A stretch of 64,000 bases of DNA from Candidatus Melainabacteria bacterium (GTDB lineage: Bacteria; Cyanobacteriota; Vampirovibrionia; Obscuribacterales; Obscuribacteraceae): assembly GCA_013288645.1 (NCBI GenBank), contig JABDBL010000005.1:1-64000 (forward strand), given 5' to 3'. A model generated the notes under the pieces. That model had not been told where the DNA came from and did not search any database. It saw only the letters and a program-made list of their open reading frames with translations. This document shows, piece after piece, positions 1-64,000 of this stretch (position 1 is the stretch's first letter; each line of letters opens with the position of its first letter). Both the position numbers and the translations under genes were made by a program.

Positions 1-24
1 AATACTTAGGTACATGGAGCACTT

Positions 25-405
25 TTAGTAGTATCGATGTCCGTGATGGGAAGCTAACAAACCAACAGCAGCACCAATACCTGCACCAATACCTGCTCCA
101 ATCGCCACATTCCTAGCTGTATGACTGGGAGGATAATAGCCATATTCTCCATACGGAGCATATCCTCTGTATGCATAATTGTTGTAAACAGGATAAGCGG
201 CAGGATAGCCATATGGGTATGGATTAACGTAATATGCGCCGCCGTGGTATGGATGGTCGTAATGATAGGCGCGATATCCATCATGTCCACGATTTCCATG
301 ATTTCCATGATTGCCATGATCTCCATGGCCCGCAAACGCAGGAGTAATTACTGATACCATAATAATCAGGGCAAAAAGAACTCCACTAATTGTGTGGCTT
401 CGCAT
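25..405 (-). CDS. Small secreted His/Gly/Tyr-rich protein with glycine zipper
   Basis: A 126-residue protein of unknown function. Residues 1-25 form a clear signal peptide ending in PAFA. The mature part opens with HGNHGN repeats encoded by a 9-bp DNA repeat (about 285-330), then a Tyr/Pro/Gly-rich stretch, then a glycine zipper (GAGIGAGIGAAVGLL) near the C terminus that could insert in or lie along a membrane. The composition suggests a periplasmic or surface protein, and the His-rich part could bind metal, but no family was recognised. It is transcribed alone. Confidence 0.7.
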   Translation of the reverse strand: MRSHTISGVLFALIIMVSVITPAFAGHGDHGNHGNHGNRGHDGYRAYHYDHPYHGGAYYVNPYPYGYPAAYPVYNNYAYRGYAPYGEYGYYPPSHTARNVAIGAGIGAGIGAAVGLLASHHGHRYY

Positions 406-589
406 GGTTCAACTCCTCTTTTAAACTTAGTCGTAAGTATGGAATGTTGACAATGAAAAAGGGGACCTGGGTATATAATCTTTTGACTATAATAACGCAA
501 TTAGTTGCCCGCGTGCAAATATGTTTTTGACGCAACAGATCCTGGGCGACCGTTTTCTCTAGCACAACAAGTGAAATATGTAACTGTTA

Positions 590-1024
590 TCAGGTTAAAC
601 TTCTCTCTACCACCTTCAGAACTTCCAGGTCATCAAAAGGCTTAACGATAAAATCGATAGCGCCCAGCTTCGTACATTCGGCTATAGTTTGATCTTGCCC
701 GATGGCGCTGATCATAATCACGGCTGCCTTGGGATTGATTGCCCTAATTTTTTTAAGCACCGTGAGCCCCACCTCGTCACCACCTGGCATAATAATATCC
801 AACAAGACGAGGTCCGGACTTTCTTTTTTAAATTGCACAAGGGCTTGTTCCTCTGAGTCAGCCTCGAAGAATTTATAGTTCTCTTCAATTTGTTTTTGCT
901 TTTGCTTTGGCTTTGCGTTTGCCTTTGCCTTTGCTTTTTGCTTTGGCTTTTGTTTTTGCTCTAGGATATAGCGAAGTACCATCCTCATAGAGGGTGAGTC
1001 ATCGACAATGAGGATCTTCTTCAC
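590..1024 (-). CDS. cheY-like: CheY-like response regulator with Lys/Gln-rich insert
   Basis: A single receiver domain of 144 residues. The acidic pair DD (8-9), the phosphoacceptor D76 in LVLLDIIMP, the Ser of MISA and the Lys of KPF are all present, so phosphorylation by CheA or the hybrid kinase is expected. Helix 1 is followed by an insert at about residues 24-45 of alternating K, Q, A and P that normal CheY proteins lack; it is encoded by a hexanucleotide repeat. GTG start; it overlaps the cheW stop (GTGA), so translation is probably coupled. There is no DNA-binding output domain. Confidence 0.9.
   Translation of the reverse strand: MKKILIVDDSPSMRMVLRYILEQKQKPKQKAKAKANAKPKQKQKQIEENYKFFEADSEEQALVQFKKESPDLVLLDIIMPGGDEVGLTVLKKIRAINPKAAVIMISAIGQDQTIAECTKLGAIDFIVKPFDDLEVLKVVERSLT
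888..962 (-). repeat. Hexanucleotide-type repeat inside the receiver gene
   Basis: About 75 bp made of TTTGCC, TTTGCT and TTTTGC units (plus-strand reading), in frame, encoding the K/Q/A/P insert. The unit length is divisible by three, so slippage would change insert length without a frameshift. Confidence 0.8.
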
Positions 1025-1662
1025 TTGCGTTTAACCTTTTGTTTTTTAGGCGCATTTTGCTCTACCGGCTTGTCCGCCGGCTTAGCTTGCATGCCTGCTT
1101 TTTTGTAGCGGGTGATAGGGGGGCTGTCATTCTCAGGCTTTAATGACCGCGCCTTGGTATCGAACCGGCGGCTTCCTGAAATTTCGGTGTATCTTTCCAG
1201 ACCTTCTTCTGAAAGCACCTTGGCCAAATCCAAAAGAAGGATGAGACGATTGTCAATTGTGAGCACGCCTTTGACATAATCCTCGTGAATCTTGGTCACC
1301 AGCTCTGGTGCTTTTGTGATTGTATTCTCCTCTACTCGTAAAACTTCCGTCACCTCATCCACCAGAAGACCAAAGAGATTCTTGTCCTGCTCGGTGAGCA
1401 CGATATGTTTGCTCTCAATCTCTTTCTTCTTCCGCAGGCCAAAACGTTCTTTCAAGTTGATCACAACAGGGACCTCACCCCGGACGTTGATAACTCCCAC
1501 GATAAATTTAGGGGAATTGGGAATGGGTGTCACTGGTCCTGTGGCGATTATTTCTCTTACTTCGCTGATTGGGACACCAAATTCCTCATCTTCCAAGTGA
1601 AAGACGATGAGCTGTACAATCCGCTGTTCTTGCTCTTTGGGCATCCATTTAGTTTCAGGCAC
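1021..1662 (-). CDS. cheW: CheW chemotaxis coupling protein
   Basis: A CheW-domain protein (about residues 10-155) that links chemoreceptors to CheA. Typical sequence is visible: VINVRGEVPVVINLKERFGL and the following LVDEVTEVLRV. Residues after about 160 form a basic, low-complexity tail ending KKQKVKRK that standard CheW (about 150-165 aa) lacks. The gene lies 4 bp after the receptor stop and overlaps the receiver gene, giving the operon receptor-cheW-cheY. Confidence 0.92.
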   Translation of the reverse strand: MPETKWMPKEQEQRIVQLIVFHLEDEEFGVPISEVREIIATGPVTPIPNSPKFIVGVINVRGEVPVVINLKERFGLRKKKEIESKHIVLTEQDKNLFGLLVDEVTEVLRVEENTITKAPELVTKIHEDYVKGVLTIDNRLILLLDLAKVLSEEGLERYTEISGSRRFDTKARSLKPENDSPPITRYKKAGMQAKPADKPVEQNAPKKQKVKRK

Positions 1663-1666
1663 TGTT

Positions 1667-4600
1667 TCATCCCCCTTCCTTTAAAGCGAAGACCGCCTGG
1701 GAGCTGGCAATTATTTTAAATTTCCGCAGGGCTGTTTGTAATTGTTCGGCCAGTGTTGATAAATTCTGGGACGAGTCGGCCATCTGCTCCATGGCAATTG
1801 TCTGTTGCTGAATCGATGTCGACATCTGTCCTGCACTTCCAGCCGCCTGCTCGGAAGTGGTAGCGATCTCCTCGATTGTCTTGGCGACCAGTTGCGCGCC
1901 GCCAGCCTGTTCGGTTGTGGCTCCCGATATTTCTTGGGCCTTACCGGTAATCTCCTGAGCAATCGTGCCGATTTGGTCCAAGATACCTAGCGCCTGATTG
2001 ACAATCTCAATCGACTCAGTCACCTGCTGAGTCCCAGTGGTCATCCCATCGACCACTCCTGCGGTTGATTCCACAATGGTGTTCACCATCCCTTCAATCT
2101 GTACCGCCGCTTTCTTAGTACCTTCAGCCAATTTCCTGATTTCATCTGCGACCACCGCAAAACCCCGTCCCGCTTCTCCGGCCCGAGCTGCTTCAATGGC
2201 AGCGTTCAGCGCCAGCAGGTTGGTTTGATCGGCGATCCCCTTCGTAGTACCGACGATGATACCAATTTCTTTGGCGCGCTTATCGAGTTCCTTAACGGTC
2301 TCGGTATTTCCCTTCACGATATCGTCGATAGACTTAAGACGGGTTGCTGCCTGCTTACCAGACTCCGTTCCCCGTTGAGCAAGTTTGGCAGCTTGGGATG
2401 TCACCTCTGCCGCTGCTTTGGCGTTGGTCGCACCTTGCTGAATCGACTTGGAGAGGTCTGCCACAACTTTTGTACTGCCCTCGAGTTTCTTGGACTGATC
2501 TTTGGCACCAACGGCGATGCCTTGCGTGGTTTTGGCTACCTGTCCTAGAGCAGAATTAACCTGGCCGGCTGAACTCGCCAACTGGTTAGAAGCTGAGGAG
2601 ACCTTGCCTGAACTTTCCAGTAGCAGGCGAATCAACGCGCCAATGTCGTCGAATGATTTGTTTAAGGCTTCTGCCAGCGTCTTAATATCCCCGCGTGTTT
2701 CAATGCTGACTCTCTGCGAGAGGTCTCCTTGAGAAAGCGCAATGGCAAGACGGATCACCTCTTGAACCGGTGTGACGATTGAGTCAATGAGAGCATTCAA
2801 TGTATCGACAATGCTCTTCCAACTGCCAGCCACCCCTTCCACTTTGGCCCGCTCTGTCAATTTACCTTCTTTACCCGCGACCTGCGCGACCCGAGAGACC
2901 TCACTGGCTAAACGATTAAGATCGTCCACCATTTTGTTTATGGTCTCTTTGAGTTGGAGGATTTCTCCGGCAACTTCGACAGTGATCTTCTGGGTTAAGT
3001 CACCGGCGCTAATGGCTGTTGCCACTTTGGCGATATTACGCACCTGACCGGTAAGGTTATTAGCCATTGTGTTGACGTTATCTGTCAAGTCTTTCCAAGT
3101 GCCGGCTATTCCTTCTACTTTGGCTTGACCACCTAGTTTTCCTTCCGTACCCACTTCTTTGGCGACACGGGAAACTTCGCCGGAGAATGTATTTAAGTTA
3201 TCTACCATCTTATTAATGGTGTTCTTCAAGGCTAAAACTTCTCCTTTGACATCCACGGTGATTTTTTGTTTTAGATCTCCGTTAGCCACGGCCGTGGTGA
3301 CCTGAGCAATGTCTCGCACTTGAGCAGTAAGGTTACTAGCCAAGGTATTGACGTTATCGGTCAAATCCTTCCAGACTCCGGCGACACCTTCTACTTTGGC
3401 TTGGCCTCCTAGTTTTCCTTCGGTACCGACTTCTTTGGCAACACGGGTAACTTCGCCGGAGAATGTATTAAGCTGATCCACCATCCTGTTAATTGTCTCT
3501 TTAAGTTGCAGCACCTCGCCCCGCACGTCGACTGTGATCTTCTGAGTAAGATCTCCTTTGGCAACAGCAGTGGATACCTGGGCAATATTACGCACCTGAC
3601 CGGTGAGGTTATTAGCTAGAGTATTGACGTTATCGGTCAAATCTTTCCAGACTCCGGCGACTCCTTCCACTTGAGCTTGACCACCGAGTTTTCCTTCGGT
3701 GCCGACTTCTTTAGCAACACGGGAGACTTCACCAGCGAAACTGCGCAACTGATCCACCATGACGTTTATGGTGTTCTTAAGTTCTAAGATTTCTCCTTTA
3801 ACATCGACGGTAATCTTTTTGGCAAGATCTCCGCTTGCTACAGCAGTAGTCACCTCAGCAATATTACGCACCTGACCGGTAAGGTTGTTAGCTAGAGTAT
3901 TAACGTTATCGGTTAGATCTTTCCAGACACCAGCAACTCCTTCCACTTTGGCTTGACCGCCCAGTTTTCCTTCGGTACCCACTTCTTTGGCGACACGGGA
4001 GACTTCACCGGCAAAACTGCGCAACTGATCCACCATTATATTAATAGTGTTCTTAAGTTCTAAGATTTCTCCTTTAACATCCACGGTGATTTTTTTGGCA
4101 AGATCTCCGCTTGCTACAGCAGTGGTCACCTCAGCAATATTACGCACCTGACCGGTAAGGTTGTTAGCTAGAGTATTAACGTTATCGGTTAGATCTTTCC
4201 AGACACCAGCAACTCCTTCCACTTTGGCTTGACCGCCCAGTTTTCCTTCGGTACCCACTTCTTTGGCGACACGAGAGACTTCACCAGAGAAGGTATTAAG
4301 CTGATCCACCATCTGGTTGATTGTCTCTTTAAGTTGCAAGACCTCGCCCCGTACGTCGACCGTGATCTTCTGGGTAAGATCACCTTTGGCAACAGCAGTG
4401 GATACCTGGGCAATATTACGCACCTGACCGGTGAGGTTATTAGCCAAGGTATTGACGTTATCGGTCAAATCTTTCCAGACTCCGGCTACTCCTTCCACTT
4501 TGGCTTGACCACCGAGTTTTCCTTCGGTGCCCACTTCTTTAGCAACCCGGGTGACTTCACCAGAGAATGTATTTAAGTTATCCACCATCTTGTTGATAGT

Positions 4601-5656
4601 TTCTTTCAGTTGCAGGATTTCCCCGGCAACTTCCACTGTGATCTTCTGAGTTAAGTCTCCGGCGCTGATGGCTGTTGCCACTTTGGCGATATTACGCACC
4701 TGACCGGTAAGGTTATTAGCCATGGCGTTGACGTTATCAGTCAAATCTTTCCAGACGCCAGCAACTCCTTCCACCCTGGCTTGACCACCGAGTTTTCCTT
4801 CCGTACCGACTTCTTTGGCAACGCGGGTGACTTCACCAGAGAAGGCTATAAGGTTGTCAACCATTTTATTAATGGTGTTCTTCAAGGCCAGAACTTCCCC
4901 TTTTACATCCACGGTGATTTTTTGTTTCAGATCTCCGTTAGCCACAGCCGTTGTCACCTGAGCAATGTCTCGCACTTGGCTGGTGAGATTATTGGCCATG
5001 GTGTTCACGCTGTCTGTCAAGTCTTTCCAAGTGCCGGCAACTCCTGGGACGGCCGCTTGTCCTCCCAGTCTTCCTTCAGTACCCACCTCGCGAGCAACAC
5101 GAGTAACCTCAGCCGTAAAGGTATTTAAGTTATCCACCATGCGGTTGATTGTTTCTTTAAGTTGCAGAACCTCACCCCGCACGTCGACTGTAATCTTCTG
5201 GGTAAGGTCACCTTTGGCTACAGCGGTAGATACCTGAGCGATATTGCGCACCTGAGTGGTGAGGTTATTGGCCATGGTATTGACATTGTCGGTGAGTTCT
5301 TTCCAGACTCCGCCCAGTCCTTCCACTTTGGCTTGACCACCGAGTTTTCCTTCAGTACCGACTTCTTTGGCGACACGGGTGACTTCGCCAGAGAAAGTAG
5401 TGAGACTTTCTGTCATTTCGTTATAAGAGTCTGCGATTTCGCCAAAGATATCTTCTTTGCCCTTTTTCAATCTCCTTGATAAATCGCCTCTCCTGACAGC
5501 CTCCATTGCTTCCAAAAGTTCGCGTAGCTGGCGCTCGATCTTAGTATCATCTCCGCCCCGGCCCATAGCATCATCTTCTCTTTCCAAGCTGCCTATTTCT
5601 TCTGCTTGTTTGCCAAATAAAGCTTTTCTCGGCTGACTCCTGGATGGTCTCTTCAT
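1667..5656 (-). CDS. Soluble methyl-accepting chemoreceptor with ten tandem 92-residue HAMP units
   Basis: No transmembrane segment is visible, so this is a cytoplasmic receptor. After a short charged N terminus and one HAMP-like segment come ten 92-residue units, each containing a [14 protein letters not shown] half and a GDLxQKITVDVxGE half, the tandem-HAMP arrangement known from fungal group III (Nik1) kinases. The C terminus is an MCP signalling domain with hairpin tip [20 protein letters not shown]. The ATG at 5656 is preferred over 5692 because AGGAG lies 11 bases upstream of it. It probably senses intracellular conditions and signals through the adjacent CheW. No cheR or cheB is in the window. 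Confidence 0.93.
2780..5400 (-). repeat. 276-bp tandem repeat array encoding HAMP units
   Basis: Ten in-frame units of about 276 bp. By protein sequence they fall into types ordered A-B-C-A-D-D-A-B-C plus a diverged last unit. The two D units are nearly identical in DNA: the same GTGTTCTTAA phrase occurs at 3771 and 4047, exactly 276 bp apart. Array edges are approximate. Confidence 0.9.
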
Positions 5657-5766
5657 GAAGTTAAGTTCTCCTATTTGGGCTGGAAAGACCATTCAAAGTC
5701 TGATTATTTGAGATAGTTTATAACTTCAATATGTTCATTGTCCACTGACTAATAAAAGGAGATTCT

Positions 5767-5802
5767 ATGCGAAAATTTAAATCTAAAAATAATGAGGAAT
5801 AA
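5767..5802 (+). CDS. Putative 11-codon leader ORF upstream of parA-like gene
   Basis: ATG to TAA encodes MRKFKSKNNEE. AGGAG lies 5 bases before the ATG. The ORF ends 5 bases before the ParA start, and its GAGGAA serves as the ParA ribosome-binding site. A near-identical leader precedes cheA on the other strand (10688-10653), sharing GATTCTATGCGAAAAT. Whether it is translated is not known. Confidence 0.45.
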   Translation: MRKFKSKNNEE

Positions 5803-5807
5803 TATAA

Positions 5808-6722
5808 ATGCCAGCGTGGCTTACGTTCCAACTACCCCATTCTTTACCTCTTGAAAAGGATGTTGATTTGACTGGAAACACTGGCCGATTTGAGCAGAAT
5901 ACCCACTCAGGCAGCGCTCAGCGCATCGCCTTCGTTCATCATAAAGGAGGAACCGGAAAAACGACCTCTTGTATCAATGTTGCTGGCTGGCTGGCCAAGA
6001 TGAATAAGAAAGTCCTGGTGGTGGATCTCGATCCGCAAGGGAATGCTGTTGCTGCCTTGGGTGTAGACAGGAAAAAGATAGAAGGGTCCCTCTATGATGT
6101 ACTGTTCAGCAACACGAGTATAAAGGAAGTAATTCTCGAAACGGATGCCGGTGTTTGGTTGGTGCCTTCCTCGCTTGATTTGCTTTCTGCAGAAAGGCAA
6201 ATGGTGGATCGGGCGAACCATACTAATCTTCTGCAAAAAGTGTTGAAAAGCATTGAGAAGCAATTCGATTATATTCTTATTGATGTCGGTCCGGGTTCGA
6301 CTTTGCTCATGATCAATGGCATTGTCGCTGCCGGAAATATTATCATTCCCTTGGATTCAGGAGTGTTTGCCTACGAGACACTGGAAACACTAAAGACACT
6401 TGTCCTTGATCTCGAAGAAGAACTGGGAATTGAAACAAATGTAATGATGATACTGCTCAGAGAATATTCGACATCGATATTTGACAGGATATTTGACGGA
6501 GAACCAACTCAAGTAATAAAGGATCTTGTAAGCGAGTTTCTAATGTCCAACCAAATGCCAGCTGTCAAGATTCATAGTATCCCTTATTCCAAAAAAGTGT
6601 ATGAGGCACAGATGCTAGGCATGCCCGTTTCACATGTGGCTCCGTTTTCTGACGTTGGAAGAGCCTACAAACGGATTGCACAAGATGTGCTAAATCATGT
6701 GAGTGCACAATATGCTCGTTAA
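5808..6722 (+). CDS. ParA/Soj-family ATPase, likely chemosensory array positioner
   Basis: A deviant Walker A motif HHKGGTGKTT (around residues 44-53) and the following VLVVDLDPQGN identify the ParA/MinD ATPase family; YILIDVGPG is the Walker B region. The first 35 residues are an extension without a recognised domain. No ParB or parS-like partner is nearby. The gene is divergent from the soluble receptor. In Rhodobacter (PpfA) and Vibrio (ParC), ParA-family proteins beside chemotaxis genes position cytoplasmic or polar arrays, so that role is the best inference here. GAGGAA 8 bases upstream supports the start. Confidence 0.85.
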   Translation: MPAWLTFQLPHSLPLEKDVDLTGNTGRFEQNTHSGSAQRIAFVHHKGGTGKTTSCINVAGWLAKMNKKVLVVDLDPQGNAVAALGVDRKKIEGSLYDVLFSNTSIKEVILETDAGVWLVPSSLDLLSAERQMVDRANHTNLLQKVLKSIEKQFDYILIDVGPGSTLLMINGIVAAGNIIIPLDSGVFAYETLETLKTLVLDLEEELGIETNVMMILLREYSTSIFDRIFDGEPTQVIKDLVSEFLMSNQMPAVKIHSIPYSKKVYEAQMLGMPVSHVAPFSDVGRAYKRIAQDVLNHVSAQYAR

Positions 6723-6760
6723 GCGAGATGGTGCAACCAGGATTATCGGAATCTGCCTAT

Positions 6761-6907
6761 TAGTCCGACAATGGAGCTAATCATTGCAATAATTAAAATA
6801 CCCAGATGAATTGGTTGTGGCCAGTTCCAGTTTGCGTCATGTGCTATCAGGTGAACGCAAACGAGCAACATACCTAAGAAAAGTAGAGGGCTTGTATTCT
6901 TATTCGT
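6761..6907 (-). CDS. Possible small two-helix membrane ORF with no standard start
   Basis: An open frame just downstream of the hybrid kinase encodes two hydrophobic stretches (SPLLFLGMLLVCVHLI and PIHLGILIIAMIAPL). No ATG, GTG or TTG opens the full frame; an ACG at 6907 lies behind GGAGAAGG, and an internal ATG would give only 36 residues. It could be a small gene with a mutated start, or chance. Confidence 0.22.
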
Positions 6908-6936
6908 TGGTATTTGCCTTCTCCATAAACAACTAT

Positions 6937-8436
6937 TTACTTCTCATCCTGTGACTGTTCTTTCACAAAAGTAATGATAAACTCTGAGCCACCACCTTGT
7001 CGTGCCTGTACCCAAGCACGTCCACCATGACGAAAAGCTACTTCGCGCACTATGGCAAGGCCAGCACCTGTACCTTCAATTTCCCGTCCCACCAATCGCT
7101 GGAAGAGCTTGAAAATCTGGTCTTGATGCTCAGCTGCGATTCCTGGACCTCGATCACGAATTGTAATTCCCAAAGAGCCTCCTACGTTATAGGATGCTAT
7201 CTCTACCTCTGGCTTTTCACCTTCGCGAGTGTACTTGAGCGCATTTAAAATCAGGTTGTATATAGCTTGCTCAGCCCACATCTTATCTAAATAAAGAACG
7301 GGCAATGGACGCTTTATTTCAATTCTGGCTCCAGTGTCCGCGATCTTTGCCTCAAGTTTTTTAAGGGCTGAGCTGACGATAGTCTCACAATCTATCGGTG
7401 TAGTGGGCGCGTCCATTTGTTTAGCCCGGGCGTGCTCTAGAATGTCGTCTAAGAGTTGTCCCATCCTTTGCGATCCCTTTACTATGAACCCCAAGAATTC
7501 TTGACCTCTCTCGTCCAGGCGGTCGGCATATTGCTTGCTCAGCATTAGGGAAAAATTTGTTACTGCACGCAGCGGTTCCTTTAAGTCATGGGAGATAACA
7601 TGTAAAAGTGTTTCCAGCTCTTTGTTCTTGTTAGTGATCTCAAGCTCGGCTCTTTTGCGCTCGATGGAAAAGCGAAGAACCCGGAGCACTAACTCTGAGT
7701 CCAGCGGTCCCTTGCTCAGATAGTCCTGAGCGCCCATCTGAATGGCTAGTGGTCCTAAGGCTATATCGGATCCGGTCAACACTATGATCGCTGCCTCGGA
7801 TTTTTGCTCCCGCACTCGCTTCAAACTCTCAAGCCCATCGCTATCAGGCAAACCCAGATCCAAAACAATGATGTCAAAGTGCTCTTCGCTCATGAGTCTC
7901 AAGGCATCACTGAGCCGATTGACACAGACCGACTTATATTTAGGAGCATCTGCTTCCTCCAGAATGTTTTTCAAAAGGTTTTCATATGCCATGCTATCCT
8001 CAACAATCAAAACCTTGAAATTGCTGGGCTCCATGAGTTTCTTTTCCAAAGGATTCTTAGGAATTACTTCTTCAAGCCGCTTCATAAGCTCGGGAAATTC
8101 CTTGACTGCCCCGTTGCCTAAAAGTTGCTGGCAGGCGTCTATGCCTTGGGAAAGCCGGGCACAGAGTGCCTCGTCCATCGGGGTTGTACCATTTTTAACG
8201 TTTTTAAAAATATTTTCCAAGGCCTTGGCACATTGCCCACATTCAGGATGACCCATCATCGCAGTCAGACCGACAAGTGTGTGGGCTTTTCGGTAGGCTT
8301 CCTGCAATAGTTGCGGGTCTTGAGTCCCCAATTGTGGAGTCTTCTCGAGGACAAGGAGATCCTTTCTCAGTCCAAAGACAAGGCTTTTGGCCTCCTCAAG
8401 AAATACCTTCATACTTTTATTATCGGTTCTTGACAT
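6937..8436 (-). CDS. Hybrid sensor: Hpt - receiver - histidine kinase
   Basis: Unusual order for one 499-residue chain. An N-terminal Hpt domain has H52 in KAHTLVG. A receiver follows (VLIVEDS; IIVLDLGLPDSDG). Then come a dimerisation domain with H-box VISHDLKEPLR and an ATPase domain with N-box NLILNALKYT, G1 DRGPGI and G2 GTGAGLAIV. There is no transmembrane segment. It lies 2 bp after the CheC-like gene in the cheA operon, so it probably exchanges phosphate with CheA or CheY-like partners instead of reading an external signal directly. Confidence 0.9.
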   Translation of the reverse strand: MSRTDNKSMKVFLEEAKSLVFGLRKDLLVLEKTPQLGTQDPQLLQEAYRKAHTLVGLTAMMGHPECGQCAKALENIFKNVKNGTTPMDEALCARLSQGIDACQQLLGNGAVKEFPELMKRLEEVIPKNPLEKKLMEPSNFKVLIVEDSMAYENLLKNILEEADAPKYKSVCVNRLSDALRLMSEEHFDIIVLDLGLPDSDGLESLKRVREQKSEAAIIVLTGSDIALGPLAIQMGAQDYLSKGPLDSELVLRVLRFSIERKRAELEITNKNKELETLLHVISHDLKEPLRAVTNFSLMLSKQYADRLDERGQEFLGFIVKGSQRMGQLLDDILEHARAKQMDAPTTPIDCETIVSSALKKLEAKIADTGARIEIKRPLPVLYLDKMWAEQAIYNLILNALKYTREGEKPEVEIASYNVGGSLGITIRDRGPGIAAEHQDQIFKLFQRLVGREIEGTGAGLAIVREVAFRHGGRAWVQARQGGGSEFIITFVKEQSQDEK

Positions 8437-8438
8437 TT

Positions 8439-9017
8439 TTAAGCCGTAATTTTTAAATCTTCTTCGATATCAGCCAATTTTAAAATGACAAAAAACTTTC
8501 CTCTTAGCTTTGGTTGTTCTATAGAAAAACTTATATCGATTACAACCACGTTTTTAGACGCCGGTTTCATCAACTTTTTAAATTCACTTATGAGAGTATC
8601 GAATACTCCTGAAGTGAAAATCGGTGGATGGGTCAAGATTTTCTTACCCAGCATATTAGAAAGGATGGTGGTATATGACCCAGCGACGATGTTGCCGATT
8701 TCATTTAAGGCGCATATCTCCATTTCTGAGAGCTTTTTGTTGGTGCTGGGCTTCTTCCTTAGAAATAACCTACTCAAAATCAAGGCGTCTTCTAATTTCA
8801 ATACCAGCACTGAGGTCCCTTCCAAAGCTTGGGTGAAAGGTACCACTGTCGCCACTTTAATTTCTTTATCGTCCATAAACGGCTGAAACATCTTGATGCT
8901 TCCAATTGCTACCTTAAAGTAATTGATTGCGCTGGGGGAACCAGTAATCTTCGATAATGCGTTGGAGGCATTCTTGGTGGCAAATGTGTTTATTCTCTCT
9001 AAATCTTTAAAATTCAT
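8439..9017 (-). CDS. CheC/CheX-type phosphatase-like protein
   Basis: A 192-residue protein with one clear CheC-like helix, EICALNEIGNIVAGSYTTIL, carrying the E...N pair used to dephosphorylate CheY-P in CheC/CheX/FliY. The first, N-terminal copy (INTFATKNASNALSKITG) is degenerate, so only one active site is likely. It sits between cheA (6-bp gap) and the hybrid kinase, and probably resets the phosphorylated receivers of this cluster. AAAGG-type sites precede the start. Confidence 0.8.
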   Translation of the reverse strand: MNFKDLERINTFATKNASNALSKITGSPSAINYFKVAIGSIKMFQPFMDDKEIKVATVVPFTQALEGTSVLVLKLEDALILSRLFLRKKPSTNKKLSEMEICALNEIGNIVAGSYTTILSNMLGKKILTHPPIFTSGVFDTLISEFKKLMKPASKNVVVIDISFSIEQPKLRGKFFVILKLADIEEDLKITA

Positions 9018-9023
9018 ACCCTT

Positions 9024-10646
9024 TTATCTTCCTTTCGTTGATTGCCCTATCAGCTCTATTCGTTGTGTGCTAGTCATGCGATTTTTCGTGATTACCAAAT
9101 TTGCTATATCTAAAATGAGCACCACCTCTCCAGAACCTATAATACTCGAGCCGGCGAAATAATTGTTCTGCCGAATGAGCCGGTTCAAAGGTTTAATCAC
9201 GATTTCTTGTGTGCTAAGCAAGGCATCCACTATCAACCCGAACTTTTCGTCGCCGCGCTTGATTACGACAATGGGTTGGCTCTCCTCGAGCGCCTTGGGT
9301 ACATTAAGGAGGTCGCCTAGGCGGGTGAGCGGAATCTCTTCTCCTTCGAGCACAATTGCCTCGTACTCTAACATCCCTTTGATGTCCTGGCGGCTGACAG
9401 TCACCAATCGCTCGATCGCAGCAGCAGGAACTGCGTACTTTTGGCCCTCGACTTGCACAAAGAGAGTCCTGATGATGGCAAGAGTGAGCGGAATCTCGAG
9501 TGTGAAGGTTGTCCCTCGCTTGGGTTCGGAGCTTACTTTCACACTGCCCCCGAGAGACTCGATTTTCTTTTTAACAATATCAAGGCCAATTCCTCTGCCT
9601 GAGATTTTAGTCACCTTCTTAGTGGTGCTGACACCTGCAAAAATTAACTCCGCCACTTCTGCTTTCGTAGCGTCCAGGCGAATGACGCCGCGGGCGACAC
9701 CAGCCTTTTTGATCGCTTCTAAATCAAGACCAGCCCCATCATCTTTCACCTCGACGATTGCAAGCTCTTTGCTTCTTGAAGCCGTCAACCGAATCGTCCC
9801 GTAAGGGGGCTTACCCGATCGCTTCCTCTCTTCTGGTGTCTCGAGTCCGTGGTCCAGGGCATTGCGTATGAGATGGACAAGTGACTCACCAATCTCATCC
9901 ACCACGGTCCGGTCAAGCTCAATATCACTGCCTTCCATTTCTAAGTTGACCTGCTTTGCCTTTTGTTTGGACAGATCCCGCACCATCCGATTGAAAAGGT
10001 TAAAAACAGATCCGATTGGCACCATCCGAGACTGCATCACATTGAACTGAATTTCCGTAACCAGTCTGCCTAAGTTCTCGACTGTTGCGGTGAGTTCGGG
10101 ATTATCGAGAGTCTCCTTAATCTGATCTAGGCGCAAGCGCGTAGTCAGCAACTCCTCGGCTAAATTCATCAAGAGATCCAGTCGCTCAACTTTCACTGGT
10201 ACAATTTGCATTCTCTCAATGCCTTGAGTTGATTTAGGTTCAGCTGAAGAGAGTCTCTTAGCTTGTTTCCCGCCCGCTGTGAGGTTTTCCAAGCGCTCAA
10301 CCAATGCCTTGGTCACGAGCTCTTTATCACCCTTGCCAAGCACTTCCAGGCTCGCTGCCAACATATCAAAACCCTGAAACAAAATATCCACCGAGTCCTC
10401 AAGCACACACTTTTTGTTTTTGACTGCATCAAATACGTCTTCCAGTGCATGTGCCAAAGACTCCATCTCGTTCCAATTTGCCGTACCGGCAATCCCCTTT
10501 AAAGTGTGCAGACTCACGAGGCATTGGCTCAAGAATTCCGTGCGCGCCGGATTCTTTTCAAGTGCAAGAAGTGCCTGATTCATCAACTCCAGATGCTGCC
10601 TGGATTCAACGAGGAAAACTTCTAGATGTTTTTTGATAACTACCAT
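9024..10646 (-). CDS. cheA: CheA chemotaxis histidine kinase, short form without P2
   Basis: Domains in order: Hpt/P1 with H47 in SLHTLKGIAG; a short linker in place of the CheY-binding P2 domain; P3 dimerisation; ATPase with LVHLIRNALDHGLE, DDGAGLD and GRGIGLDIVK; and a C-terminal CheW-like P5 from about residue 395. At 540 residues it is shorter than E. coli CheA (654), which the missing P2 explains. It heads the operon cheA-cheC-like-hybrid kinase. A leader ORF ends 6 bp upstream and its AAGG serves as ribosome-binding site. Confidence 0.95.
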   Translation of the reverse strand: MVVIKKHLEVFLVESRQHLELMNQALLALEKNPARTEFLSQCLVSLHTLKGIAGTANWNEMESLAHALEDVFDAVKNKKCVLEDSVDILFQGFDMLAASLEVLGKGDKELVTKALVERLENLTAGGKQAKRLSSAEPKSTQGIERMQIVPVKVERLDLLMNLAEELLTTRLRLDQIKETLDNPELTATVENLGRLVTEIQFNVMQSRMVPIGSVFNLFNRMVRDLSKQKAKQVNLEMEGSDIELDRTVVDEIGESLVHLIRNALDHGLETPEERKRSGKPPYGTIRLTASRSKELAIVEVKDDGAGLDLEAIKKAGVARGVIRLDATKAEVAELIFAGVSTTKKVTKISGRGIGLDIVKKKIESLGGSVKVSSEPKRGTTFTLEIPLTLAIIRTLFVQVEGQKYAVPAAAIERLVTVSRQDIKGMLEYEAIVLEGEEIPLTRLGDLLNVPKALEESQPIVVIKRGDEKFGLIVDALLSTQEIVIKPLNRLIRQNNYFAGSSIIGSGEVVLILDIANLVITKNRMTSTQRIELIGQSTKGR

Positions 10647-10652
10647 GAAACC

Positions 10653-10688
10653 TTATAAGTTTTGTTTTTCAGATTTAGATTTTCGCAT
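10653..10688 (-). CDS. Putative 11-codon leader ORF upstream of cheA
   Basis: ATG to TAA encodes MRKSKSEKQNL. It matches the ParA leader in DNA (GATTCTATGCGAAAAT then TAAATCT) and in its first six residues, with one change. The two copies are in opposite orientation and bracket the parA-cheA block, so they could be a shared leader or an inverted repeat. Confidence 0.45.
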   Translation of the reverse strand: MRKSKSEKQNL

Positions 10689-10740
10689 AGAATCTTCTTT
10701 AAGAATTAGTTTATGAGCATTATGAATTAGGTTTCAAGGA

Positions 10741-10990
10741 TAGCGTCTGCGGGCTGTGCTGGCCGTCAACACCCATTGTCCGCTGTTCTGGTTCCTAGGG
10801 CGTGGCAAGGTGAAATACAACCCGGCGCTGCAGGCGCTGGTGCGGGCCAACCAGCGAACCCTTCTCACGATTGCCGAACAACCTCAGCTGGCCGTCGACT
10901 ACATCGCTACGTTCCTCGGCCCGGCTGACCCGTGATCAACTTTAGCGATATTACGAGCGCTACATCGGACCATACTTCGGAGTGCTCGAC
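10741..10990 (+). pseudogene. GC-rich foreign gene fragment(s), unidentified
   Basis: This stretch is strikingly GC-rich against AT-rich neighbours. One frame is open from 10744 to a TGA at 10933-10935 and reads as GC-rich coding sequence (for example AVLAVNTHCPLFWFLGRGKV) with no usable start. A GTG overlaps that stop (GTGA) and begins INFSDI; a shifted frame then reads YYERYIGPYFGVLDTIW, as if a second coupled gene was broken by a frameshift. It looks like the remnant of two overlapping genes from a high-GC donor. No family was recognised. Confidence 0.5.
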
Positions 10991-10991
10991 A

Positions 10992-11984
10992 CTATTTGGC
11001 ATCCTCGCGAAAATTAATTATGCCTTTTGCAGGTAGTGAGGGCAACATATCAAAAACCTGGTTAATAGTATGAACAAATAATTCTGGAGTCCGGTAGCCT
11101 TCAAAATAAGCAAGTGCTCTGCCATTTGCATTGAATATTGCCATACTAGGGACTGCACATTGTTTTACCTTCTCCACCACAGGTTCAGTTGAATATAGAG
11201 TAACATCCAATCTGACACAAATAAATTTGTCATTTAATAACTGTACGACTTTCGGATCGCTAAATGTTTCACGATCAGATTGCTGGCAACGCCAGAATGT
11301 GGATAAAAAGAAATAAACAAACACTAGTTTGTGCTCACGAGCTGCCAGTTTTTCGGCGGTCAGCAGATTGGTATGCCAAGTAAGAAGCCCGGCTTGTGTG
11401 GGAGCATCAGGTGCTGCTGAGTCCGGTGCGGTCCCCGTTCTTTCCATTTTCTGCCATTCTTCTAGTGAAACAGTATCTGATGCGGCTTTCCTCATTCGCG
11501 GTTGTGGCCAGTTCTTACTTTCTGGTATTGGACATGGGCATTTAGACTCAACTGAGGCAAGCCGACTTTTTATTTCTGAATCGTTTCTGATTAGTAAAGC
11601 AGCCCTATATTCAACTATGGCTCCCTGAAAATCATTATCATCCAAGCACTTATCACCCAGAGCAACCCGATCCTTAAAGTTATGCGGATCTTTACCTATA
11701 GCTGTGACCGCTTTATCTAGATTGATTTTGCTTCTTTCGTCATCCGGACAGCAAAATGAAGCCAGGTGCAAAAATTTTAGTGCCACAATCGGTCGTTTGG
11801 GCAGTTGCTGCAAGGCTATTTTGTTGTAATTATCTGCCATCTTTTGGTGAAAGTCACCAATATTCGGAACATCCGGAGCATCCGACATGTCCGCCGCGCT
11901 GGCCGGGATGACTCCATAAACTATAAGATTAAAAATAACTGCAACACTGATTATCTTATGATTTATTCTTAGCATTGCCACCAT
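10992..11984 (-). CDS. Secreted TPR-like / thioredoxin-fold protein
   Basis: A signal peptide (about residues 1-30, ending ASAA) is followed by helical repeat-like sequence (about 45-150) and a C-terminal thioredoxin-like domain (about 195-320) of the type that begins LLTWHTNLLTAEKLAAREHKL. The usual CxxC is replaced by FWRCQQSD, leaving one Cys, so classic disulfide exchange is unlikely. The conserved cis-Pro region is present (CAVPSMAIFN). The exact role is unknown; a periplasmic chaperone-like or cytochrome-maturation-like job is possible. A second ATG lies three codons in. Confidence 0.7.
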   Translation of the reverse strand: MVAMLRINHKIISVAVIFNLIVYGVIPASAADMSDAPDVPNIGDFHQKMADNYNKIALQQLPKRPIVALKFLHLASFCCPDDERSKINLDKAVTAIGKDPHNFKDRVALGDKCLDDNDFQGAIVEYRAALLIRNDSEIKSRLASVESKCPCPIPESKNWPQPRMRKAASDTVSLEEWQKMERTGTAPDSAAPDAPTQAGLLTWHTNLLTAEKLAAREHKLVFVYFFLSTFWRCQQSDRETFSDPKVVQLLNDKFICVRLDVTLYSTEPVVEKVKQCAVPSMAIFNANGRALAYFEGYRTPELFVHTINQVFDMLPSLPAKGIINFREDAK

Positions 11985-12379
11985 CTATAATGTCTTCAGA
12001 ACATTTTACCCTTGCCTGAGAATAGAACACTAAGCTACATTGTACCCTGCTGTCTACGGTTTAAAACCCAATTACTACTATAGGTAGTCGTATCCGATAA
12101 TCCTAGATCTGGCGTGAATAAACCCTCTCACGCTAAAAGTACCGATAATGGATTCTCTAAAAAAATAATTACAGCCAAACATACCAATGCTCAATCTAAA
12201 AAGTAGATTTGCGATAACGTATCAATATTTGTCTAAAGACAATGCAAAGTATCCACCAAATAGTTCGTCAAAGGCACTTGTCTTGATTTCAGCGATGAAC
12301 GATCCGGTATTAGTAAGACTTTCTGTCCACAAAATAAAAATGGTAGAGGCGGCGAGAATTTTGAGTATCCATTAGTATG
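11985..12379. other. Gene-free stretch with tmRNA 3'-end copy
   Basis: No convincing gene. The 62-codon plus-strand ORF at 12187 runs through the tmRNA-like repeat at 12338-12359 and is probably spurious. Nothing else was recognised. Confidence 0.6.
12338..12359 (-). repeat. Partial copy of the tmRNA 3' end (candidate att site)
   Basis: AAATGGTAGAGGCGGCGAGA followed by AT matches the end of the tmRNA gene at 16402-16423 with one change in 22 bases and the same orientation. Integrative elements that enter the 3' end of ssrA leave such a displaced copy at the far end, so this is the likely outer boundary of an island of about 4 kb. Confidence 0.65.
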
Positions 12380-13246
12380 TTATGCAGTTTTTAGTTGGGA
12401 TAATAAAGATTCGAAGAATTGTTTTGACCAGACGTTTGTTGCCATAGGATCTTTTAGGAATGGCTGTATATCTTTTTGGGCTGCAGCGATATTTAACTCG
12501 GCAAATTTTTTTTGCAACAGCTCATGTAAATCTTTGGCGTGCATAGGCTTTTTGGCTGTCCATCCTCCAGACTGTCTAAGTCTTTGCTCTAAATGATTTA
12601 GATGTACAGGTGTACTGCGTCCAATAAACCAAACAAAATCATAATAGTCGCGCCCTTTTACTCTATTTTTCCAGCTTCTTTGAAGTATGGCGTGGATTTT
12701 ACCCGCAAATAAATCTGTTTCCTTATAACTTTTTACTGCAAAAGGAATTGGCTGCAAAAGTGTTTTTGCTTCTGTTTCGAAACCGCTTGGCGGATCTATA
12801 TCTACTTCGAGTTTGATACTCATAACTTTATTATTCTGAATCAATCCTAGCTTACTGCTAGGCACAGAAATTTTTAAAAGATGTTCTTTTGTTCCTGCTT
12901 TAACAAAAGCAGATTCAATAGGAGTTTGGACATTTTTATTTTTTCCTTCTACGTTTACATTGAAACCCATTCCATTAAGTTCAGCTTCTATGGCTTTTAA
13001 ATAAGGACTTAAACTGAAGTTCTTCTGTCGTTCTAAGAGCGAGAAATCTAAGTCTTCGGAAAAGCGATCAAGTTGATAGAGAATGCGCAGAGATGTGCCA
13101 CCATAAAAGGCAGCATGTTCAAAAAATTTGGATCGCCACAGTCCAAGAAGAGCTACTTCTTGCATAATTTCTTTGAGTGCGTTTTCATAGTCTTGTGTGC
13201 TTACGCATTTATAACGGGCTAACATGGACTCTATTGCCGGATTCAC
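12380..13246 (-). CDS. abiEii: AbiEii-type nucleotidyltransferase toxin
   Basis: A type IV toxin of 288 residues. Four family motifs are visible: GGTSLRILY with SEDLDFS (motif I), KLEVDIDPP (II), DLFAGKIHAILQR (III) and RDYYDFVWF (IV). Related enzymes (AbiEii, MenT) transfer nucleotides, in MenT onto tRNA, and abiE systems can abort phage infection. It overlaps the antitoxin gene by 4 bp (ATGA) and is expressed second in the operon. It lies just inside the candidate tmRNA-island boundary. Confidence 0.93.
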   Translation of the reverse strand: MNPAIESMLARYKCVSTQDYENALKEIMQEVALLGLWRSKFFEHAAFYGGTSLRILYQLDRFSEDLDFSLLERQKNFSLSPYLKAIEAELNGMGFNVNVEGKNKNVQTPIESAFVKAGTKEHLLKISVPSSKLGLIQNNKVMSIKLEVDIDPPSGFETEAKTLLQPIPFAVKSYKETDLFAGKIHAILQRSWKNRVKGRDYYDFVWFIGRSTPVHLNHLEQRLRQSGGWTAKKPMHAKDLHELLQKKFAELNIAAAQKDIQPFLKDPMATNVWSKQFFESLLSQLKTA

Positions 13247-13875
13247 AGGACCTCCAAAATGCGTTCAATATTCTTGTTGCGGTAATACTTATTTAGTCTC
13301 CGTAAAACATCAGGATTGAATTGCTTCCACTTCTGCCGATCGATGCGCAGATCTGATTCAAGAAATTCTTGAATATCTAAATTTTGATCGTTTCTTATTT
13401 TATTGAGTACAATATAGTCACAAATAGCTTTTTCAGGCGATGCTATTAAAATAGGATGATGTGGATCGACCCAGATTTGTTCAATCCCGTGAGGATATTT
13501 TTCTGCTCCTAAGTAACGGTAATTGAATTGTCCTAATGGTGTATCGAACTCTTTGTCTCTATTGGGAGTAACACTGGTAATTATTTCGACACGCTCAGGT
13601 ATTAGCCGATGATAGGACAAAGCATACTCGAGTGAAATGCATGATGGTCCGTAGATAAGATTAGCGAGAACTTCCTTGCATATAGGAGCTTGATTATATT
13701 CTGGACTAAAAGTGTAAAGCCCCTTTTTGACGCGAATTATAACGCCGGCCTTGATTAGTTCATTGATCTTTTGTCGCACACCAGAATAGGAAGACAATGC
13801 ATCTGTAAGAAGCGTATAGTCAAACTCTTCGGAGGGAATGGTTTTTCTCAATTGAAACGTGTCTAATTTTGACAT
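13243..13875 (-). CDS. abiEi: AbiEi-type antitoxin / transcriptional repressor
   Basis: The N-terminal winged-helix part (about 1-75, RVKKGLYTFSPEY) and the C-terminal AbiEi-like domain (ISLEYALSYHRLIPE; ASPEKAICDYI) match the antitoxin partner of AbiEii. The ATG at 13875 is preferred over the TTG at 13890, which lies inside an operator palindrome. Family members repress their own promoter through inverted repeats, and two such repeats lie immediately upstream. Confidence 0.9.
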   Translation of the reverse strand: MSKLDTFQLRKTIPSEEFDYTLLTDALSSYSGVRQKINELIKAGVIIRVKKGLYTFSPEYNQAPICKEVLANLIYGPSCISLEYALSYHRLIPERVEIITSVTPNRDKEFDTPLGQFNYRYLGAEKYPHGIEQIWVDPHHPILIASPEKAICDYIVLNKIRNDQNLDIQEFLESDLRIDRQKWKQFNPDVLRRLNKYYRNKNIERILEVL

Positions 13876-13884
13876 ATAATATTT

Positions 13885-13919
13885 AACCAATAAGTTAGAT
13901 ATATTCTAACATACTGGTT
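13885..13919. promoter_or_regulatory. Operator-like palindrome 1 for abiE
   Basis: AACCAATAAGTTAGA and TCTAACATACTGGTT form an inverted repeat (13 of 15 positions) separated by 5 bases, directly upstream of the abiEi start. Confidence 0.75.
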
Positions 13920-13937
13920 AAATATTTAGTAAATTCT

Positions 13938-13972
13938 AGCCAATAAGTTAACTAAAATCTAACATACTGGCT
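13938..13972. promoter_or_regulatory. Operator-like palindrome 2 for abiE
   Basis: AGCCAATAAGTTA and TAACATACTGGCT repeat the first site with centres 53 bp (about five helical turns) apart, so both would face the same side of the DNA, as expected for cooperative AbiEi binding. Confidence 0.75.
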
Positions 13973-13987
13973 AAGTATGGTAAGCCT

Positions 13988-14191
13988 TTAAAACGAAGAT
14001 CGGTCCATTGCATCAAAAGTTTTGATTATTCTAGGTCTCAATAACGAAATACCAGATTCGGGCTCATTAAGGGGACGAACTTTATTTCTACGCACAAAAT
14101 CAACAGCTGCAACCGGCAAGGATACTTCTGCTGGTAGCCTGAAAATTATTCTAATAATCGGCTCATTTGTAGCTAAGCTAACAAGGCTCAT
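13988..14191 (-). CDS. Hypothetical 67-aa protein, coupled to upstream gene
   Basis: A 67-residue protein with no signal peptide and no recognised domain (RLPAEVSLPVAAVDFVRRNK). Its ATG overlaps the TAA of the preceding gene by one base (TAATG), which makes real translation likely. Together they form a two-gene unit inside the tmRNA island. Function unknown; such small coupled pairs in islands are often toxin-antitoxin or defence modules, but nothing here proves that. Confidence 0.55.
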   Translation of the reverse strand: MSLVSLATNEPIIRIIFRLPAEVSLPVAAVDFVRRNKVRPLNEPESGISLLRPRIIKTFDAMDRSSF

Positions 14192-14553
14192 TAAACTGTC
14201 TTAGATTGAACAAATCCGGCAAAAACTACTTTTTCTGGTAAGAAATCATTTGCATCATAGTCAGTATAATAATCTGGTTTGCCATCAATAGTAAATGACA
14301 TAATGTGCTGCCAACCGTCAACAATCCAAGTTAGATAAATATCCCCGTTCGGTGTTAACCGCATCTTCGGTTGATCAAGATTTAAATGACTTGCACATTT
14401 GGACAAAAATTCTTTTGTGTTTTTAACAGCCAAATCTGAAGGCAGCGATTCATCTTCTTCCAGGTTGTCCTTCGCTTGCGACAAAATCAAATCAAGACCT
14501 TTGTAAATCTTGTTAACCCAATCATCGGATATTCGTTCTTTAATTGTGCTCAT
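14191..14553 (-). CDS. Hypothetical 120-aa protein
   Basis: First gene of a coupled pair. The N-terminal half is helical and acidic (DDWVNKIYKGLDLILSQAK); the C-terminal half looks like beta strands with aromatic residues (GDIYLTWIVDGWQHIMSFTI). No family was recognised. It is soluble, without a signal peptide. It sits between the AbiE operon and the Clp-N membrane protein. Confidence 0.6.
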   Translation of the reverse strand: MSTIKERISDDWVNKIYKGLDLILSQAKDNLEEDESLPSDLAVKNTKEFLSKCASHLNLDQPKMRLTPNGDIYLTWIVDGWQHIMSFTIDGKPDYYTDYDANDFLPEKVVFAGFVQSKTV

Positions 14554-14799
14554 AATTTAATTTTATATTACTGGACGGTATTATGACATTATTGTGCATG
14601 ACTACTGGATGGACAAATAATAATGGATTGGCCCATGCCAAATCAAACAAACTTGGACATCAATTAGCTTGATGCGCGCATGTACGGCAATTGCAAGCAG
14701 TACAAATCCTAAATGAAAACCATACATTAATGATTACTGCGATACCCAAAGAATATTGTCGGGAATAAATGAAATGTACCGACGACGAGAGAAGCAGAT

Positions 14800-15882
14800 A
14801 TGTTTGAACGCTTTACCAAAAGAGCAATAAAAGTGAAAATACTGGCACAAGAAGAGGCTAGACGACTAGGTTATAAAACAGTCGGGACTGAGCATTTGCT
14901 GCTTGGACTGATAAGAGAAGGTTCTGGCATCGCTGCTCATACCTTGAAGAACGAAGGCGTAAAGCTGGTTGTTTGCCGAAAAAAGATAGAGGCAATAACA
15001 GGCCGGGGTAGTGACTTCCCAAATGACCTGCCTGACACAGAAGATAAATTTAACTGGGCGATCCACCGGGCAAGGACAGGAAAAAGTGGTGACTTCCCCA
15101 GCCAGCTCCAGCATCAAGAAACATCTTACCCAGAACCCTCAAAAGTTGTGTATTATAACTTCAACGAAGAAGCTAACGCAGCGATGAAGCTGGCTTCTAT
15201 GTTTGCAGAAAAGGGTCCGGGAGGTATTATCGATACGGAAGATCTCCTGGTCGGCATTTTGGAAATGCGTGATAATTCTGCCATCAAAGCACTGTGGCAA
15301 TGTGACGTAGATCCAGTTAAAATCTGTACCGAATTGATAGCCAAGACACTGGAACTCAAGGTAACTAGTGGTGTGAATAAACAAGAACTGGAAAGCAAAA
15401 TGGCACAGTTTGTTCGTCAGATATGGGAGTACGGGCTGATATTTTTGCTACTGGTGACAATCGGTATATATTTACTTTTCCCACATTTGCCTGGTCTTGT
15501 ATTCAGTGGCACGCTAGTAGATGCTTTCAAATTGGCCTTGATCATTTACCTTTGCGAATGGGTGATAACGCCACTGCTTGGCGTGATAACTGCACTTGGA
15601 CTATTATCTCAGTTTCGTTTAAAGCTTGAAGAGTTTAACGTCAAGCTCCTGAAACAAGGAGGCAAAAAAGACCATCGCTCCTGGAAATTAAAATTAGCAG
15701 TGCGATTTAGTATCTGTTTCTTTATTTCATTAGCTGCTTTTACCATAATTAGTAAGTTAGACGTTAGTATGTTGCGGATCAATTCTTTGTATGCTTCACT
15801 ATATGCGGCGGCCATCGTTGCAATAATCGCACTAGTTGAAGATCTGTTTTTCTTGGGAAGATCACGTAACAAGAAAGCTTGA
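14800..15882 (+). CDS. Membrane protein with two Clp N-terminal domains, no ATPase
   Basis: Residues 1-75 closely resemble the ClpC/ClpA N domain (FTKRAIKVKILAQEEARRLG; GTEHLLLGLIREGSG), and a second copy follows at about 130-190 (TEDLLVGILEMRDNSAIKAL). There is no Walker motif or AAA+ module. From about residue 210 there are roughly four hydrophobic helices. Clp N domains recruit substrates and adaptors to Clp proteases, so this could be a membrane docking or decoy factor. That is inference. The location next to tmRNA, whose tags are Clp substrates, is suggestive only. Confidence 0.8.
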   Translation: MFERFTKRAIKVKILAQEEARRLGYKTVGTEHLLLGLIREGSGIAAHTLKNEGVKLVVCRKKIEAITGRGSDFPNDLPDTEDKFNWAIHRARTGKSGDFPSQLQHQETSYPEPSKVVYYNFNEEANAAMKLASMFAEKGPGGIIDTEDLLVGILEMRDNSAIKALWQCDVDPVKICTELIAKTLELKVTSGVNKQELESKMAQFVRQIWEYGLIFLLLVTIGIYLLFPHLPGLVFSGTLVDAFKLALIIYLCEWVITPLLGVITALGLLSQFRLKLEEFNVKLLKQGGKKDHRSWKLKLAVRFSICFFISLAAFTIISKLDVSMLRINSLYASLYAAAIVAIIALVEDLFFLGRSRNKKA

Positions 15883-15917
15883 GATTACAGTCTAGCTTAG
15901 TATAAAGGATAATTATT

Positions 15918-16364
15918 GTGAGCATTTCGAAATCGCACGATGATGAACCGGACAAGCAAGAACTGACCCCAGAATTGCAATTGGAACCAGCCCATGGCGG
16001 CCCTGGCGGGACGGGTAAAACAGCCATCGGTGCTGGAACAGGTGGTGATGAACATAAACCCAAGCCTAAACCATCATCTATTCCGCGTAGCCCAAGATGG
16101 TTTACTATGATATTTCCGTTGGCTCAACTATGTATGAAAGCTTATCTATCAAGGTTGGCACCAAGCCGAGCACGAGCGTTCTGCAATAAGGCTAAGCTAA
16201 CGGATGATCAGCTTACAGTACTCCATCTGCGGTGGCATGTGAATCTTAATTTGGAATGGGCACATAAGATTAACGGAGACACCATTAAACATATTGCTAA
16301 TACTGAATCGCAAGTTGAAGAAGAGGCAGTCTGGAGATTATGTCTTTGCTTATGTCGACACTAA
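15918..16364 (+). CDS. Hypothetical 148-aa protein, GTG start
   Basis: AAGGAT lies 8 bases before a GTG start, 35 bp after the Clp-N membrane gene, suggesting co-transcription. The first 60 residues are low-complexity, charged and Gly/Pro/Lys-rich; the remainder is helical (LAPSRARAFCNKAKLTDDQL). The GGPGGTGKT string resembles a P-loop but sits in low-complexity sequence with no following fold, so ATP binding is not claimed. It ends 40 bp before the tmRNA 3' end and may be the innermost gene of the island. Confidence 0.45.
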   Translation: MSISKSHDDEPDKQELTPELQLEPAHGGPGGTGKTAIGAGTGGDEHKPKPKPSSIPRSPRWFTMIFPLAQLCMKAYLSRLAPSRARAFCNKAKLTDDQLTVLHLRWHVNLNLEWAHKINGDTIKHIANTESQVEEEAVWRLCLCLCRH

Positions 16365-16401
16365 GGTATCCAGCATCAGGGCTTTAAGTGTCATAGATAT
16401 A

Positions 16402-16423
16402 AATGGTGGAGGCGGCGAGAATC
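16402..16423 (-). repeat. tmRNA 3' end, inner candidate att site
   Basis: The 22-bp partner of the copy at 12338-12359, covering the CCA end and 3' acceptor strand of ssrA. The island would lie between the two, on the 3' side of the gene, as is usual for tRNA/tmRNA-targeted elements. Confidence 0.65.
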
Positions 16424-16798
16424 GCACTCGCGTCCAAAGTAACCGAGAGGCAAATCACTACAAGCTTAGTTCAGTATTTATCCAGTTGCCTTGCGGCCCG
16501 CTGGTTTAGGTCTGAACGACCATCCGGGATTGCAATTGTGTCTTAGGACAAGCTATGAACTGCTAATTTCGCTTGTCAGCAACCACCATTTTTTACCTAA
16601 TGAATGCGGGTAGTCAGGCTCTCATTAAGTTTCGCGGCCTAAGGTTAAAGTTAGGCAGCCACGCGCTCAGCGCGTGGTGCGAAAGTCAAAGTGTTATCTT
16701 TGGCATTTATTGTTTTTTGCCCAGTTTTTTAACGCGGTTCTAAGCAACCTCGGCTTGCAACTTACCAAACAACCACCCTGTCGAATCTAAACGCCCCC
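16404..16798 (-). ncRNA. ssrA: tmRNA (SsrA)
   Basis: The 5' end GGGGGCGTTTAGATTCGACA and the 3' end GATTCTCGCCGCCTCCACCA pair as a tRNA-like acceptor stem, with CCA encoded. It rescues stalled ribosomes. The tag reads AKDNTLTFAPRAERVAA with TAA at 16653-16651, taking GCC at 16704-16702 as the resume codon; an in-frame GCA further upstream would lengthen it. The VAA ending is seen in cyanobacterial tags. The 3' end is duplicated at 12338, so the gene appears to have served as an integration site. Confidence 0.95.
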
Positions 16799-16982
16799 AT
16801 GTGTTGTATGGAAAAGAAAGCTATTCAATTTTCAGTGTGCGATTTTCAGACTACTGTCTGGGCCAGACTTTTGATATGTAATGGCTACAATTCATCTAGC
16901 AGAGAACATTATAACAGATTATAGCTAGCCCTTGATAATTGGCGTAAAATCTTAAAGAATGGGCCCTAAAATATTTGTAGAA

Positions 16983-17768
16983 TTAGTAACTTTTTGTCAG
17001 CCAAAAGTCTTGATTGCGCTCAAAAAAATCTAGTATTGCTGGGCCGACTATTTGTGGGTGAGTGTATTGCACTTCGTGTCCAGCGTTGTTGATGATTAGC
17101 ATTTCGGATGAAGGGATGCTTTGGCGCATATCTATCATTTGTTGACGATTTGCCCAAAGGTCATTTTCACCCGATATTAACAAAGTAGGTACAGGTATTC
17201 TTTTTAGATCTTTAAGAGTGTAATTGGGATGCTTGGAAAGATTTTCTGATAATTGATCTATAAGCGTGCGCCAATAGTCCTTGCCTTTGCCGTGATCGTG
17301 CCAGTCAGATAATAGGTTAGCTAATTCTGGGGTTTCAAGTTCTATCAATTTTGTATCAATACATTGATTAGCAAGTTGTACTAAATCATCGTTGTAATAA
17401 TTTGCTCCCACACAAATGAGAGTATGTGCTAAATGTGGATTGGTCATGCCTATATGTAAGGCTATGATAGCACCGTCACTGAGACCACAAATGTGCACAG
17501 GTGAGATTTTCATTTTGTGAATAAATTGACAAATGTCATCGGCTACAAGCTCGTAGCTTATGTAGGGACGGGGATTATTTGTATGCCCGTGTCCTCTATG
17601 CTCGATTAGTATTACTCTGTATTTTTTATAAAATAATTCAGTAAGGTTGGTCCAGTGATTTTCTACATAGTCTATGGCGCCAGTAGCACCAGACAAAAAA
17701 ATAATAGGTTTGCCCGAACCGTATTCTTCATAATACAAGCGAATGTCATTTACTTCTAAATAAGGCAT
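16983..17768 (-). CDS. Alpha/beta-hydrolase
   Basis: A 261-residue alpha/beta-hydrolase fold enzyme. The nucleophile elbow GLSDG supplies the Ser, the acid is probably the Asp of SGENDLW, and the His is in NNAGHEVQY; the HRGHG motif after strand 4 is typical. There is no signal peptide, so it acts in the cytoplasm. The substrate cannot be told from sequence; esterase, lactonase or similar activity is possible. It is transcribed in the same direction as prmA, 93 bp downstream of it. Confidence 0.85.
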   Translation of the reverse strand: MPYLEVNDIRLYYEEYGSGKPIIFLSGATGAIDYVENHWTNLTELFYKKYRVILIEHRGHGHTNNPRPYISYELVADDICQFIHKMKISPVHICGLSDGAIIALHIGMTNPHLAHTLICVGANYYNDDLVQLANQCIDTKLIELETPELANLLSDWHDHGKGKDYWRTLIDQLSENLSKHPNYTLKDLKRIPVPTLLISGENDLWANRQQMIDMRQSIPSSEMLIINNAGHEVQYTHPQIVGPAILDFFERNQDFWLTKSY

Positions 17769-17861
17769 TTTATCTCGTGGCTGGGCGTAGAATCATGCAG
17801 TCGTAAACATCTTAATTGTACAACCCAAGGACATTTTGTTCTCACAATGTTCTCACAAAAA

Positions 17862-18758
17862 CTAAGGTTTGGTTAATACTAATCCTACCCAACCTTTGTC
17901 CATTTTTTTGTCAATTAATTGAAATGGATAACGAGCAAGAGCGCTTTCTAGCAGATTTAATCTTTCTTCGATGATACCGGCAAGAATCAAATTTCCACCA
18001 CTGGCCAACATTTTGTTATAGTTAGGCAAAAAATCTATTATTACTTCAGCAGTCATATTCGAAAGGATGGTATGAAATTGTGTTTTGTTTGCTTTATCGA
18101 AAGCTTCCAAACTTTCTTGACGAAGTCTGATTTTGGTTTCAACCCCGTTAAGGGCAATATTATGCTCAGCATTTTCAAAAGCGTTTTCGTCAATGTCAAT
18201 TGCTATTATTTTTGCTTTTGGTAATAATAGTGCACTAGCTATAGATAAGATACCACTGCCGGTGCCTACGTCCAAAATATTAGGTCCTTGCAAGTATCTT
18301 TCGATTGCATGCAAACAAAATTTAGTTGTAGCATGCAGTCCAGTTCCAAAGGCCATACCCGGATCAATTATTATTTTTTTTTGCTCGGCACTTTCTTTTC
18401 TTTGTAACTTCTTAGTCGACCAGGGTGGACAAATTAAGAACGAGTCGCCTACGTGAAAGGGCGCAAAATGTTTTTTCCAATTACTTAACCAATCTTGATT
18501 GGCTAGGCTATCTATTTTAAGTGTATTCGCTACTCCTTCTAAACCGGACTGTTTAAAGTGGTAACGCAAATCATCAGCTTTTTCTTTAGACAAATCTTCT
18601 GGACGAAAGGAAGCTTTAATCAAAAGACTTTGTTGATCAATATTTGAAATTTCAAGTCCTAAGGTGCCATGCTCAAATAATATCCACGAACAAAGATCTT
18701 CTTCTGCCACATTTGACTGGCAAGATAGAATTGTCCAAATAGTTGTTTTCTCTTTCAT
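17862..18758 (-). CDS. prmA: Ribosomal protein L11 methyltransferase
   Basis: A PrmA-family SAM-dependent methyltransferase of 298 residues that trimethylates ribosomal protein L11. The N-terminal substrate-binding domain is followed by the signature DPGMAFGTGLHATTKFCL and the SAM-binding motif ILDVGTGSGILSIAS; the Asn-containing LSNMTAEVI corresponds to motif IV. The length fits the family. A housekeeping gene lying between the two accessory hot spots. Confidence 0.94.
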   Translation of the reverse strand: MKEKTTIWTILSCQSNVAEEDLCSWILFEHGTLGLEISNIDQQSLLIKASFRPEDLSKEKADDLRYHFKQSGLEGVANTLKIDSLANQDWLSNWKKHFAPFHVGDSFLICPPWSTKKLQRKESAEQKKIIIDPGMAFGTGLHATTKFCLHAIERYLQGPNILDVGTGSGILSIASALLLPKAKIIAIDIDENAFENAEHNIALNGVETKIRLRQESLEAFDKANKTQFHTILSNMTAEVIIDFLPNYNKMLASGGNLILAGIIEERLNLLESALARYPFQLIDKKMDKGWVGLVLTKP

Positions 18759-19174
18759 CTTTTTATTTTGGCTGCGCTCAAAAATTCATATATTCTACAT
18801 AAAAAGGGGTAATAGTGCTAATAGGTGAATCTATGGAGCTGTAAGCTGAAGTGTTAACGTTCGAGCGGAAGATTCTAGCTCGGTCAAATCAGCAAGCACG
18901 CGCACTAAGAAACGAGATGCGGTAGACATTATTAAATCTATGCATACAACCGATTGACTTATTGCAATTTTTGAAAAATGACTGGAAAGTATGCCGAAGG
19001 TCGGACTTGAACCGACATGAGGGGTAAACCTCGGTTGATTTTGAGTCATCTATAGTGTACGGACATTATCTGCTATTGAGAATATAGTTGCTTCCAATGA
19101 TACCGTGCATTACATTTGTATGGTATAATAGATAGCCATTGGAAAACTCGATATGAACCGTTTGCAACGATTTC
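18759..19174. other. Gene-free stretch with first tRNA-Leu fragment
   Basis: No convincing gene. The minus-strand ORF at 18831-19049 starts inside the tRNA-Leu fragment and is probably spurious, although its end reads as plausible coding sequence. The repeat at 18992 and the higB promoter at 19175 bound the first cassette. Confidence 0.55.
18992..19048 (-). repeat. tRNA-Leu 3' fragment, copy A
   Basis: Fifty-seven bases identical to the tRNA-Leu gene at 21553, running from the anticodon loop to the discriminator base, in the same orientation. Identity ends sharply at TGACTCA in the anticodon arm, a usual crossover point for tRNA-targeted integrases. Confidence 0.9.
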
Positions 19175-19203
19175 TTGACTTGGTACTCAATTTTGAGTAC
19201 TAT
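19175..19203 (+). promoter_or_regulatory. higBA promoter with operator palindrome in spacer
   Basis: TTGACT and TACTAT are separated by 17 bases. The palindrome GTACTCAATTTTGAGTAC (19183-19200) fills the spacer and the start of the -10, so HigA bound there would block RNA polymerase. Confidence 0.75.
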
Positions 19204-19221
19204 CTAGAATAGGGGGTATGA

Positions 19222-19515
19222 ATGAAAGTGGTGGGTGAGGATAGTTTAAAAGACTATGCAAAATTACATCATAATGTCACTGCACCAATTGCTCGCTGGT
19301 TAAAGTTAACCAAGGCGGCAAGTTGGAAAAATCTCCATGATATAAAACATCATTTTCCAACAGTAGACTACATTCCTCAGAATCAATACTGTTTCAATAT
19401 TGGTGGCAACAATTATAGGTTAATCTCTGTTATCTCTTTTCAGTTAGGTGTAGTTACAGTTTTGGATATCATGACCCATGCTGAGTATACAAAAAAGAAG
19501 TTAAAATTTAGATGA
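19222..19515 (+). CDS. higB: HigB-family mRNA interferase toxin
   Basis: A 97-residue toxin of the HigB/RelE-like type, which cuts mRNA on the ribosome. The family pattern is visible: an N-terminal helix ending in ARWLKLTKAASWKN, the central YCFNIGGNNYRLISVI and the C-terminal DIMTHAEYTKK. AGGGGG lies 5 bases before the ATG. Its antitoxin follows 15 bp downstream, the toxin-first order typical of higBA. It is the sole operon of the first tRNA-Leu cassette. Confidence 0.92.
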   Translation: MKVVGEDSLKDYAKLHHNVTAPIARWLKLTKAASWKNLHDIKHHFPTVDYIPQNQYCFNIGGNNYRLISVISFQLGVVTVLDIMTHAEYTKKKLKFR

Positions 19516-19530
19516 GGTAAAGGCTGAGTA

Positions 19531-19950
19531 ATGAACGCAAAATATATGAAATTAGTAACACGTTGTCCGCTGCTACCAATTACTAGCAAAAGGATGCATG
19601 CCAGCGCCAAAAAAATGATGATTGAACTTACCAAAAAAGATGGGGAATTGTCAGTTGCAGAAATAGGATACGGAAAAGTTTTAACGCAACTGATAGAAAA
19701 TTATGAGCAACAATTAGTTGGTGATTTTTTTGAGGATGTAAGCGGCGAGGATGTGCTTGAATATTTTTGTAATGAGCACCAATTAAAGCAATCTGAAGTA
19801 GCAGCTATTGCCGGTATCTCAAAACAAAACTTAAATGATTATCTCAAGGGACGCAGAGGGCTTTCTAAAAAAGCATGCGTGCGGTTGGCAGCACATTTTA
19901 AATTAAACCCAGAAGTATTTTACTCAATGAAAGAGCTAGAAGTTGCCTAA
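19531..19950 (+). CDS. higA: HigA-family antitoxin with HTH
   Basis: 139 residues. The C-terminal part (about 70-135) is an Xre-type helix-turn-helix (LKQSEVAAIAGISKQNLNDY, then LSKKACVRLAAHF) like HigA/MqsA-type antitoxins. The N-terminal half probably neutralises HigB. It likely autoregulates through the palindrome in the higBA promoter. It ends 7 bp before tRNA fragment copy B, so the cassette carries almost no spare DNA at that end. Confidence 0.92.
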   Translation: MNAKYMKLVTRCPLLPITSKRMHASAKKMMIELTKKDGELSVAEIGYGKVLTQLIENYEQQLVGDFFEDVSGEDVLEYFCNEHQLKQSEVAAIAGISKQNLNDYLKGRRGLSKKACVRLAAHFKLNPEVFYSMKELEVA

Positions 19951-19957
19951 TTTAATT

Positions 19958-20014
19958 TGCCGAAGGTCGGACTTGGACCGACATGAGGGGTAAACCTCGG
20001 ATGATTTTGAGTCA
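19958..20014 (-). repeat. tRNA-Leu 3' fragment, copy B
   Basis: Matches the tRNA-Leu gene at 55 of 57 bases over the same limits as copy A. Beyond the anticodon break, copies A and B share a short extension pattern (T-TATAG-GT), absent from the intact tRNA. Confidence 0.88.
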
Positions 20015-20076
20015 TATATAGCGTGGGAGTGTTGTATGCTGCTGACAACTAGTTTTAGCATGAAGATAAATTCAGA

Positions 20077-20559
20077 TCACGAGACATTGCCATTCCTGCG
20101 TTTTATTTCAGCGTCAATTTCTTCGCGCGTGATTTTAAATCGTGACAGCAATTGCTGATCATCTTTTGTCCATGGCTTACCATCCAAGCTTCTCTCTCCG
20201 AAGTCAGCTAAACAAGCGGCTCGTCTATTCTCTTCACCCCTAGTAACTATTTGACTATAGGAATCTATCTCTTCGCGAGATAAATTAAAACGTTGAGCCA
20301 CTCGCAAGGCATCCTCTAGCCACGATTCTCCTTTGGCTAATTTGCTTTCCACAATATCGGCTAGCTTTCTGGCTGCCTTGGTTCCCTCTTTGCTAGAAAA
20401 CAAACAGCCCATTAAATACCGATGTCTTCCTTTCGACATTCCTCCATCGCCATAACCTAATTTCGTTTGGATTGGAGGGAAGGATCCGCCTGATGATTCG
20501 GTTTGAGTTTTAGGTTCTATATGTTCTTCGCCGTTAGGCTTCTCATTTTCAGCTGTCAT
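20077..20559 (-). CDS. Hypothetical 160-aa protein of the second tRNA-Leu cassette
   Basis: No family was recognised. The N-terminal 45 residues are disordered and acidic. The C-terminal part contains two related helical segments, RFNLSREEIDSY and RFKITREEIDAE, about 50 residues apart, each preceded by a Trp-containing stretch (GESWLEDAL and GKPWTKDDQ), so it looks like a duplicated small helical domain. It is the only gene between copies B and C, and the cassettes on both sides carry toxin-antitoxin pairs. Confidence 0.7.
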   Translation of the reverse strand: MTAENEKPNGEEHIEPKTQTESSGGSFPPIQTKLGYGDGGMSKGRHRYLMGCLFSSKEGTKAARKLADIVESKLAKGESWLEDALRVAQRFNLSREEIDSYSQIVTRGEENRRAACLADFGERSLDGKPWTKDDQQLLSRFKITREEIDAEIKRRNGNVS

Positions 20560-20671
20560 AATAACCTATACTATGTGGTGGATGGCGCTATTGTATAATG
20601 CCCATTTTTCTGCGACATAAATCTGCAGACGTTCTGAGCATTATTTAAAGTGATGTAGGAAGAAAAAAACT

Positions 20672-20721
20672 GTCGAAGATCGGACTTGAACCCACATGCG
20701 GAGTAAATGATCTTGAGTCAT
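20672..20721 (-). repeat. tRNA-Leu 3' fragment, copy C (degenerate)
   Basis: Fifty bases with the same two ends as the other copies (TGTCGAAG and TTGAGTCA), several substitutions and about 7 bases missing in the variable-arm region. The most diverged of the copies although nearest the intact tRNA. Confidence 0.8.
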
Positions 20722-20777
20722 TGTGTAATGATATCAAAGACTTAGTCAAGAATACATTTCAAACAATACTTATTCTA

Positions 20778-21086
20778 TTAATTAGCCCGTTCGTAAAACA
20801 CGATGCCAACTCGTTTTATATGGTCGCGCAGGTCGGCATTTTCAAGTTCATCGAAAAGTGAAAGGTCAATGGTGTAGGGCAGAAGAAGATCATCGACTGC
20901 TTCCACTATATCTGTACGCAGTTCGGGAGTGAGTGCTGTGCCATATAGCGTCAAATCAATATCGGATCCAGCTTTATAATTACCTTTTGCTCGCGAACCG
21001 TACAAAATAGCCTTTTCAATTTCAGGAAAACGTGTAAAAACACTGCAGATCTTTTCAATGACTTTTTGGGTCAGTCCATACTTCAT
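20778..21086 (-). CDS. mntA: MNT-type nucleotidyltransferase antitoxin
   Basis: A 102-residue minimal nucleotidyltransferase. The active-site motif GSRAKGNYKAGSDIDL (GSx10DxD) is intact. In HEPN/MNT modules such enzymes neutralise the HEPN RNase by AMPylation. Its start overlaps the end of the HEPN gene by 4 bp (ATGA). The symbol follows the Shewanella/Aphanizomenon naming and is by family only. Confidence 0.9.
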   Translation of the reverse strand: MKYGLTQKVIEKICSVFTRFPEIEKAILYGSRAKGNYKAGSDIDLTLYGTALTPELRTDIVEAVDDLLLPYTIDLSLFDELENADLRDHIKRVGIVFYERAN

Positions 21087-21508
21087 AACTTGCTGTCTTG
21101 CTGCTCGTAAAGTGCAGTAAACTTTTTTGCCATACTCATAAATGCTGGATAAAAGTTCTCCAAGATGTTGTGCACTATTTTATCGGCTACAGCAGTATTG
21201 TAGGTATGTGATGTCTGGTTACGAGCAGTTATCATATCCATCCACTGCTCGCCTTGCTCTAGCAGGCCATTTTTAAACGCCTCGCGGGTAGCATCTTTTG
21301 AGCCGATCAAACCGACAATGCCCTTATCTTCCAAATAATCCTTGAGGACATTCCAGGCTAATTCATGCGTGAACTCAAAACTTTGAATTAAGCCTTGTTG
21401 TTCCAACTTTGTCAGAGGGCGTTCTTCGGACAGTGCCTTCGCCTCACTTAAATTTTGCAGGGCTTTACTATAGTTGCTAAATCGCTGTTTCCAACGGACA
21501 TCGTGCAT
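21083..21508 (-). CDS. hepT: HEPN-family toxin (HepT-like / HI0074-like)
   Basis: A 141-residue all-helical protein of the nucleotidyltransferase substrate-binding HI0074 type. The Rx4-6H RNase motif appears as RNQTSHTY. Toxin-first order with MntA. The gene starts only 44 bp after the tRNA-Leu 3' end on the same strand, so read-through from the tRNA promoter could drive it. Confidence 0.9.
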   Translation of the reverse strand: MHDVRWKQRFSNYSKALQNLSEAKALSEERPLTKLEQQGLIQSFEFTHELAWNVLKDYLEDKGIVGLIGSKDATREAFKNGLLEQGEQWMDMITARNQTSHTYNTAVADKIVHNILENFYPAFMSMAKKFTALYEQQDSKL

Positions 21509-21552
21509 AGTCTAAACCACAGCTATAATAAAAGAGGTGTTAGGTAAAAATT

Positions 21553-21637
21553 TGCCGAAGGTCGGACTTGAACCGACATGAGGGGTAAACCTCGGTTGAT
21601 TTTGAGTCAACTGCGTCTGCCATTTCGCCACTTCGGC
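21553..21637 (-). tRNA. tRNA-Leu (CAA)
   Basis: An 85-nt class II tRNA. The acceptor GCCGAAG pairs with CTTCGGC, the anticodon arm is GTTGA-CTCAAAA-TCAAC giving anticodon CAA, there is a long variable arm (GAGG/CCTC), and the T arm is GTCGGTTCAAGTCCGAC. CCA is not encoded. Three 3' fragments lie downstream of it at 18992, 19958 and 20672, so it is the apparent target of repeated integration. Confidence 0.95.
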
Positions 21638-21657
21638 TAGTGTGATAAATTTCTAGC

Positions 21658-22398
21658 ATGAAAACAGATCGGTCGCAAGTAAAACAAGACTTTCGGTTAA
21701 ACATCAATAAATCAACTGGCTTATTGAATTGTTTAGTAACTGGCTATGATCCCTTTGAAGATCAGCCATTCAACCCTAGTGAAGAACTTGTCAATAACAT
21801 GCCGGACTCGTTTAGTCTTTCTAAAAACAATGTGAGGATAAATTTAAGCGGCCTTGTTCTGCCAACATGTGGAGAAATGGCTTGGCCGATTTTAGAACCG
21901 GTTTTAGACGAGATGACAACAAATAAAAAACCTTGCCTAATACTTATGCTTGGTCTTGCAGCTCTAAGGAAAAATATAACTTTGGAGCGTTTTGCTCTCA
22001 ATATTCTTGATGGAGAGAGAAAAGATAATTATGGGCATGTTTATAGCGGTCAGATAATCGAAGCTGGGGCACCGCAAGCTATAAAAACCAATGCACCGAT
22101 AGAAGAAGCATTGGCTTATTTGAGGAAAAAAGGATTACCGGCAGACATATCAAATTTTTGTGGTACTTATGTTTGTAATGAAATTTACTTTCAAGTGTTG
22201 CGTTATTTTGAGAAGACAAGAATAAAAAACTGTATAAGTTTTGTTCATCTGCCGCTACCAAAAGCTTATGGACAGGTTTTAGCGCAGAAGGGAACAAAGA
22301 AAACAATACAGTTGGCGCGTGGTAAGAAAAAGCAGCTTGAGGCTATGCAATTGATTTTAATCAACTTGCTGGAATTTTATGCTAAGACCCTTATCTAG
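21658..22398 (+). CDS. Pyroglutamyl-peptidase I-like protein (C15)
   Basis: Resembles peptidase family C15, which removes N-terminal pyroglutamate. Near the start VTGYDPFEDQPFNPSE matches the family GFxPFxxxxxNPS, GLAALRKNITLERFALN carries the catalytic Glu region, SNFCGTYVCNEIYF the Cys region and SFVHLPLP the His. GYD instead of GFE/GFG and other changes make it a divergent member, so specificity is uncertain. It starts 20 bp from the 5' end of the divergent tRNA-Leu gene. Confidence 0.8.
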   Translation: MKTDRSQVKQDFRLNINKSTGLLNCLVTGYDPFEDQPFNPSEELVNNMPDSFSLSKNNVRINLSGLVLPTCGEMAWPILEPVLDEMTTNKKPCLILMLGLAALRKNITLERFALNILDGERKDNYGHVYSGQIIEAGAPQAIKTNAPIEEALAYLRKKGLPADISNFCGTYVCNEIYFQVLRYFEKTRIKNCISFVHLPLPKAYGQVLAQKGTKKTIQLARGKKKQLEAMQLILINLLEFYAKTLI

Positions 22399-22434
22399 AA
22401 TCATACAATTTAGGACTGAGGTAATTAGTAAAAA

Positions 22435-23931
22435 GTGACATCGTATATTCTCAGTATTGATCAAGGTACTACTAGCTGCAGAGCAATAGTTTTTAATTTG
22501 GCAGGTAGTATTTTAGGTATTGGACAGAAAGAGTTTACACAGTACTTTCCTCATTCAGGCTGGGTGGAACATGATGCCAATGAAATTTTAGAAAAACAAA
22601 TTGAGTGTATTAAAGAAGCTATTAAAGCAGCCGATATCGATGCTTCCAAAATAACTTATGTGGGGCTAACTAATCAACGTGAGACAACTGTTGTTTGGGA
22701 TAAAACAAATGGTAAGCCAATATGTCCAGCTATAGTATGGCAATGTCGTCGCACAGCTGATATCGTTGAAAAATTGAGTAAGCGTAATACTAAATCAGGA
22801 GCAAATTTTGCAGACGTAATTAGAGAAAAAACTGGTCTAATTGCCGATGCTTATTTTTCGGGAACAAAAATTCAATGGATATTGGAGAATGTGTCTGGCG
22901 CACGTCAGTTGGCAGATGCTAACAAATTAGCTTTTGGCACCATAGACTCTTGGCTAATATATAAACTTACTGAGGAGGTAAGACATGTCACTGAAGCGAG
23001 TAATGCTTCACGAACAATGCTTTTTGATATTAATAAGCTTGATTGGGATGATGAATTATTAGGTGCTATGCATGTTCCCAGAGCAATGATGCCAGAGGTA
23101 CTTGACTCAGATAGTTTATTTGGACATACAAATAAAAAACTACTTGGTTTTAGGGCGCCACTGCTCGCGGTATTGGGCGATCAACAAGCAGCTTTATTTG
23201 GGCAGAGTTGTATCGAATCCGGGATGTTCAAATGTACTTATGGTACCGGCAGCTTTCTGTTAGGCAATATTGGTACCGATAAAAAAACTGTAAATGGACT
23301 CTTAACTACAATTGCTTGGAAACTGAAGGGTAAACAAGCCATTTATGCCCTTGAGGGAGCTAGTTTTATGGGCGGTGCTGTTATGCAGTGGCTCAGGGAT
23401 GGACTTGGGCTAATTGAGTCTAATGCTGAGTCAGAAGAATTAGCAAAATCGCTTACTTCGAATGGTGGTGTTTATCTGGTACCAGGACATGTTGGTTTAG
23501 GTTCCCCCTGGTGGAACCCGCATATACGCGGAACTATTTTTGGCTTATCGCGTGAAAGTAACAGAGCTAGTATAGTGCGGGCGGGTTTAGAATCAATTGC
23601 CTACCAGATTAAAGATATTGGTTATGAAATGGATTTGGCAAAAGTCAAAATGAATGAATTAAGAGTGGATGGCGGAGCTTCCACAAATGATTGGCTTATG
23701 CAATTTCAAGCGGATTTGCTAGGAGTATCGGTAAGGCGCAATGAACAAACTGAAGCTACAGCCTGGGGTGTGGGCTTACTAGCAGCTAAAAATGCTAATT
23801 TGCTTAGTGTTGCTGATCTTAAAAATGATTTGAAGAAGAGCGAATTGTTCTCGCCAGATAAAGATAGAAGAGCTGATTATGAACGCTGGCGGCAAGCGGT
23901 AAAAGCTGCGCTTACTTTTGCTGCTGGATAA
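22435..23931 (+). CDS. glpK: Glycerol kinase
   Basis: A full-length FGGY-family kinase (498 aa) converting glycerol to glycerol 3-phosphate. It opens with YILSIDQGTTSCRAIVF, contains the family glycerol-binding residues around TNQRETTVVWD, and has VDGGASTNDWLMQFQADLLG near the C terminus. A GTG start is used. No glycerol facilitator or glpD is adjacent, so it may feed phospholipid or storage-lipid metabolism. A strong hairpin follows it. Confidence 0.96.
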   Translation: MTSYILSIDQGTTSCRAIVFNLAGSILGIGQKEFTQYFPHSGWVEHDANEILEKQIECIKEAIKAADIDASKITYVGLTNQRETTVVWDKTNGKPICPAIVWQCRRTADIVEKLSKRNTKSGANFADVIREKTGLIADAYFSGTKIQWILENVSGARQLADANKLAFGTIDSWLIYKLTEEVRHVTEASNASRTMLFDINKLDWDDELLGAMHVPRAMMPEVLDSDSLFGHTNKKLLGFRAPLLAVLGDQQAALFGQSCIESGMFKCTYGTGSFLLGNIGTDKKTVNGLLTTIAWKLKGKQAIYALEGASFMGGAVMQWLRDGLGLIESNAESEELAKSLTSNGGVYLVPGHVGLGSPWWNPHIRGTIFGLSRESNRASIVRAGLESIAYQIKDIGYEMDLAKVKMNELRVDGGASTNDWLMQFQADLLGVSVRRNEQTEATAWGVGLLAAKNANLLSVADLKNDLKKSELFSPDKDRRADYERWRQAVKAALTFAAG

Positions 23932-23956
23932 ATCATAAGCGATAAAACGCTAAGAG

Positions 23957-23993
23957 AAACAGAAAGGCGATCGCAGGATCGTCTTTCTGTTTT
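23957..23993. terminator. Intrinsic terminator between glpK and a convergent gene
   Basis: AAACAGAAAGGCGATC pairs with GATCGTCTTTCTGTTTT around a GCAG loop (one small asymmetry). T-runs on both strands suit termination of both convergent genes. Confidence 0.85.
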
Positions 23994-24024
23994 AAGACTG
24001 TATTTTTATGCTATAAACTAGGTT

Positions 24025-25023
24025 TTAGTTAACTTTTAAACCTAGTCTAGAACGCTTTTCGTTGATAATAGCAACGTCTTGATTGAGTCTAGTATTGATA
24101 ATATCGAGTTTGGTTGATAATCTATGTTTGTTTGATTCGCTCAATACTCCATCTTTTTTATATTTTGTTTCTAAAGCAGCTACAGTGTTTAATTGTTCTT
24201 TTAATGTAGACACTTGTTGTGCAGATAATCTACCAGCTGTGTATTCATCATCGATTCTTTGCAGCATTTTTGCTTGACGATAGTCAATATCGTCCATTAC
24301 TACTAATTCTCCATTGGTAGTTAGTATACGTGCGGCGATCAATGGTGTGTCAGCGGTTGCGGGCATGAACGGTCTTAGCCGATCCTGGAGATCATTTAGA
24401 TCAACAGCTATTTGAAGAGCTTCTGAATAGGAAATGACACCGTCATTTTGCTTGGCTGTTATTTCACAAGTGGCTATTCTGTCTAATTCTTTTCGCAAAG
24501 CACCAGCTTCTGCGGGATCCACGGTGCCTCCGGCTTGGCAGTTAGTAATCATTGCTTCAATATTGGCACGCTTAGCATCTATTGATGCTACAAAAGGATC
24601 TAAAGCCGGTATTATCGTTAGTGCAATTGGTTTACCAGAAGGATCTATACCAGCTACGACACGACCGCTTTCCTTATTTATAACGACTAAACCAGGATGA
24701 ACTAAGCTTAGATCGGTAAAACCAGATATAGGATTGTAGCCTCCTATTGCGTTGCCAGTAATAGGATCAATTACAAAATATGTGCTGCTGCTAGGTAAAA
24801 CAAAAGCTGTCCCAGTAGGTGTTATAGCAGTTGTTTGAACAGTTGTAGTACTATCAGGATAAACTGATTTAGAAACTGTACGGGTTGTTGTTGTTTCGGA
24901 ACCGCCAGGAACTGGAGTAGTGGTAGTTTTTACTGTAGTTGTCTCTATATCTGCTAATACGGGTAATGAAATTATTCCACTGGCAAATAGCAGTGCCATG
25001 GTAATTTTCTTATTAAAATTCAT
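24025..25023 (-). CDS. Secreted Thr-rich protein with duplicated helical domain
   Basis: The signal peptide (1-24, ending VLA) is followed by a Thr/Ser-rich stretch (TTTVKTTTTPVPGG) and two related helical segments at about 150-215 and 250-325. Each pairs a R-I-D motif with an acidic loop: KQNDGVISYSEALQIAVDL and KKDGVLSESNKHRLSTKLD. The loops resemble EF-hand-like DxDG spacing, but calcium binding is not established. No family was recognised; an envelope role is likely. Confidence 0.7.
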   Translation of the reverse strand: MNFNKKITMALLFASGIISLPVLADIETTTVKTTTTPVPGGSETTTTRTVSKSVYPDSTTTVQTTAITPTGTAFVLPSSSTYFVIDPITGNAIGGYNPISGFTDLSLVHPGLVVINKESGRVVAGIDPSGKPIALTIIPALDPFVASIDAKRANIEAMITNCQAGGTVDPAEAGALRKELDRIATCEITAKQNDGVISYSEALQIAVDLNDLQDRLRPFMPATADTPLIAARILTTNGELVVMDDIDYRQAKMLQRIDDEYTAGRLSAQQVSTLKEQLNTVAALETKYKKDGVLSESNKHRLSTKLDIINTRLNQDVAIINEKRSRLGLKVN

Positions 25024-25169
25024 GCCTTATTTTTCCTTTATTCAAAAATGCTTTAAGACCCGGGGTACAAACTCAACACTGTTTATTTGCATAAACCACA
25101 TAGCTCGGTTTTACAGCTTATTTATATATTCGTCAATTCCTTGCAACGGGTAAGCAAAAAACAGAAAGA

Positions 25170-26123
25170 TTATTCCAAATTGTCTGCTAAAGCACTGGCT
25201 AAGCCGTATTTCTGTACTTGATCAAAATTCACTGCTTTAACAATATCGAAGGCTGCTCCTGAAGTTACAAGTTTTTGAGTTAAGTCTTTAACAAACTTTT
25301 CTCCCTGTGAATCGTGTCCGCCGATAAGGAAGAAAACTATAGTGATTTCGTTTGGATTCTTTAGTGAGTGAGTTAGATCGATCAACAGTTTTTTTACGGC
25401 GTGGGGATCGTCTGGACAGCCGTCTGTTATGATGCCAACCAATAGTGGTTTGATTTTTACTTTTGAAAGTTTCTCTCTCTTAAAATAATCGTCAAAGACT
25501 TTCCTCAAGGGTAGCGTCAAGTTTGTGCTGCCACCGGGATTATTAGTGGCAAAAATATGGGCTAGGCTATTGGTGTTGACACGAGGAAACAAGTAACAAC
25601 CCGAATCAAAAAGCAGAACCGTAAACCCTGCCGGTAGTATTTGTTGAGTCAGTTCTGACATTTGAGCAATTTGTTGTCGACACCATTGCCAGCGAGTATT
25701 TTCTGAACTGCCTCCAATTATTAATGATGGCAGTATGCTTTTTAGTCCTGAATTGCCGTTTCTAGGACAATCTGGTGTGTCCATGGAACCGGACTTATCT
25801 ATTAAAAGGATTATGTCGTGAGCAGCTAATTTCTGCAATTGGACCTGGGTGAGGTTGCCGGGCTCACTTTCTTGATTGACCCCACCTTTTATTGCAGCGG
25901 GATTGTGTGAATTAGGTGTTGGTAAATTGATACGAAAAGCCGAGCTATTGTCGTTGCTGGAACTAGGGTCGTTGTTGTTCGATGAGCTACCAGGTGAATT
26001 GTTGGTCTCACTTTCTACAGGTCTAGACAATCGCAATCTATCTTGAGCGTGAATAGCTATAGAAAAAATTATAGAGAACGAGAGCAATACAAGAATACTG
26101 AGAAAATTTACTCTTCTATTCAT
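25170..26123 (-). CDS. Secreted von Willebrand factor A domain protein
   Basis: A signal peptide (about 1-27) and a Ser/Asn-rich linker lead to a vWA domain from about residue 95 (HDIILLIDKSGSMD). The MIDAS motif DxSxS is present as DKSGS, with the later Thr in PGGSTNLTLP and Asp in GIITDGCPDD, so divalent-metal-dependent binding is likely. It may bind a surface or periplasmic partner. It is followed on the same strand by the secreted Thr-rich gene 146 bp downstream. Confidence 0.85.
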   Translation of the reverse strand: MNRRVNFLSILVLLSFSIIFSIAIHAQDRLRLSRPVESETNNSPGSSSNNNDPSSSNDNSSAFRINLPTPNSHNPAAIKGGVNQESEPGNLTQVQLQKLAAHDIILLIDKSGSMDTPDCPRNGNSGLKSILPSLIIGGSSENTRWQWCRQQIAQMSELTQQILPAGFTVLLFDSGCYLFPRVNTNSLAHIFATNNPGGSTNLTLPLRKVFDDYFKREKLSKVKIKPLLVGIITDGCPDDPHAVKKLLIDLTHSLKNPNEITIVFFLIGGHDSQGEKFVKDLTQKLVTSGAAFDIVKAVNFDQVQKYGLASALADNLE

Positions 26124-26129
26124 TATTGC

Positions 26130-26510
26130 TTATTTTTCTTTAGCATCTTCAGCAAGAATATTGATACCGCTTATCAATAGAAATTGCATAGGCAAACGTG
26201 CCCATAAAAGCCATTTGGGTATAAAGCCGCAATCGATTTTGTTTATTGCCATGTTTAGATTAACAGGAAAAACTGCATAAAGCAGGGTTACTAATCCTTT
26301 GGCGGCAATGCGGCGACTAAAAGGAAACAATAAACCCAGTCCGCCCAGAATTTCAAAAGCACCACTAGCGTAAACTATTTCTTTACGCTTCGGTAAATAA
26401 CTTGGAGTAATTTCGATAAAAGTCCTGGGTCTAATAAAATGCATGAGACCGGCGCAAACAAAAAAGAGTGCGAGCAATTTCCTAGCTGGATCTTTGAAAG
26501 TATTTTCCAT
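26130..26510 (-). CDS. DoxX-like membrane protein
   Basis: About 126 residues with four hydrophobic helices, in the DoxX/DoxD-like family (KLLALFFVCAGLMHFIRP; AFEILGGLGLLFPF). Family roles are varied and mostly undefined, some linked to redox or oxidative stress. The ATG at 26510 is chosen because GGAG lies 8 bases upstream; the longer ORF start at 26549 lacks a site. It is divergent from the MFS gene, with a shared 110-bp promoter region. Confidence 0.8.
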   Translation of the reverse strand: MENTFKDPARKLLALFFVCAGLMHFIRPRTFIEITPSYLPKRKEIVYASGAFEILGGLGLLFPFSRRIAAKGLVTLLYAVFPVNLNMAINKIDCGFIPKWLLWARLPMQFLLISGINILAEDAKEK

Positions 26511-26619
26511 GTCCTTGCTCCGAGAAGCTATCATTATAAGTATATCCACTAATTGTATGAAGTTTCGCTAATATTGCAATTATTGAATGTATAGATGTTG
26601 GCAAAGAGATTTCTTAAGA

Positions 26620-27810
26620 ATGAGCGGTTCCAGTAACACTGTATGGCTAACCCGGAATGTGTTTGCCATTGCAATGTTGAGCTTGTTCTCCGATATGGGG
26701 CACGAATTAACTACAGCTGTATTGCCCCTTTTCCTAGCTACATTTGGTGGCGGTGCTGCTGTCTTGGGTTTAATAGAAGGTATATCTGACGCAGCCTCCG
26801 GTGTTGTCAAACTATGGATGTCCTATTATTCAGACCGTATTGGTAGACGCAAGCCTATTTTAGCTGTTGGTTATTTTGTTACAGCTATGATGGGATTGTT
26901 TGCCTTTGCCACTTCCTGGTGGCAGATGCTTGTAATTAGGACCGTTGCATGGATTGGGCGTGGTGCACGCGGTCCAGTGCGTGATGCATTGCTTTCAGAA
27001 AGTGTACCTGCTGAAGCGCATGGACGGGCGTTTGGATTTGAAGGTGCTATGGATACTCTAGGTGCAGTTATTGGTCCATTGATAGCATTGTCTTTGGTTG
27101 GAATATTGCCGCTTCGCCAGATTTTCTTGATTGCCTTCATCCCAGGGGCAATAACTATAGGTATTGTTTTATTTGTTCTGCGAGATGTTCCCAGACAGCC
27201 ACAACCGCATTTGCGTATGGTGGCATCATTAAGTAAATTACCAGGCAGGTTTTGGCAATATGTTTTAGCAATTGGTATTTTTGGTTTAGGCAATTTTGCC
27301 CATACTTTGCTGGTGTTAAGAGCAGTGACTATACTTACGCCTATCTATGGCATAGCGCAAGCTGGGCGTATGGGAATAGGATTGTATATTTTCCACAATG
27401 TTATATACGCGGCTGCCTCGTATCCGGTGGGCGCGCTTGGTGATAAATTGAATAAAACTATGCTTCTTGCCCTGGGCTATGCGCTATTTGTCGTGATGTG
27501 TATGGGTTTCCTTTTTGTGGATGGTAGTTTAAGCGCTCTGATAGTTCTATTTTTCTTGGCAGGAATTTATATAGCTATTGTAGATTCAATGGAGCGCGCA
27601 TTGGCTGCGGATCTATTGCCACTCGATCAACGCGGCACCGGATATGGTGCTTTGGCTACCGTTAATTCAATAGGTGATTTAATATCCAGTATTGTAGTAG
27701 GCTTTCTCTGGAGCAATGTTTCGATAGCCAGCGGCTTTTACTTCAGCGCAATTACTACTTTTCTCGGTGCAGCAGCTATGTTTCTTTTTTCAAGAAGGAA
27801 GTATATATGA
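26620..27810 (+). CDS. MFS transporter
   Basis: A major facilitator of about 396 residues with about 12 hydrophobic segments. The loop 2-3 signature is present (YYSDRIGRRKP), as is a second half with DKLNK in the matching loop. The RGARGPVRDALLSES segment is typical of a group of uncharacterised bacterial MFS proteins related to efflux pumps. Substrate unknown. The start at 26620 trims an N-terminal extension present in the ORF track that is poor in family-like sequence. Confidence 0.88.
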   Translation: MSGSSNTVWLTRNVFAIAMLSLFSDMGHELTTAVLPLFLATFGGGAAVLGLIEGISDAASGVVKLWMSYYSDRIGRRKPILAVGYFVTAMMGLFAFATSWWQMLVIRTVAWIGRGARGPVRDALLSESVPAEAHGRAFGFEGAMDTLGAVIGPLIALSLVGILPLRQIFLIAFIPGAITIGIVLFVLRDVPRQPQPHLRMVASLSKLPGRFWQYVLAIGIFGLGNFAHTLLVLRAVTILTPIYGIAQAGRMGIGLYIFHNVIYAAASYPVGALGDKLNKTMLLALGYALFVVMCMGFLFVDGSLSALIVLFFLAGIYIAIVDSMERALAADLLPLDQRGTGYGALATVNSIGDLISSIVVGFLWSNVSIASGFYFSAITTFLGAAAMFLFSRRKYI

Positions 27811-27867
27811 GCCATTACAGATATATTCCACTAGAAATTTTGAAAGCTGGATGCATTACTGGGTTTA

Positions 27868-29043
27868 TTAGTCCCAGGAAAGTGCGCCGCCGACTTGATA
27901 ATCAATGACGCGGGTCTCAAAGAAGTTTTTCTCTTTTTTGAGATCAAGCATTTCGCTCATCCAAGGAAATGGATTTTGGACACCGGGATATTGTTCCGGT
28001 AGACCAATTTGTCTAAAGCGACGATTAGCTATGAATTTTAGATATTCAGAGAACATCGGTACATTTAGACCAAGCACGCCATTGGGCATAGTGTCTTCGG
28101 CGTAACGATATTCAAGATCCACACCTTGTTTAATGAGGCTAGTGATTTCTTCTTGGAATTCAGGTGTCCATAAATCTGGATTTTCAGCTTTGATTTGATT
28201 GATTAAATCAATACCAAAATTCAAGTGCATAGATTCATCCCGCAAAATATATTGGAATTCTTCTGATGATCCAGTCATTTTGTTTTGTCTACCAAAAGCT
28301 AACATTTGTACAAAACCAACGTAGAAGAAAATTCCTTCCATGATTACATAGAAGCCAATTAAATTACGCAAAAAGCGTCTATCAGTTTCAGGTGTGCCAG
28401 TGCTGAAATTAGGATCGCACAATTCTTGTGTGAACTGTAATTCAAAAGCAGCCTTATCGTGAATACTAGGTATTTCACGATACATATTGAATACTTCGCC
28501 TTCGTCTAAACCAAGGCTTTCTACAACATATTGATAAGCATGGGTATGCACAGCTTCTTCAAATGCTTGTCTAAGTAAATACTGACGGCATTCAGGATTA
28601 GTGATGTGGCGGTACATTGCCAAAACTAAATTGTTGGCTACAAGCGAATCAGCTGTAGAGAAAAAGCCAAGATTACGCTTGATGATTTTGCGTTCGTCTT
28701 CAGTTAGTCCATTGGGATCTTTCCAAAGAGCAATGTCACGACTCATGCTGATTTCTTGCGGCATCCAATGGTTTGCGCAGGCATCCAAGTATTTTTGCCA
28801 TGCCCATTCGTATTTAAAAGGTACTAACTGATTTAAATCAGCACGACAATTGATAATGCGTTTTTCATCTACCTTGATACGAGCAGCATTAAAGTTTATT
28901 TTTTCTAGACCGGTTACGCCGCTTGTAACAGTGGGTTCAGCAACTGCAGCTGCTGTTTTACCGGGTGCTGGTCCAGCGATTGCAGGAGCAACAGGCGATT
29001 TTTTTGTTGTTATATGAGTGTCGTCAAAACTAAGCATTTTCAT
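27868..29043 (-). CDS. nrdB: Ribonucleotide reductase class Ia, beta subunit
   Basis: Provides the diiron-tyrosyl radical for deoxyribonucleotide synthesis. Ligands are visible in GFFSTADSL (Asp), [11 protein letters not shown] (Glu, His, with the radical Tyr in the expected position), VIMEGIFFY (Glu) and RDESMHLNF (Glu and His). An Ala/Pro-rich N-terminal extension of about 45 residues precedes the fold. It lies 25 bp after nrdA and is co-transcribed. Confidence 0.96.
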
Positions 29044-29068
29044 TCTCCATGTCTATAAATGTTGGAAA

Positions 29069-31951
29069 TTACTGGCAAGCTTCACAATCAGGGTCTGTGA
29101 TTATGCACCCTTGGATGTTGTCGATTAATGTATCAAGCGATGGCTTGTTTTCATGATCTCCGTTGCCTTTTCCGTTGCCGTTAAACTCCTCTCTGGCAGT
29201 TTTTACTGCGTTTAGTACTGATGTTTGAACTGTGGACTTTTCAGCGGCGGTGGCACTTGTTGTCCGCAAGTAATAAGTTGTTTTCAAGCCTACTTGCCAA
29301 GCGAGTTTATACAATTCATCAAGTTTGCGTCCGCTTGGCTCAGCCATATATAGATTCAAACTCTGCGCTTGATCTATCCATTTTTGTCTTCTAGCAGCTG
29401 CTTGAATTATCCAGTAGGGCTCAATTTCAAAGGCAGTTGCATAGAGTTTTTTCATTTCATTTGGAATGCGTTCGATGGGCTGTACGGAACCGTCGAAATA
29501 TTTGAGGTCATGGACCATTACTTCATCCCAGATGCCTAAAGCTTTCAAATCAGCAACCAAGTAAGGGTTTAATACAGTAAATTCACCGGAGAGATTTGAT
29601 TTTACATATAAGTTTTGGAAAATAGGCTCAATTGATTGGCTGACACCAATAATATTAGATATGGTGGCAGTAGGAGCAATAGCCAAGCAGTTGCTGTTGC
29701 GCATACCCCATTGAGAAATATGTTCGCGTACATAATTCCAGTCAAGGCGTCCATCCATTTTTACGGGAATTTCTGAGCCCCTTGATTCAGCCAAAAGTCT
29801 CACACTATCTTGCGGCAATATGCCTTTATCCCAAAGCGAGCCCTTATAGCTTGAATATACACCACGTTCGCGAGCTAATTCGCTACTAGCTAGGATAGTA
29901 TGATAGCTAATCAATTCCTGACTATAATCGGCCATTTCGATTGCTTCTTCTGATGCATAAGGAACACGCATTTTGATAAGCATGTCTTGGAAACCCATTA
30001 AACCCAGACCAACAGGTCTATGTCTAGCATTAGAACGTTTCGCTTTATCAACACTGTAATAGTTGATGTCGATAACGTTGTCGAGCATTCTTATCGCTGT
30101 GCGGCAAGTACGCGATATTTTGTCATAGTCAAGCTGATTGTTTGTATCTAAGTGATTAACTAAGTTAATAGATCCAAGATTGCAAACTGCTATTTCTTGA
30201 TTGGATGTATTGAGCGTAATTTCAGTGCAAAGATTAGAACTATGTACAACGCCAATATGTTGTTGTGGGCTTCTTATATTGCAAACATCTTTGAAGGTCA
30301 TCCAGGGATGTCCTGTTTCAAAAAGCATTGAGAGCATTTTGCGCCATAGATCTTTGGCTGCTATGCGCTTGAAGAGTTTAAGTTCTCCACTGTATGTCAT
30401 GCCCTCATAGCGTTCATAGGCTTCTTTGAAAGCGCGGCCATATAAGTTGTGTAAATCTGGCACATCATCAGGACTGAATAATGTCCAGTTGCCATCTTGC
30501 ATTACTCTTTCCATAAAGAGGTCAGGGATCCAGTTGGCTGTATTCATATCGTGAGTGCGTCTGCGATCATCACCTGTGTTTTTCCGCAACTCAATAAATT
30601 CTTCTATATCTAAGTGCCAGGTTTCTAAATAGCAGCATACAGCACCTTTACGCTTGCCACCTTGATTAACAGCTACAGCTGTATCGTTGACCACTTTCAA
30701 GAAAGGTACAACCCCTTGGCTCTTGCCATTGGTGCCTTTTATGTGAGCGCCTAATGCTCGTACAGGTGTCCAGTCATTACCAAGACCGCCTGAGAATTTC
30801 GACAATAAAGCATTGTCTTTCATTACTTCATAGATATTGTTCAGGTCATCATCTACGGTGCTTAAGAAGCAAGATGATAATTGTGGACGATGAGTGCCGG
30901 AATTAAATAATGTTGGTGTGGAAGAAACATAATCAAAAGTAGAAAGCAGGTTGTAAAACTCAATTGCTCTATCTTCTTTGTTGCTTTCTTCAAGAGCCAA
31001 GCCCATGGCTACCCGCATCCAGAATGTTTGTGGCAATTCAATCTTTTTGCCTTGCACATGTACCAGATAACGATCGACCAATGTTTGTAATCCTAAATAT
31101 TGGAATTTAAGATCACGGTCGGCTTGTATGGCGTAGGCGAGTTTTTCTAGATCAAATTCTTTTAGTCTTGGATTCAGTAAGCCAGCCTCAACACCCTTTT
31201 GTACATATTCTTTAAAATGCCAAGGATAACGCTCAGCCATTTGTGATTGAGCAACCGGTTCACCCAATACTTCCCAACGTACTTGGTCTAAAAGTAGTCT
31301 GGCAGCAACGTAAGCATAATTTGGCTCGTTTTCAATTAGGGCACGGGTGCCAAAGACTGCTGATTGAAAAACTTCTGATTCTTTAACACCTTCATATAGA
31401 TTGGATAATGTGCCATCAATAATTTTTTGGGCTGCAACAAATTCAAGACCAGCACAAGCTTCTTCAACTACGGAGAAAAGCCGGCATTGATCTAATGGTA
31501 TTGTGTGCCCATAATGGGTAGTAATATTAATTTGTGGTATGCCAGGTATGAACGGAGCCTCAGCAGCACGTTGTTTGGCTCTTTCTTCTCTATAAAGTAT
31601 GTATCGACGAGCAACATCATGCTCACCGGCTCTCATTAAAACTAATTCGACTTGGTCTTGGATATGCTCTATATGTAAAAGTCCGCCATTAGGTAGACGG
31701 CCTTTAAGAGTATCAATTACCTGAATAGTTAACTTATGAACGAGATCCTTAATACGTGAGCTTTCCGGGGCGTCATGGCCTTCTGCTGCCAGGAAAGCCT
31801 TGGTCATGGCTACGGCTATTTTTTTAGGGTCGAAATCGACTACTGTATTATTGCGACGCAACACTTTGTACGGCTCTTGGTGAGCTTGAGGTGGTGTAAC
31901 GTCAATATATTCGAATCCCATAGTTTGTTGTGTTTGCGTAACCTGTGTCAT
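29069..31951 (-). CDS. nrdA: Ribonucleotide reductase class Ia, alpha subunit
   Basis: A 960-residue catalytic subunit. The N-terminal ATP-cone is present (YKVLRRNNTVVDFDPKKIAV), giving dATP inhibition. Active-site sequence appears at SSNLCTEITLNTSNQEIAVC and NLGSINLV, and the radical-transfer tyrosines lie in LKTTYYLRT. The C terminus ends in CEACQ, the swinging CxxC that is re-reduced by thioredoxin or glutaredoxin. NrdR-like boxes lie upstream. Confidence 0.96.
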   Translation of the reverse strand: MTQVTQTQQTMGFEYIDVTPPQAHQEPYKVLRRNNTVVDFDPKKIAVAMTKAFLAAEGHDAPESSRIKDLVHKLTIQVIDTLKGRLPNGGLLHIEHIQDQVELVLMRAGEHDVARRYILYREERAKQRAAEAPFIPGIPQINITTHYGHTIPLDQCRLFSVVEEACAGLEFVAAQKIIDGTLSNLYEGVKESEVFQSAVFGTRALIENEPNYAYVAARLLLDQVRWEVLGEPVAQSQMAERYPWHFKEYVQKGVEAGLLNPRLKEFDLEKLAYAIQADRDLKFQYLGLQTLVDRYLVHVQGKKIELPQTFWMRVAMGLALEESNKEDRAIEFYNLLSTFDYVSSTPTLFNSGTHRPQLSSCFLSTVDDDLNNIYEVMKDNALLSKFSGGLGNDWTPVRALGAHIKGTNGKSQGVVPFLKVVNDTAVAVNQGGKRKGAVCCYLETWHLDIEEFIELRKNTGDDRRRTHDMNTANWIPDLFMERVMQDGNWTLFSPDDVPDLHNLYGRAFKEAYERYEGMTYSGELKLFKRIAAKDLWRKMLSMLFETGHPWMTFKDVCNIRSPQQHIGVVHSSNLCTEITLNTSNQEIAVCNLGSINLVNHLDTNNQLDYDKISRTCRTAIRMLDNVIDINYYSVDKAKRSNARHRPVGLGLMGFQDMLIKMRVPYASEEAIEMADYSQELISYHTILASSELARERGVYSSYKGSLWDKGILPQDSVRLLAESRGSEIPVKMDGRLDWNYVREHISQWGMRNSNCLAIAPTATISNIIGVSQSIEPIFQNLYVKSNLSGEFTVLNPYLVADLKALGIWDEVMVHDLKYFDGSVQPIERIPNEMKKLYATAFEIEPYWIIQAAARRQKWIDQAQSLNLYMAEPSGRKLDELYKLAWQVGLKTTYYLRTTSATAAEKSTVQTSVLNAVKTAREEFNGNGKGNGDHENKPSLDTLIDNIQGCIITDPDCEACQ

Positions 31952-31980
31952 CTTTTGCTCCTGTCTTCTTTTAATATTCT

Positions 31981-32027
31981 ACTATATTACTAGCGTTTTA
32001 TTTTTAGTAAAGCACTATTAGTAGTGT
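31981..32027. promoter_or_regulatory. Candidate NrdR box pair upstream of nrdA
   Basis: GCACTATTAGTAGTGT (32012-32027) closely fits the NrdR consensus ACACwATATaTwGTGT. A weaker match, ACTATATTACTAGCGT (31981-31996), lies exactly 31 bp away, the usual spacing of paired NrdR boxes. Confidence 0.6.
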
Positions 32028-32203
32028 TTTTAGATTAAAAATACACTTTTGGCTGAAAAGACAAAAAAGTTCAACAAATCTCTAAAAGTTAGATGATTTA
32101 TTGGCAAATTTATTTATTATTCCAGTCAAAAATGATTATTTGAGCAAGGTACCATTAGTCTAAAGCTTCTACAAGACCGGCGATTGTATGATTATTGAGG
32201 ATT

Positions 32204-32219
32204 GCACTGTATATAGTGC
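32204..32219. promoter_or_regulatory. Lone NrdR-like palindrome
   Basis: GCACTGTATATAGTGC is a near-perfect palindrome resembling an NrdR box, but no partner at the usual spacing was found. It could serve the divergent osmC side or a distal nrd promoter. Confidence 0.45.
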
Positions 32220-32481
32220 TGACGATTGCATATCCAAAGGAGAGCGGATGATCGGTCTTTTTTCTATTGTAATTTTTGCCGAATTTTTTTTATGGCACAA
32301 TCTCTAAGATCAATAATAGATTACAAGAATTGTATATATTGAAGGCGATATTCGTTTATCCTTATAAAATATAATTGTGCCATTAATTTCTTAATTAAAG
32401 GCTATTAGAAGAGCTATTTTAAAGGCTGCAGAATAAAATTTTTATTTGTACGCAATTTATCAGGCACAGGAGAAATGATTG

Positions 32482-32892
32482 ATGGCCAAAGTAGAAGTGA
32501 AGACATCCAAAGAAGGGCATTACCGGCAAGAGATCAATACTGGTAAATATCAGATAAATGCCGATGCTCCGGCAACTGCTGGTGGCGAAGCTACAGCTCC
32601 TGATCCTCATGAATTGCTTTTGGCCGCTCTAGGCGCTTGCTCATCCATAACAATGCAAATGTATGCCAAGCGTAAAGGTTATCCGTTAAAAACAGTAAAG
32701 GTGGAATTAAGCGAAAGTAAACAGGAAGAAGCTCCCGGGCAAACAACTGTTGTGATAAGTAAAAATATTAAGGTGAGTGGAGATTTAACTGACGAGCAAG
32801 TAAATGACTTGAAAGTTATAGCTGACAAATGTCCAGTGCATAAGCTAATTTCCGGTAACAAACAAATCAATACTACTATTAGTCATAATTAG
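32482..32892 (+). CDS. OsmC/Ohr-family protein
   Basis: About 136 residues. The two conserved Cys lie in ALGACSSITMQMYAKRKG and DKCPVHKLI, the arrangement of OsmC-like thiol peroxidases and the YhfA subgroup. It probably reduces organic hydroperoxides or a related substrate. AGGAG lies 9 bases before the ATG at 32482; the TTG at 32479 in the ORF track is less likely. It heads the osmC-cupin-birA run. Confidence 0.92.
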   Translation: MAKVEVKTSKEGHYRQEINTGKYQINADAPATAGGEATAPDPHELLLAALGACSSITMQMYAKRKGYPLKTVKVELSESKQEEAPGQTTVVISKNIKVSGDLTDEQVNDLKVIADKCPVHKLISGNKQINTTISHN

Positions 32893-32923
32893 CAGTTTAA
32901 ATTTGTTCTACAGGATGGCACAA

Positions 32924-33286
32924 ATGGTAAAGATCGACATTGCAGAAAAATTCAAGCTATTTAGTGAGTATTGGCGGCCTAAGGTTATTGGCTCGATAAA
33001 CGGCCAAGAACTTAGAATAGCTAAAGTGAAAGGTGAATTACCCTGGCATACACATGAAAAAGAAGACGAATTGTTTCTAGTATGGAAAGGGCAATTTCGA
33101 GTTGAATTTCGCGATCACATAGTGGAACTTGGTCCTGGACAGGCAGTTGTCGTGCCTCATGGAATTGAGCATAGAACAGCGGCTGACGAAGAAGCGGAAA
33201 TATTGATTTTTGAACCGGCAGACACCCGCAATACTGGGGACGTTCAAGATGACTATTACACAGCACCCAATGCAGTACACATCTAA
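32924..33286 (+). CDS. Small cupin-domain protein
   Basis: A single conserved beta-barrel of about 120 residues. The metal-binding motifs are LPWHTHEKEDELFLVWKG (HxH...E) and PHGIEHRT. Such proteins bind metal and often act as isomerases, dioxygenases or sensors; substrate unknown. AGGA lies 8 bases before the ATG at 32924; earlier ATGs lack a site. It overlaps birA by about 38 bp. Confidence 0.85.
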   Translation: MVKIDIAEKFKLFSEYWRPKVIGSINGQELRIAKVKGELPWHTHEKEDELFLVWKGQFRVEFRDHIVELGPGQAVVVPHGIEHRTAADEEAEILIFEPADTRNTGDVQDDYYTAPNAVHI

Positions 33287-34172
33287 AGATACGATTAATC
33301 TTGATTTGGCTCAAATCGAAGCCGGTCTAAAGACAAATTGGTTAGGGCGCTCTAAGCAACCTAATGAATTTTGGCAAACGATAGATTCTACTAATAATAG
33401 GGCAATAGAATTAGCGCGTGCAGGTGCGGCTGCCGGAGTGATTGTAATTGCTGGTCATCAGAGCGCTGGTCGCGGACGCAGCGGCAATAGCTGGCTGTCA
33501 CCGGCAAACACCGGTCTTTATCTAAGTTTCATTGCCAGACCTAAATTTGCCGCCGAGCACATACCTGTGGTGACGCTTGTCATTGGAGTTGCCGTAGTGC
33601 GTGCCATTCAAAGTTGCTTGGGAATAAAAGTGGGTTTGAAGTGGGTGAATGATCTTATAATAGATGGAAAAAAAGTAGGCGGCATTTTAGCCGAATATGT
33701 TTCTAAAGCAGCTCTTAGTATTAAGGAAAGAACAAACGATTCGACAAGAGATATTTTAAATGATACAGCCCAAGCTGCTTTAGTAATAGGTATTGGCTTG
33801 AATCTGTCTAGCCCGAAACAAGAATTGCCTGTAGATTTAGAGCAAAAAATGGGTTTTTTAGAATCTTTTATGACTGGTTCTGTTGATCAGCAATTCATTG
33901 ATAGGAATGAACTAGTAGTTTGTTTGGCCAATGAATTAGAAATAGCATTGGAGCAAATGCAAATAGACTTACAATTGCTTCTAAATCAATGGCGGACTTA
34001 TTCAGTTACTATAGGTGCAGAAATTTTAGCTAAAGTAGGAAATGACAATATCATTGGACAAGCGCTTGATATTACCGATAGCGGCGAGCTAATCGTCAAA
34101 ACAATTCAGGGTAATATTACTCTTGCTGCTGGCGAGATAAGCATACGTAAGCCGGATGGATCTTATACTTGA
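33249..34172 (+). CDS. birA: Biotin-[acetyl-CoA-carboxylase] ligase
   Basis: Attaches biotin to the carboxylase carrier protein. The catalytic motif GRGRSGNSWLSPANTGLYLS, the lysine-containing KWVNDLIIDGKKVGGIL and a C-terminal SH3-like cap are present. There is no N-terminal helix-turn-helix, so it is an enzyme only, not a repressor. The start at 33249 is chosen because GGGGA lies about 8 bases upstream. An insert of about 25 residues near SKAALSIKERTND lengthens the loop before VIGIGLNL. Confidence 0.93.
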   Translation: MTITQHPMQYTSKDTINLDLAQIEAGLKTNWLGRSKQPNEFWQTIDSTNNRAIELARAGAAAGVIVIAGHQSAGRGRSGNSWLSPANTGLYLSFIARPKFAAEHIPVVTLVIGVAVVRAIQSCLGIKVGLKWVNDLIIDGKKVGGILAEYVSKAALSIKERTNDSTRDILNDTAQAALVIGIGLNLSSPKQELPVDLEQKMGFLESFMTGSVDQQFIDRNELVVCLANELEIALEQMQIDLQLLLNQWRTYSVTIGAEILAKVGNDNIIGQALDITDSGELIVKTIQGNITLAAGEISIRKPDGSYT

Positions 34173-34242
34173 ATCTGATAATAATCGCTATTCAGTTTAA
34201 TATTATAAGGATCGACTAAAACACGGGGCGGCAATTTAAACC

Positions 34243-34458
34243 ATGAACTTTATAACTAATCTTTATAAACGCAAAGTACGAATGTCTAATTGGGAGCTTA
34301 CTATTTTTAAGCTTTCTGTTTTTTGTATTTCCATACCAATTGGTTGCTATTTTGCTGATTTTTTTAGACCATACCTTTGGCCGTTTATTATTATCGGAAT
34401 TACAACAGGTGTCTGGATAACAATTATTTGGCTGCACGCGATGAAAGAAGCTTCGTAG
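34243..34458 (+). CDS. Small two-helix membrane protein
   Basis: About 58-71 residues (ATG at 34243 or 34282). Two hydrophobic helices (IFKLSVFCISIPIGCYFADFF and PFIIIGITTGVWITIIWL) and a short basic/acidic tail. No family was recognised. It lies between birA and a truncated regulator-like gene on the same strand. Confidence 0.5.
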   Translation: MNFITNLYKRKVRMSNWELTIFKLSVFCISIPIGCYFADFFRPYLWPFIIIGITTGVWITIIWLHAMKEAS

Positions 34459-34470
34459 GGGACCTTTATC

Positions 34471-34698
34471 ATGATTAAGAATAAATCGGAGTACAAGCGT
34501 ACAAAAGATTTAGCTACTGAGTTGAATATATCGCTAATGCAACTTAAGTTTTATCAGGGATTTAAGGCATTGGCACCGTTGGCTCAGCGTGCGTATAGGG
34601 CGTCGCTGAAAAGACAATTTAGGCAACTTAATCAAGAATTACAAGATTATGAGAGATTAAAATCTGACATGGTTGATGTTAGTACTAATTCTGCCTAG
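34471..34698 (+). CDS. Truncated paralogue of the Xre antitoxin N terminus
   Basis: 75 residues beginning MIKNKSEYKRTKDLA and containing LQDYERLKSDM, matching the N-terminal coiled region of the Xre protein at 35221 (MIKNEREYKNVRSDLA; LKDYEDLKAGK), but the helix-turn-helix is missing. Either a decayed antitoxin from an earlier copy of the module or an independent small neutralising protein. A GGGGACC sequence precedes the ATG. Confidence 0.6.
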   Translation: MIKNKSEYKRTKDLATELNISLMQLKFYQGFKALAPLAQRAYRASLKRQFRQLNQELQDYERLKSDMVDVSTNSA

Positions 34699-34721
34699 CT
34701 GCAAATTTCCCATGCGCTATC

Positions 34722-34749
34722 TTGACAATTTAGGTGACATGCGTATATT
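34722..34749 (+). promoter_or_regulatory. Promoter of the DUF6932/Xre pair
   Basis: TTGACA and TATATT separated by 16 bases, 37 bp before the DUF6932 start. A GTGAC/GTCAC inverted repeat overlaps the -10 region and may be the operator. Confidence 0.65.
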
Positions 34750-34786
34750 ATTGCGTCATGAGTAGTCACGCTAAAAAAGTTGTATT

Positions 34787-35224
34787 ATGATACCTGATGA
34801 ACAATCTAATGGGAATTTGCCATCAGGTATACATGTGGCATCCTGGCAAGAGTTTACTAGGAGATTTGGATATAATGATCATAGAAAGATATTACTTAAA
34901 GGACTTAAGAGGGCGCTATCAAATTTGCGGAAAGCTGGTTGCTTAGATGTTTATATAAATGGCAGCTTTATTACGAACAAAGAGCTACCGGAAGATTTTG
35001 ATGGGTGTTGGAATTGGGATGGAGTTGATGAAGATAAAATTGACAATGTGTTGTTAGAGTTTGCAAATGAGCGAGCGGCTCAAAAGAAAAAATATGGTGG
35101 GGAATTATTTCCAAATTTTATAGAAGGGGCGAGCCAAATATCGTTCCTTGAGTATTTTCAAAAAGACAAGTCTACAAAAGAGCCTAAAGGTATTATTCAA
35201 ATTGATTTGAGAACAGTATTATGA
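34787..35224 (+). CDS. DUF6932-type nucleotidyltransferase-like protein (candidate toxin)
   Basis: 145 residues resembling the DUF6932 family, which has a minimal nucleotidyltransferase look: VYINGSFITNKELPEDFDGC carries a GSF...D.D arrangement. The gene overlaps the following Xre gene by 4 bp (ATGA). Pairing of this family with Xre regulators suggests a toxin-antitoxin-like module; activity is inferred, not shown. Confidence 0.7.
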   Translation: MIPDEQSNGNLPSGIHVASWQEFTRRFGYNDHRKILLKGLKRALSNLRKAGCLDVYINGSFITNKELPEDFDGCWNWDGVDEDKIDNVLLEFANERAAQKKKYGGELFPNFIEGASQISFLEYFQKDKSTKEPKGIIQIDLRTVL

Positions 35225-35646
35225 TTAAGAACGAACGCGAATATAAAAATGTTAGATCAGATCTTGCCGCATTTAGGAAAACCTTAGGATGTTTGACGAA
35301 TGCTCGTATTAAGGGTGAAATAAGTCCTAAGAAAATTAAGATTCAGCAAGAAGCGACAAAAAGCATGATTCACACACTTGAACGAGAGCTCAAAGATTAT
35401 GAGGACTTGAAAGCAGGTAAGCATAAAACTAATTTGGGTTTGATAAGCGTGTTGCCATTGCATTTGATTCGGGCGCGAATTACACTTAATTGGACACAGA
35501 AGGATTTGGCGAAAAGAGTTGGCACATCAGAACAACAAATTCAGCGATACGAAGCTACTGATTATGAGTCAGCTAGTCTCGGAACCATTAGACATATAAG
35601 TGAAGTAATGAAAGAAAAATTGGATCATTTAGGCAGATCATCATGA
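35221..35646 (+). CDS. Xre-family HTH regulator (candidate antitoxin)
   Basis: 141 residues. The N-terminal coiled part (about 1-65) carries the MIKNxxEYK motif shared with the 34471 gene. The C-terminal Xre helix-turn-helix (about 78-135) reads LIRARITLNWTQKDLAKRVG, then SEQQIQRYE. It probably binds the promoter at 34722 and neutralises the upstream protein. Confidence 0.8.
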   Translation: MIKNEREYKNVRSDLAAFRKTLGCLTNARIKGEISPKKIKIQQEATKSMIHTLERELKDYEDLKAGKHKTNLGLISVLPLHLIRARITLNWTQKDLAKRVGTSEQQIQRYEATDYESASLGTIRHISEVMKEKLDHLGRSS

Positions 35647-35874
35647 TCTCTCAAGAAGGGCACTCTATCTGCAAAAAAGTAGTTAATTCCCGAAAAATTA
35701 ATTTGGAAACAGTTTTAGTTTCAGGCAGAAAGCAGGTCTTCTGGTAAACAAATATAGTCAAAATACTGTCTGAGTTCTTTGAAGTTTTTTAATTTCATAA
35801 TTATCTATTCTTAGGAGCACAGAAATTATTCCCTCAACTCGGGCTTGGCGTGATGTTCTTGAATAGTGTTTCAT

Positions 35875-36801
35875 TCAACCACTGGAGTGAGTGAAGCGGA
35901 CAACATGATAAATAATTTCATTGATAGGAACTGCTACGCCGGCTTCTTTTGCTAGTTTACATAGTTTTCCGTGTAAAGACTCTATTTCGGTTTGGCGGTG
36001 ATTTTCGATATCGACTAGCATGGAAGACTTAGAGTTGGAGCCAATTGTTTTATATTTTTCACTTTTTTGTATTATGCTTTCGTACTCTTGTTTGCCAACG
36101 TTGATTTTAAGCGCTTTGGCGACAGAAAATGCTTCGTCTAAGCAGCTGGTATAAATTGACATTGTTTCTGGATTGCTCACTATAGGGCCAATAGGGGAGC
36201 GAAAAAGAGAAGTCATGCCAGCGAAGGTAATGATCCAAAGAAATTTTATCCACAGTTCTTTTTCGATTTCAGCAGAGTTACTTGCTTCGATGCCAGCATT
36301 GCGCATGATCTTTGCCACGTTATTTAATTCGTCTTGATATTTTTTATCGCGTCTGCCAAAAATAATGGTGCGTGGTCCAGCAGTTTGTTCGATTAATCCA
36401 GGAGCTTTTCTTTCGGAAATAATGTAAGCAATTCCTGGAACAACAATGCCTGCATTTAGGTGCTTCTGTATAATTTCATCATTATCAATGCCGTTTTGTA
36501 ACGATAATACTACTGTGTCTTGCTTGACGACAGATGCTAGATCTTTGCTTACTATTTGAGTGTCGTAGCTTTTAACGCAGAGCAAAATGAGATCAGGATC
36601 AACTGCTTCGCTAACTGATGAAATGACCCGAGCAGGCTTGACAGTAAAATCACCGACCACACTCTTTATATGCAAGCCCGATTCTTTAATTTCTTTGTAG
36701 TGATCACCGCGGGCTACGAATGTGACATCGTTTCCGCTTTTTGCCAAAAGCCCACCATAAAAGCCACCTACTCCACCCGTTCCCACGATTAGTGTTTTCA
36801 T
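35875..36801 (-). CDS. panE: 2-dehydropantoate 2-reductase (ketopantoate reductase) family
   Basis: 308 residues of the ApbA/PanE family, which reduces ketopantoate with NADPH in pantothenate synthesis. The nucleotide-binding motif is GTGGVGGFYGG at the N terminus; LSLQNGIDN holds the conserved Asn; the C-terminal helical part has the catalytic Lys region (EKELWIKFLWI). Family members also act on other 2-keto acids, so the symbol is by family. Confidence 0.85.
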   Translation of the reverse strand: MKTLIVGTGGVGGFYGGLLAKSGNDVTFVARGDHYKEIKESGLHIKSVVGDFTVKPARVISSVSEAVDPDLILLCVKSYDTQIVSKDLASVVKQDTVVLSLQNGIDNDEIIQKHLNAGIVVPGIAYIISERKAPGLIEQTAGPRTIIFGRRDKKYQDELNNVAKIMRNAGIEASNSAEIEKELWIKFLWIITFAGMTSLFRSPIGPIVSNPETMSIYTSCLDEAFSVAKALKINVGKQEYESIIQKSEKYKTIGSNSKSSMLVDIENHRQTEIESLHGKLCKLAKEAGVAVPINEIIYHVVRFTHSSG

Positions 36802-36874
36802 ATTTTATTCTAGCAATTGGTTCGGACTAACATAGGCTAGTCTTATCAATATTACGTGCCCTTCTCTTTCTTAT

Positions 36875-37417
36875 TCAGTAATTTACTAACGAGAAAAATT
36901 TGGTTCCATCGGGCAGAAGTAATTTTCCGCCCAAGCCTTCGAGATTGACTAGAAAGCCGGCAGCAACAACGTCGCCGCCAAGTTTTTCTAAAAGTTTGCA
37001 GGCCGCTGAGGCAGTACCACCGGTGGCTAGTAAATCGTCGATTAGAACTATTTTTTCATTTTGGGTTACGGCGTCTACATGGATTTCTAGACAATCTTCT
37101 CCGTATTCCAGTTTGTAATTGAGTCGCTCGATATCATGCGGTAATTTGCCTGGCTTGCGTATGGGCACAAAACCCAAACCCAGTTTAAAGGCTACAGCGG
37201 CGCCTACAATAAAACCTCGGGCTTCTATGCCCGCTATTTTATGTGGTTGATATTTTTTTGCTTCTTGACTAAGCAAGTCTATGACATAGGCAAAAGCCTC
37301 GCCATCTTTAAATAGCGTGGTTAAGTCTCTAAACACAATGCCGGGTTTTGGAAAATCAGGAATATCTCTGATTTTTTCTTTGAGCCACTTTGTTTTGCTT
37401 TCGTTAATAGTAAGCAT
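36875..37417 (-). CDS. apt: Adenine phosphoribosyltransferase
   Basis: Salvages adenine to AMP using PRPP. The PRPP-binding motif VLIDDLLATGGTASAA is canonical, and IPDFPKPGIVFRDLTTLF, GIEARGFIVG and RKPGKLPH are typical of Apt. At 180 residues the length fits. It is 47 bp downstream of recJ on the same strand, an arrangement seen in several bacteria where apt follows recJ. Confidence 0.96.
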   Translation of the reverse strand: MLTINESKTKWLKEKIRDIPDFPKPGIVFRDLTTLFKDGEAFAYVIDLLSQEAKKYQPHKIAGIEARGFIVGAAVAFKLGLGFVPIRKPGKLPHDIERLNYKLEYGEDCLEIHVDAVTQNEKIVLIDDLLATGGTASAACKLLEKLGGDVVAAGFLVNLEGLGGKLLLPDGTKFFSLVNY

Positions 37418-37464
37418 ATTCCTCCAGATATCGCAGATGATTTTCTATTTTGGCAGTTTATTAC

Positions 37465-40074
37465 TTACTGTGCCAGGCTGCCTTTTACTGTTGTAACATT
37501 ATCCACATATTGGCTGGTTTGCGATGTATTTATGACGCTGAAGTCTAATTCTGCTGTAGCAATATCATTGGGCTGAGTGGGTTCTTGGGGATTATTGAGT
37601 ATTCTCTTATTTAGATCATTTAAAGAAGCAGACGCACACCACAAACGGAATTGATTTATTTGTTTCAAGATTTCTTCCAGTTGATTGTATTCGCTTATCT
37701 GTTTTATGTCCTTTTCCATTGGATTATCCAGCAGATCAAAATAAATCATACCTTGATCGGAATACCAGTCTACTAATTCTAATTTTCTCAGTAAGGCCAG
37801 CGCCAAGGCGCAAGCCAGGTCGGTGGTAGCCAAGGCGGCGGCAATACGGCTTGCTTGCGCTTCGCCTGATTTTTTATTTACCACAAAGCGCACAAGTCCC
37901 ATAAGACGTTTTACTAAAGATGTACTGTCGATTGGCTGAGCACCACTGTCTCCTAATATGTAAATCTTGTTTGCACCAGATGTGGTGACAATTTGTTGCC
38001 AGACCGCTGGTGAAGGCGGAAATTGCTTAATTAGTAGATGCTGTCTTTTCGGTAAAGATAACCTATCAAAGGCTTTTATTGATAGACTGTTATCGATCTC
38101 TTCAGAAAATATTGAGAGTTTGTCACCAAGAGTTGTGATGGCGGTAGCAACTATTTTGTTGCTCTTTTCAAAATGACGCAAGTCTATCCAATTCTGCTTA
38201 GTGCTTGTAACCAAGCTTTCTACAGTTTCAGCAGGTTTTAGTAGAGGTAAGTCATTAACTGTTACAGCCGACGGTTTTACTGTTTCAGGGATAGTTAGTT
38301 TGATCAAGACTGGATCTGAGATTGTAGATTCAGCTGTTGTGGCAACGGTTTTAGGATTAGATAGTCGCCAATCTGCTAATACTAATTGCAGGCGCTCTTT
38401 GCCATTAAAGGTATTTATTTCGGGAGTAAAGATAATATCTATGACATCATCGGTTGTTGGAACAATATTATTTGTATTCCAAAAAACACAAGAAAAAGTT
38501 TGGTCATTTTGTTTATCGATTAAATCAAGTCTATGGTGCTTTCCTTCGCGGCCAAGGGGAGAAATTTTACTGCTAGATAATTTGCTGGCATAAAAAATGG
38601 GTTTTTTATTTTCCATACCAAAAGGGGCTAATTTAGTTAGAGTTTTAGCAAAGGCAAATAAATCTACTGTTGTATCTTCTAGCGTGACATCAACGTTTAT
38701 TATAGGAGCGCGGCTTTTATTAGCCATCATTTGATTGCAAGTAGATACAATGGCTGCAGAGAAAGCTTCTGCTTTATCGGCGGGTAAGGAAAAACCAGCG
38801 GCCATTTTATGGCCACCCCATTTAGTTAGTAAATGGGCATTGGCTTTTAGAATTTCACATAAATCGAGGCTGCCTATGCCTCGTGCTGATCCTTTTACTA
38901 TTCCTTCTTGTGCATCCAGTTCGGCAATAAAAACTGGACGGTGATATTTTTCCACCAGGCGCGAGGCAACTATGCCAACAACGCCATGATGCCAACCCTC
39001 TTTATAAATGCTGATGGCGTTCTGTTGAGCCAAATTTCCTAGAGCATTTATTGTTTGCTCGGCTTCGGAAAACACTTGTTCGCAAATCTGTTGCCGTTTA
39101 GTATTATCATTCTGTAATTGATGAGAAAGTTTATTTGCTAATTCACGATTATCTGTTGTAAGTAATTCAACAGCAACTTGAGCATCGGCCAATCTGCCGA
39201 CAGCATTGATGCGTGGTGCTAAACCAAAACCTACTATATCCGTATCACTTGATGGTTGTATTTGGGATAGTAAAGCTTGAATGCCGGGGCGCGGAGATTT
39301 TATAAGCTTGGGTAAACCAATTTGAACAAGATAGCGATTTTCGCGTATTAAGGGTACTAAGTCTGCAATCATACCGAGCGTGACAAAATCCAAAAATTCC
39401 TCTGTTTGAGATGCTAAATTATGTTCTGCTAGGAGAGCTTCTGCAACTTTGTAAGCAACTCCTACTCCCGGGAGATGAAAAAGAGGGTGAGATTCTGTGA
39501 GTAATTTAGGATGCACAATAGCTTTGGCAGGCGGCAATAGTTCAGGCAGGGCGTGGTGATCCAAAATAATTGTGTCTACGCCCAAAGATTTGGCAAAGTT
39601 TACTTCAGCAAAATTGGATACACCACAATCACAGCTAATGATCAATTTTGTTTTTTGTTTGCTAGCTAATATACTTACTGCTTTAAGATTGAGCCCATAG
39701 CCTTCGCTAGCGCGGTTTGGTATGTAATATCCTACCTTGGCTGATATTTTTTGTAAGGCAGTGAGCATTAAGGAGGTAGCGGTTATTCCATCTACGTCAT
39801 AGTCACCATATACGGTGATTTGTTCATTATTAGCTAAAGCCTGATTTATTCTTATTATGGCTTTGTCGATATCTGGCAATTCAAAGGGATTGGTCGGTGA
39901 ATAGTATTCAGAATAAAGAAAAGCCTCGGCATCTTTTGGTGAGTCAATACCGCGTCTAAGCAATATTTTTGCCAGCAGAGCTGACTGCTCAGCGGTTGCT
40001 AATAGTTCGGCTGATGGTTCTATGTCTGGAGGTAATTGCCAGATTTTTCCTTTTGCACTTAATGTATCAAGCAT
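37465..40074 (-). CDS. recJ: Single-stranded-DNA exonuclease RecJ
   Basis: A DHH-family 5'-3' ssDNA exonuclease for recombination and repair. Motifs: VYGDYDVDGITAT (I), SCDCGVSNF (II), ILDHHALPE (III); the DHHA1 part has VKGSARGIGSLDL and WGGHKMAAGF. It is about 870 residues, some 300 longer than E. coli RecJ, with a C-terminal extension like long cyanobacterial and Firmicute forms. The start is uncertain: 40137 gives 21 more residues and neither ATG has a clear ribosome-binding site. Confidence 0.93.
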   Translation of the reverse strand: MLDTLSAKGKIWQLPPDIEPSAELLATAEQSALLAKILLRRGIDSPKDAEAFLYSEYYSPTNPFELPDIDKAIIRINQALANNEQITVYGDYDVDGITATSLMLTALQKISAKVGYYIPNRASEGYGLNLKAVSILASKQKTKLIISCDCGVSNFAEVNFAKSLGVDTIILDHHALPELLPPAKAIVHPKLLTESHPLFHLPGVGVAYKVAEALLAEHNLASQTEEFLDFVTLGMIADLVPLIRENRYLVQIGLPKLIKSPRPGIQALLSQIQPSSDTDIVGFGLAPRINAVGRLADAQVAVELLTTDNRELANKLSHQLQNDNTKRQQICEQVFSEAEQTINALGNLAQQNAISIYKEGWHHGVVGIVASRLVEKYHRPVFIAELDAQEGIVKGSARGIGSLDLCEILKANAHLLTKWGGHKMAAGFSLPADKAEAFSAAIVSTCNQMMANKSRAPIINVDVTLEDTTVDLFAFAKTLTKLAPFGMENKKPIFYASKLSSSKISPLGREGKHHRLDLIDKQNDQTFSCVFWNTNNIVPTTDDVIDIIFTPEINTFNGKERLQLVLADWRLSNPKTVATTAESTISDPVLIKLTIPETVKPSAVTVNDLPLLKPAETVESLVTSTKQNWIDLRHFEKSNKIVATAITTLGDKLSIFSEEIDNSLSIKAFDRLSLPKRQHLLIKQFPPSPAVWQQIVTTSGANKIYILGDSGAQPIDSTSLVKRLMGLVRFVVNKKSGEAQASRIAAALATTDLACALALALLRKLELVDWYSDQGMIYFDLLDNPMEKDIKQISEYNQLEEILKQINQFRLWCASASLNDLNKRILNNPQEPTQPNDIATAELDFSVINTSQTSQYVDNVTTVKGSLAQ

Positions 40075-40360
40075 TGGAGAGTATATAGTTACTTGGGTTT
40101 GATAGTTGAATTGGATATAGAATGCAAATAGATGCACGATTTAAAGTATATAGACCGCACCAGATATGATACTGATGAGTCCAAGATGTTTAGCATACTC
40201 CAAAAATGTCTAAAAATTCTATTGCGACTTGCTTTGATCAAATTAAACTTTTTAGTACCACTTCTGTTGCTGTCGTTATTGTAGAGCGGTTTATATGGTT
40301 CATTTATTGCTCGACGAATATACAGACGCAATAGAGGCGCAAAAAGTTCAAATATGGGGA

Positions 40361-40654
40361 TTAATTCGGTGGATTTAATTTTGGATCACGAAATTCAAGC
40401 ACATGTTTAGGCTTAAATTGTTTGGAATTATCGAGTTCATATTCGATGATAGTGGTGAAAATGGGTGGTTTTGGCCATGGTAAAATCCAGCCAATTAGCC
40501 AGAGTATGGGAAAAAGAGCAACTTGTAAGCTAATAGCCACAAGACATGCCTGAAAGAGAGACTGATAGTCTAATATCAGCTCCTGAGATTTGTGTTGACA
40601 ATAGTTGAAAAAATTGAACTGCATAATTATGTATATTTTCGGTCCCGCTTGCAC
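40361..40654 (-). CDS. Small single-span membrane protein
   Basis: Up to 97 residues (GTG at 40654; ATG at 40624). One long hydrophobic region (SLFQACLVAISLQVALFPIL then WLIGWILPW) is followed by a polar C-terminal tail. No family was recognised. It is divergent from the protease/peptide-transport operon, only 20 bp away, so promoters overlap. Confidence 0.45.
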   Translation of the reverse strand: MQAGPKIYIIMQFNFFNYCQHKSQELILDYQSLFQACLVAISLQVALFPILWLIGWILPWPKPPIFTTIIEYELDNSKQFKPKHVLEFRDPKLNPPN

Positions 40655-40674
40655 TTGAATGTCTATAATATCGG

Positions 40675-41466
40675 GTGAATGGATTAGTTATTTGGACAGT
40701 AAACATGAATTGTTCTTGGTTGTCATATCAAAATAGATTAATACTTGCCGTTGTCTTTTTTATTCAGGTCTTATTGCTTTTGCCGTTATTAAAGGCCTAT
40801 GCAGCTGATGAAAATGCCCCAATCAATGAAAGCCAAACAATATACGGTCCTGAAAACTTAATGAAAACATTGCGCACTCCCTTTACAACGACTGTATTAA
40901 ATGAGAGTCACAAGTATTACTCAGCTGATGATGCAATAGGCTTAACGCCAATAGCTATCTCGTCTAAATCTGTCTCTTTGAATAGAAATAGTTTGGAGGA
41001 ACGCTTTCATGGTCCAAAGTTATTCTTGCCGTCACGTATGGTTTTGGGGGAATGTTCGGAATTCGTGGTTAAAGGCAGTCCTGGTTCTTATGCTGCAATT
41101 GCTATGTCGGAGAGCAATAAAGGTGCCAAGCCGTTATCGGGGCATAAATTGAGATTGGGAGCTGATCGCAAGCTTGTATCTTTAGGCATAATTCCAGAAA
41201 CAGGAATGTTGTCACTATTTGTAGAAACACCTATTCAAGGTGATCTAGTGGATAGTTCTTTATATTTTGAAGGTGTTATTTGGTCTAAGCCAGACTTTAG
41301 TGATTTGCAAATGACCTCGACAGTCTTGACTTGTCAGAATAGTTCTGATGAAAATGGTGTAGTTGTCGCCGGACAACAAGAAAAAAAACACAGAGCTATT
41401 ATTTTCGATGTTTCTAAGCCGATGTCAACCCGGGCTGTAGGTGGTTTAAGTAGTGGCCAACCATAA
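40675..41466 (+). CDS. Secreted protein of unknown function, first gene of protease/transport operon
   Basis: 263 residues with a signal peptide ending near KAYAAD (about residue 43). The mature protein is mostly beta (LGADRKLVSLGIIPETGMLS) with no recognised domain. It overlaps the serine protease gene by 14 bp, so the two are probably translated together, and it may be an inhibitor, chaperone or partner of the protease. Confidence 0.7.
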   Translation: MNGLVIWTVNMNCSWLSYQNRLILAVVFFIQVLLLLPLLKAYAADENAPINESQTIYGPENLMKTLRTPFTTTVLNESHKYYSADDAIGLTPIAISSKSVSLNRNSLEERFHGPKLFLPSRMVLGECSEFVVKGSPGSYAAIAMSESNKGAKPLSGHKLRLGADRKLVSLGIIPETGMLSLFVETPIQGDLVDSSLYFEGVIWSKPDFSDLQMTSTVLTCQNSSDENGVVVAGQQEKKHRAIIFDVSKPMSTRAVGGLSSGQP

Positions 41467-42589
41467 GCAGATCTATTCGAGCGCAATATTGTGCTTGTGT
41501 CTGATTTTGTTTTTTGCATCTGTTTGGTCAAACAAATGTTTTGCTAGTCAAAACTGGCAAGCGCTTGACCAAAAAATAAAGAGAAAAGTTTTGCAAATAA
41601 ATGTTGGTTTGAAAATCAAATTGCAAAATACCCTGTGGGTGCAGGTAGCCGATATTTCGTCCCAAAAAAAGTACTATGTTTTTACTACGACCGCTAAGGA
41701 CTTTGGCTATCAGGTTGTTGGACGCGGTTCGACTTTTCCTATATTTGTTGACGATCAGCAGAAAACTTTTTTTGTCACAAATAAGCATGTTTTAGATAAT
41801 GCTAGACAAATAAAAGAAGAGTGTGAAATGTTTTATACAGCGTCAATGTTTTATGCTAAAAGTTATATGGCCGGAGCTCAGAATTTTCAGCAATTACTAG
41901 ATGTGATCAATTTAGCAAATAAACGACAGCGCAGTCCCGCGGAGATCAAATTGTACAAGGATACCATAAACGCTATTTGGGATTGTTATGATAACAATTT
42001 GTCTGAGCACGCTGATCCTGGCAGGCTCTTATTTAATAAGTACAAAAAATTAGTTTCAATCGAAGCGCAACCCAGTTATTTTTTGCATGCAGAGGGTCCT
42101 ATCACCCAGCCGCCGATTGAAGCTAAGGTATATAAAGTAGGCAAAACTAAAGAGCCTGATTTGGCCATTCTTGTAGCTGTTGTTCCTAAGGAAATAAAAA
42201 ATCAATTGACAATGAATGGCCAGCTGCCATTGGATTTCAAAGCGATGAAAAATGAAGATATTCAAATTGTGGGTTATCCTGTGCGAAGCAGTTTCAATCA
42301 AATAAAAGAATATAAGCCAACTTTTAGTATTGGCAAAATAACTCAAGTAAAACAACATGTTTTTGAATTTATTGCAGAAGTGACCAAGGGTTATAGCGGT
42401 GGCCCAGTTATAAATGAGAGCGGCAAAGTAATTGGTATAGTAACTCAAAGGTTGCTCGTAGACGAAGGCATAGTCTCGTTGAATCATGGTGCAGCGATAA
42501 AAATTGAAGAACTAAAACATTTTGCGCCGGCACTATGGGAAAACAAGCATAAAAAAGAGACTGTAAATAATATTGTGAGAGTCAGATGA
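41453..42589 (+). CDS. Secreted trypsin-like serine protease
   Basis: 378 residues with a signal peptide (about 1-31) and a trypsin-like fold. The catalytic triad is visible: His in FVTNKHVLD, Asp in EPDLAIL and Ser in GYSGGPV. There is no PDZ domain, unlike DegP/HtrA. It sits upstream of a peptide-binding protein with a 4-bp overlap (ATGA), suggesting it produces peptides that the importer takes up. Confidence 0.85.
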   Translation: MANHKQIYSSAILCLCLILFFASVWSNKCFASQNWQALDQKIKRKVLQINVGLKIKLQNTLWVQVADISSQKKYYVFTTTAKDFGYQVVGRGSTFPIFVDDQQKTFFVTNKHVLDNARQIKEECEMFYTASMFYAKSYMAGAQNFQQLLDVINLANKRQRSPAEIKLYKDTINAIWDCYDNNLSEHADPGRLLFNKYKKLVSIEAQPSYFLHAEGPITQPPIEAKVYKVGKTKEPDLAILVAVVPKEIKNQLTMNGQLPLDFKAMKNEDIQIVGYPVRSSFNQIKEYKPTFSIGKITQVKQHVFEFIAEVTKGYSGGPVINESGKVIGIVTQRLLVDEGIVSLNHGAAIKIEELKHFAPALWENKHKKETVNNIVRVR

Positions 42590-44595
42590 AAAGCGTATCT
42601 TGGGCTAATAAAGAAACTATTGAGCAAATTAGATCATTGCTTTTAGTTTTTGTTACCATTTTCATTGTATTGAATGCTTGCGCTTGTATCTCTATTGAGT
42701 CTGCTAGCGGGGAGATGCATACTGCCGTGCAAGAGCGGACATCGTCTGCAACAAAAGAACAGAAAAATCTTTTGGACAATATTTATAAAGCTCCGTACCC
42801 AGGAGATTATAAGCTTGTCACTATTGAGGAAGGAAAAAACTTAGAAGAAGTCTGGCAAGCACGTGGGGGCGTTGGGAAAGCTGGTGGTGTGCTAAATGTG
42901 TCAAGTTTTGGTAGTGGTCCTAAAACTTTTAACTGTTGGGCAGCAAGTGATGATCAAAGTGCCGGCATTGCTTCTTTGATGTATGAATCATTATTAGATG
43001 TTGATCCATGGACAGCTAAGTCTTATCCAAGATTGGCACGTAGTTTTAGTGTAAGCCATGATCATAAAGATTATACTTTTACTTTACGCAAAGGATTGTT
43101 ATGGTCTGATGGTTATCCCATCACGGCTGATGATGTAGTTTATACATTTGGTACTTTGATTGCTAAAGGATTTGGCAATTCCAGTGCTCGCGATATATTA
43201 ACTGTTTATGGTCATTATCCAACGGTGGAAAAAATTGATGACTTGACAGTGCGTTTTCATACCGAAATACCTTTTGCCCCGTTTTTAAGTAGTTTGCGTA
43301 TGGCTATAGCACCCAAGCATATTTTAGAGCCTATTACTAATAAATTAATAGCGCAAAACAAAATAGGTGAGTTTAATAATTTCTGGGATATAAATTGTAA
43401 TCCCGAAACTATTGTAGCAAGTGGACCATTCAAATTGCATCGCTATGTACCCGGTCAACGCATTGAATTAGTTCCCAACCCTCATTATTCAATGGTAGAT
43501 AAACTTGGGCATCGTCTGCCTTATTTAAGTAAATTTGTGAACTTGATTGTTCCAGATCAAAATACACAATTGCTTAAATTCTATGCTGGTGATGTTGATT
43601 TACTGGATGTGCGGACTGTGCGAGGATCAGATGCCGCCTTAGTTAAACAAAGAGAAGCTGCAGATCATTTCAAAATGTATAATTTAGGTCCAGCTGACGG
43701 CACTATATTTTTGATGTTCAATCTTTGCCGGCGCAAAAATCCGAAGACGGGCAAATTTTATGTTGATCCTATTAAACAGAAATGGTTTAACAATTCATAC
43801 TTCAGGCAAGCCGTTACGCACGCTGTGGATCGTAAACGTATGGTAGACAATATTTTGCGTGGCGTGGGTTATGAGTTATTTACTGCTGAGACGCAAGCAT
43901 CTGTTTATTTTAATAAGCAATTACAGCCATTTCCTCGCGATATTGAGTTTGCAAAAAAATTATTAGAGCAAGGAGGTTTTCATTTAAAGGATAATGTTTT
44001 ATATGATAGTGAAGGTAATAAAATTGAGTTTACGCTTTATACAAATGCTGGTAACTCCACCCGGGATGCAGTTTGTATAATTATTCAAAACGATTTAAAA
44101 GAGCTTGGCATAAAAGTTAATTATCAACCAGTAGATTTCAATATCTTGGTAGATAAAGCAAGTAATAGTCTAGACTGGGAAGGAATGGTAATGGGTCTGA
44201 CAGGTAGTCGCTTGGAGCCTTACGATGGCGCCAATGTCTGGAAGGCTAACGGCCGTTTACATATGTTTGATCAGCGCTTAGCTATAAATGGCGACAAAAT
44301 TGTGGTAAGTGATGCACGTGATTGGGAAAAAGAAATAGATAATTGTTTTGATAAAGGTGCTACTACATTTGATCTGGCAAAACGACACCAGTATTTTGAC
44401 CGCTTCCAGCAAATAGCTTATGATCAGCAATCATTTATTTATTTGTTTACTAATTTAGATCTAAGTGCCGTACGCAATCATATTGGTAATTATATGCCAA
44501 CCCCTTTGGGTATTGGGTCTTCGCCCCGCGGCAGTATGCATAATATAGAAGAAATATTTATCAATGATTCTGCTAGCGAGGCACTGAAAAAATAA
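42586..44595 (+). CDS. Oligopeptide ABC transporter substrate-binding protein (SBP_bac_5)
   Basis: 669 residues. The N-terminal hydrophobic stretch ends in LNACAC, which fits a lipobox, so it is probably an envelope lipoprotein. The family core is clear: ARSFSVSHDHKDYTFTLRKG, WSDGYPITADDVVYTF and RQAVTHAVDRKRMVDN. It binds peptides or similar solutes for the following permeases. Confidence 0.93.
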   Translation: MKSVSWANKETIEQIRSLLLVFVTIFIVLNACACISIESASGEMHTAVQERTSSATKEQKNLLDNIYKAPYPGDYKLVTIEEGKNLEEVWQARGGVGKAGGVLNVSSFGSGPKTFNCWAASDDQSAGIASLMYESLLDVDPWTAKSYPRLARSFSVSHDHKDYTFTLRKGLLWSDGYPITADDVVYTFGTLIAKGFGNSSARDILTVYGHYPTVEKIDDLTVRFHTEIPFAPFLSSLRMAIAPKHILEPITNKLIAQNKIGEFNNFWDINCNPETIVASGPFKLHRYVPGQRIELVPNPHYSMVDKLGHRLPYLSKFVNLIVPDQNTQLLKFYAGDVDLLDVRTVRGSDAALVKQREAADHFKMYNLGPADGTIFLMFNLCRRKNPKTGKFYVDPIKQKWFNNSYFRQAVTHAVDRKRMVDNILRGVGYELFTAETQASVYFNKQLQPFPRDIEFAKKLLEQGGFHLKDNVLYDSEGNKIEFTLYTNAGNSTRDAVCIIIQNDLKELGIKVNYQPVDFNILVDKASNSLDWEGMVMGLTGSRLEPYDGANVWKANGRLHMFDQRLAINGDKIVVSDARDWEKEIDNCFDKGATTFDLAKRHQYFDRFQQIAYDQQSFIYLFTNLDLSAVRNHIGNYMPTPLGIGSSPRGSMHNIEEIFINDSASEALKK

Positions 44596-45564
44596 ATGTC
44601 ATTGCCAGTTTATATTTTACGACGAGCATTACAAGCTTTACCTTTGCTTTTAGTCATTTCAATTATGGGCTTTATTATGATGCGGTTAGCACCAATTGAT
44701 CCTCTGGCATATTTAAAAGCTAATCCTGCTATTTCGCAAGAAACTATTAAAGCCGAAGAAGAAAGACTAGGATTGAACAAGCCACCTGTGGTGCAATACG
44801 TTCTTTGGTTGGGTAATCTATTGAAGGGCGATCTTGGGATTTCTACTTCCGGGGGCTCAGTATCTTCTTTGCTTTTACAAAGAGCAGGAAACACACTTCT
44901 ATTAAGTGTAAGCACGGTAATTTTCACTTGGCTGATTGCGATTCCGGCAGGCGTTTATGCTGCTGTTTATCGTAATACCATTATTGATCGGCTGCTTAGT
45001 ATTTTTACAGCTATTGGTATGTCTATGCCTACCTTTTTATTGGCATTACTCTTACTTATGTTGGCTACCAAGACACATATTCTGCCAATTGGTGGTTTGA
45101 CCAGTCAGGATTTCTTTGAGCGAAATTATATTGGCAAATGTTTTGATATCATTGCGCATCTGATAATTCCTGTCACAGTATTAACCTTAATAGGATTGGC
45201 TGCTATTCAAAGGCAAATGCGTGCTAGCTTACTTGATGTTTTGCAGGCGGATTATGTTCGTACTGCGCGGGCAAAGGGTTTAATGGAAAATAGTGTCATT
45301 TATATTCATGCTCTAAAAACAGCCATTAACCCACTAATAACTTTATTTGGCTTTGAATTTGCTGATTTATTGAGCGGTGCTGCTTTAACGGAAACTGTTC
45401 TAGCTTACCCGGGCTTAGGAAGGTTGACTTTGGAAGCAGTACAAAGTAAAGATATGAATTTAGTTATGGCATCGTTGATGCTAGGGGCGATAATGCTTAT
45501 TACCGGTAATTTACTTGCAGATATTCTTTTGCGATTTGCTGATCCACGGATCACTTTGGAGTAA
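44596..45564 (+). CDS. Oligopeptide ABC transporter permease (DppB type)
   Basis: 322 residues with six hydrophobic helices. The DppB/OppB-type N terminus is YILRRALQALPLLLVISIMG, and the EAA-like loop is QADYVRTARAKGLMENSVIY. It starts immediately after the binding-protein stop (TAAATG). Confidence 0.95.
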   Translation: MSLPVYILRRALQALPLLLVISIMGFIMMRLAPIDPLAYLKANPAISQETIKAEEERLGLNKPPVVQYVLWLGNLLKGDLGISTSGGSVSSLLLQRAGNTLLLSVSTVIFTWLIAIPAGVYAAVYRNTIIDRLLSIFTAIGMSMPTFLLALLLLMLATKTHILPIGGLTSQDFFERNYIGKCFDIIAHLIIPVTVLTLIGLAAIQRQMRASLLDVLQADYVRTARAKGLMENSVIYIHALKTAINPLITLFGFEFADLLSGAALTETVLAYPGLGRLTLEAVQSKDMNLVMASLMLGAIMLITGNLLADILLRFADPRITLE

Positions 45565-45581
45565 TAAATTAGGAGAATGTT

Positions 45582-46703
45582 TTGGTAACAGCACTTCAAA
45601 CAATAGAGAAAGCAGAAGTTTTAAAAACAGGTGCTTTTGCATTAATAAGTAAAAAATTATGGCTTTCTAAACCAGCTTATATTAGCGCTATTGTGCTCAC
45701 GATTTTATACTTGTCTGCTGGTTTTGCGGATTTTCTTGCTCCCTATAGTATGAATTTTGCTGATCCAGATCTGGCTAATGCACCACCTAGCAAAATTCAT
45801 TTAATGATAGACAAGGGTTATATCTCAGGACCATTTGTTTATCGGATGGAACGTTTATTTGATGTAGATACTTACAAACAAGTTTATAGTGAGAAAAAAT
45901 ATGCTCGTTTACCGGTAAAACTGTTTACCAAAGGTGAAGTATATAGATTGTTTGGTTTCATACCTTCTGATTTACATTTATTTGGTGTCGATGTGCCTGG
46001 AAGGATTTTTCTTTTAGGGTCAGACATAAATGGTAGAGATAATTTTTCTCGGCTTTTATTCGGTGCGCAAAAAAGTTTGACAATTGGTTTCTTAGGCTTA
46101 TTAATTATGTTTCCGGTGGGCATCTTATATGGTGGCATTGCTGGTTTTTGTGGTGGTCTTGTTGATAATATTATGATGCGTGTAGCAGAGGCAATTATGT
46201 CTATACCGGGATTTTATTTGTTAATCGCGTTAGCGGCAATACTGCCTGCTGGTATGAATAGTACAGAAAGATTTGCCTTAATTACTGTTATTTTGTCCTT
46301 TATTGGTTGGGCAGGACTAGCCAGAGTTATTCGTGGCATGGTATTGACTATTAAACAGCAAGAATTCGTTGAAGCAGCAAGAGCCGTGGGTCAATCAGAA
46401 TGGAAAAATATGATCAGGCACGTATTGCCCCAAACAACCAGTTTTGTTATTGTAGCTGCGACATTGCAAGTGCCTAACTTTATTCTGTCTGAAAGTGGCC
46501 TTAGCTTTATTGGTTTAGGAATTCAGCAACCGGATGCTAGCTGGGGCAATATGCTTAAAGCTGCCCTCGATAATGCTAACGATCTCTATAATCAACCCTG
46601 GTTGTTGGCACCGGGCTTACTGATATTTTTGACGATTTTATGTTTCAATACTTTAGGTGACGTTTGTAGAGATATTTTAGATCCCAAATCCTCGACCGTT
46701 TAG
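45582..46703 (+). CDS. Oligopeptide ABC transporter permease (DppC type)
   Basis: 373 residues, TTG start behind AGGAG. The EAA-like loop is VEAARAVGQSEWKNMIRHVLP, with GSDINGRDNFSRLLFGAQKS before it. The region between helix 1 and the core is longer than in E. coli DppC. It ends the operon; the ATPase subunits expected for this importer are not in the window. Confidence 0.95.
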   Translation: MVTALQTIEKAEVLKTGAFALISKKLWLSKPAYISAIVLTILYLSAGFADFLAPYSMNFADPDLANAPPSKIHLMIDKGYISGPFVYRMERLFDVDTYKQVYSEKKYARLPVKLFTKGEVYRLFGFIPSDLHLFGVDVPGRIFLLGSDINGRDNFSRLLFGAQKSLTIGFLGLLIMFPVGILYGGIAGFCGGLVDNIMMRVAEAIMSIPGFYLLIALAAILPAGMNSTERFALITVILSFIGWAGLARVIRGMVLTIKQQEFVEAARAVGQSEWKNMIRHVLPQTTSFVIVAATLQVPNFILSESGLSFIGLGIQQPDASWGNMLKAALDNANDLYNQPWLLAPGLLIFLTILCFNTLGDVCRDILDPKSSTV

Positions 46704-46759
46704 TTAGCTAGTAATTTGGATTTTGCTCAGACTATGAACTTTGGAATAAGGCATTCTAA

Positions 46760-46990
46760 TTGGTAAGTGGAAGTTTTTTAGGTGAATCGATTTTGTTAGA
46801 TATTCAATGGTCAGTTTTTGCGATTGTGTTGCTTGTGGTGGTTGCTATTTCGATAGTGACATTAAAGTTCAGGCGCGGTAGAGAAGCATACCTGTGTGGT
46901 GATTGTCGTTTTAATAACGACCAGGATTGCCATAAGAAAGAACGGCCTCAAGCTTTGGTGTGTACTAGCTATCGAGAAAAATCGGTCTAA
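46760..46990 (+). CDS. Small membrane protein with Cys4 motif
   Basis: 76 residues, TTG start with AAGG upstream. One transmembrane helix (WSVFAIVLLVVVAISIVTL), then a cytoplasm-like basic stretch and four Cys (CGDCRFNNDQDC, then C) that could bind zinc. No family was recognised; it follows the permease operon by 57 bp. Confidence 0.55.
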   Translation: MVSGSFLGESILLDIQWSVFAIVLLVVVAISIVTLKFRRGREAYLCGDCRFNNDQDCHKKERPQALVCTSYREKSV

Positions 46991-47150
46991 AGACAGTGGG
47001 ACCCTATAAACGAAGAGATCAACTAAAAGGTTTTGGCTGTCTATCAAAGTTTAATTTATCAATTCTTTGTAGCCGTGTTATAATTCCACCCTCAAGCTGG
47101 TTCTGGCATCATCTTATGTATAATTAGTCTTTCAACATAGAGGATTGCTT

Positions 47151-48698
47151 ATGTCCAATATATTTATTGAAAATGCGGACTTTCAGAGAACTCGCAATTC
47201 CAGCTTGTCACCTTTACTATCGTTGTTTCCTGGATTGGGACAGCTATACAATGGGCAAGCGCGCAAGGGGCTTTTATTCATAGCTATTGCCATAAGCTAT
47301 CTTTTTGTATTTTTGATTATTGGTTTAAATCAGAGCATTATGGATGGGCTTTCTAGTTTTGGACAGTCAGTTCATATGAAACCTGACTCTCACTTGGTTT
47401 CGGCTTTGTATGAATTGCGCTTAGGGTCAGCATTATCTTTTATAGTTTTTGCGCTGTACATATCTTTTGTTATTTATGCGATGCGTGACGCTCAGCATCA
47501 AGCTACTTTGCTACAGCGCAAACTTATTTATGCTGATTGTGTTCTAGAGATGAATGAGGCAACAAGTGGTTCTTATTTATTGCATATTGTTTCGATTTCA
47601 CTTCTATTTGTTCTGGCCGTTTTCTTCTTTAAACACGCTCCTGCACCGATCCAAATTACAAATATTGAATTTGTGCAAAGTCAATTGCCAACTAAAAAAG
47701 TGATTGTATCGAAGTACAGGTCTACTACGAAGTCTGAGGCTTCTGGCATCCATAAGCCATTGCCTGTATTGGCGGCATCCAGTGCTAAAGGTGTTAAGAA
47801 TGTGCCTAAGGTATTACGAGAGTCTTCAAACAATAATTCTGCCTTGCCGCAATTTAAACCACATTTGACTCACAGCACTACTACATTGCCCAGTCTACCG
47901 CAGCAAAGAGCGATGATAAGTCCGGTTTTGCCGGTGCCGCATAATGTCGATAGGCATATTTCTACAGCACCACCAGCCATGCCGAAAGTGTCGAGTAGCC
48001 AAATTGATTTACCAAAACCTATTGGTGCTGATAGAAGTAAATTGGTCAATAGTTTTGTGCCGCCCGGTTTGAATAGTAATGTGGCGACGAATAGTAAGAA
48101 TCTAATTGCCGGCGTGCCAGGGCCGACTAGTGTTATTTCTGGTGATAAATTTGTGCCTGTTCCGTCCAGTACTTCCAGCGGTGAACCATCTGTACGGAGT
48201 TCTAATACCAGCGCCCCGATTGGACCTAGTAGAGCAAATACTATGGCAGGGATACCGGGAATAAGAGGACCTGTGGTTCGTCCCGTAATTCCGGGCTTTG
48301 GTGAGCCGAGTGCGACGACCGCGGAACATACAATTGGAAATCCTATTGATAAAGCAATTAACAAAGGTCCTATTTCAATTTCTTCATTACCGGTTGATTT
48401 TGCAGCTTATATGGGTGATCTGCAACGCCGTATTAAGCGTAGTTGGTTTCCTCCCAAAGATACAGAATCTAAAAGGATAGAAGTAGTTTTTAAAATTCAT
48501 AAAGGTGGAGAACTAACCGACTTGCGAATTCTTAAATCATGTGGTTTTGCTTCAGCTGATGAAGCCGCTCTAAGAGCAATACAGAATGCAGCACCTTTTC
48601 GTCAATTACCGCTGGGTGCACCTGAAAATATAGATATTCAATTTACTTTTGACTATAGTGTTTTTAGCGGTAGCAAAAATTTATTCAAACAATATTGA
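47151..48698 (+). CDS. TM2-like / TonB C-terminal fusion protein
   Basis: 515 residues. The N-terminal part has a TM2-like segment (LFPGLGQLYNGQARKGLLFI) and further membrane helices to about residue 165. A long Pro/Ser-rich spacer follows. The C-terminal TonB domain (about 410-510) reads YMGDLQRRIKRSWFPP with ADEAALRAIQNAAPF. The span-spacer-domain layout is that of energy transducers to the outer membrane. AGAGG 7 bases upstream supports the ATG at 47151. ExbB/ExbD are not in the window. Confidence 0.85.
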   Translation: MSNIFIENADFQRTRNSSLSPLLSLFPGLGQLYNGQARKGLLFIAIAISYLFVFLIIGLNQSIMDGLSSFGQSVHMKPDSHLVSALYELRLGSALSFIVFALYISFVIYAMRDAQHQATLLQRKLIYADCVLEMNEATSGSYLLHIVSISLLFVLAVFFFKHAPAPIQITNIEFVQSQLPTKKVIVSKYRSTTKSEASGIHKPLPVLAASSAKGVKNVPKVLRESSNNNSALPQFKPHLTHSTTTLPSLPQQRAMISPVLPVPHNVDRHISTAPPAMPKVSSSQIDLPKPIGADRSKLVNSFVPPGLNSNVATNSKNLIAGVPGPTSVISGDKFVPVPSSTSSGEPSVRSSNTSAPIGPSRANTMAGIPGIRGPVVRPVIPGFGEPSATTAEHTIGNPIDKAINKGPISISSLPVDFAAYMGDLQRRIKRSWFPPKDTESKRIEVVFKIHKGGELTDLRILKSCGFASADEAALRAIQNAAPFRQLPLGAPENIDIQFTFDYSVFSGSKNLFKQY

Positions 48699-48748
48699 GC
48701 TGTTTTGATAATTCATTTGGGGTCTATAGGTCTAGTAAGGAGAGCTGT

Positions 48749-49192
48749 ATGTTTGGACAGAAGCCAAAGGTCTTTTTGTTTCATTTACTAATAAGCTTTA
48801 TGTTTGTTTTTTCATTCTCTGGTTTTGGTATCCTTGCAAAAGCAGATGAGAAAAAAGATGGTCCAGTCTCTAGTGACGTTGATTTTGGTCCGTATATGGG
48901 GGAGTTGCAACGAAAAATTATGCGGAATTGGCATCCTGCCAAAAGTACTTTGTCTAAAAAAGCAGTAGTGAGCTTTGAGGTAAAATCTAACGGTTCTCTA
49001 GAACACGTCTTTCTTTTTAAATCGTCGGGTGTCGCATCTAGGGATCGAGCTGCTTTGTGCGCCATACAAAAACTGGATTCTGTGGACCCCCTTCCACCAG
49101 GTGCAATAGAGAAGATCAAAATTCACTACCAATTTGATTCTTGTGATTTTGACGGTCGACCAAGCGCTGTTATGATTGGTGGCAGTACTTAA
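48749..49192 (+). CDS. Secreted TonB C-terminal domain protein
   Basis: 147 residues. A signal peptide or anchor (1-33) is followed directly by a TonB C-terminal domain (YMGELQRKIMRNWHPAK, then RDRAALCAIQKLD) clearly related to that of the upstream gene. It lacks the proline-rich spacer. AAGGAG lies 7 bases before the ATG at 48749. A duplicated, spacer-less transducer or periplasmic partner. Confidence 0.82.
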   Translation: MFGQKPKVFLFHLLISFMFVFSFSGFGILAKADEKKDGPVSSDVDFGPYMGELQRKIMRNWHPAKSTLSKKAVVSFEVKSNGSLEHVFLFKSSGVASRDRAALCAIQKLDSVDPLPPGAIEKIKIHYQFDSCDFDGRPSAVMIGGST

Positions 49193-49723
49193 TCTATTTA
49201 TTGGCTACAGGAAATAGAATCTTGTGTTTAAGAAAGCCTTTGTTATAGTAAGCATTTTTTGTATGTTTACTTTAGCTATATTCGCTAAGCATTCACATAC
49301 CTGTAGCCATATTGCAGCTGGTTGAGAAAAACAGTGTGACCGGCACTCTATGTCGATCGGTAGGTATGTCCATTCATGTTAAGCGAAAAACGCAGGTTTT
49401 GAACTTTTTCTAAAGGCTTAAGCAGCAAAGCTTTGGTAGGATCAAAAAGTCTGGAAACCTTGATGTAATATAACTTCATGACAATTGCTGAATTTGGCAT
49501 CTCCATTTTTTTAAACAGAGGGGTCTCTATTAATAAAATTTCTTTCTGCCAATATAAACAAACAACACCAACTCAAAATTCGGCAGCAAATGGGCTTTGA
49601 AATAATTTTGGCTGAATAGTAATTATAGGTATGAAGCATTCAATAATACAGGATAAATTTTTAGTTTATAGAAATTCTCGAACGATTTCAGTTTAATGTG
49701 TCCGATTTTCTTTCGCTAATACA

Positions 49724-49801
49724 GCTTGAGCTTTGGTATCGTATACGATACCAAAGCTCAAGCCCCCCTGCCGGTTCACTCACCGGGCCCAGAGGGGCTT
49801 G
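49724..49801. repeat. Perfect 40-bp palindrome overlapping a second GC-rich hairpin
   Basis: GCTTGAGCTTTGGTATCGTA is followed at once by its exact reverse complement (49724-49763). The last bases of that arm also pair as CAAGCCCC with GGGGCTTG at 49794-49801, enclosing an inner CCGGT/ACCGG stem, so two structures compete. The GC-rich second part contrasts with its AT-rich surroundings. Confidence 0.85.
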
Positions 49802-50143
49802 CTCCTGTACTTAAAACCTACTTACAATGATCACCAAAACTGCTGAAATACTTTTGCTGAAGCAATATAACTATATCGGGTAGTGAATATCCCGCTTAAA
49901 TTTAGCTTTGCATTCCCTGGCAGTTCTTGATTTCAATTATAACAAAATTGTTGATCACGGCAAGTACTTTAATCTTAAATTCCTAAAAATGTTTTGATTC
50001 TAATCTGAGAATCTTGAGTATATAAATTAAGCTCTGAGCAGAAACTAATAATGATAAATTGAGCTCAAGCTCATCCATTCATGGTCTCTGCTTATTGAAA
50101 TCGAGAATATTAATGTTCTAGACTTATGAAATTAACTGATAAT

Positions 50144-50175
50144 TATACATGCTACTGTATATGGTGGCATGTATA
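50144..50175. repeat. Inverted repeat just after the GGDEF gene
   Basis: TATACATGC and GCATGTATA are exact inverted copies 14 bases apart, immediately past the stop codon of the minus-strand GGDEF gene. The stem is AT-rich and no T-run follows, so it is at best a weak terminator. Confidence 0.5.
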
Positions 50176-50178
50176 AAA

Positions 50179-53100
50179 TTAGACCTGGGCCACACTAATT
50201 GGTTTATCGATTAGGGCAAGGAATATTTTTACTAATTCTGGATCATAATCTTTGCCCGACTTTTCTTGAATTAATTTTATTGCTTCCTCTTGTTTTATTG
50301 CTGGTCTATAGGGACGATTGCTAGTCATAGCAACAAAATCATCGACTAAAGAAATTATTCTTGATTCAAGTGGAATATCTTTTCCCCTTATTCCGTGAGG
50401 GTAACCTGTACCGTCCCAATTCTCTTGATAAGACCCGATTATTGGTGCTAAATGAGAAATAAGTTTAGCTGTTTCTAGAAGACGAGCACCAGCAGAAGGA
50501 TAACTTTTAACTATTTCCATTTCCTGAGGAGTTAATGGACCCTTTTTGCTCAATATTTCTTTGGGCAGCATTAATTTACCTAAATTGCTATAAACTGCGG
50601 CTAAGGCAATTACTTCAGTGCGATCTTCTGGTAATTCTAGGTTACGGGCCAATTGGCGGGTGTAATTGTAAACCCTTTGTGTCCGTACTGGTTCATAGGT
50701 GTCCAATTCTTCAATGGTCTTAATAATTAAGGATAATAATCCTAATAAACCACGTTGAGCAATTAAGCTTAAATCTAAGGCGCCATTATTTTGAGTGGGA
50801 CTTAGATCGGGGTTAGGCACTGGCATCGAACCGGGCAGCGATATCGAACCAGAAAGAGTCATCATTGTTGATATTGTTTGTGCAGGAATGTTTTGTTTGG
50901 ATTGTTGACGAATAGGTGTGGTGGGAATTAACGGCAATTCTTCTGCGCTTAGGCTGGGAATTAAGTCTTCCGAAACTGAACATACCTGATTTCGTCCTCT
51001 GTCTTTAGCTAAAAAGAGAGCATGGTCTGCCAATTCAAATAATTTATTGCTGTCCATAGCATCATTGGGGAAAGTAGCCAATCCCAGCGAGGCAGTTATT
51101 GTTCCTATATCTTTTACAGGATTTTCGGCAATAGCAAAGCAAATTCTATCGGCTACTAAGCGTGCTTGGCGCAATTCTGTTTCGGGTAGCAGAACAACGA
51201 ATTCTTCTCCACCGAAACGTCCAACTGTATCTACATCCCGAACACTATATTTCATGACATTGGCAATGTGCTTAATGGCCGCATCCCCACTGCTATGACC
51301 ATAATTGTCATTTATTTTCTTGAGGAAATCTAAGTCAGCAATGATAAATGAGAATGGGTGGCCGAAACGCTGATAACGGTCAATTTCTTTTGTTAATTGA
51401 TCTTGAAAATAGCGACGGTTGAATAGACCGGTCATAGGATCGGTTATGGCTTGACGTTCTACCTGACTGAATAATTCGGCATGGGCAATTACAGCTGCTA
51501 CTCGGTTTGCTAAGTCGTCTACCATGTGCATGTCATTTTTGGGCAAAGAATGGATTTGTGTGTGATGCAATAAACAAAGAGCAGCCTTGAATTCACCACC
51601 GTAAAAAAGCGGGACCAAAGTCGCTCCTTTTATGCCTTCTAAGTTTTGATCTTTAATAAGGTGATCTAAATTGTGTTGCTCAAGAAAGACAGTATTGCCT
51701 TTTTTGAGTGCTTCTAAATGAAAAATAAAAAGTTGTAGCTCAAGATACTCAGGGCTTAATTTTTCCAAGGTATTGTCTTGATTTGGCAAATTTAAAGTCG
51801 GATTTGATTTAAATTTCGTGAATTGGTTAGTTGTGTGATCATAAAGTGAAACCAGACAGCGACTTAAACCAAAATGCTCCTTAAGCGAAGTAACTAAAGT
51901 GGCCATAATTTGGTCTACTTCTTTTAAAGATTGACGAATTTCGCTAGAAACTCGATTGATCAAATCGGCGCGAGCCTGGTCAGCTTTAATTTGCATTACA
52001 GCTGTTTCAGCTCGAATAACATTTGAAAGGTGACCAGCAATAGTCAATCCTAATTCGCGGTCTTGGGCTTTGAACTGCGTTTGTTTACTCTGTCTTTGCC
52101 ACAAACCTATAACACCTAGACGCTCGCCTTCTGAAATTAAAGGAAGGATTAAAGCTGTGTCGTGCTTAAAATAAGGATCGGACTTACGAGATTCCTCCAT
52201 ATTGATAACTTTCCCCGGACCTGATTTGAAAACAGAAACGAATGGGTTGTCGTTATCCGAAAGAGGAACATTGAGATTCTCTCCATTACTGATCTGAGGA
52301 ATTAGTTCATTTGATTCCGCATTATACAAATATAATTGAGCGCGAACGAAATTCATATGTTCTGCGACTAAAAGCACTGATTTTACTAAAGACTGCTCAT
52401 TGCTCTGTCCTCGCGATGCTCGGAAAAGGCTGGCAATGTCATTGATGAGCTTCATTTCTTTGGCGTCAACTTCGATTTTTGTTTGGTCATAAGACTGTTG
52501 AACAACAACAGAAAGCATTTCTGCAACAGCTTGAATCATAATGGCTTCGTCATTACTCCAGCTGCGCGTGGCGTTTGCTTGTTGTAATTCGAGGAAACCG
52601 AAGAAAACTCCGCGTGAACGAAGTTGGACCATAAGTCTTGCTTTAACCCCGCCCAATTCGATTAAGGAAGAAAGGGTAGGCGATATTTTGTGCAAATTGA
52701 CATCTGAGACAGTGTCATTAATACTAATCACTCCTGCTGCTGATTCATCAGGGAAGTGATTTACAAACTCAAGTACAAGCGCATTAGACTCATCTTGCCG
52801 CAATCGGTTGCTTATAAATTCCAAGTGTCCATTGGCTGCATATTCGTGCGTGACCATTAACTGGTCACCAACTACCTGCCAGATTAATCCTCTATCTGCC
52901 TTTATGGCCTGTGTCAATTTTTCGATAGCAAATTGTAATATTGCATTCAAATTGTGAGAGTGTCGTAAGCGACCAATTATTTCTGTAATAATCGATGCAG
53001 CTGTAATTGCCTGTTGAGGTAACTGATGGATTATTGGTTTTTGGATAATAGTTTCATCTGTTGCGGTTTGATTTTTTATTGAATGCGCTGCCTCGCCAGT

Positions 53101-53859
53101 AACTACTTTGGTATGCTCGGCAGTAGACCTTAACGGACTAAAATCCTGAGTTGACGGACTTAATGTCTTTTGTTTTGCTGAAATAATTTGATTAGTTTGG
53201 CTGATAGTGGATATATGCTGAACTTTTGTTTGGTTAGCTGTTAGTTTGGGTGCTACAAGTTGCTTTGCTTGCAAGATTTGTGGCGGAATGAAAACGCTTT
53301 GCATTGTCGGCGCTTTGATAATTGGCCACTTAGATCTAAGGCGTTGCGTAAGGGCAACAGAACTATCACCGTAGGTAATTCCTGTCCTTGCTTCCTCTAA
53401 GCGGTTACTTTCACTTGGGTCATCGAGCTGAAATTTAGGCAAAAGTTGGTTGAAAGATTGTTTGACCAATTCTGTGTCCATGGAGCCAGCACATTGGTAT
53501 CTGTTTCCATCGATGGGCTCCGGCGTGGCTTGACCATGCAGAACCAAGCTCAATTTATTACTTTCAATGAAAATGCACCATTCATCTGGGGCTTCCTGAT
53601 TGCCGTCAGAAAATACTGAAACACATTGGCATTCAGTTGCTAATTGTTTTAGGCGCGGTCCTTCGGGTAATAAAAGAGAGGCATTATGTTTTGCCCAATA
53701 TACTATGATCGGCGACAGTTTTTCATCAAGACAAACCTGTTCAACCGTTCTTATGAATGAGAGGAAGCTGGTAGGCGGCAATATGCTTAGCGGCAGGGTG
53801 CCAAAGCCCCCTTGTCGGACAAGCATCATCTGTAATTGTGTCAGGCCAACTTCGGCCAT
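50179..53859 (-). CDS. Multi-GAF diguanylate cyclase with degenerate HD-GYP domain
   Basis: 1226 residues, soluble. An N-terminal sensory region (about 1-150, possibly a DICT domain) and a disordered linker precede about three GAF domains (roughly 285-790). The GGDEF domain (about 820-985) keeps the active GGEEF and an RDVD inhibitory site, so c-di-GMP synthesis is likely. The C-terminal HD-GYP-like domain (about 1055-1220) has lost key metal ligands: YSNLGK replaces HDxGK and SYQENWDGTGYP replaces HHExxDGxGYP, so phosphodiesterase activity is unlikely. Confidence 0.9.
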   Translation of the reverse strand: MAEVGLTQLQMMLVRQGGFGTLPLSILPPTSFLSFIRTVEQVCLDEKLSPIIVYWAKHNASLLLPEGPRLKQLATECQCVSVFSDGNQEAPDEWCIFIESNKLSLVLHGQATPEPIDGNRYQCAGSMDTELVKQSFNQLLPKFQLDDPSESNRLEEARTGITYGDSSVALTQRLRSKWPIIKAPTMQSVFIPPQILQAKQLVAPKLTANQTKVQHISTISQTNQIISAKQKTLSPSTQDFSPLRSTAEHTKVVTGEAAHSIKNQTATDETIIQKPIIHQLPQQAITAASIITEIIGRLRHSHNLNAILQFAIEKLTQAIKADRGLIWQVVGDQLMVTHEYAANGHLEFISNRLRQDESNALVLEFVNHFPDESAAGVISINDTVSDVNLHKISPTLSSLIELGGVKARLMVQLRSRGVFFGFLELQQANATRSWSNDEAIMIQAVAEMLSVVVQQSYDQTKIEVDAKEMKLINDIASLFRASRGQSNEQSLVKSVLLVAEHMNFVRAQLYLYNAESNELIPQISNGENLNVPLSDNDNPFVSVFKSGPGKVINMEESRKSDPYFKHDTALILPLISEGERLGVIGLWQRQSKQTQFKAQDRELGLTIAGHLSNVIRAETAVMQIKADQARADLINRVSSEIRQSLKEVDQIMATLVTSLKEHFGLSRCLVSLYDHTTNQFTKFKSNPTLNLPNQDNTLEKLSPEYLELQLFIFHLEALKKGNTVFLEQHNLDHLIKDQNLEGIKGATLVPLFYGGEFKAALCLLHHTQIHSLPKNDMHMVDDLANRVAAVIAHAELFSQVERQAITDPMTGLFNRRYFQDQLTKEIDRYQRFGHPFSFIIADLDFLKKINDNYGHSSGDAAIKHIANVMKYSVRDVDTVGRFGGEEFVVLLPETELRQARLVADRICFAIAENPVKDIGTITASLGLATFPNDAMDSNKLFELADHALFLAKDRGRNQVCSVSEDLIPSLSAEELPLIPTTPIRQQSKQNIPAQTISTMMTLSGSISLPGSMPVPNPDLSPTQNNGALDLSLIAQRGLLGLLSLIIKTIEELDTYEPVRTQRVYNYTRQLARNLELPEDRTEVIALAAVYSNLGKLMLPKEILSKKGPLTPQEMEIVKSYPSAGARLLETAKLISHLAPIIGSYQENWDGTGYPHGIRGKDIPLESRIISLVDDFVAMTSNRPYRPAIKQEEAIKLIQEKSGKDYDPELVKIFLALIDKPISVAQV

Positions 53860-54286
53860 CTAGTTTGCTCCGTGAAAATGCACTCTGCAGACGCCTTTAA
53901 CCAATAAATACCCGCTTAGAAACGGGCTTAATCCTTAAGTTGTAAGCCCTGTTACTTGGCTTTAGTGTTTGAATGTTGTATATACTTTTGCAAGAATTTT
54001 ACTCTTGGCAACAAATGGAAAGCCGCGCTCGAAGCTTATTTTAAATAATCAATGAATTGATAGCAGAATTTGTTAGAGAGTCTTTTTCTGCTCGCTGGTC
54101 CAAATGATTAGTCGTTTTGCCTTTTTTCTAGATTAAATCTTCCATTTTTTATATCTTTTTGGCTTTTGCTAGTTGAACTTGCCAACATTTTGAGACAGAA
54201 TTAATCAACTTCTCTTTTAAAATTTAATATTCCCCCAAAGGTAGGCAGCCTCTGCCTTGCCTTCACTTCTAGAAAGAAATAATCAA
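53860..54286. other. Gene-free stretch
   Basis: No gene, RNA or clear repeat was seen; presumably it holds the divergent promoters of the GGDEF gene and the small 54287 gene. Confidence 0.6.
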
Positions 54287-54448
54287 ATGAACGAGCATAT
54301 TCAAGAATTTCAAAAGCGATTACTCAATCTTTTTGAGAGTAAAGCAGAAGAGTTTGCCAAGTATTCGCAAGAAGATGTCCATACAGGTCCAGTAGCTGCC
54401 CAGCTTGCTGGTTTATATACTGATCTTATTCAAGTTATGAAGAGCTAA
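54287..54448 (+). CDS. Small soluble helical protein
   Basis: 53 residues from the ATG at 54287 (63 from 54257), highly charged and helical (NEHIQEFQKRLLNLFESKAE). AGAAAG upstream fits the later start. No family was recognised. An intrinsic terminator follows, supporting an independent transcript. Confidence 0.6.
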   Translation: MNEHIQEFQKRLLNLFESKAEEFAKYSQEDVHTGPVAAQLAGLYTDLIQVMKS

Positions 54449-54477
54449 TAACTCTCTTAAGACTCATAATATATAAG

Positions 54478-54509
54478 AAGGGAAATGCAATTGCGTGTTT
54501 CCCTTTTTT
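54478..54509 (+). terminator. Intrinsic terminator
   Basis: AAGGGAAA pairs with TTTCCCTT around a 12-base loop and is followed by a T-run. Confidence 0.85.
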
Positions 54510-54609
54510 AATCGGAATATAGTGTATTGCCCATGGACAGTAGTGATAGGATATTCTATCCTTTTTATACTTATCCAGGTAAGTCCCTACCATACTCGGT
54601 TTTAACCAT

Positions 54610-54867
54610 ATGAGTATTATTATTAGCATTATTATCGGTTTAGCAGTTTTGCTTGTCATAGCCTTTCCCGACCACTTTTTGCCTGATATTGGTCAAAAGA
54701 AAAAGCGTATAGGAATTACGCACTGGGGTTTCTATACCGGTAGCGAAGACTGTAAACCTGAAGAAACCATGCTTGTCGACGCTGCTTTGCCTGGAAGAGA
54801 ACGCGTTGTTGCTGGAAGCTCCATGTACGCTAAAGGACAGGGAGTGAAGGCAAATGCTAGTAAATAA
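54610..54867 (+). CDS. Small membrane-anchored protein
   Basis: 85 residues: one N-terminal transmembrane helix (IIISIIIGLAVLLVIAFP), then a soluble tail (GFYTGSEDCKPEE). No family was recognised. It lies 28 bp before the thioredoxin-fold gene and may share its transcript. Confidence 0.6.
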   Translation: MSIIISIIIGLAVLLVIAFPDHFLPDIGQKKKRIGITHWGFYTGSEDCKPEETMLVDAALPGRERVVAGSSMYAKGQGVKANASK

Positions 54868-54895
54868 TAGATAGACTTACTACTAGAGGTGAAAA

Positions 54896-55468
54896 ATGGC
54901 TTTAACTACTTCTACAATGTTGCCTTTGGGTACGCAAGCTCCGGTTTTTTCTTTGCCAGATGTAGTTACTGGCAAAACAATTAGTCTGGATGAGTTTAAA
55001 AATTCAAAGGGACTCTTGGTGATGTTTATTTGTCAACATTGTCCTTATGTGAAACATATACAAAATGAATTGGCTAAATTGGGGCGTGATTATTTAGATA
55101 AGTTAGATATTGTTGCTATTAGTGCCAATGATGCCGAAAATTATCCAGATGACGCGCCGCATAATTTAAAGCGTATGGCTCAGTCACTTAAATTTACTTT
55201 TCCGTTTTTATATGATGAGAATCAAAACGTAGCAAAAGGTTATCAAGCAGCTTGCACACCAGATTTTTTCCTTTTTGATGGAAAGCATAATTTAGTTTAT
55301 CGAGGTCAGCTTGATGATAGTAGACCAGGTAATAATCAGCCGGTTAATGGCAAAGATTTGCGAGCAGCTATAGAAGCGGTTTTAAATAATCAGTCAGTGA
55401 ACGAAAATCAAAAGACTAGTGCTGGTTGCAATATAAAATGGAAAGCTGGCAATGAACCTAAATATTGA
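54896..55468 (+). CDS. Thioredoxin-fold (AhpC/TSA-like) protein
   Basis: 190 residues of the peroxiredoxin/thioredoxin-like group (APVFSLPDVVTGKTISLDEF) with active-site motif CQHCPYVKH and the later CTPDFFLFD. No signal peptide, so cytoplasmic. Probably a thiol-disulfide reductase or peroxide reductase. AGAGGTG lies 7 bases before the ATG. Confidence 0.88.
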   Translation: MALTTSTMLPLGTQAPVFSLPDVVTGKTISLDEFKNSKGLLVMFICQHCPYVKHIQNELAKLGRDYLDKLDIVAISANDAENYPDDAPHNLKRMAQSLKFTFPFLYDENQNVAKGYQAACTPDFFLFDGKHNLVYRGQLDDSRPGNNQPVNGKDLRAAIEAVLNNQSVNENQKTSAGCNIKWKAGNEPKY

Positions 55469-55551
55469 GTTGTAAAGAACGGCTTGAATACACAATTCCC
55501 CCACATCTGAGTGTTATATAAAAGAATACAAGGTTAGCGGAGGGTTTTAAA

Positions 55552-55701
55552 ATGAACGCTAAGAAAGCAATAGTCCTATTGGTACTTTTAGGGTTTCTCA
55601 GCAGCACAGCTGCGGAAGCTTATCCATTATTTGGTGGATCTAATTATGGAGGCTGGGGACGACACTGTCATCACCACCGCCATTGCCACCGCCGTTGGTA
55701 A
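55552..55701 (+). CDS. 49-residue secreted His/Cys-rich microprotein
   Basis: Too short for the ORF track. The ATG at 55552 sits behind GGAGGG. Residues 1-23 are a signal peptide (AIVLLVLLGFLSSTAAEA); the mature part is Gly/Tyr-rich and ends HCHHHRHCHRRW. The His/Cys cluster suggests binding of copper, zinc or nickel in the periplasm or outside. It has the same overall plan (signal, Gly/Tyr, His-rich) as the gene at 25-405. Confidence 0.7.
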   Translation: MNAKKAIVLLVLLGFLSSTAAEAYPLFGGSNYGGWGRHCHHHRHCHRRW

Positions 55702-55722
55702 TTTTACACGCCCTGAGACATT

Positions 55723-56124
55723 ATGAAGCTAGGGCACATGGAGAAAATGATAAAATTCATTATCAGAATTTTGCTCAGTGCCTTGGCCATAATGTATGTA
55801 TTGCCTGTGCTCCGAGGGGTGCAATTTCATGGTGATTTCCTTATAGCTTGCGGGCTGGGAATATTTTTTTCAATATTGCTCGCTTTGGTAGAAGTAGTAG
55901 CTGCTTTCTTATCAACTATATGGACTCTATCTACATTTGGATTGGCATTGCTATTCCTTATTCCTATGCGTCTTTTTTGTTTTTGGGTATTGCCCACGGT
56001 ATCATTACTATTGATGGCTCATTTCTTACCCAAAGTTTTGAGTATTAGTAATTGGTTTTCTGCTGGCATAGCAGCTGTGATTTTATTGATAATTGGTTTG
56101 ATTACCCGTGATGGGAAGAATTGA
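55723..56124 (+). CDS. Phage-holin-superfamily-IV-like membrane protein
   Basis: 133 residues (possible later ATGs at 55738 and 55747) with four hydrophobic helices, resembling the PF04020 mycobacterial/phage holin IV family of small membrane proteins whose cellular role is unclear. It is convergent with, and overlaps by 23 bp, the epimerase gene. Confidence 0.7.
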   Translation: MKLGHMEKMIKFIIRILLSALAIMYVLPVLRGVQFHGDFLIACGLGIFFSILLALVEVVAAFLSTIWTLSTFGLALLFLIPMRLFCFWVLPTVSLLLMAHFLPKVLSISNWFSAGIAAVILLIIGLITRDGKN

Positions 56125-56968
56125 GGAGTGCTGCCTTTTTAAGACAATCAGTGTATCCTTCTTTGTAAGTAGGAAATTGCAATTCTATGTTCAGTTCATC
56201 AAGGATTTTTTTTGAATTGACACGGCGATTGGCAGTTAAACTTGTTGGTATATTGTCCGGTTCCGCTTGCTCGGGCAATGGACGGTTCATGTTATTGCAT
56301 AGCCACTGTACAATTTCTAGTTGAGTTGCTGGTTTTAAATCTCCGACTAAATAAGTTGAATTTGCAGGTAATGGTTTGGCAAAAGCAGCTAATATGATTC
56401 TAGCTAGGTCCTGCAAATGAATGCGTGAAATATAGTTGTCATTTTTTGGTGGCAAACGATAAGAGCCATTGCTTAAACGAAGATGAAGCCCCGACTTAGA
56501 ACCATAAAGTCCAGGTGCTCTAAGAACAATTGCTCCTTTGTCGAGCCAATGTTTCTCTGCTTCTAGACGCAACTTACTGCGTGTATTTTGCCAGTCAGCT
56601 TTGGTTGTTTCATCTACTATGCCATGATAATCACCATAGACGGAAGTTGATGAAATGTAAATGATCCTCTTGCTTTGTGAGCAGAGTGAAGAAAAAATTT
56701 TATCGCTATATTCATCAGGTGGAAAAGAAACAAGCACACAAGCGTTAGTTAGAATCTTAGCTAGCTCATTTTGCTGTTGGACAGTAAGTTTATTCTCGAT
56801 AAGAAATGATGTGATACCGTCTGTATGTAAAGATTGGACTTTGTTTTTGTTGCGTGTAGTACCGATTAAATCATATCCATCGGCCAAATAAGCTACATGC
56901 GAGGCTACTTGACCAACACCAAGCAATACAAGTTTGTTTTTCGCACTTTCACTTAGCGAAGATTTCAT
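56102..56968 (-). CDS. NAD(P)-dependent epimerase/dehydratase-like protein
   Basis: 288 residues, extended SDR family. The nucleotide-binding region is LVLLGVGQVASHVAYL; IIYISSTSVYGDYHG has the Ser/Thr and Tyr positions of the family, but the usual YxxxK Lys is replaced in RSKLRLEAEKHW-type sequence. The closest functional analogy is the YeeZ-like sugar epimerase group. The ATG at 56968 overlaps the upstream stop (ATGA), so it is coupled. Confidence 0.8.
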   Translation of the reverse strand: MKSSLSESAKNKLVLLGVGQVASHVAYLADGYDLIGTTRNKNKVQSLHTDGITSFLIENKLTVQQQNELAKILTNACVLVSFPPDEYSDKIFSSLCSQSKRIIYISSTSVYGDYHGIVDETTKADWQNTRSKLRLEAEKHWLDKGAIVLRAPGLYGSKSGLHLRLSNGSYRLPPKNDNYISRIHLQDLARIILAAFAKPLPANSTYLVGDLKPATQLEIVQWLCNNMNRPLPEQAEPDNIPTSLTANRRVNSKKILDELNIELQFPTYKEGYTDCLKKAALLNSSHHG

Positions 56969-58452
56969 CGGTCGGTAAGAAAACCTAATTCTTTGATCGC
57001 GTCGCTTAAATTCATGCGAGTACGTGCGCAATAATTTAGAGCAATAATTACTTGTTCTAATTTTATTTTGTTTTGGCGCAGCATTGTGTCGCCTTCTATT
57101 GCAGCCAGATAAGTTTTTAAGTGAAGTTTGCCAGCAGAAACCAAGATTTGACCGGGTTGACCACCATGTTTTTTTTGCACAGCAAAAGCTGTTTCCTTGT
57201 CATGTACTGAGATAAGAGAACATCTCACTAAAAGCTCCATTACTCTTAACTCTTTTTCTAATTCGACTTTTGCACCAGTCTGTTTTTTAGGAGCCATTCT
57301 CGCTAATTCTTTGATTATGGCTTGACAGGCTTCATCTTTACTGATTGCGCCCGCTCGAACTATTTCTTGCATTTTTAGCACTGCTTCTAATAAAGAATGA
57401 TTTATAATTTGTGCTTTTACTAATAAGTCTCCTAGTAAAGTATAATTTTGTTTCGGCGCGTTTGCAGTATTACCCGAAGTAGGAGAGTCTTTAATTAACT
57501 GAGCCATATCTAAATTGCCGCCTTTATTATGAATTTTATTGATGGCTTCATAGGCTTGTTCTGCACTTATTACATTACCTACAATCATTTCTTGTAATTT
57601 AAGAGCTGTTCTTAAAGTTGGTTCTTTTATCAAACCAGAGTCAACCAGAAACTGTCCAATCATATAGTTCGTTTTTTTGCGTAATAATTCTGCATCCGGT
57701 GCTGGCAGGCGAGACGATGATGTATTAGGATCAACGACAGGCATTCCTTGTTGCAGAGGTACTGAATTAGCCATTGGTTGCTGCATAGGCATACCCGGAG
57801 GATATGGCATAGGTATAGGGTAGGGATAGCCAGGATAATAATAGACGTATGGCGATGGTGCTTGAACGTTTGGTGGTGGTAAGGCAGGAAACCCCCCTGT
57901 CATGCCTGGGTGAATATTGGGGTAAAAATTTTGAGCAGGCATTTGTACCTGGCTGTTGTTTGGATTAACATAATTAGAATTTTGCTGACCTAATTGCTGA
58001 TTAGAAGGAGGACTTTCTTGTTTGGATGCAGTATCTGCGAATATCTCTTTAGTTTCTGGAGGGGCAGGTTTTTCAGTCTGCTCTTTCTTCTGCGAAGCCA
58101 GCGAGGCTTCGACTGAGTTCTTATATAATATTGCGTCTTCGTCCACGCCAGTTATTTCTGCCAAAGAAAGGGAAATCACTTCGTTTAGTAAGGAAATATC
58201 GCTGAATGGAGCACTCCAGAGAACATGCGATTTATTGCCGTCGCCTGTATATAAAGTCCAAAACGCCTCGTCAGAGCCCATTTCCATACGCACAGCTAAA
58301 GCAAATGAGGCGTGTGCTTTCTCTAAATCCCAGGGTAATTCAATTGTGCAACCGCGCAATTTGCGTGCATGCTCTAACGTCTGTTGAAGATCGTTTATAC
58401 TAGGCGTTGATTTTAGTAAATCTAGCTTTAGGTGTTTTTTGGGGCGAAACAT
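56965..58452 (-). CDS. Proline-rich linker protein with MshEN-like helical repeats (paralogue 1)
   Basis: 495 residues. The N-terminal domain (about 20-110: FWTLYTGDGNKSHVLWSAPF) is followed by a long Pro/Gln/Met linker and, from about 265, repeated helical segments of the form LLGDLLVKAQIINHSLLEAV with HNKGG or KKHGG loops, reminiscent of the N-terminal domain of GspE/MshE-type ATPases. It is a clear paralogue of the gene at 60836. Soluble, function unknown, possibly a c-di-GMP or protein-binding scaffold. Confidence 0.75.
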   Translation of the reverse strand: MFRPKKHLKLDLLKSTPSINDLQQTLEHARKLRGCTIELPWDLEKAHASFALAVRMEMGSDEAFWTLYTGDGNKSHVLWSAPFSDISLLNEVISLSLAEITGVDEDAILYKNSVEASLASQKKEQTEKPAPPETKEIFADTASKQESPPSNQQLGQQNSNYVNPNNSQVQMPAQNFYPNIHPGMTGGFPALPPPNVQAPSPYVYYYPGYPYPIPMPYPPGMPMQQPMANSVPLQQGMPVVDPNTSSSRLPAPDAELLRKKTNYMIGQFLVDSGLIKEPTLRTALKLQEMIVGNVISAEQAYEAINKIHNKGGNLDMAQLIKDSPTSGNTANAPKQNYTLLGDLLVKAQIINHSLLEAVLKMQEIVRAGAISKDEACQAIIKELARMAPKKQTGAKVELEKELRVMELLVRCSLISVHDKETAFAVQKKHGGQPGQILVSAGKLHLKTYLAAIEGDTMLRQNKIKLEQVIIALNYCARTRMNLSDAIKELGFLTDR

Positions 58453-58567
58453 GACTGCTTATCTTCATGATATCTAGTTGATCTAGTTATTCCATAAAGT
58501 TACCATAATCTAAGCTAAGATCCTTGCTATAAATTGAGCAAAACACGTGTTTATTATTTGAGGTTAA

Positions 58568-59401
58568 ATGCTTTCTGCAAAAAATATAGCTGTTTTAGGG
58601 GTTGGTACTTTAGGTACTGCAATTATCTCAGGTTTGCTTAAGTCCGGAACGATTAAGCCTAGCCAGATTAGGGGTACGGTCGGAAGTACCGAAGGAATTA
58701 AAAAAGCTGAGGCAAAATTAAACGCTAAAGCTGATTCAGTTGTTAAAATCGCAACTGATAACCTCGCTGCTGCTAAAGATGCTGATATTGTTATTTTGGC
58801 GGTCAAACCGCAAAATATGGCAAAGCTGCTCGAGACTATCTCGCCGGCCCTAAATAAGAATCAGCTAGTGATATCGGTTGCTGCAGCGGTGTCTCTTGCT
58901 TATTTAGAAAAATACTTATCTTCGCAAATACCCATAATTAGAGCAATGCCTAATACTTGTGTGTCAACAGGAGCTGGGATGACCGGTTTAGCGGCGGGTG
59001 CTTATGCCAGTGACAATCATAAGCAAGTCGCTCAGGAAATATTTAAAAGTGTTGGTGAAGTAGTGTTTTTGGACGAGAAACTTTTTAATGCTTTAACCGC
59101 TTTGTCTGCCAGTGGGCCGGCCTATCTCTATGTAGTCATTGAGTCTTTAGCCGAAGCAGGGGTCAAGCTAGGTATATCGCGTGAGACCGCAACACTTTTA
59201 GCCGCTCAGACTATGCTAGGTACAGCAAAAATGATTCTTGAAACAGGGGAACATCCGGCTTTATTGAAAGACTCGGTTACCACTCCTGCTGGCTGTACCA
59301 TAGATGGCTTGATGGAATTAGAAGAAGGCAAATTGAGAGTAACTTTGATTAAAGCGGTTGTAAAAGCAGCCCAGAGGGCACAAGAACTTTTGCCATTGTG
59401 A
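58568..59401 (+). CDS. proC: Pyrroline-5-carboxylate reductase
   Basis: Last step of proline synthesis, NAD(P)H-dependent. The N-terminal motif is VLGVGTLGTAIISGLL, with VKPQNMAKLL and IRAMPNTCVSTGAGMTGL, and the C-terminal signature TTPAGCTIDGLMELEEGKL. At 277 residues the length fits. It ends against the hmgA region and lies between the two proline-rich paralogues. Confidence 0.96.
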   Translation: MLSAKNIAVLGVGTLGTAIISGLLKSGTIKPSQIRGTVGSTEGIKKAEAKLNAKADSVVKIATDNLAAAKDADIVILAVKPQNMAKLLETISPALNKNQLVISVAAAVSLAYLEKYLSSQIPIIRAMPNTCVSTGAGMTGLAAGAYASDNHKQVAQEIFKSVGEVVFLDEKLFNALTALSASGPAYLYVVIESLAEAGVKLGISRETATLLAAQTMLGTAKMILETGEHPALLKDSVTTPAGCTIDGLMELEEGKLRVTLIKAVVKAAQRAQELLPL

Positions 59402-59421
59402 AAGGCATTGAGGAAACAAAA

Positions 59422-60729
59422 ATGACTAGCTTGCCCGCTGGGAAGACAAAAGATGAGTATATGAGCGGTTTCGGCAATCATTTTGTTAGTGAAACTGAGC
59501 CTGGTGTTTTGCCTAAAGATCAAAATAGTCCGCAGAAAGTCAAGCATGGTTTGTATGCTGAGCAGTTGAGCGGTACTTCCTTCATGACTGCCCGAGCCGA
59601 AAATAGGCATATTTGGCTTTACAAGATTCATCCTTCGATAGGGGATTATATATTTAGACCAAAAAGTCATGCCACTTTATTAGGGCGGCCCTTCGAAAAA
59701 ACTGCTAGCCCTAATCAACTTAGATGGTTGCCTTTAATAATGCCCTCATCAAAAACGGATTTTGTAGATGGGCTTTATACAATATGTGGCAATGGGAATG
59801 CTGATAGTGTGCGAGGTTCAGCATTACACATCTATAGAGCCAATACTTCCATGGTAGATACAATTTTTTCGGATAATGATGCCGAACTTGTGTTTGTACC
59901 AGAATTGGGTGCATTCAAGATATTCACTGAAATAGGGGAAATAGAACTAAAACCAGGAGAAATTTGTCTAATTCCTTCTGGTATTAAATTTAAAATTGAG
60001 TTGATTGATAAGGAAATCCGCGGTTATTTATTAGAAAACTTTGGCCGCTATTTACGTTTGCCGGAGCTTGGTCCAATTGGTTCTAATGGACTCGCTTATC
60101 CAGAGCATTTTCTCTGTCCTCGAGCAAAGTATGAAAATTATCAGGGGCAAATAGAATTAATTGTCAAATTTCAAGATCAATTGTGGACAACTTTGCTTGA
60201 TTACTCTCCTTTAGATATTGTTGCCTGGAAAGGTAATTATGTTCCTTATAAATATGATTTATCTTTATTTCAAGCAGTCAATACAGTCAACTTTGATCAT
60301 GTGGATCCCTCCATTTTTACAGTATTAACTTCACCGTCGGAAATTAGTGGTCTAACTAATGTCGATTTTGCTCTATTCCCGCCGCGTTGGTCTGTAGCCG
60401 AACACACTTTTAGGCCCCCTTATTTTCATCGTAATTGTATGAATGAATTGATGGGTCTTATTTTTGGCAAATATGAGTCCCGTCCAGAGGGGTTTTTACC
60501 AGGTGGACTGACTTTGCATAATAGCTTTGCCCCCCATGGTGCTGATCTAAAAACCTATGAAAAGTATATTAATGAAGAACTTAAGCCAGAAAAATTAGAG
60601 CAAACATTAGCTTTTATGTTTGAAAGTTCGCTTGTCTATCAACCGACCAAGCAAGCCTTGAATAACGATTCTCTTGACCAAAAATATGTATCAGTTTGGC
60701 AAGGGTATAGGCCACAATTCAAAAAATAA
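59422..60729 (+). CDS. hmgA: Homogentisate 1,2-dioxygenase
   Basis: Opens the ring of homogentisate in tyrosine/phenylalanine degradation. The family start GFGNHFVSETEPGVLP, central PPRWSVAEHTFRPPYFHRNC and the iron ligands His and Glu in FHRNCMNELMGL and His in NSFAPHGAD are present. GAGGAA 7 bases before the ATG at 59422 favours it over the GTG at 59398. No maleylacetoacetate isomerase or fumarylacetoacetase gene is adjacent. Confidence 0.96.
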   Translation: MTSLPAGKTKDEYMSGFGNHFVSETEPGVLPKDQNSPQKVKHGLYAEQLSGTSFMTARAENRHIWLYKIHPSIGDYIFRPKSHATLLGRPFEKTASPNQLRWLPLIMPSSKTDFVDGLYTICGNGNADSVRGSALHIYRANTSMVDTIFSDNDAELVFVPELGAFKIFTEIGEIELKPGEICLIPSGIKFKIELIDKEIRGYLLENFGRYLRLPELGPIGSNGLAYPEHFLCPRAKYENYQGQIELIVKFQDQLWTTLLDYSPLDIVAWKGNYVPYKYDLSLFQAVNTVNFDHVDPSIFTVLTSPSEISGLTNVDFALFPPRWSVAEHTFRPPYFHRNCMNELMGLIFGKYESRPEGFLPGGLTLHNSFAPHGADLKTYEKYINEELKPEKLEQTLAFMFESSLVYQPTKQALNNDSLDQKYVSVWQGYRPQFKK

Positions 60730-60835
60730 AAATAAAGAGATTAATCGTTTGTAGGTACAATGTTTGGGTAAGTCATTAAAAGATGGCTTAATAACTTTAT
60801 GTCAGAGTTAGGAATTAGTTCTACTGTGGTCGGAA

Positions 60836-62290
60836 ATGCTTAGAAAACCTCCGGAAGAGCCTGTTGAACAGCAACAGCAAGGGAATAGGATAAAGCTTCC
60901 TGAAGAGTCAGGAATTCGTTCACTTGCCGGTTTTAAAGAATTATTGGCAATGGCTGAATCTTCTAAAGGCAGCCAAATTGAACTGTCTTGGAAGACAAAA
61001 GCACCTGGACAGCGTTTTGTGCTAGATATGCAATGGGATTCCAATCAGAAAGCACCCTTTTGGACACTTTATGACGAAAAAGATGGTAAGTCACAACGCT
61101 TATGGGAGGAACCGTTTACCCTGGCAAACGTTGATATGTGTTATGACGTACTCGTCATGACTTGTGGTGGGGTGGACCCAACTACAAAAAATTTGGCTGA
61201 GATTTTGAAAGCGCAACCTGAAAAGCTAGATTGGGGTAAACCCTCGCCTAAGCCAACAGCTCCTCAAGCTGTCCAAGAGAGCGAAGGGGCTGCAAAGGCT
61301 TCCGGTGCTGCACAAGCGAATGCTGTAGCTGAAATTGTGCAAGCAAATGTGGCAACAAATAATAGTTTCCCACCTAATATGAATCAAAATCCTGGTTTTC
61401 CTCCTGGTTATATGTTTCCGCCAGGTATGGGCATGCCGGGTAATCCAGGCATGCCTTTCCCCATGCCAGCCTATAATGCCCCCCCTAATACCTCCATGCC
61501 ATCTAATGCACCAGCTCCTGTGTATCCATCAAATGTTAACCCTGCCAATCCAGGGTTTCCTCCCCAACCAGGAATCCCGACTAATGCTTGGCAATATGTC
61601 CCTGCCGGAGCCAATTATTATGGTCAACCGAATGTGGCAAATCCAGCTATGCAAAATGCTTCCATGCAAAACATGCCTATGCAAAATATGGAGGTAACAA
61701 GCTTGCCTATTAACGGGGCTTTAGCCAGTCTACCTGTTGATAATGCCTTGTTTAATAAACAAAATGACATTTCATTGGTTGATTTACTAGTAAAAGCAGA
61801 ATTGATCGCAGAGTCATCCATGGCTGCTGCTTTAAAAATACAAGAATTAATACAAGCAGGAAAAATCAGTTGGGAAAAAGCAGCAGAAGTTTTGAAGCAT
61901 CAGCATAACAAAGGCCAAAATATACACAATTATATTAATACTTCTGTCCCTGCTGCTTCGGTTGTGAGTGAGAGCGCGCAAAGTGAAAACTCAGCTGTTT
62001 TTGACTTGCTCACACAAGCAGGACTAGTATCTAAAGAAGATATCCAGCTTGCAGAAGCTGTGATTAAAAAGCATGGTGGCGATATAATAGCAATTTTACA
62101 AGCAGCACAGAAATTGGATGCACAAACTTTTGCAGCAGCTAAAATTTGTTGCGCTCTGCACGATGATGGCTTAATGAAATTAGAGCAGTCTGTAATTCTT
62201 CTTAATTACTGCAGTCGCAGTAGAGTTAGTTTTGATGAGGCACTGAGCGAACTTAAATGGCCTAACCCGCGAAAACAAACTGCTCAATAG
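60836..62290 (+). CDS. Proline-rich linker protein with MshEN-like helical repeats (paralogue 2)
   Basis: 484 residues with the same plan as the gene at 56965: N-terminal domain containing FWTLYDEKDGKSQRLWEEPF, long Pro/Asn/Met linker (GMGMPGNPGMPFPMPAYN), and C-terminal helical segments ISLVDLLVKAELIAESSMAA and VFDLLTQAGLVSKEDIQLAE, ending VILLNYCSRSRVSFDEAL, which matches VIIALNYCARTRMNLSDAI of paralogue 1. Soluble, function unknown. Confidence 0.75.
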   Translation: MLRKPPEEPVEQQQQGNRIKLPEESGIRSLAGFKELLAMAESSKGSQIELSWKTKAPGQRFVLDMQWDSNQKAPFWTLYDEKDGKSQRLWEEPFTLANVDMCYDVLVMTCGGVDPTTKNLAEILKAQPEKLDWGKPSPKPTAPQAVQESEGAAKASGAAQANAVAEIVQANVATNNSFPPNMNQNPGFPPGYMFPPGMGMPGNPGMPFPMPAYNAPPNTSMPSNAPAPVYPSNVNPANPGFPPQPGIPTNAWQYVPAGANYYGQPNVANPAMQNASMQNMPMQNMEVTSLPINGALASLPVDNALFNKQNDISLVDLLVKAELIAESSMAAALKIQELIQAGKISWEKAAEVLKHQHNKGQNIHNYINTSVPAASVVSESAQSENSAVFDLLTQAGLVSKEDIQLAEAVIKKHGGDIIAILQAAQKLDAQTFAAAKICCALHDDGLMKLEQSVILLNYCSRSRVSFDEALSELKWPNPRKQTAQ

Positions 62291-62300
62291 AGCAGGAGTC

Positions 62301-62810
62301 CTATTCAGTATTCTCTTGTTGTTTTTTGACTTTTTCCTTATATTGATCCAACAATTTTTGCTGTGCTTGATATTGTTGAGCGGTTTGTAATTGTTTTTGG
62401 TATTTGCCGCCCAGCATACAGGCTTTTGTATAGGCTTGTACTGCACCCTCAAAATCTTTGACATACATAAGGCCATTACCTAGACCAACTTGATATTCCG
62501 GGATGGTAGGTTTTAGTTTAGCAGCGAATTTAAATTGGGCTGTGGCTAGATCTGGTTTGTTATTGCGAGCAAGCACATTGCCAAAATCAAAGTGTGTGGC
62601 AGCATCATTTGGGATCAATTTCAGTAGTTCTTGATATTCTTTTATAGCCTCAGGATCTTGTCCTTGAGCAACATAGATTTTGGCTAAGCAAGTGTGGCAG
62701 AGTGCCTTTTTAGCTAAGACTTCCGGATCCACAGCTAATGCCTTATTTTCTAAAGACAAGCAAATTAGCATTAATACGAATAATTTGATTAATTTGTTTG
62801 AGAACACCAA
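62301..62810 (-). CDS. Secreted TPR protein
   Basis: 169 residues with a signal peptide (about 1-26). Three TPR-like repeats follow (EAIKEYQELLKLIPNDAATH; LATAQFKFAAKLKPTIPEYQ; GAVQAYTKACMLGGKY) and a charged coiled tail. It probably mediates protein contacts in the periplasm. It lies 24 bp after the following gene on the same strand and is probably in an operon with it. Confidence 0.8.
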   Translation of the reverse strand: MVFSNKLIKLFVLMLICLSLENKALAVDPEVLAKKALCHTCLAKIYVAQGQDPEAIKEYQELLKLIPNDAATHFDFGNVLARNNKPDLATAQFKFAAKLKPTIPEYQVGLGNGLMYVKDFEGAVQAYTKACMLGGKYQKQLQTAQQYQAQQKLLDQYKEKVKKQQENTE

Positions 62811-62834
62811 TGATTATCTCCGCTCTTATTACGA

Positions 62835-63833
62835 TTATCTATTAGCCGAATTTTCTAATAATGCATAAATCTCATTTAGATTTTCTTGTGTGGCAGGCTG
62901 TCTTCCATAAGAGCCTTCGTAAGTATCAAAAGCACCATCTCTCGGGACAGCATTGCGGATAAATAGAATCCAATTACTTCCTTTTTCTGGCATTTTATCT
63001 ATGCTGAATTTCCAACCGGGAGGCATACCGGCGCTAGATTGTCTGTCGTAGAACTCATAACGTATAGGCAGGTCTTTATTTAAAGGTGGGCCTTTTAAAA
63101 TTTTACTGATGTGATATCTAGCAATTGGCGGATTGAAAAATTGGATATCGGGATTGCGTTCATAATCAAGATATTCTGCTGTTAAGATGCACTCTGAATG
63201 GGAGGCATTTAGGAAGCTCAATTTAAAAGTGCCAGTATCTTTGGCCAAAAGAATGTCATGATGAGGTATTGGACCGGTGCTAGCTAGATTGCCTGAGTCT
63301 GAAGGGAGCATCTTATTGGGCACTAAACCAGCTGCACCACCAGTTCCGCTGGCCGGCTTATCCTCAACTGGTTCTGGCATCGGAGCCGGGACAACTAATG
63401 AGATTTTTGGTGCCGGTATATCCGCTTCTTTTAATGCCTGCTTTAGCACTGGGATGGCCCTGTCGTACTGATTTAAGTGAAACAAAGCCTCCCCGTATTG
63501 AGCTAATAAAGAACGCTTCTTGCTTTCATCGATTTCAAAGATTTTCTCTAAAGCAAAAACCACTTGGTCCCATTCGCCTGAGTGGACGCATACATCATAA
63601 AGCCCATAATAAAACTCGAGATTATCAGGGCTTAGTCCTATGGCTATGCGATATTCTTCTTTTGCTTTTTTATAGTCTCGAGCCGCGAAGGCCTTAGCTG
63701 CATTGTTTGCATGTCTGGTAATAGTTATTGAACCGGTAGAGCCGGTATTGTCGCCCACTGCTAAGGATGGCAAAGCAGTTGCTATAAATAGCAAAGATAA
63801 AAGCAAGTATTTAAATCGTCTATTTTTTATCAT
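62835..63833 (-). CDS. Secreted TPR protein with C-terminal domain of unknown type
   Basis: 332 residues with a signal peptide (1-25, ending SLA). TPR-like repeats span about 38-140 (KKAKEEYRIAIGLSPDN; RAIPVLKQALKEADI), then a Pro/Gly-rich linker and a beta-rich C-terminal domain (IQFFNPPIARYHISKILKG; GSNWILFIRNAVPRDG). No family was recognised for the latter. First gene of a two-gene unit with 62301. Confidence 0.72.
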   Translation of the reverse strand: MIKNRRFKYLLLSLLFIATALPSLAVGDNTGSTGSITITRHANNAAKAFAARDYKKAKEEYRIAIGLSPDNLEFYYGLYDVCVHSGEWDQVVFALEKIFEIDESKKRSLLAQYGEALFHLNQYDRAIPVLKQALKEADIPAPKISLVVPAPMPEPVEDKPASGTGGAAGLVPNKMLPSDSGNLASTGPIPHHDILLAKDTGTFKLSFLNASHSECILTAEYLDYERNPDIQFFNPPIARYHISKILKGPPLNKDLPIRYEFYDRQSSAGMPPGWKFSIDKMPEKGSNWILFIRNAVPRDGAFDTYEGSYGRQPATQENLNEIYALLENSANR

Positions 63834-64000
63834 TTTTGGGGCAGTTTAAGTTATCTATCGTGACTGGCATTTGGATGCCTAAAATCATTCTATAACGTCT
63901 TGCCACATAAAAACATTTGCGCTTCTATTTTACAACTGAAGATTAATGGATTTAGTGAGGGTAAGTTATATTCTTGAGATAGAAAGTAATTAGGCAATAT

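Follow-up and report, generated by a model that had tools for sequence, protein, structure and literature searches.

What is a perfect 40-bp palindrome doing between two genes of a Candidatus Melainabacteria bacterium? In the 64,000-nt stretch of DNA analysed here (the window), the palindrome (GCTTGAGCTTTGGTATCGTA|TACGATACCAAAGCTCAAGC) is exact at positions 49724-49763, with arms that are 100% complementary and a spacer of zero. No other perfect inverted repeat in the window has arms of at least 16 nt (within 100 nt), and about 64000 x 4^-20 = 6e-8 palindromes of 40 bp are expected there by chance. The surrounding gap (49193-50178) holds no plausible gene and is flanked convergently by a TonB-domain protein gene (48695-49192, plus strand) and a GAF/GGDEF/HD-GYP protein gene (50179-53859, minus strand). 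From the right arm of the palindrome, CAAGC runs on into CAAGCCCC...GGGGCTTG, which ends at 49801 and encloses CCGGT/ACCGG. The initial annotation was thus accurate in describing a loopless palindrome that overlaps a competing GC-rich hairpin in a gene desert of about 1 kb; as explanations it had offered a structured RNA, a MITE-like element or a protein-binding site. Folded as RNA, the palindrome/hairpin region is far more stable than shuffled sequences (z -6.1 for the plus strand and -6.9 for the minus strand). Elsewhere in the window there is a second long inverted repeat (13878-13926; arms of 22 nt, 91% complementary, loop of 5 nt), and two adjacent plus-strand genes (47145-49192) each encode a C-terminal TonB domain, possibly following a tandem duplication.

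When the 1-kb gap was compared at the DNA level with 60 related genomes, 26 gave matches, and the best matches mostly covered the same ~50 bases, namely the hairpin beside the palindrome and not the palindrome. This hairpin, P5 (49757-49805, minus strand), begins with GGAG (49802-49805) and consists of an outer stem (49790-49801 paired with 49759-49770) and an inner stem (49782-49786 paired with 49771-49775; CCGGU/ACCGG). The two strands of the outer stem change together among relatives, giving the variants CAAGCCCC/GGGGCTTG, CAGGTCCC/GGGACCTG, CAGACCCC/GGGGTCTG and CAAACCCC/GGGGTTTG. Across 22 distinct sequences, compensatory double changes occur at 7 of its 12 pairs and 99.5% of cells are paired, and none of 500 shuffles equalled its covariation score of 0.306. 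Cells that depart from Watson-Crick pairing on the minus strand comprise 12 G·U and no A·C; since the 12 G·U would be mismatches on the plus strand, this identifies the minus strand as that of the RNA. No variation occurs in the inner stem, in the leading GGAG or in most of the loop; such constancy exceeds what a terminator needs and suggests that the tip would be recognised by a protein or a target RNA. Downstream of P5 the relatives average 5.4 T in 10 bases. Such a U-rich tail is present in most of them, and P5 therefore probably serves most of the family as an intrinsic terminator as well; in the window's genus the tail is weak.

A covariance model of P5 (R1), which matches the window at 75.3 bits, hit 38 of 50 genomes of the family (Obscuribacterales) exactly once each, covering 20 of its 24 genera. 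The other 12 family genomes gave no match, and inspection of the corresponding regions in two of these (G024 and G015) revealed no RNA; a weak P5-like match in G015 was rejected because it lies in unrelated sequence on the opposite strand. There were no matches in three sister-family genomes, whose regions beside the gene are also empty, nor in 385 other genomes of the phylum in a shallow search that scored no more than 15 candidates per genome. Scanning 84,980 species genomes for the motif returned 30 stretches, each with a single match and most of them bearing the title Obscuribacterales or Melainabacteria, and viral contigs held no motif match. Public records with the titles Chloroflexi, Actinobacteria and Proteobacteria (L096, L106 and L110) also carry the RNA; these titles look wrong, because the matching genomes group within the Obscuribacterales family. 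Comparison with relatives, proposed in the initial annotation as a check, went against the palindrome as the conserved element, as it is confined to one genus, and in favour of the adjoining P5. What the initial annotation missed is that the conserved part of the locus is the GC-rich hairpin, and that this lies within a minus-strand transcription unit of ~200 nt.

The proposed unit begins at a promoter-like site (49936-49963, minus strand), made up of TTGCCG, 16 nt and a TG-extended TATAAT, and most of 24 relatives have the same pattern in the same place. Read 5′ to 3′ on the minus strand, the alignment of relatives shows CTTGNC, about 17 nt and an often TG-extended TATAAT, followed by an AGATCG-like start, AGCGGG...CCCCG (hairpin P2), GGAGCA and P5. 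The ncRNA would extend from about 49930, placed ~6-7 nt past the -10 box, to an estimated end at 49724. Its 5′ domain (49820-49935) is predicted to comprise a long-range stem, P1 (5′ strand about 49904-49935, 3′ strand about 49820-49859), that encloses P2 (49877-49894). In all 24 genomes the segment just past the start can pair with the segment 3′ of P2. When all 24 RNAs were folded to a consensus, P5 alone emerged; P1 was missed because its length varies and was consequently tested by strand swapping. P1 strands from the same genome pair at a mean of -20.3 kcal/mol, compared with -16.3 kcal/mol for strands swapped between genomes, a result matched in none of 100,000 permutations by a statistic that treats related genomes as independent. 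Comparison with shuffled 5′ strands gave a combined z of -8.0, a value that ignores relatedness and to which many single genomes contribute weakly. Base pairing is thus upheld by compensatory changes in both P5 and P1, as expected of a small-RNA gene. No ORF common to the relatives crosses the RNA, as expected of a noncoding one, and a small protein was ruled out on this ground.

The genes around the RNA bear on whether it is independent. In relatives, the GGDEF/HD-GYP gene usually lies a few hundred bases upstream of the P5 element on the same strand, which would suit a 3′ UTR structure that governs the end or stability of the GGDEF/HD-GYP mRNA. However, a conserved promoter separates this gene from the element, the gene is several kb away in four genomes (G006, G004, G025 and G030), and other genes take the upstream position in two more (G003 and G026). 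We therefore regard a 3′ UTR element as unlikely, although it may have such a role in some genomes. Downstream, the genes vary among relatives and are often convergent; with no fixed downstream gene on the same strand, a riboswitch or leader attenuator was ruled out. The promoter and the RNA stay together even in genomes in which the GGDEF/HD-GYP gene is remote or missing, which favours an independent RNA gene over a 3′ UTR or a riboswitch. Such a gene would presumably yield a free small RNA that acts in trans.

How does the palindrome relate to this RNA gene? Only the two species of the window's genus carry it (hereafter P6; minus strand) among the genomes compared. A P6-like hairpin is not a trait of the family, as short hairpins after P5 occur no more than sporadically in other genera. 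P6 has an identical position relative to P5 in both species, with fixed spacing, where most relatives have the U-tract of the P5 tail, and no good U-tract follows it. The palindrome of the sister species (G001) reads GCTTGAACGTTAGTACCGTATACGGTATTAACGTTCAAGC on the minus strand: four arm differences from the window are all matched in the other arm, one more produces a G·U, and the centre (CGTATACG) is identical. The suggestion that retention of such a long palindrome suggests function or recent origin was borne out in part on both counts, since P6 is confined to one genus and yet its pairing is kept in the sister species.

The same comparison weighs on what P6 could be other than an RNA hairpin. 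Perfect symmetry and the unchanged centre would be appropriate for a DNA site bound by a dimeric protein, but a DNA operator should keep its letters, whereas the outer arms change in matched pairs that fit a hairpin better. Furthermore, a single site was found, and in both species it directly adjoins a conserved RNA hairpin, with unchanged spacing, making the protein-binding site of the initial annotation improbable. A mobile repeat of the MITE or REP type would share the hairpin shape, the intergenic position and the restriction to one genus. However, a genome search (2.78 Mb, about 72% complete) found one copy, located beside a fixed single-copy feature of the family, and its place relative to P5 is the same in the sister species; we consider a mobile element highly improbable. 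Of the three original options, the structured RNA is the best supported.

The gap does contain a dispersed intergenic repeat of ~116 bp (ATATTACATCA...GCTTAACATGAA; window 49370-49487, minus orientation), which we count as unrelated to the P5/P6 RNA. Of 53 genomes of the order, 11 carry it, with one copy in the window genome, three in G001, four in G013, 20 in G010 and 31 in G066, lying between unrelated genes, and it showed no Rfam match and no conserved fold. The G010 copies are bounded by TGTAAC...GTTACA, and inspection by eye shows GTCTCTTT/AAAGAGAC farther outward; a repeat of MITE-like or regulatory nature is suggested by these ends.

A further alternative accepts the RNA and denies P6 a function: a small hairpin beside P5 would have been lengthened and kept perfect by replicative template switching. 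One study (PMC8794818) reports that template switching creates and maintains RNA hairpins, and such an origin would agree with the limitation of P6 to one genus and with the sporadic short hairpins near P5 in relatives. Yet, in a comparison limited to two species, most of the stem differences are compensatory pairs that lie apart from one another instead of forming a single cluster, and one is a G·U, a pair possible in the RNA strand only. We regard a functionless by-product as possible but doubtful.

Our preferred explanation, which we consider likely, is that the locus is a single-copy, lineage-specific ncRNA gene of ~200 nt on the minus strand, whose 3′ hairpin (P6) is the palindrome. The RNA would be read from its own sigma-70-type promoter, starting near 49930, and would consist of the 5′ domain (P1 closing P2), a variable linker, the invariant GGAG and P5. 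The family's usual U-rich tail would be replaced in the window's genus by P6, whose most probable role is to protect or define the 3′ end. Five bases (GCTTG, 49759-49763) are common to P6 and the base of P5, and the two stems would therefore compete. In the best predicted fold of the window, P5 retains most of its stem, while in that of G001, P6 captures the shared bases and the base of P5 opens; such folds make competition in the minus-strand RNA plausible. A possible short closing stem around both hairpins (49718-49723 paired with 49805-49810) appears in the predicted fold only. More speculatively, the RNA could have a two-state 3′ end, in which the invariant tip is read by a protein or target and the genus-specific hairpin exchanges strands with P5. 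The case for the RNA gene is drawn from sequence, namely conservation, pair covariation, the RNA strand, promoter and tail patterns, and single-copy distribution. If correct, it adds a conserved ncRNA gene absent from Rfam in non-photosynthetic relatives of cyanobacteria. The palindrome, with its two species, also provides a case in which to ask whether selection or template switching preserves long RNA hairpins. The literature searched contained no study of small RNAs or riboswitches in the Obscuribacterales lineage, and this family-restricted RNA appears to be previously undescribed.

Comparison with known RNA families gave no Rfam 15 match at gathering score for this RNA in the window or in 20 relatives; at a permissive threshold only microRNA models matched, on the bare palindrome and below cut-off. 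The tmRNA lies elsewhere in the window. The candidate resembles 6S RNA (RF00013) in length and single copy, but 6S RNA is one long hairpin with a central bubble, while the candidate has a 5′ domain and a 3′ hairpin, and no Rfam 6S match falls on it. A 6S candidate at another locus (G000:C3:13449-13684, L053; 38.9 bits, E 2.3e-6, below the Rfam cut-off) is possibly a divergent 6S RNA of this lineage. Bacterial small SRP RNA likewise has a GC-rich hairpin with an internal bulge, but the SRP RNA of this genome (RF00169) was found above cut-off at a different locus (G000:C10:8410-8495). Terminator-ended bacterial sRNAs share the promoter pattern, the length of ~200 nt, the intergenic position, the lack of an ORF and, in most relatives, the GC-rich 3′ hairpin with a U-rich tail. 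In contrast to these sRNAs, the candidate keeps the tip of its 3′ hairpin and the leading GGAG invariant beyond the needs of termination, and in the window's genus it carries a long palindromic hairpin in place of the U-tract.
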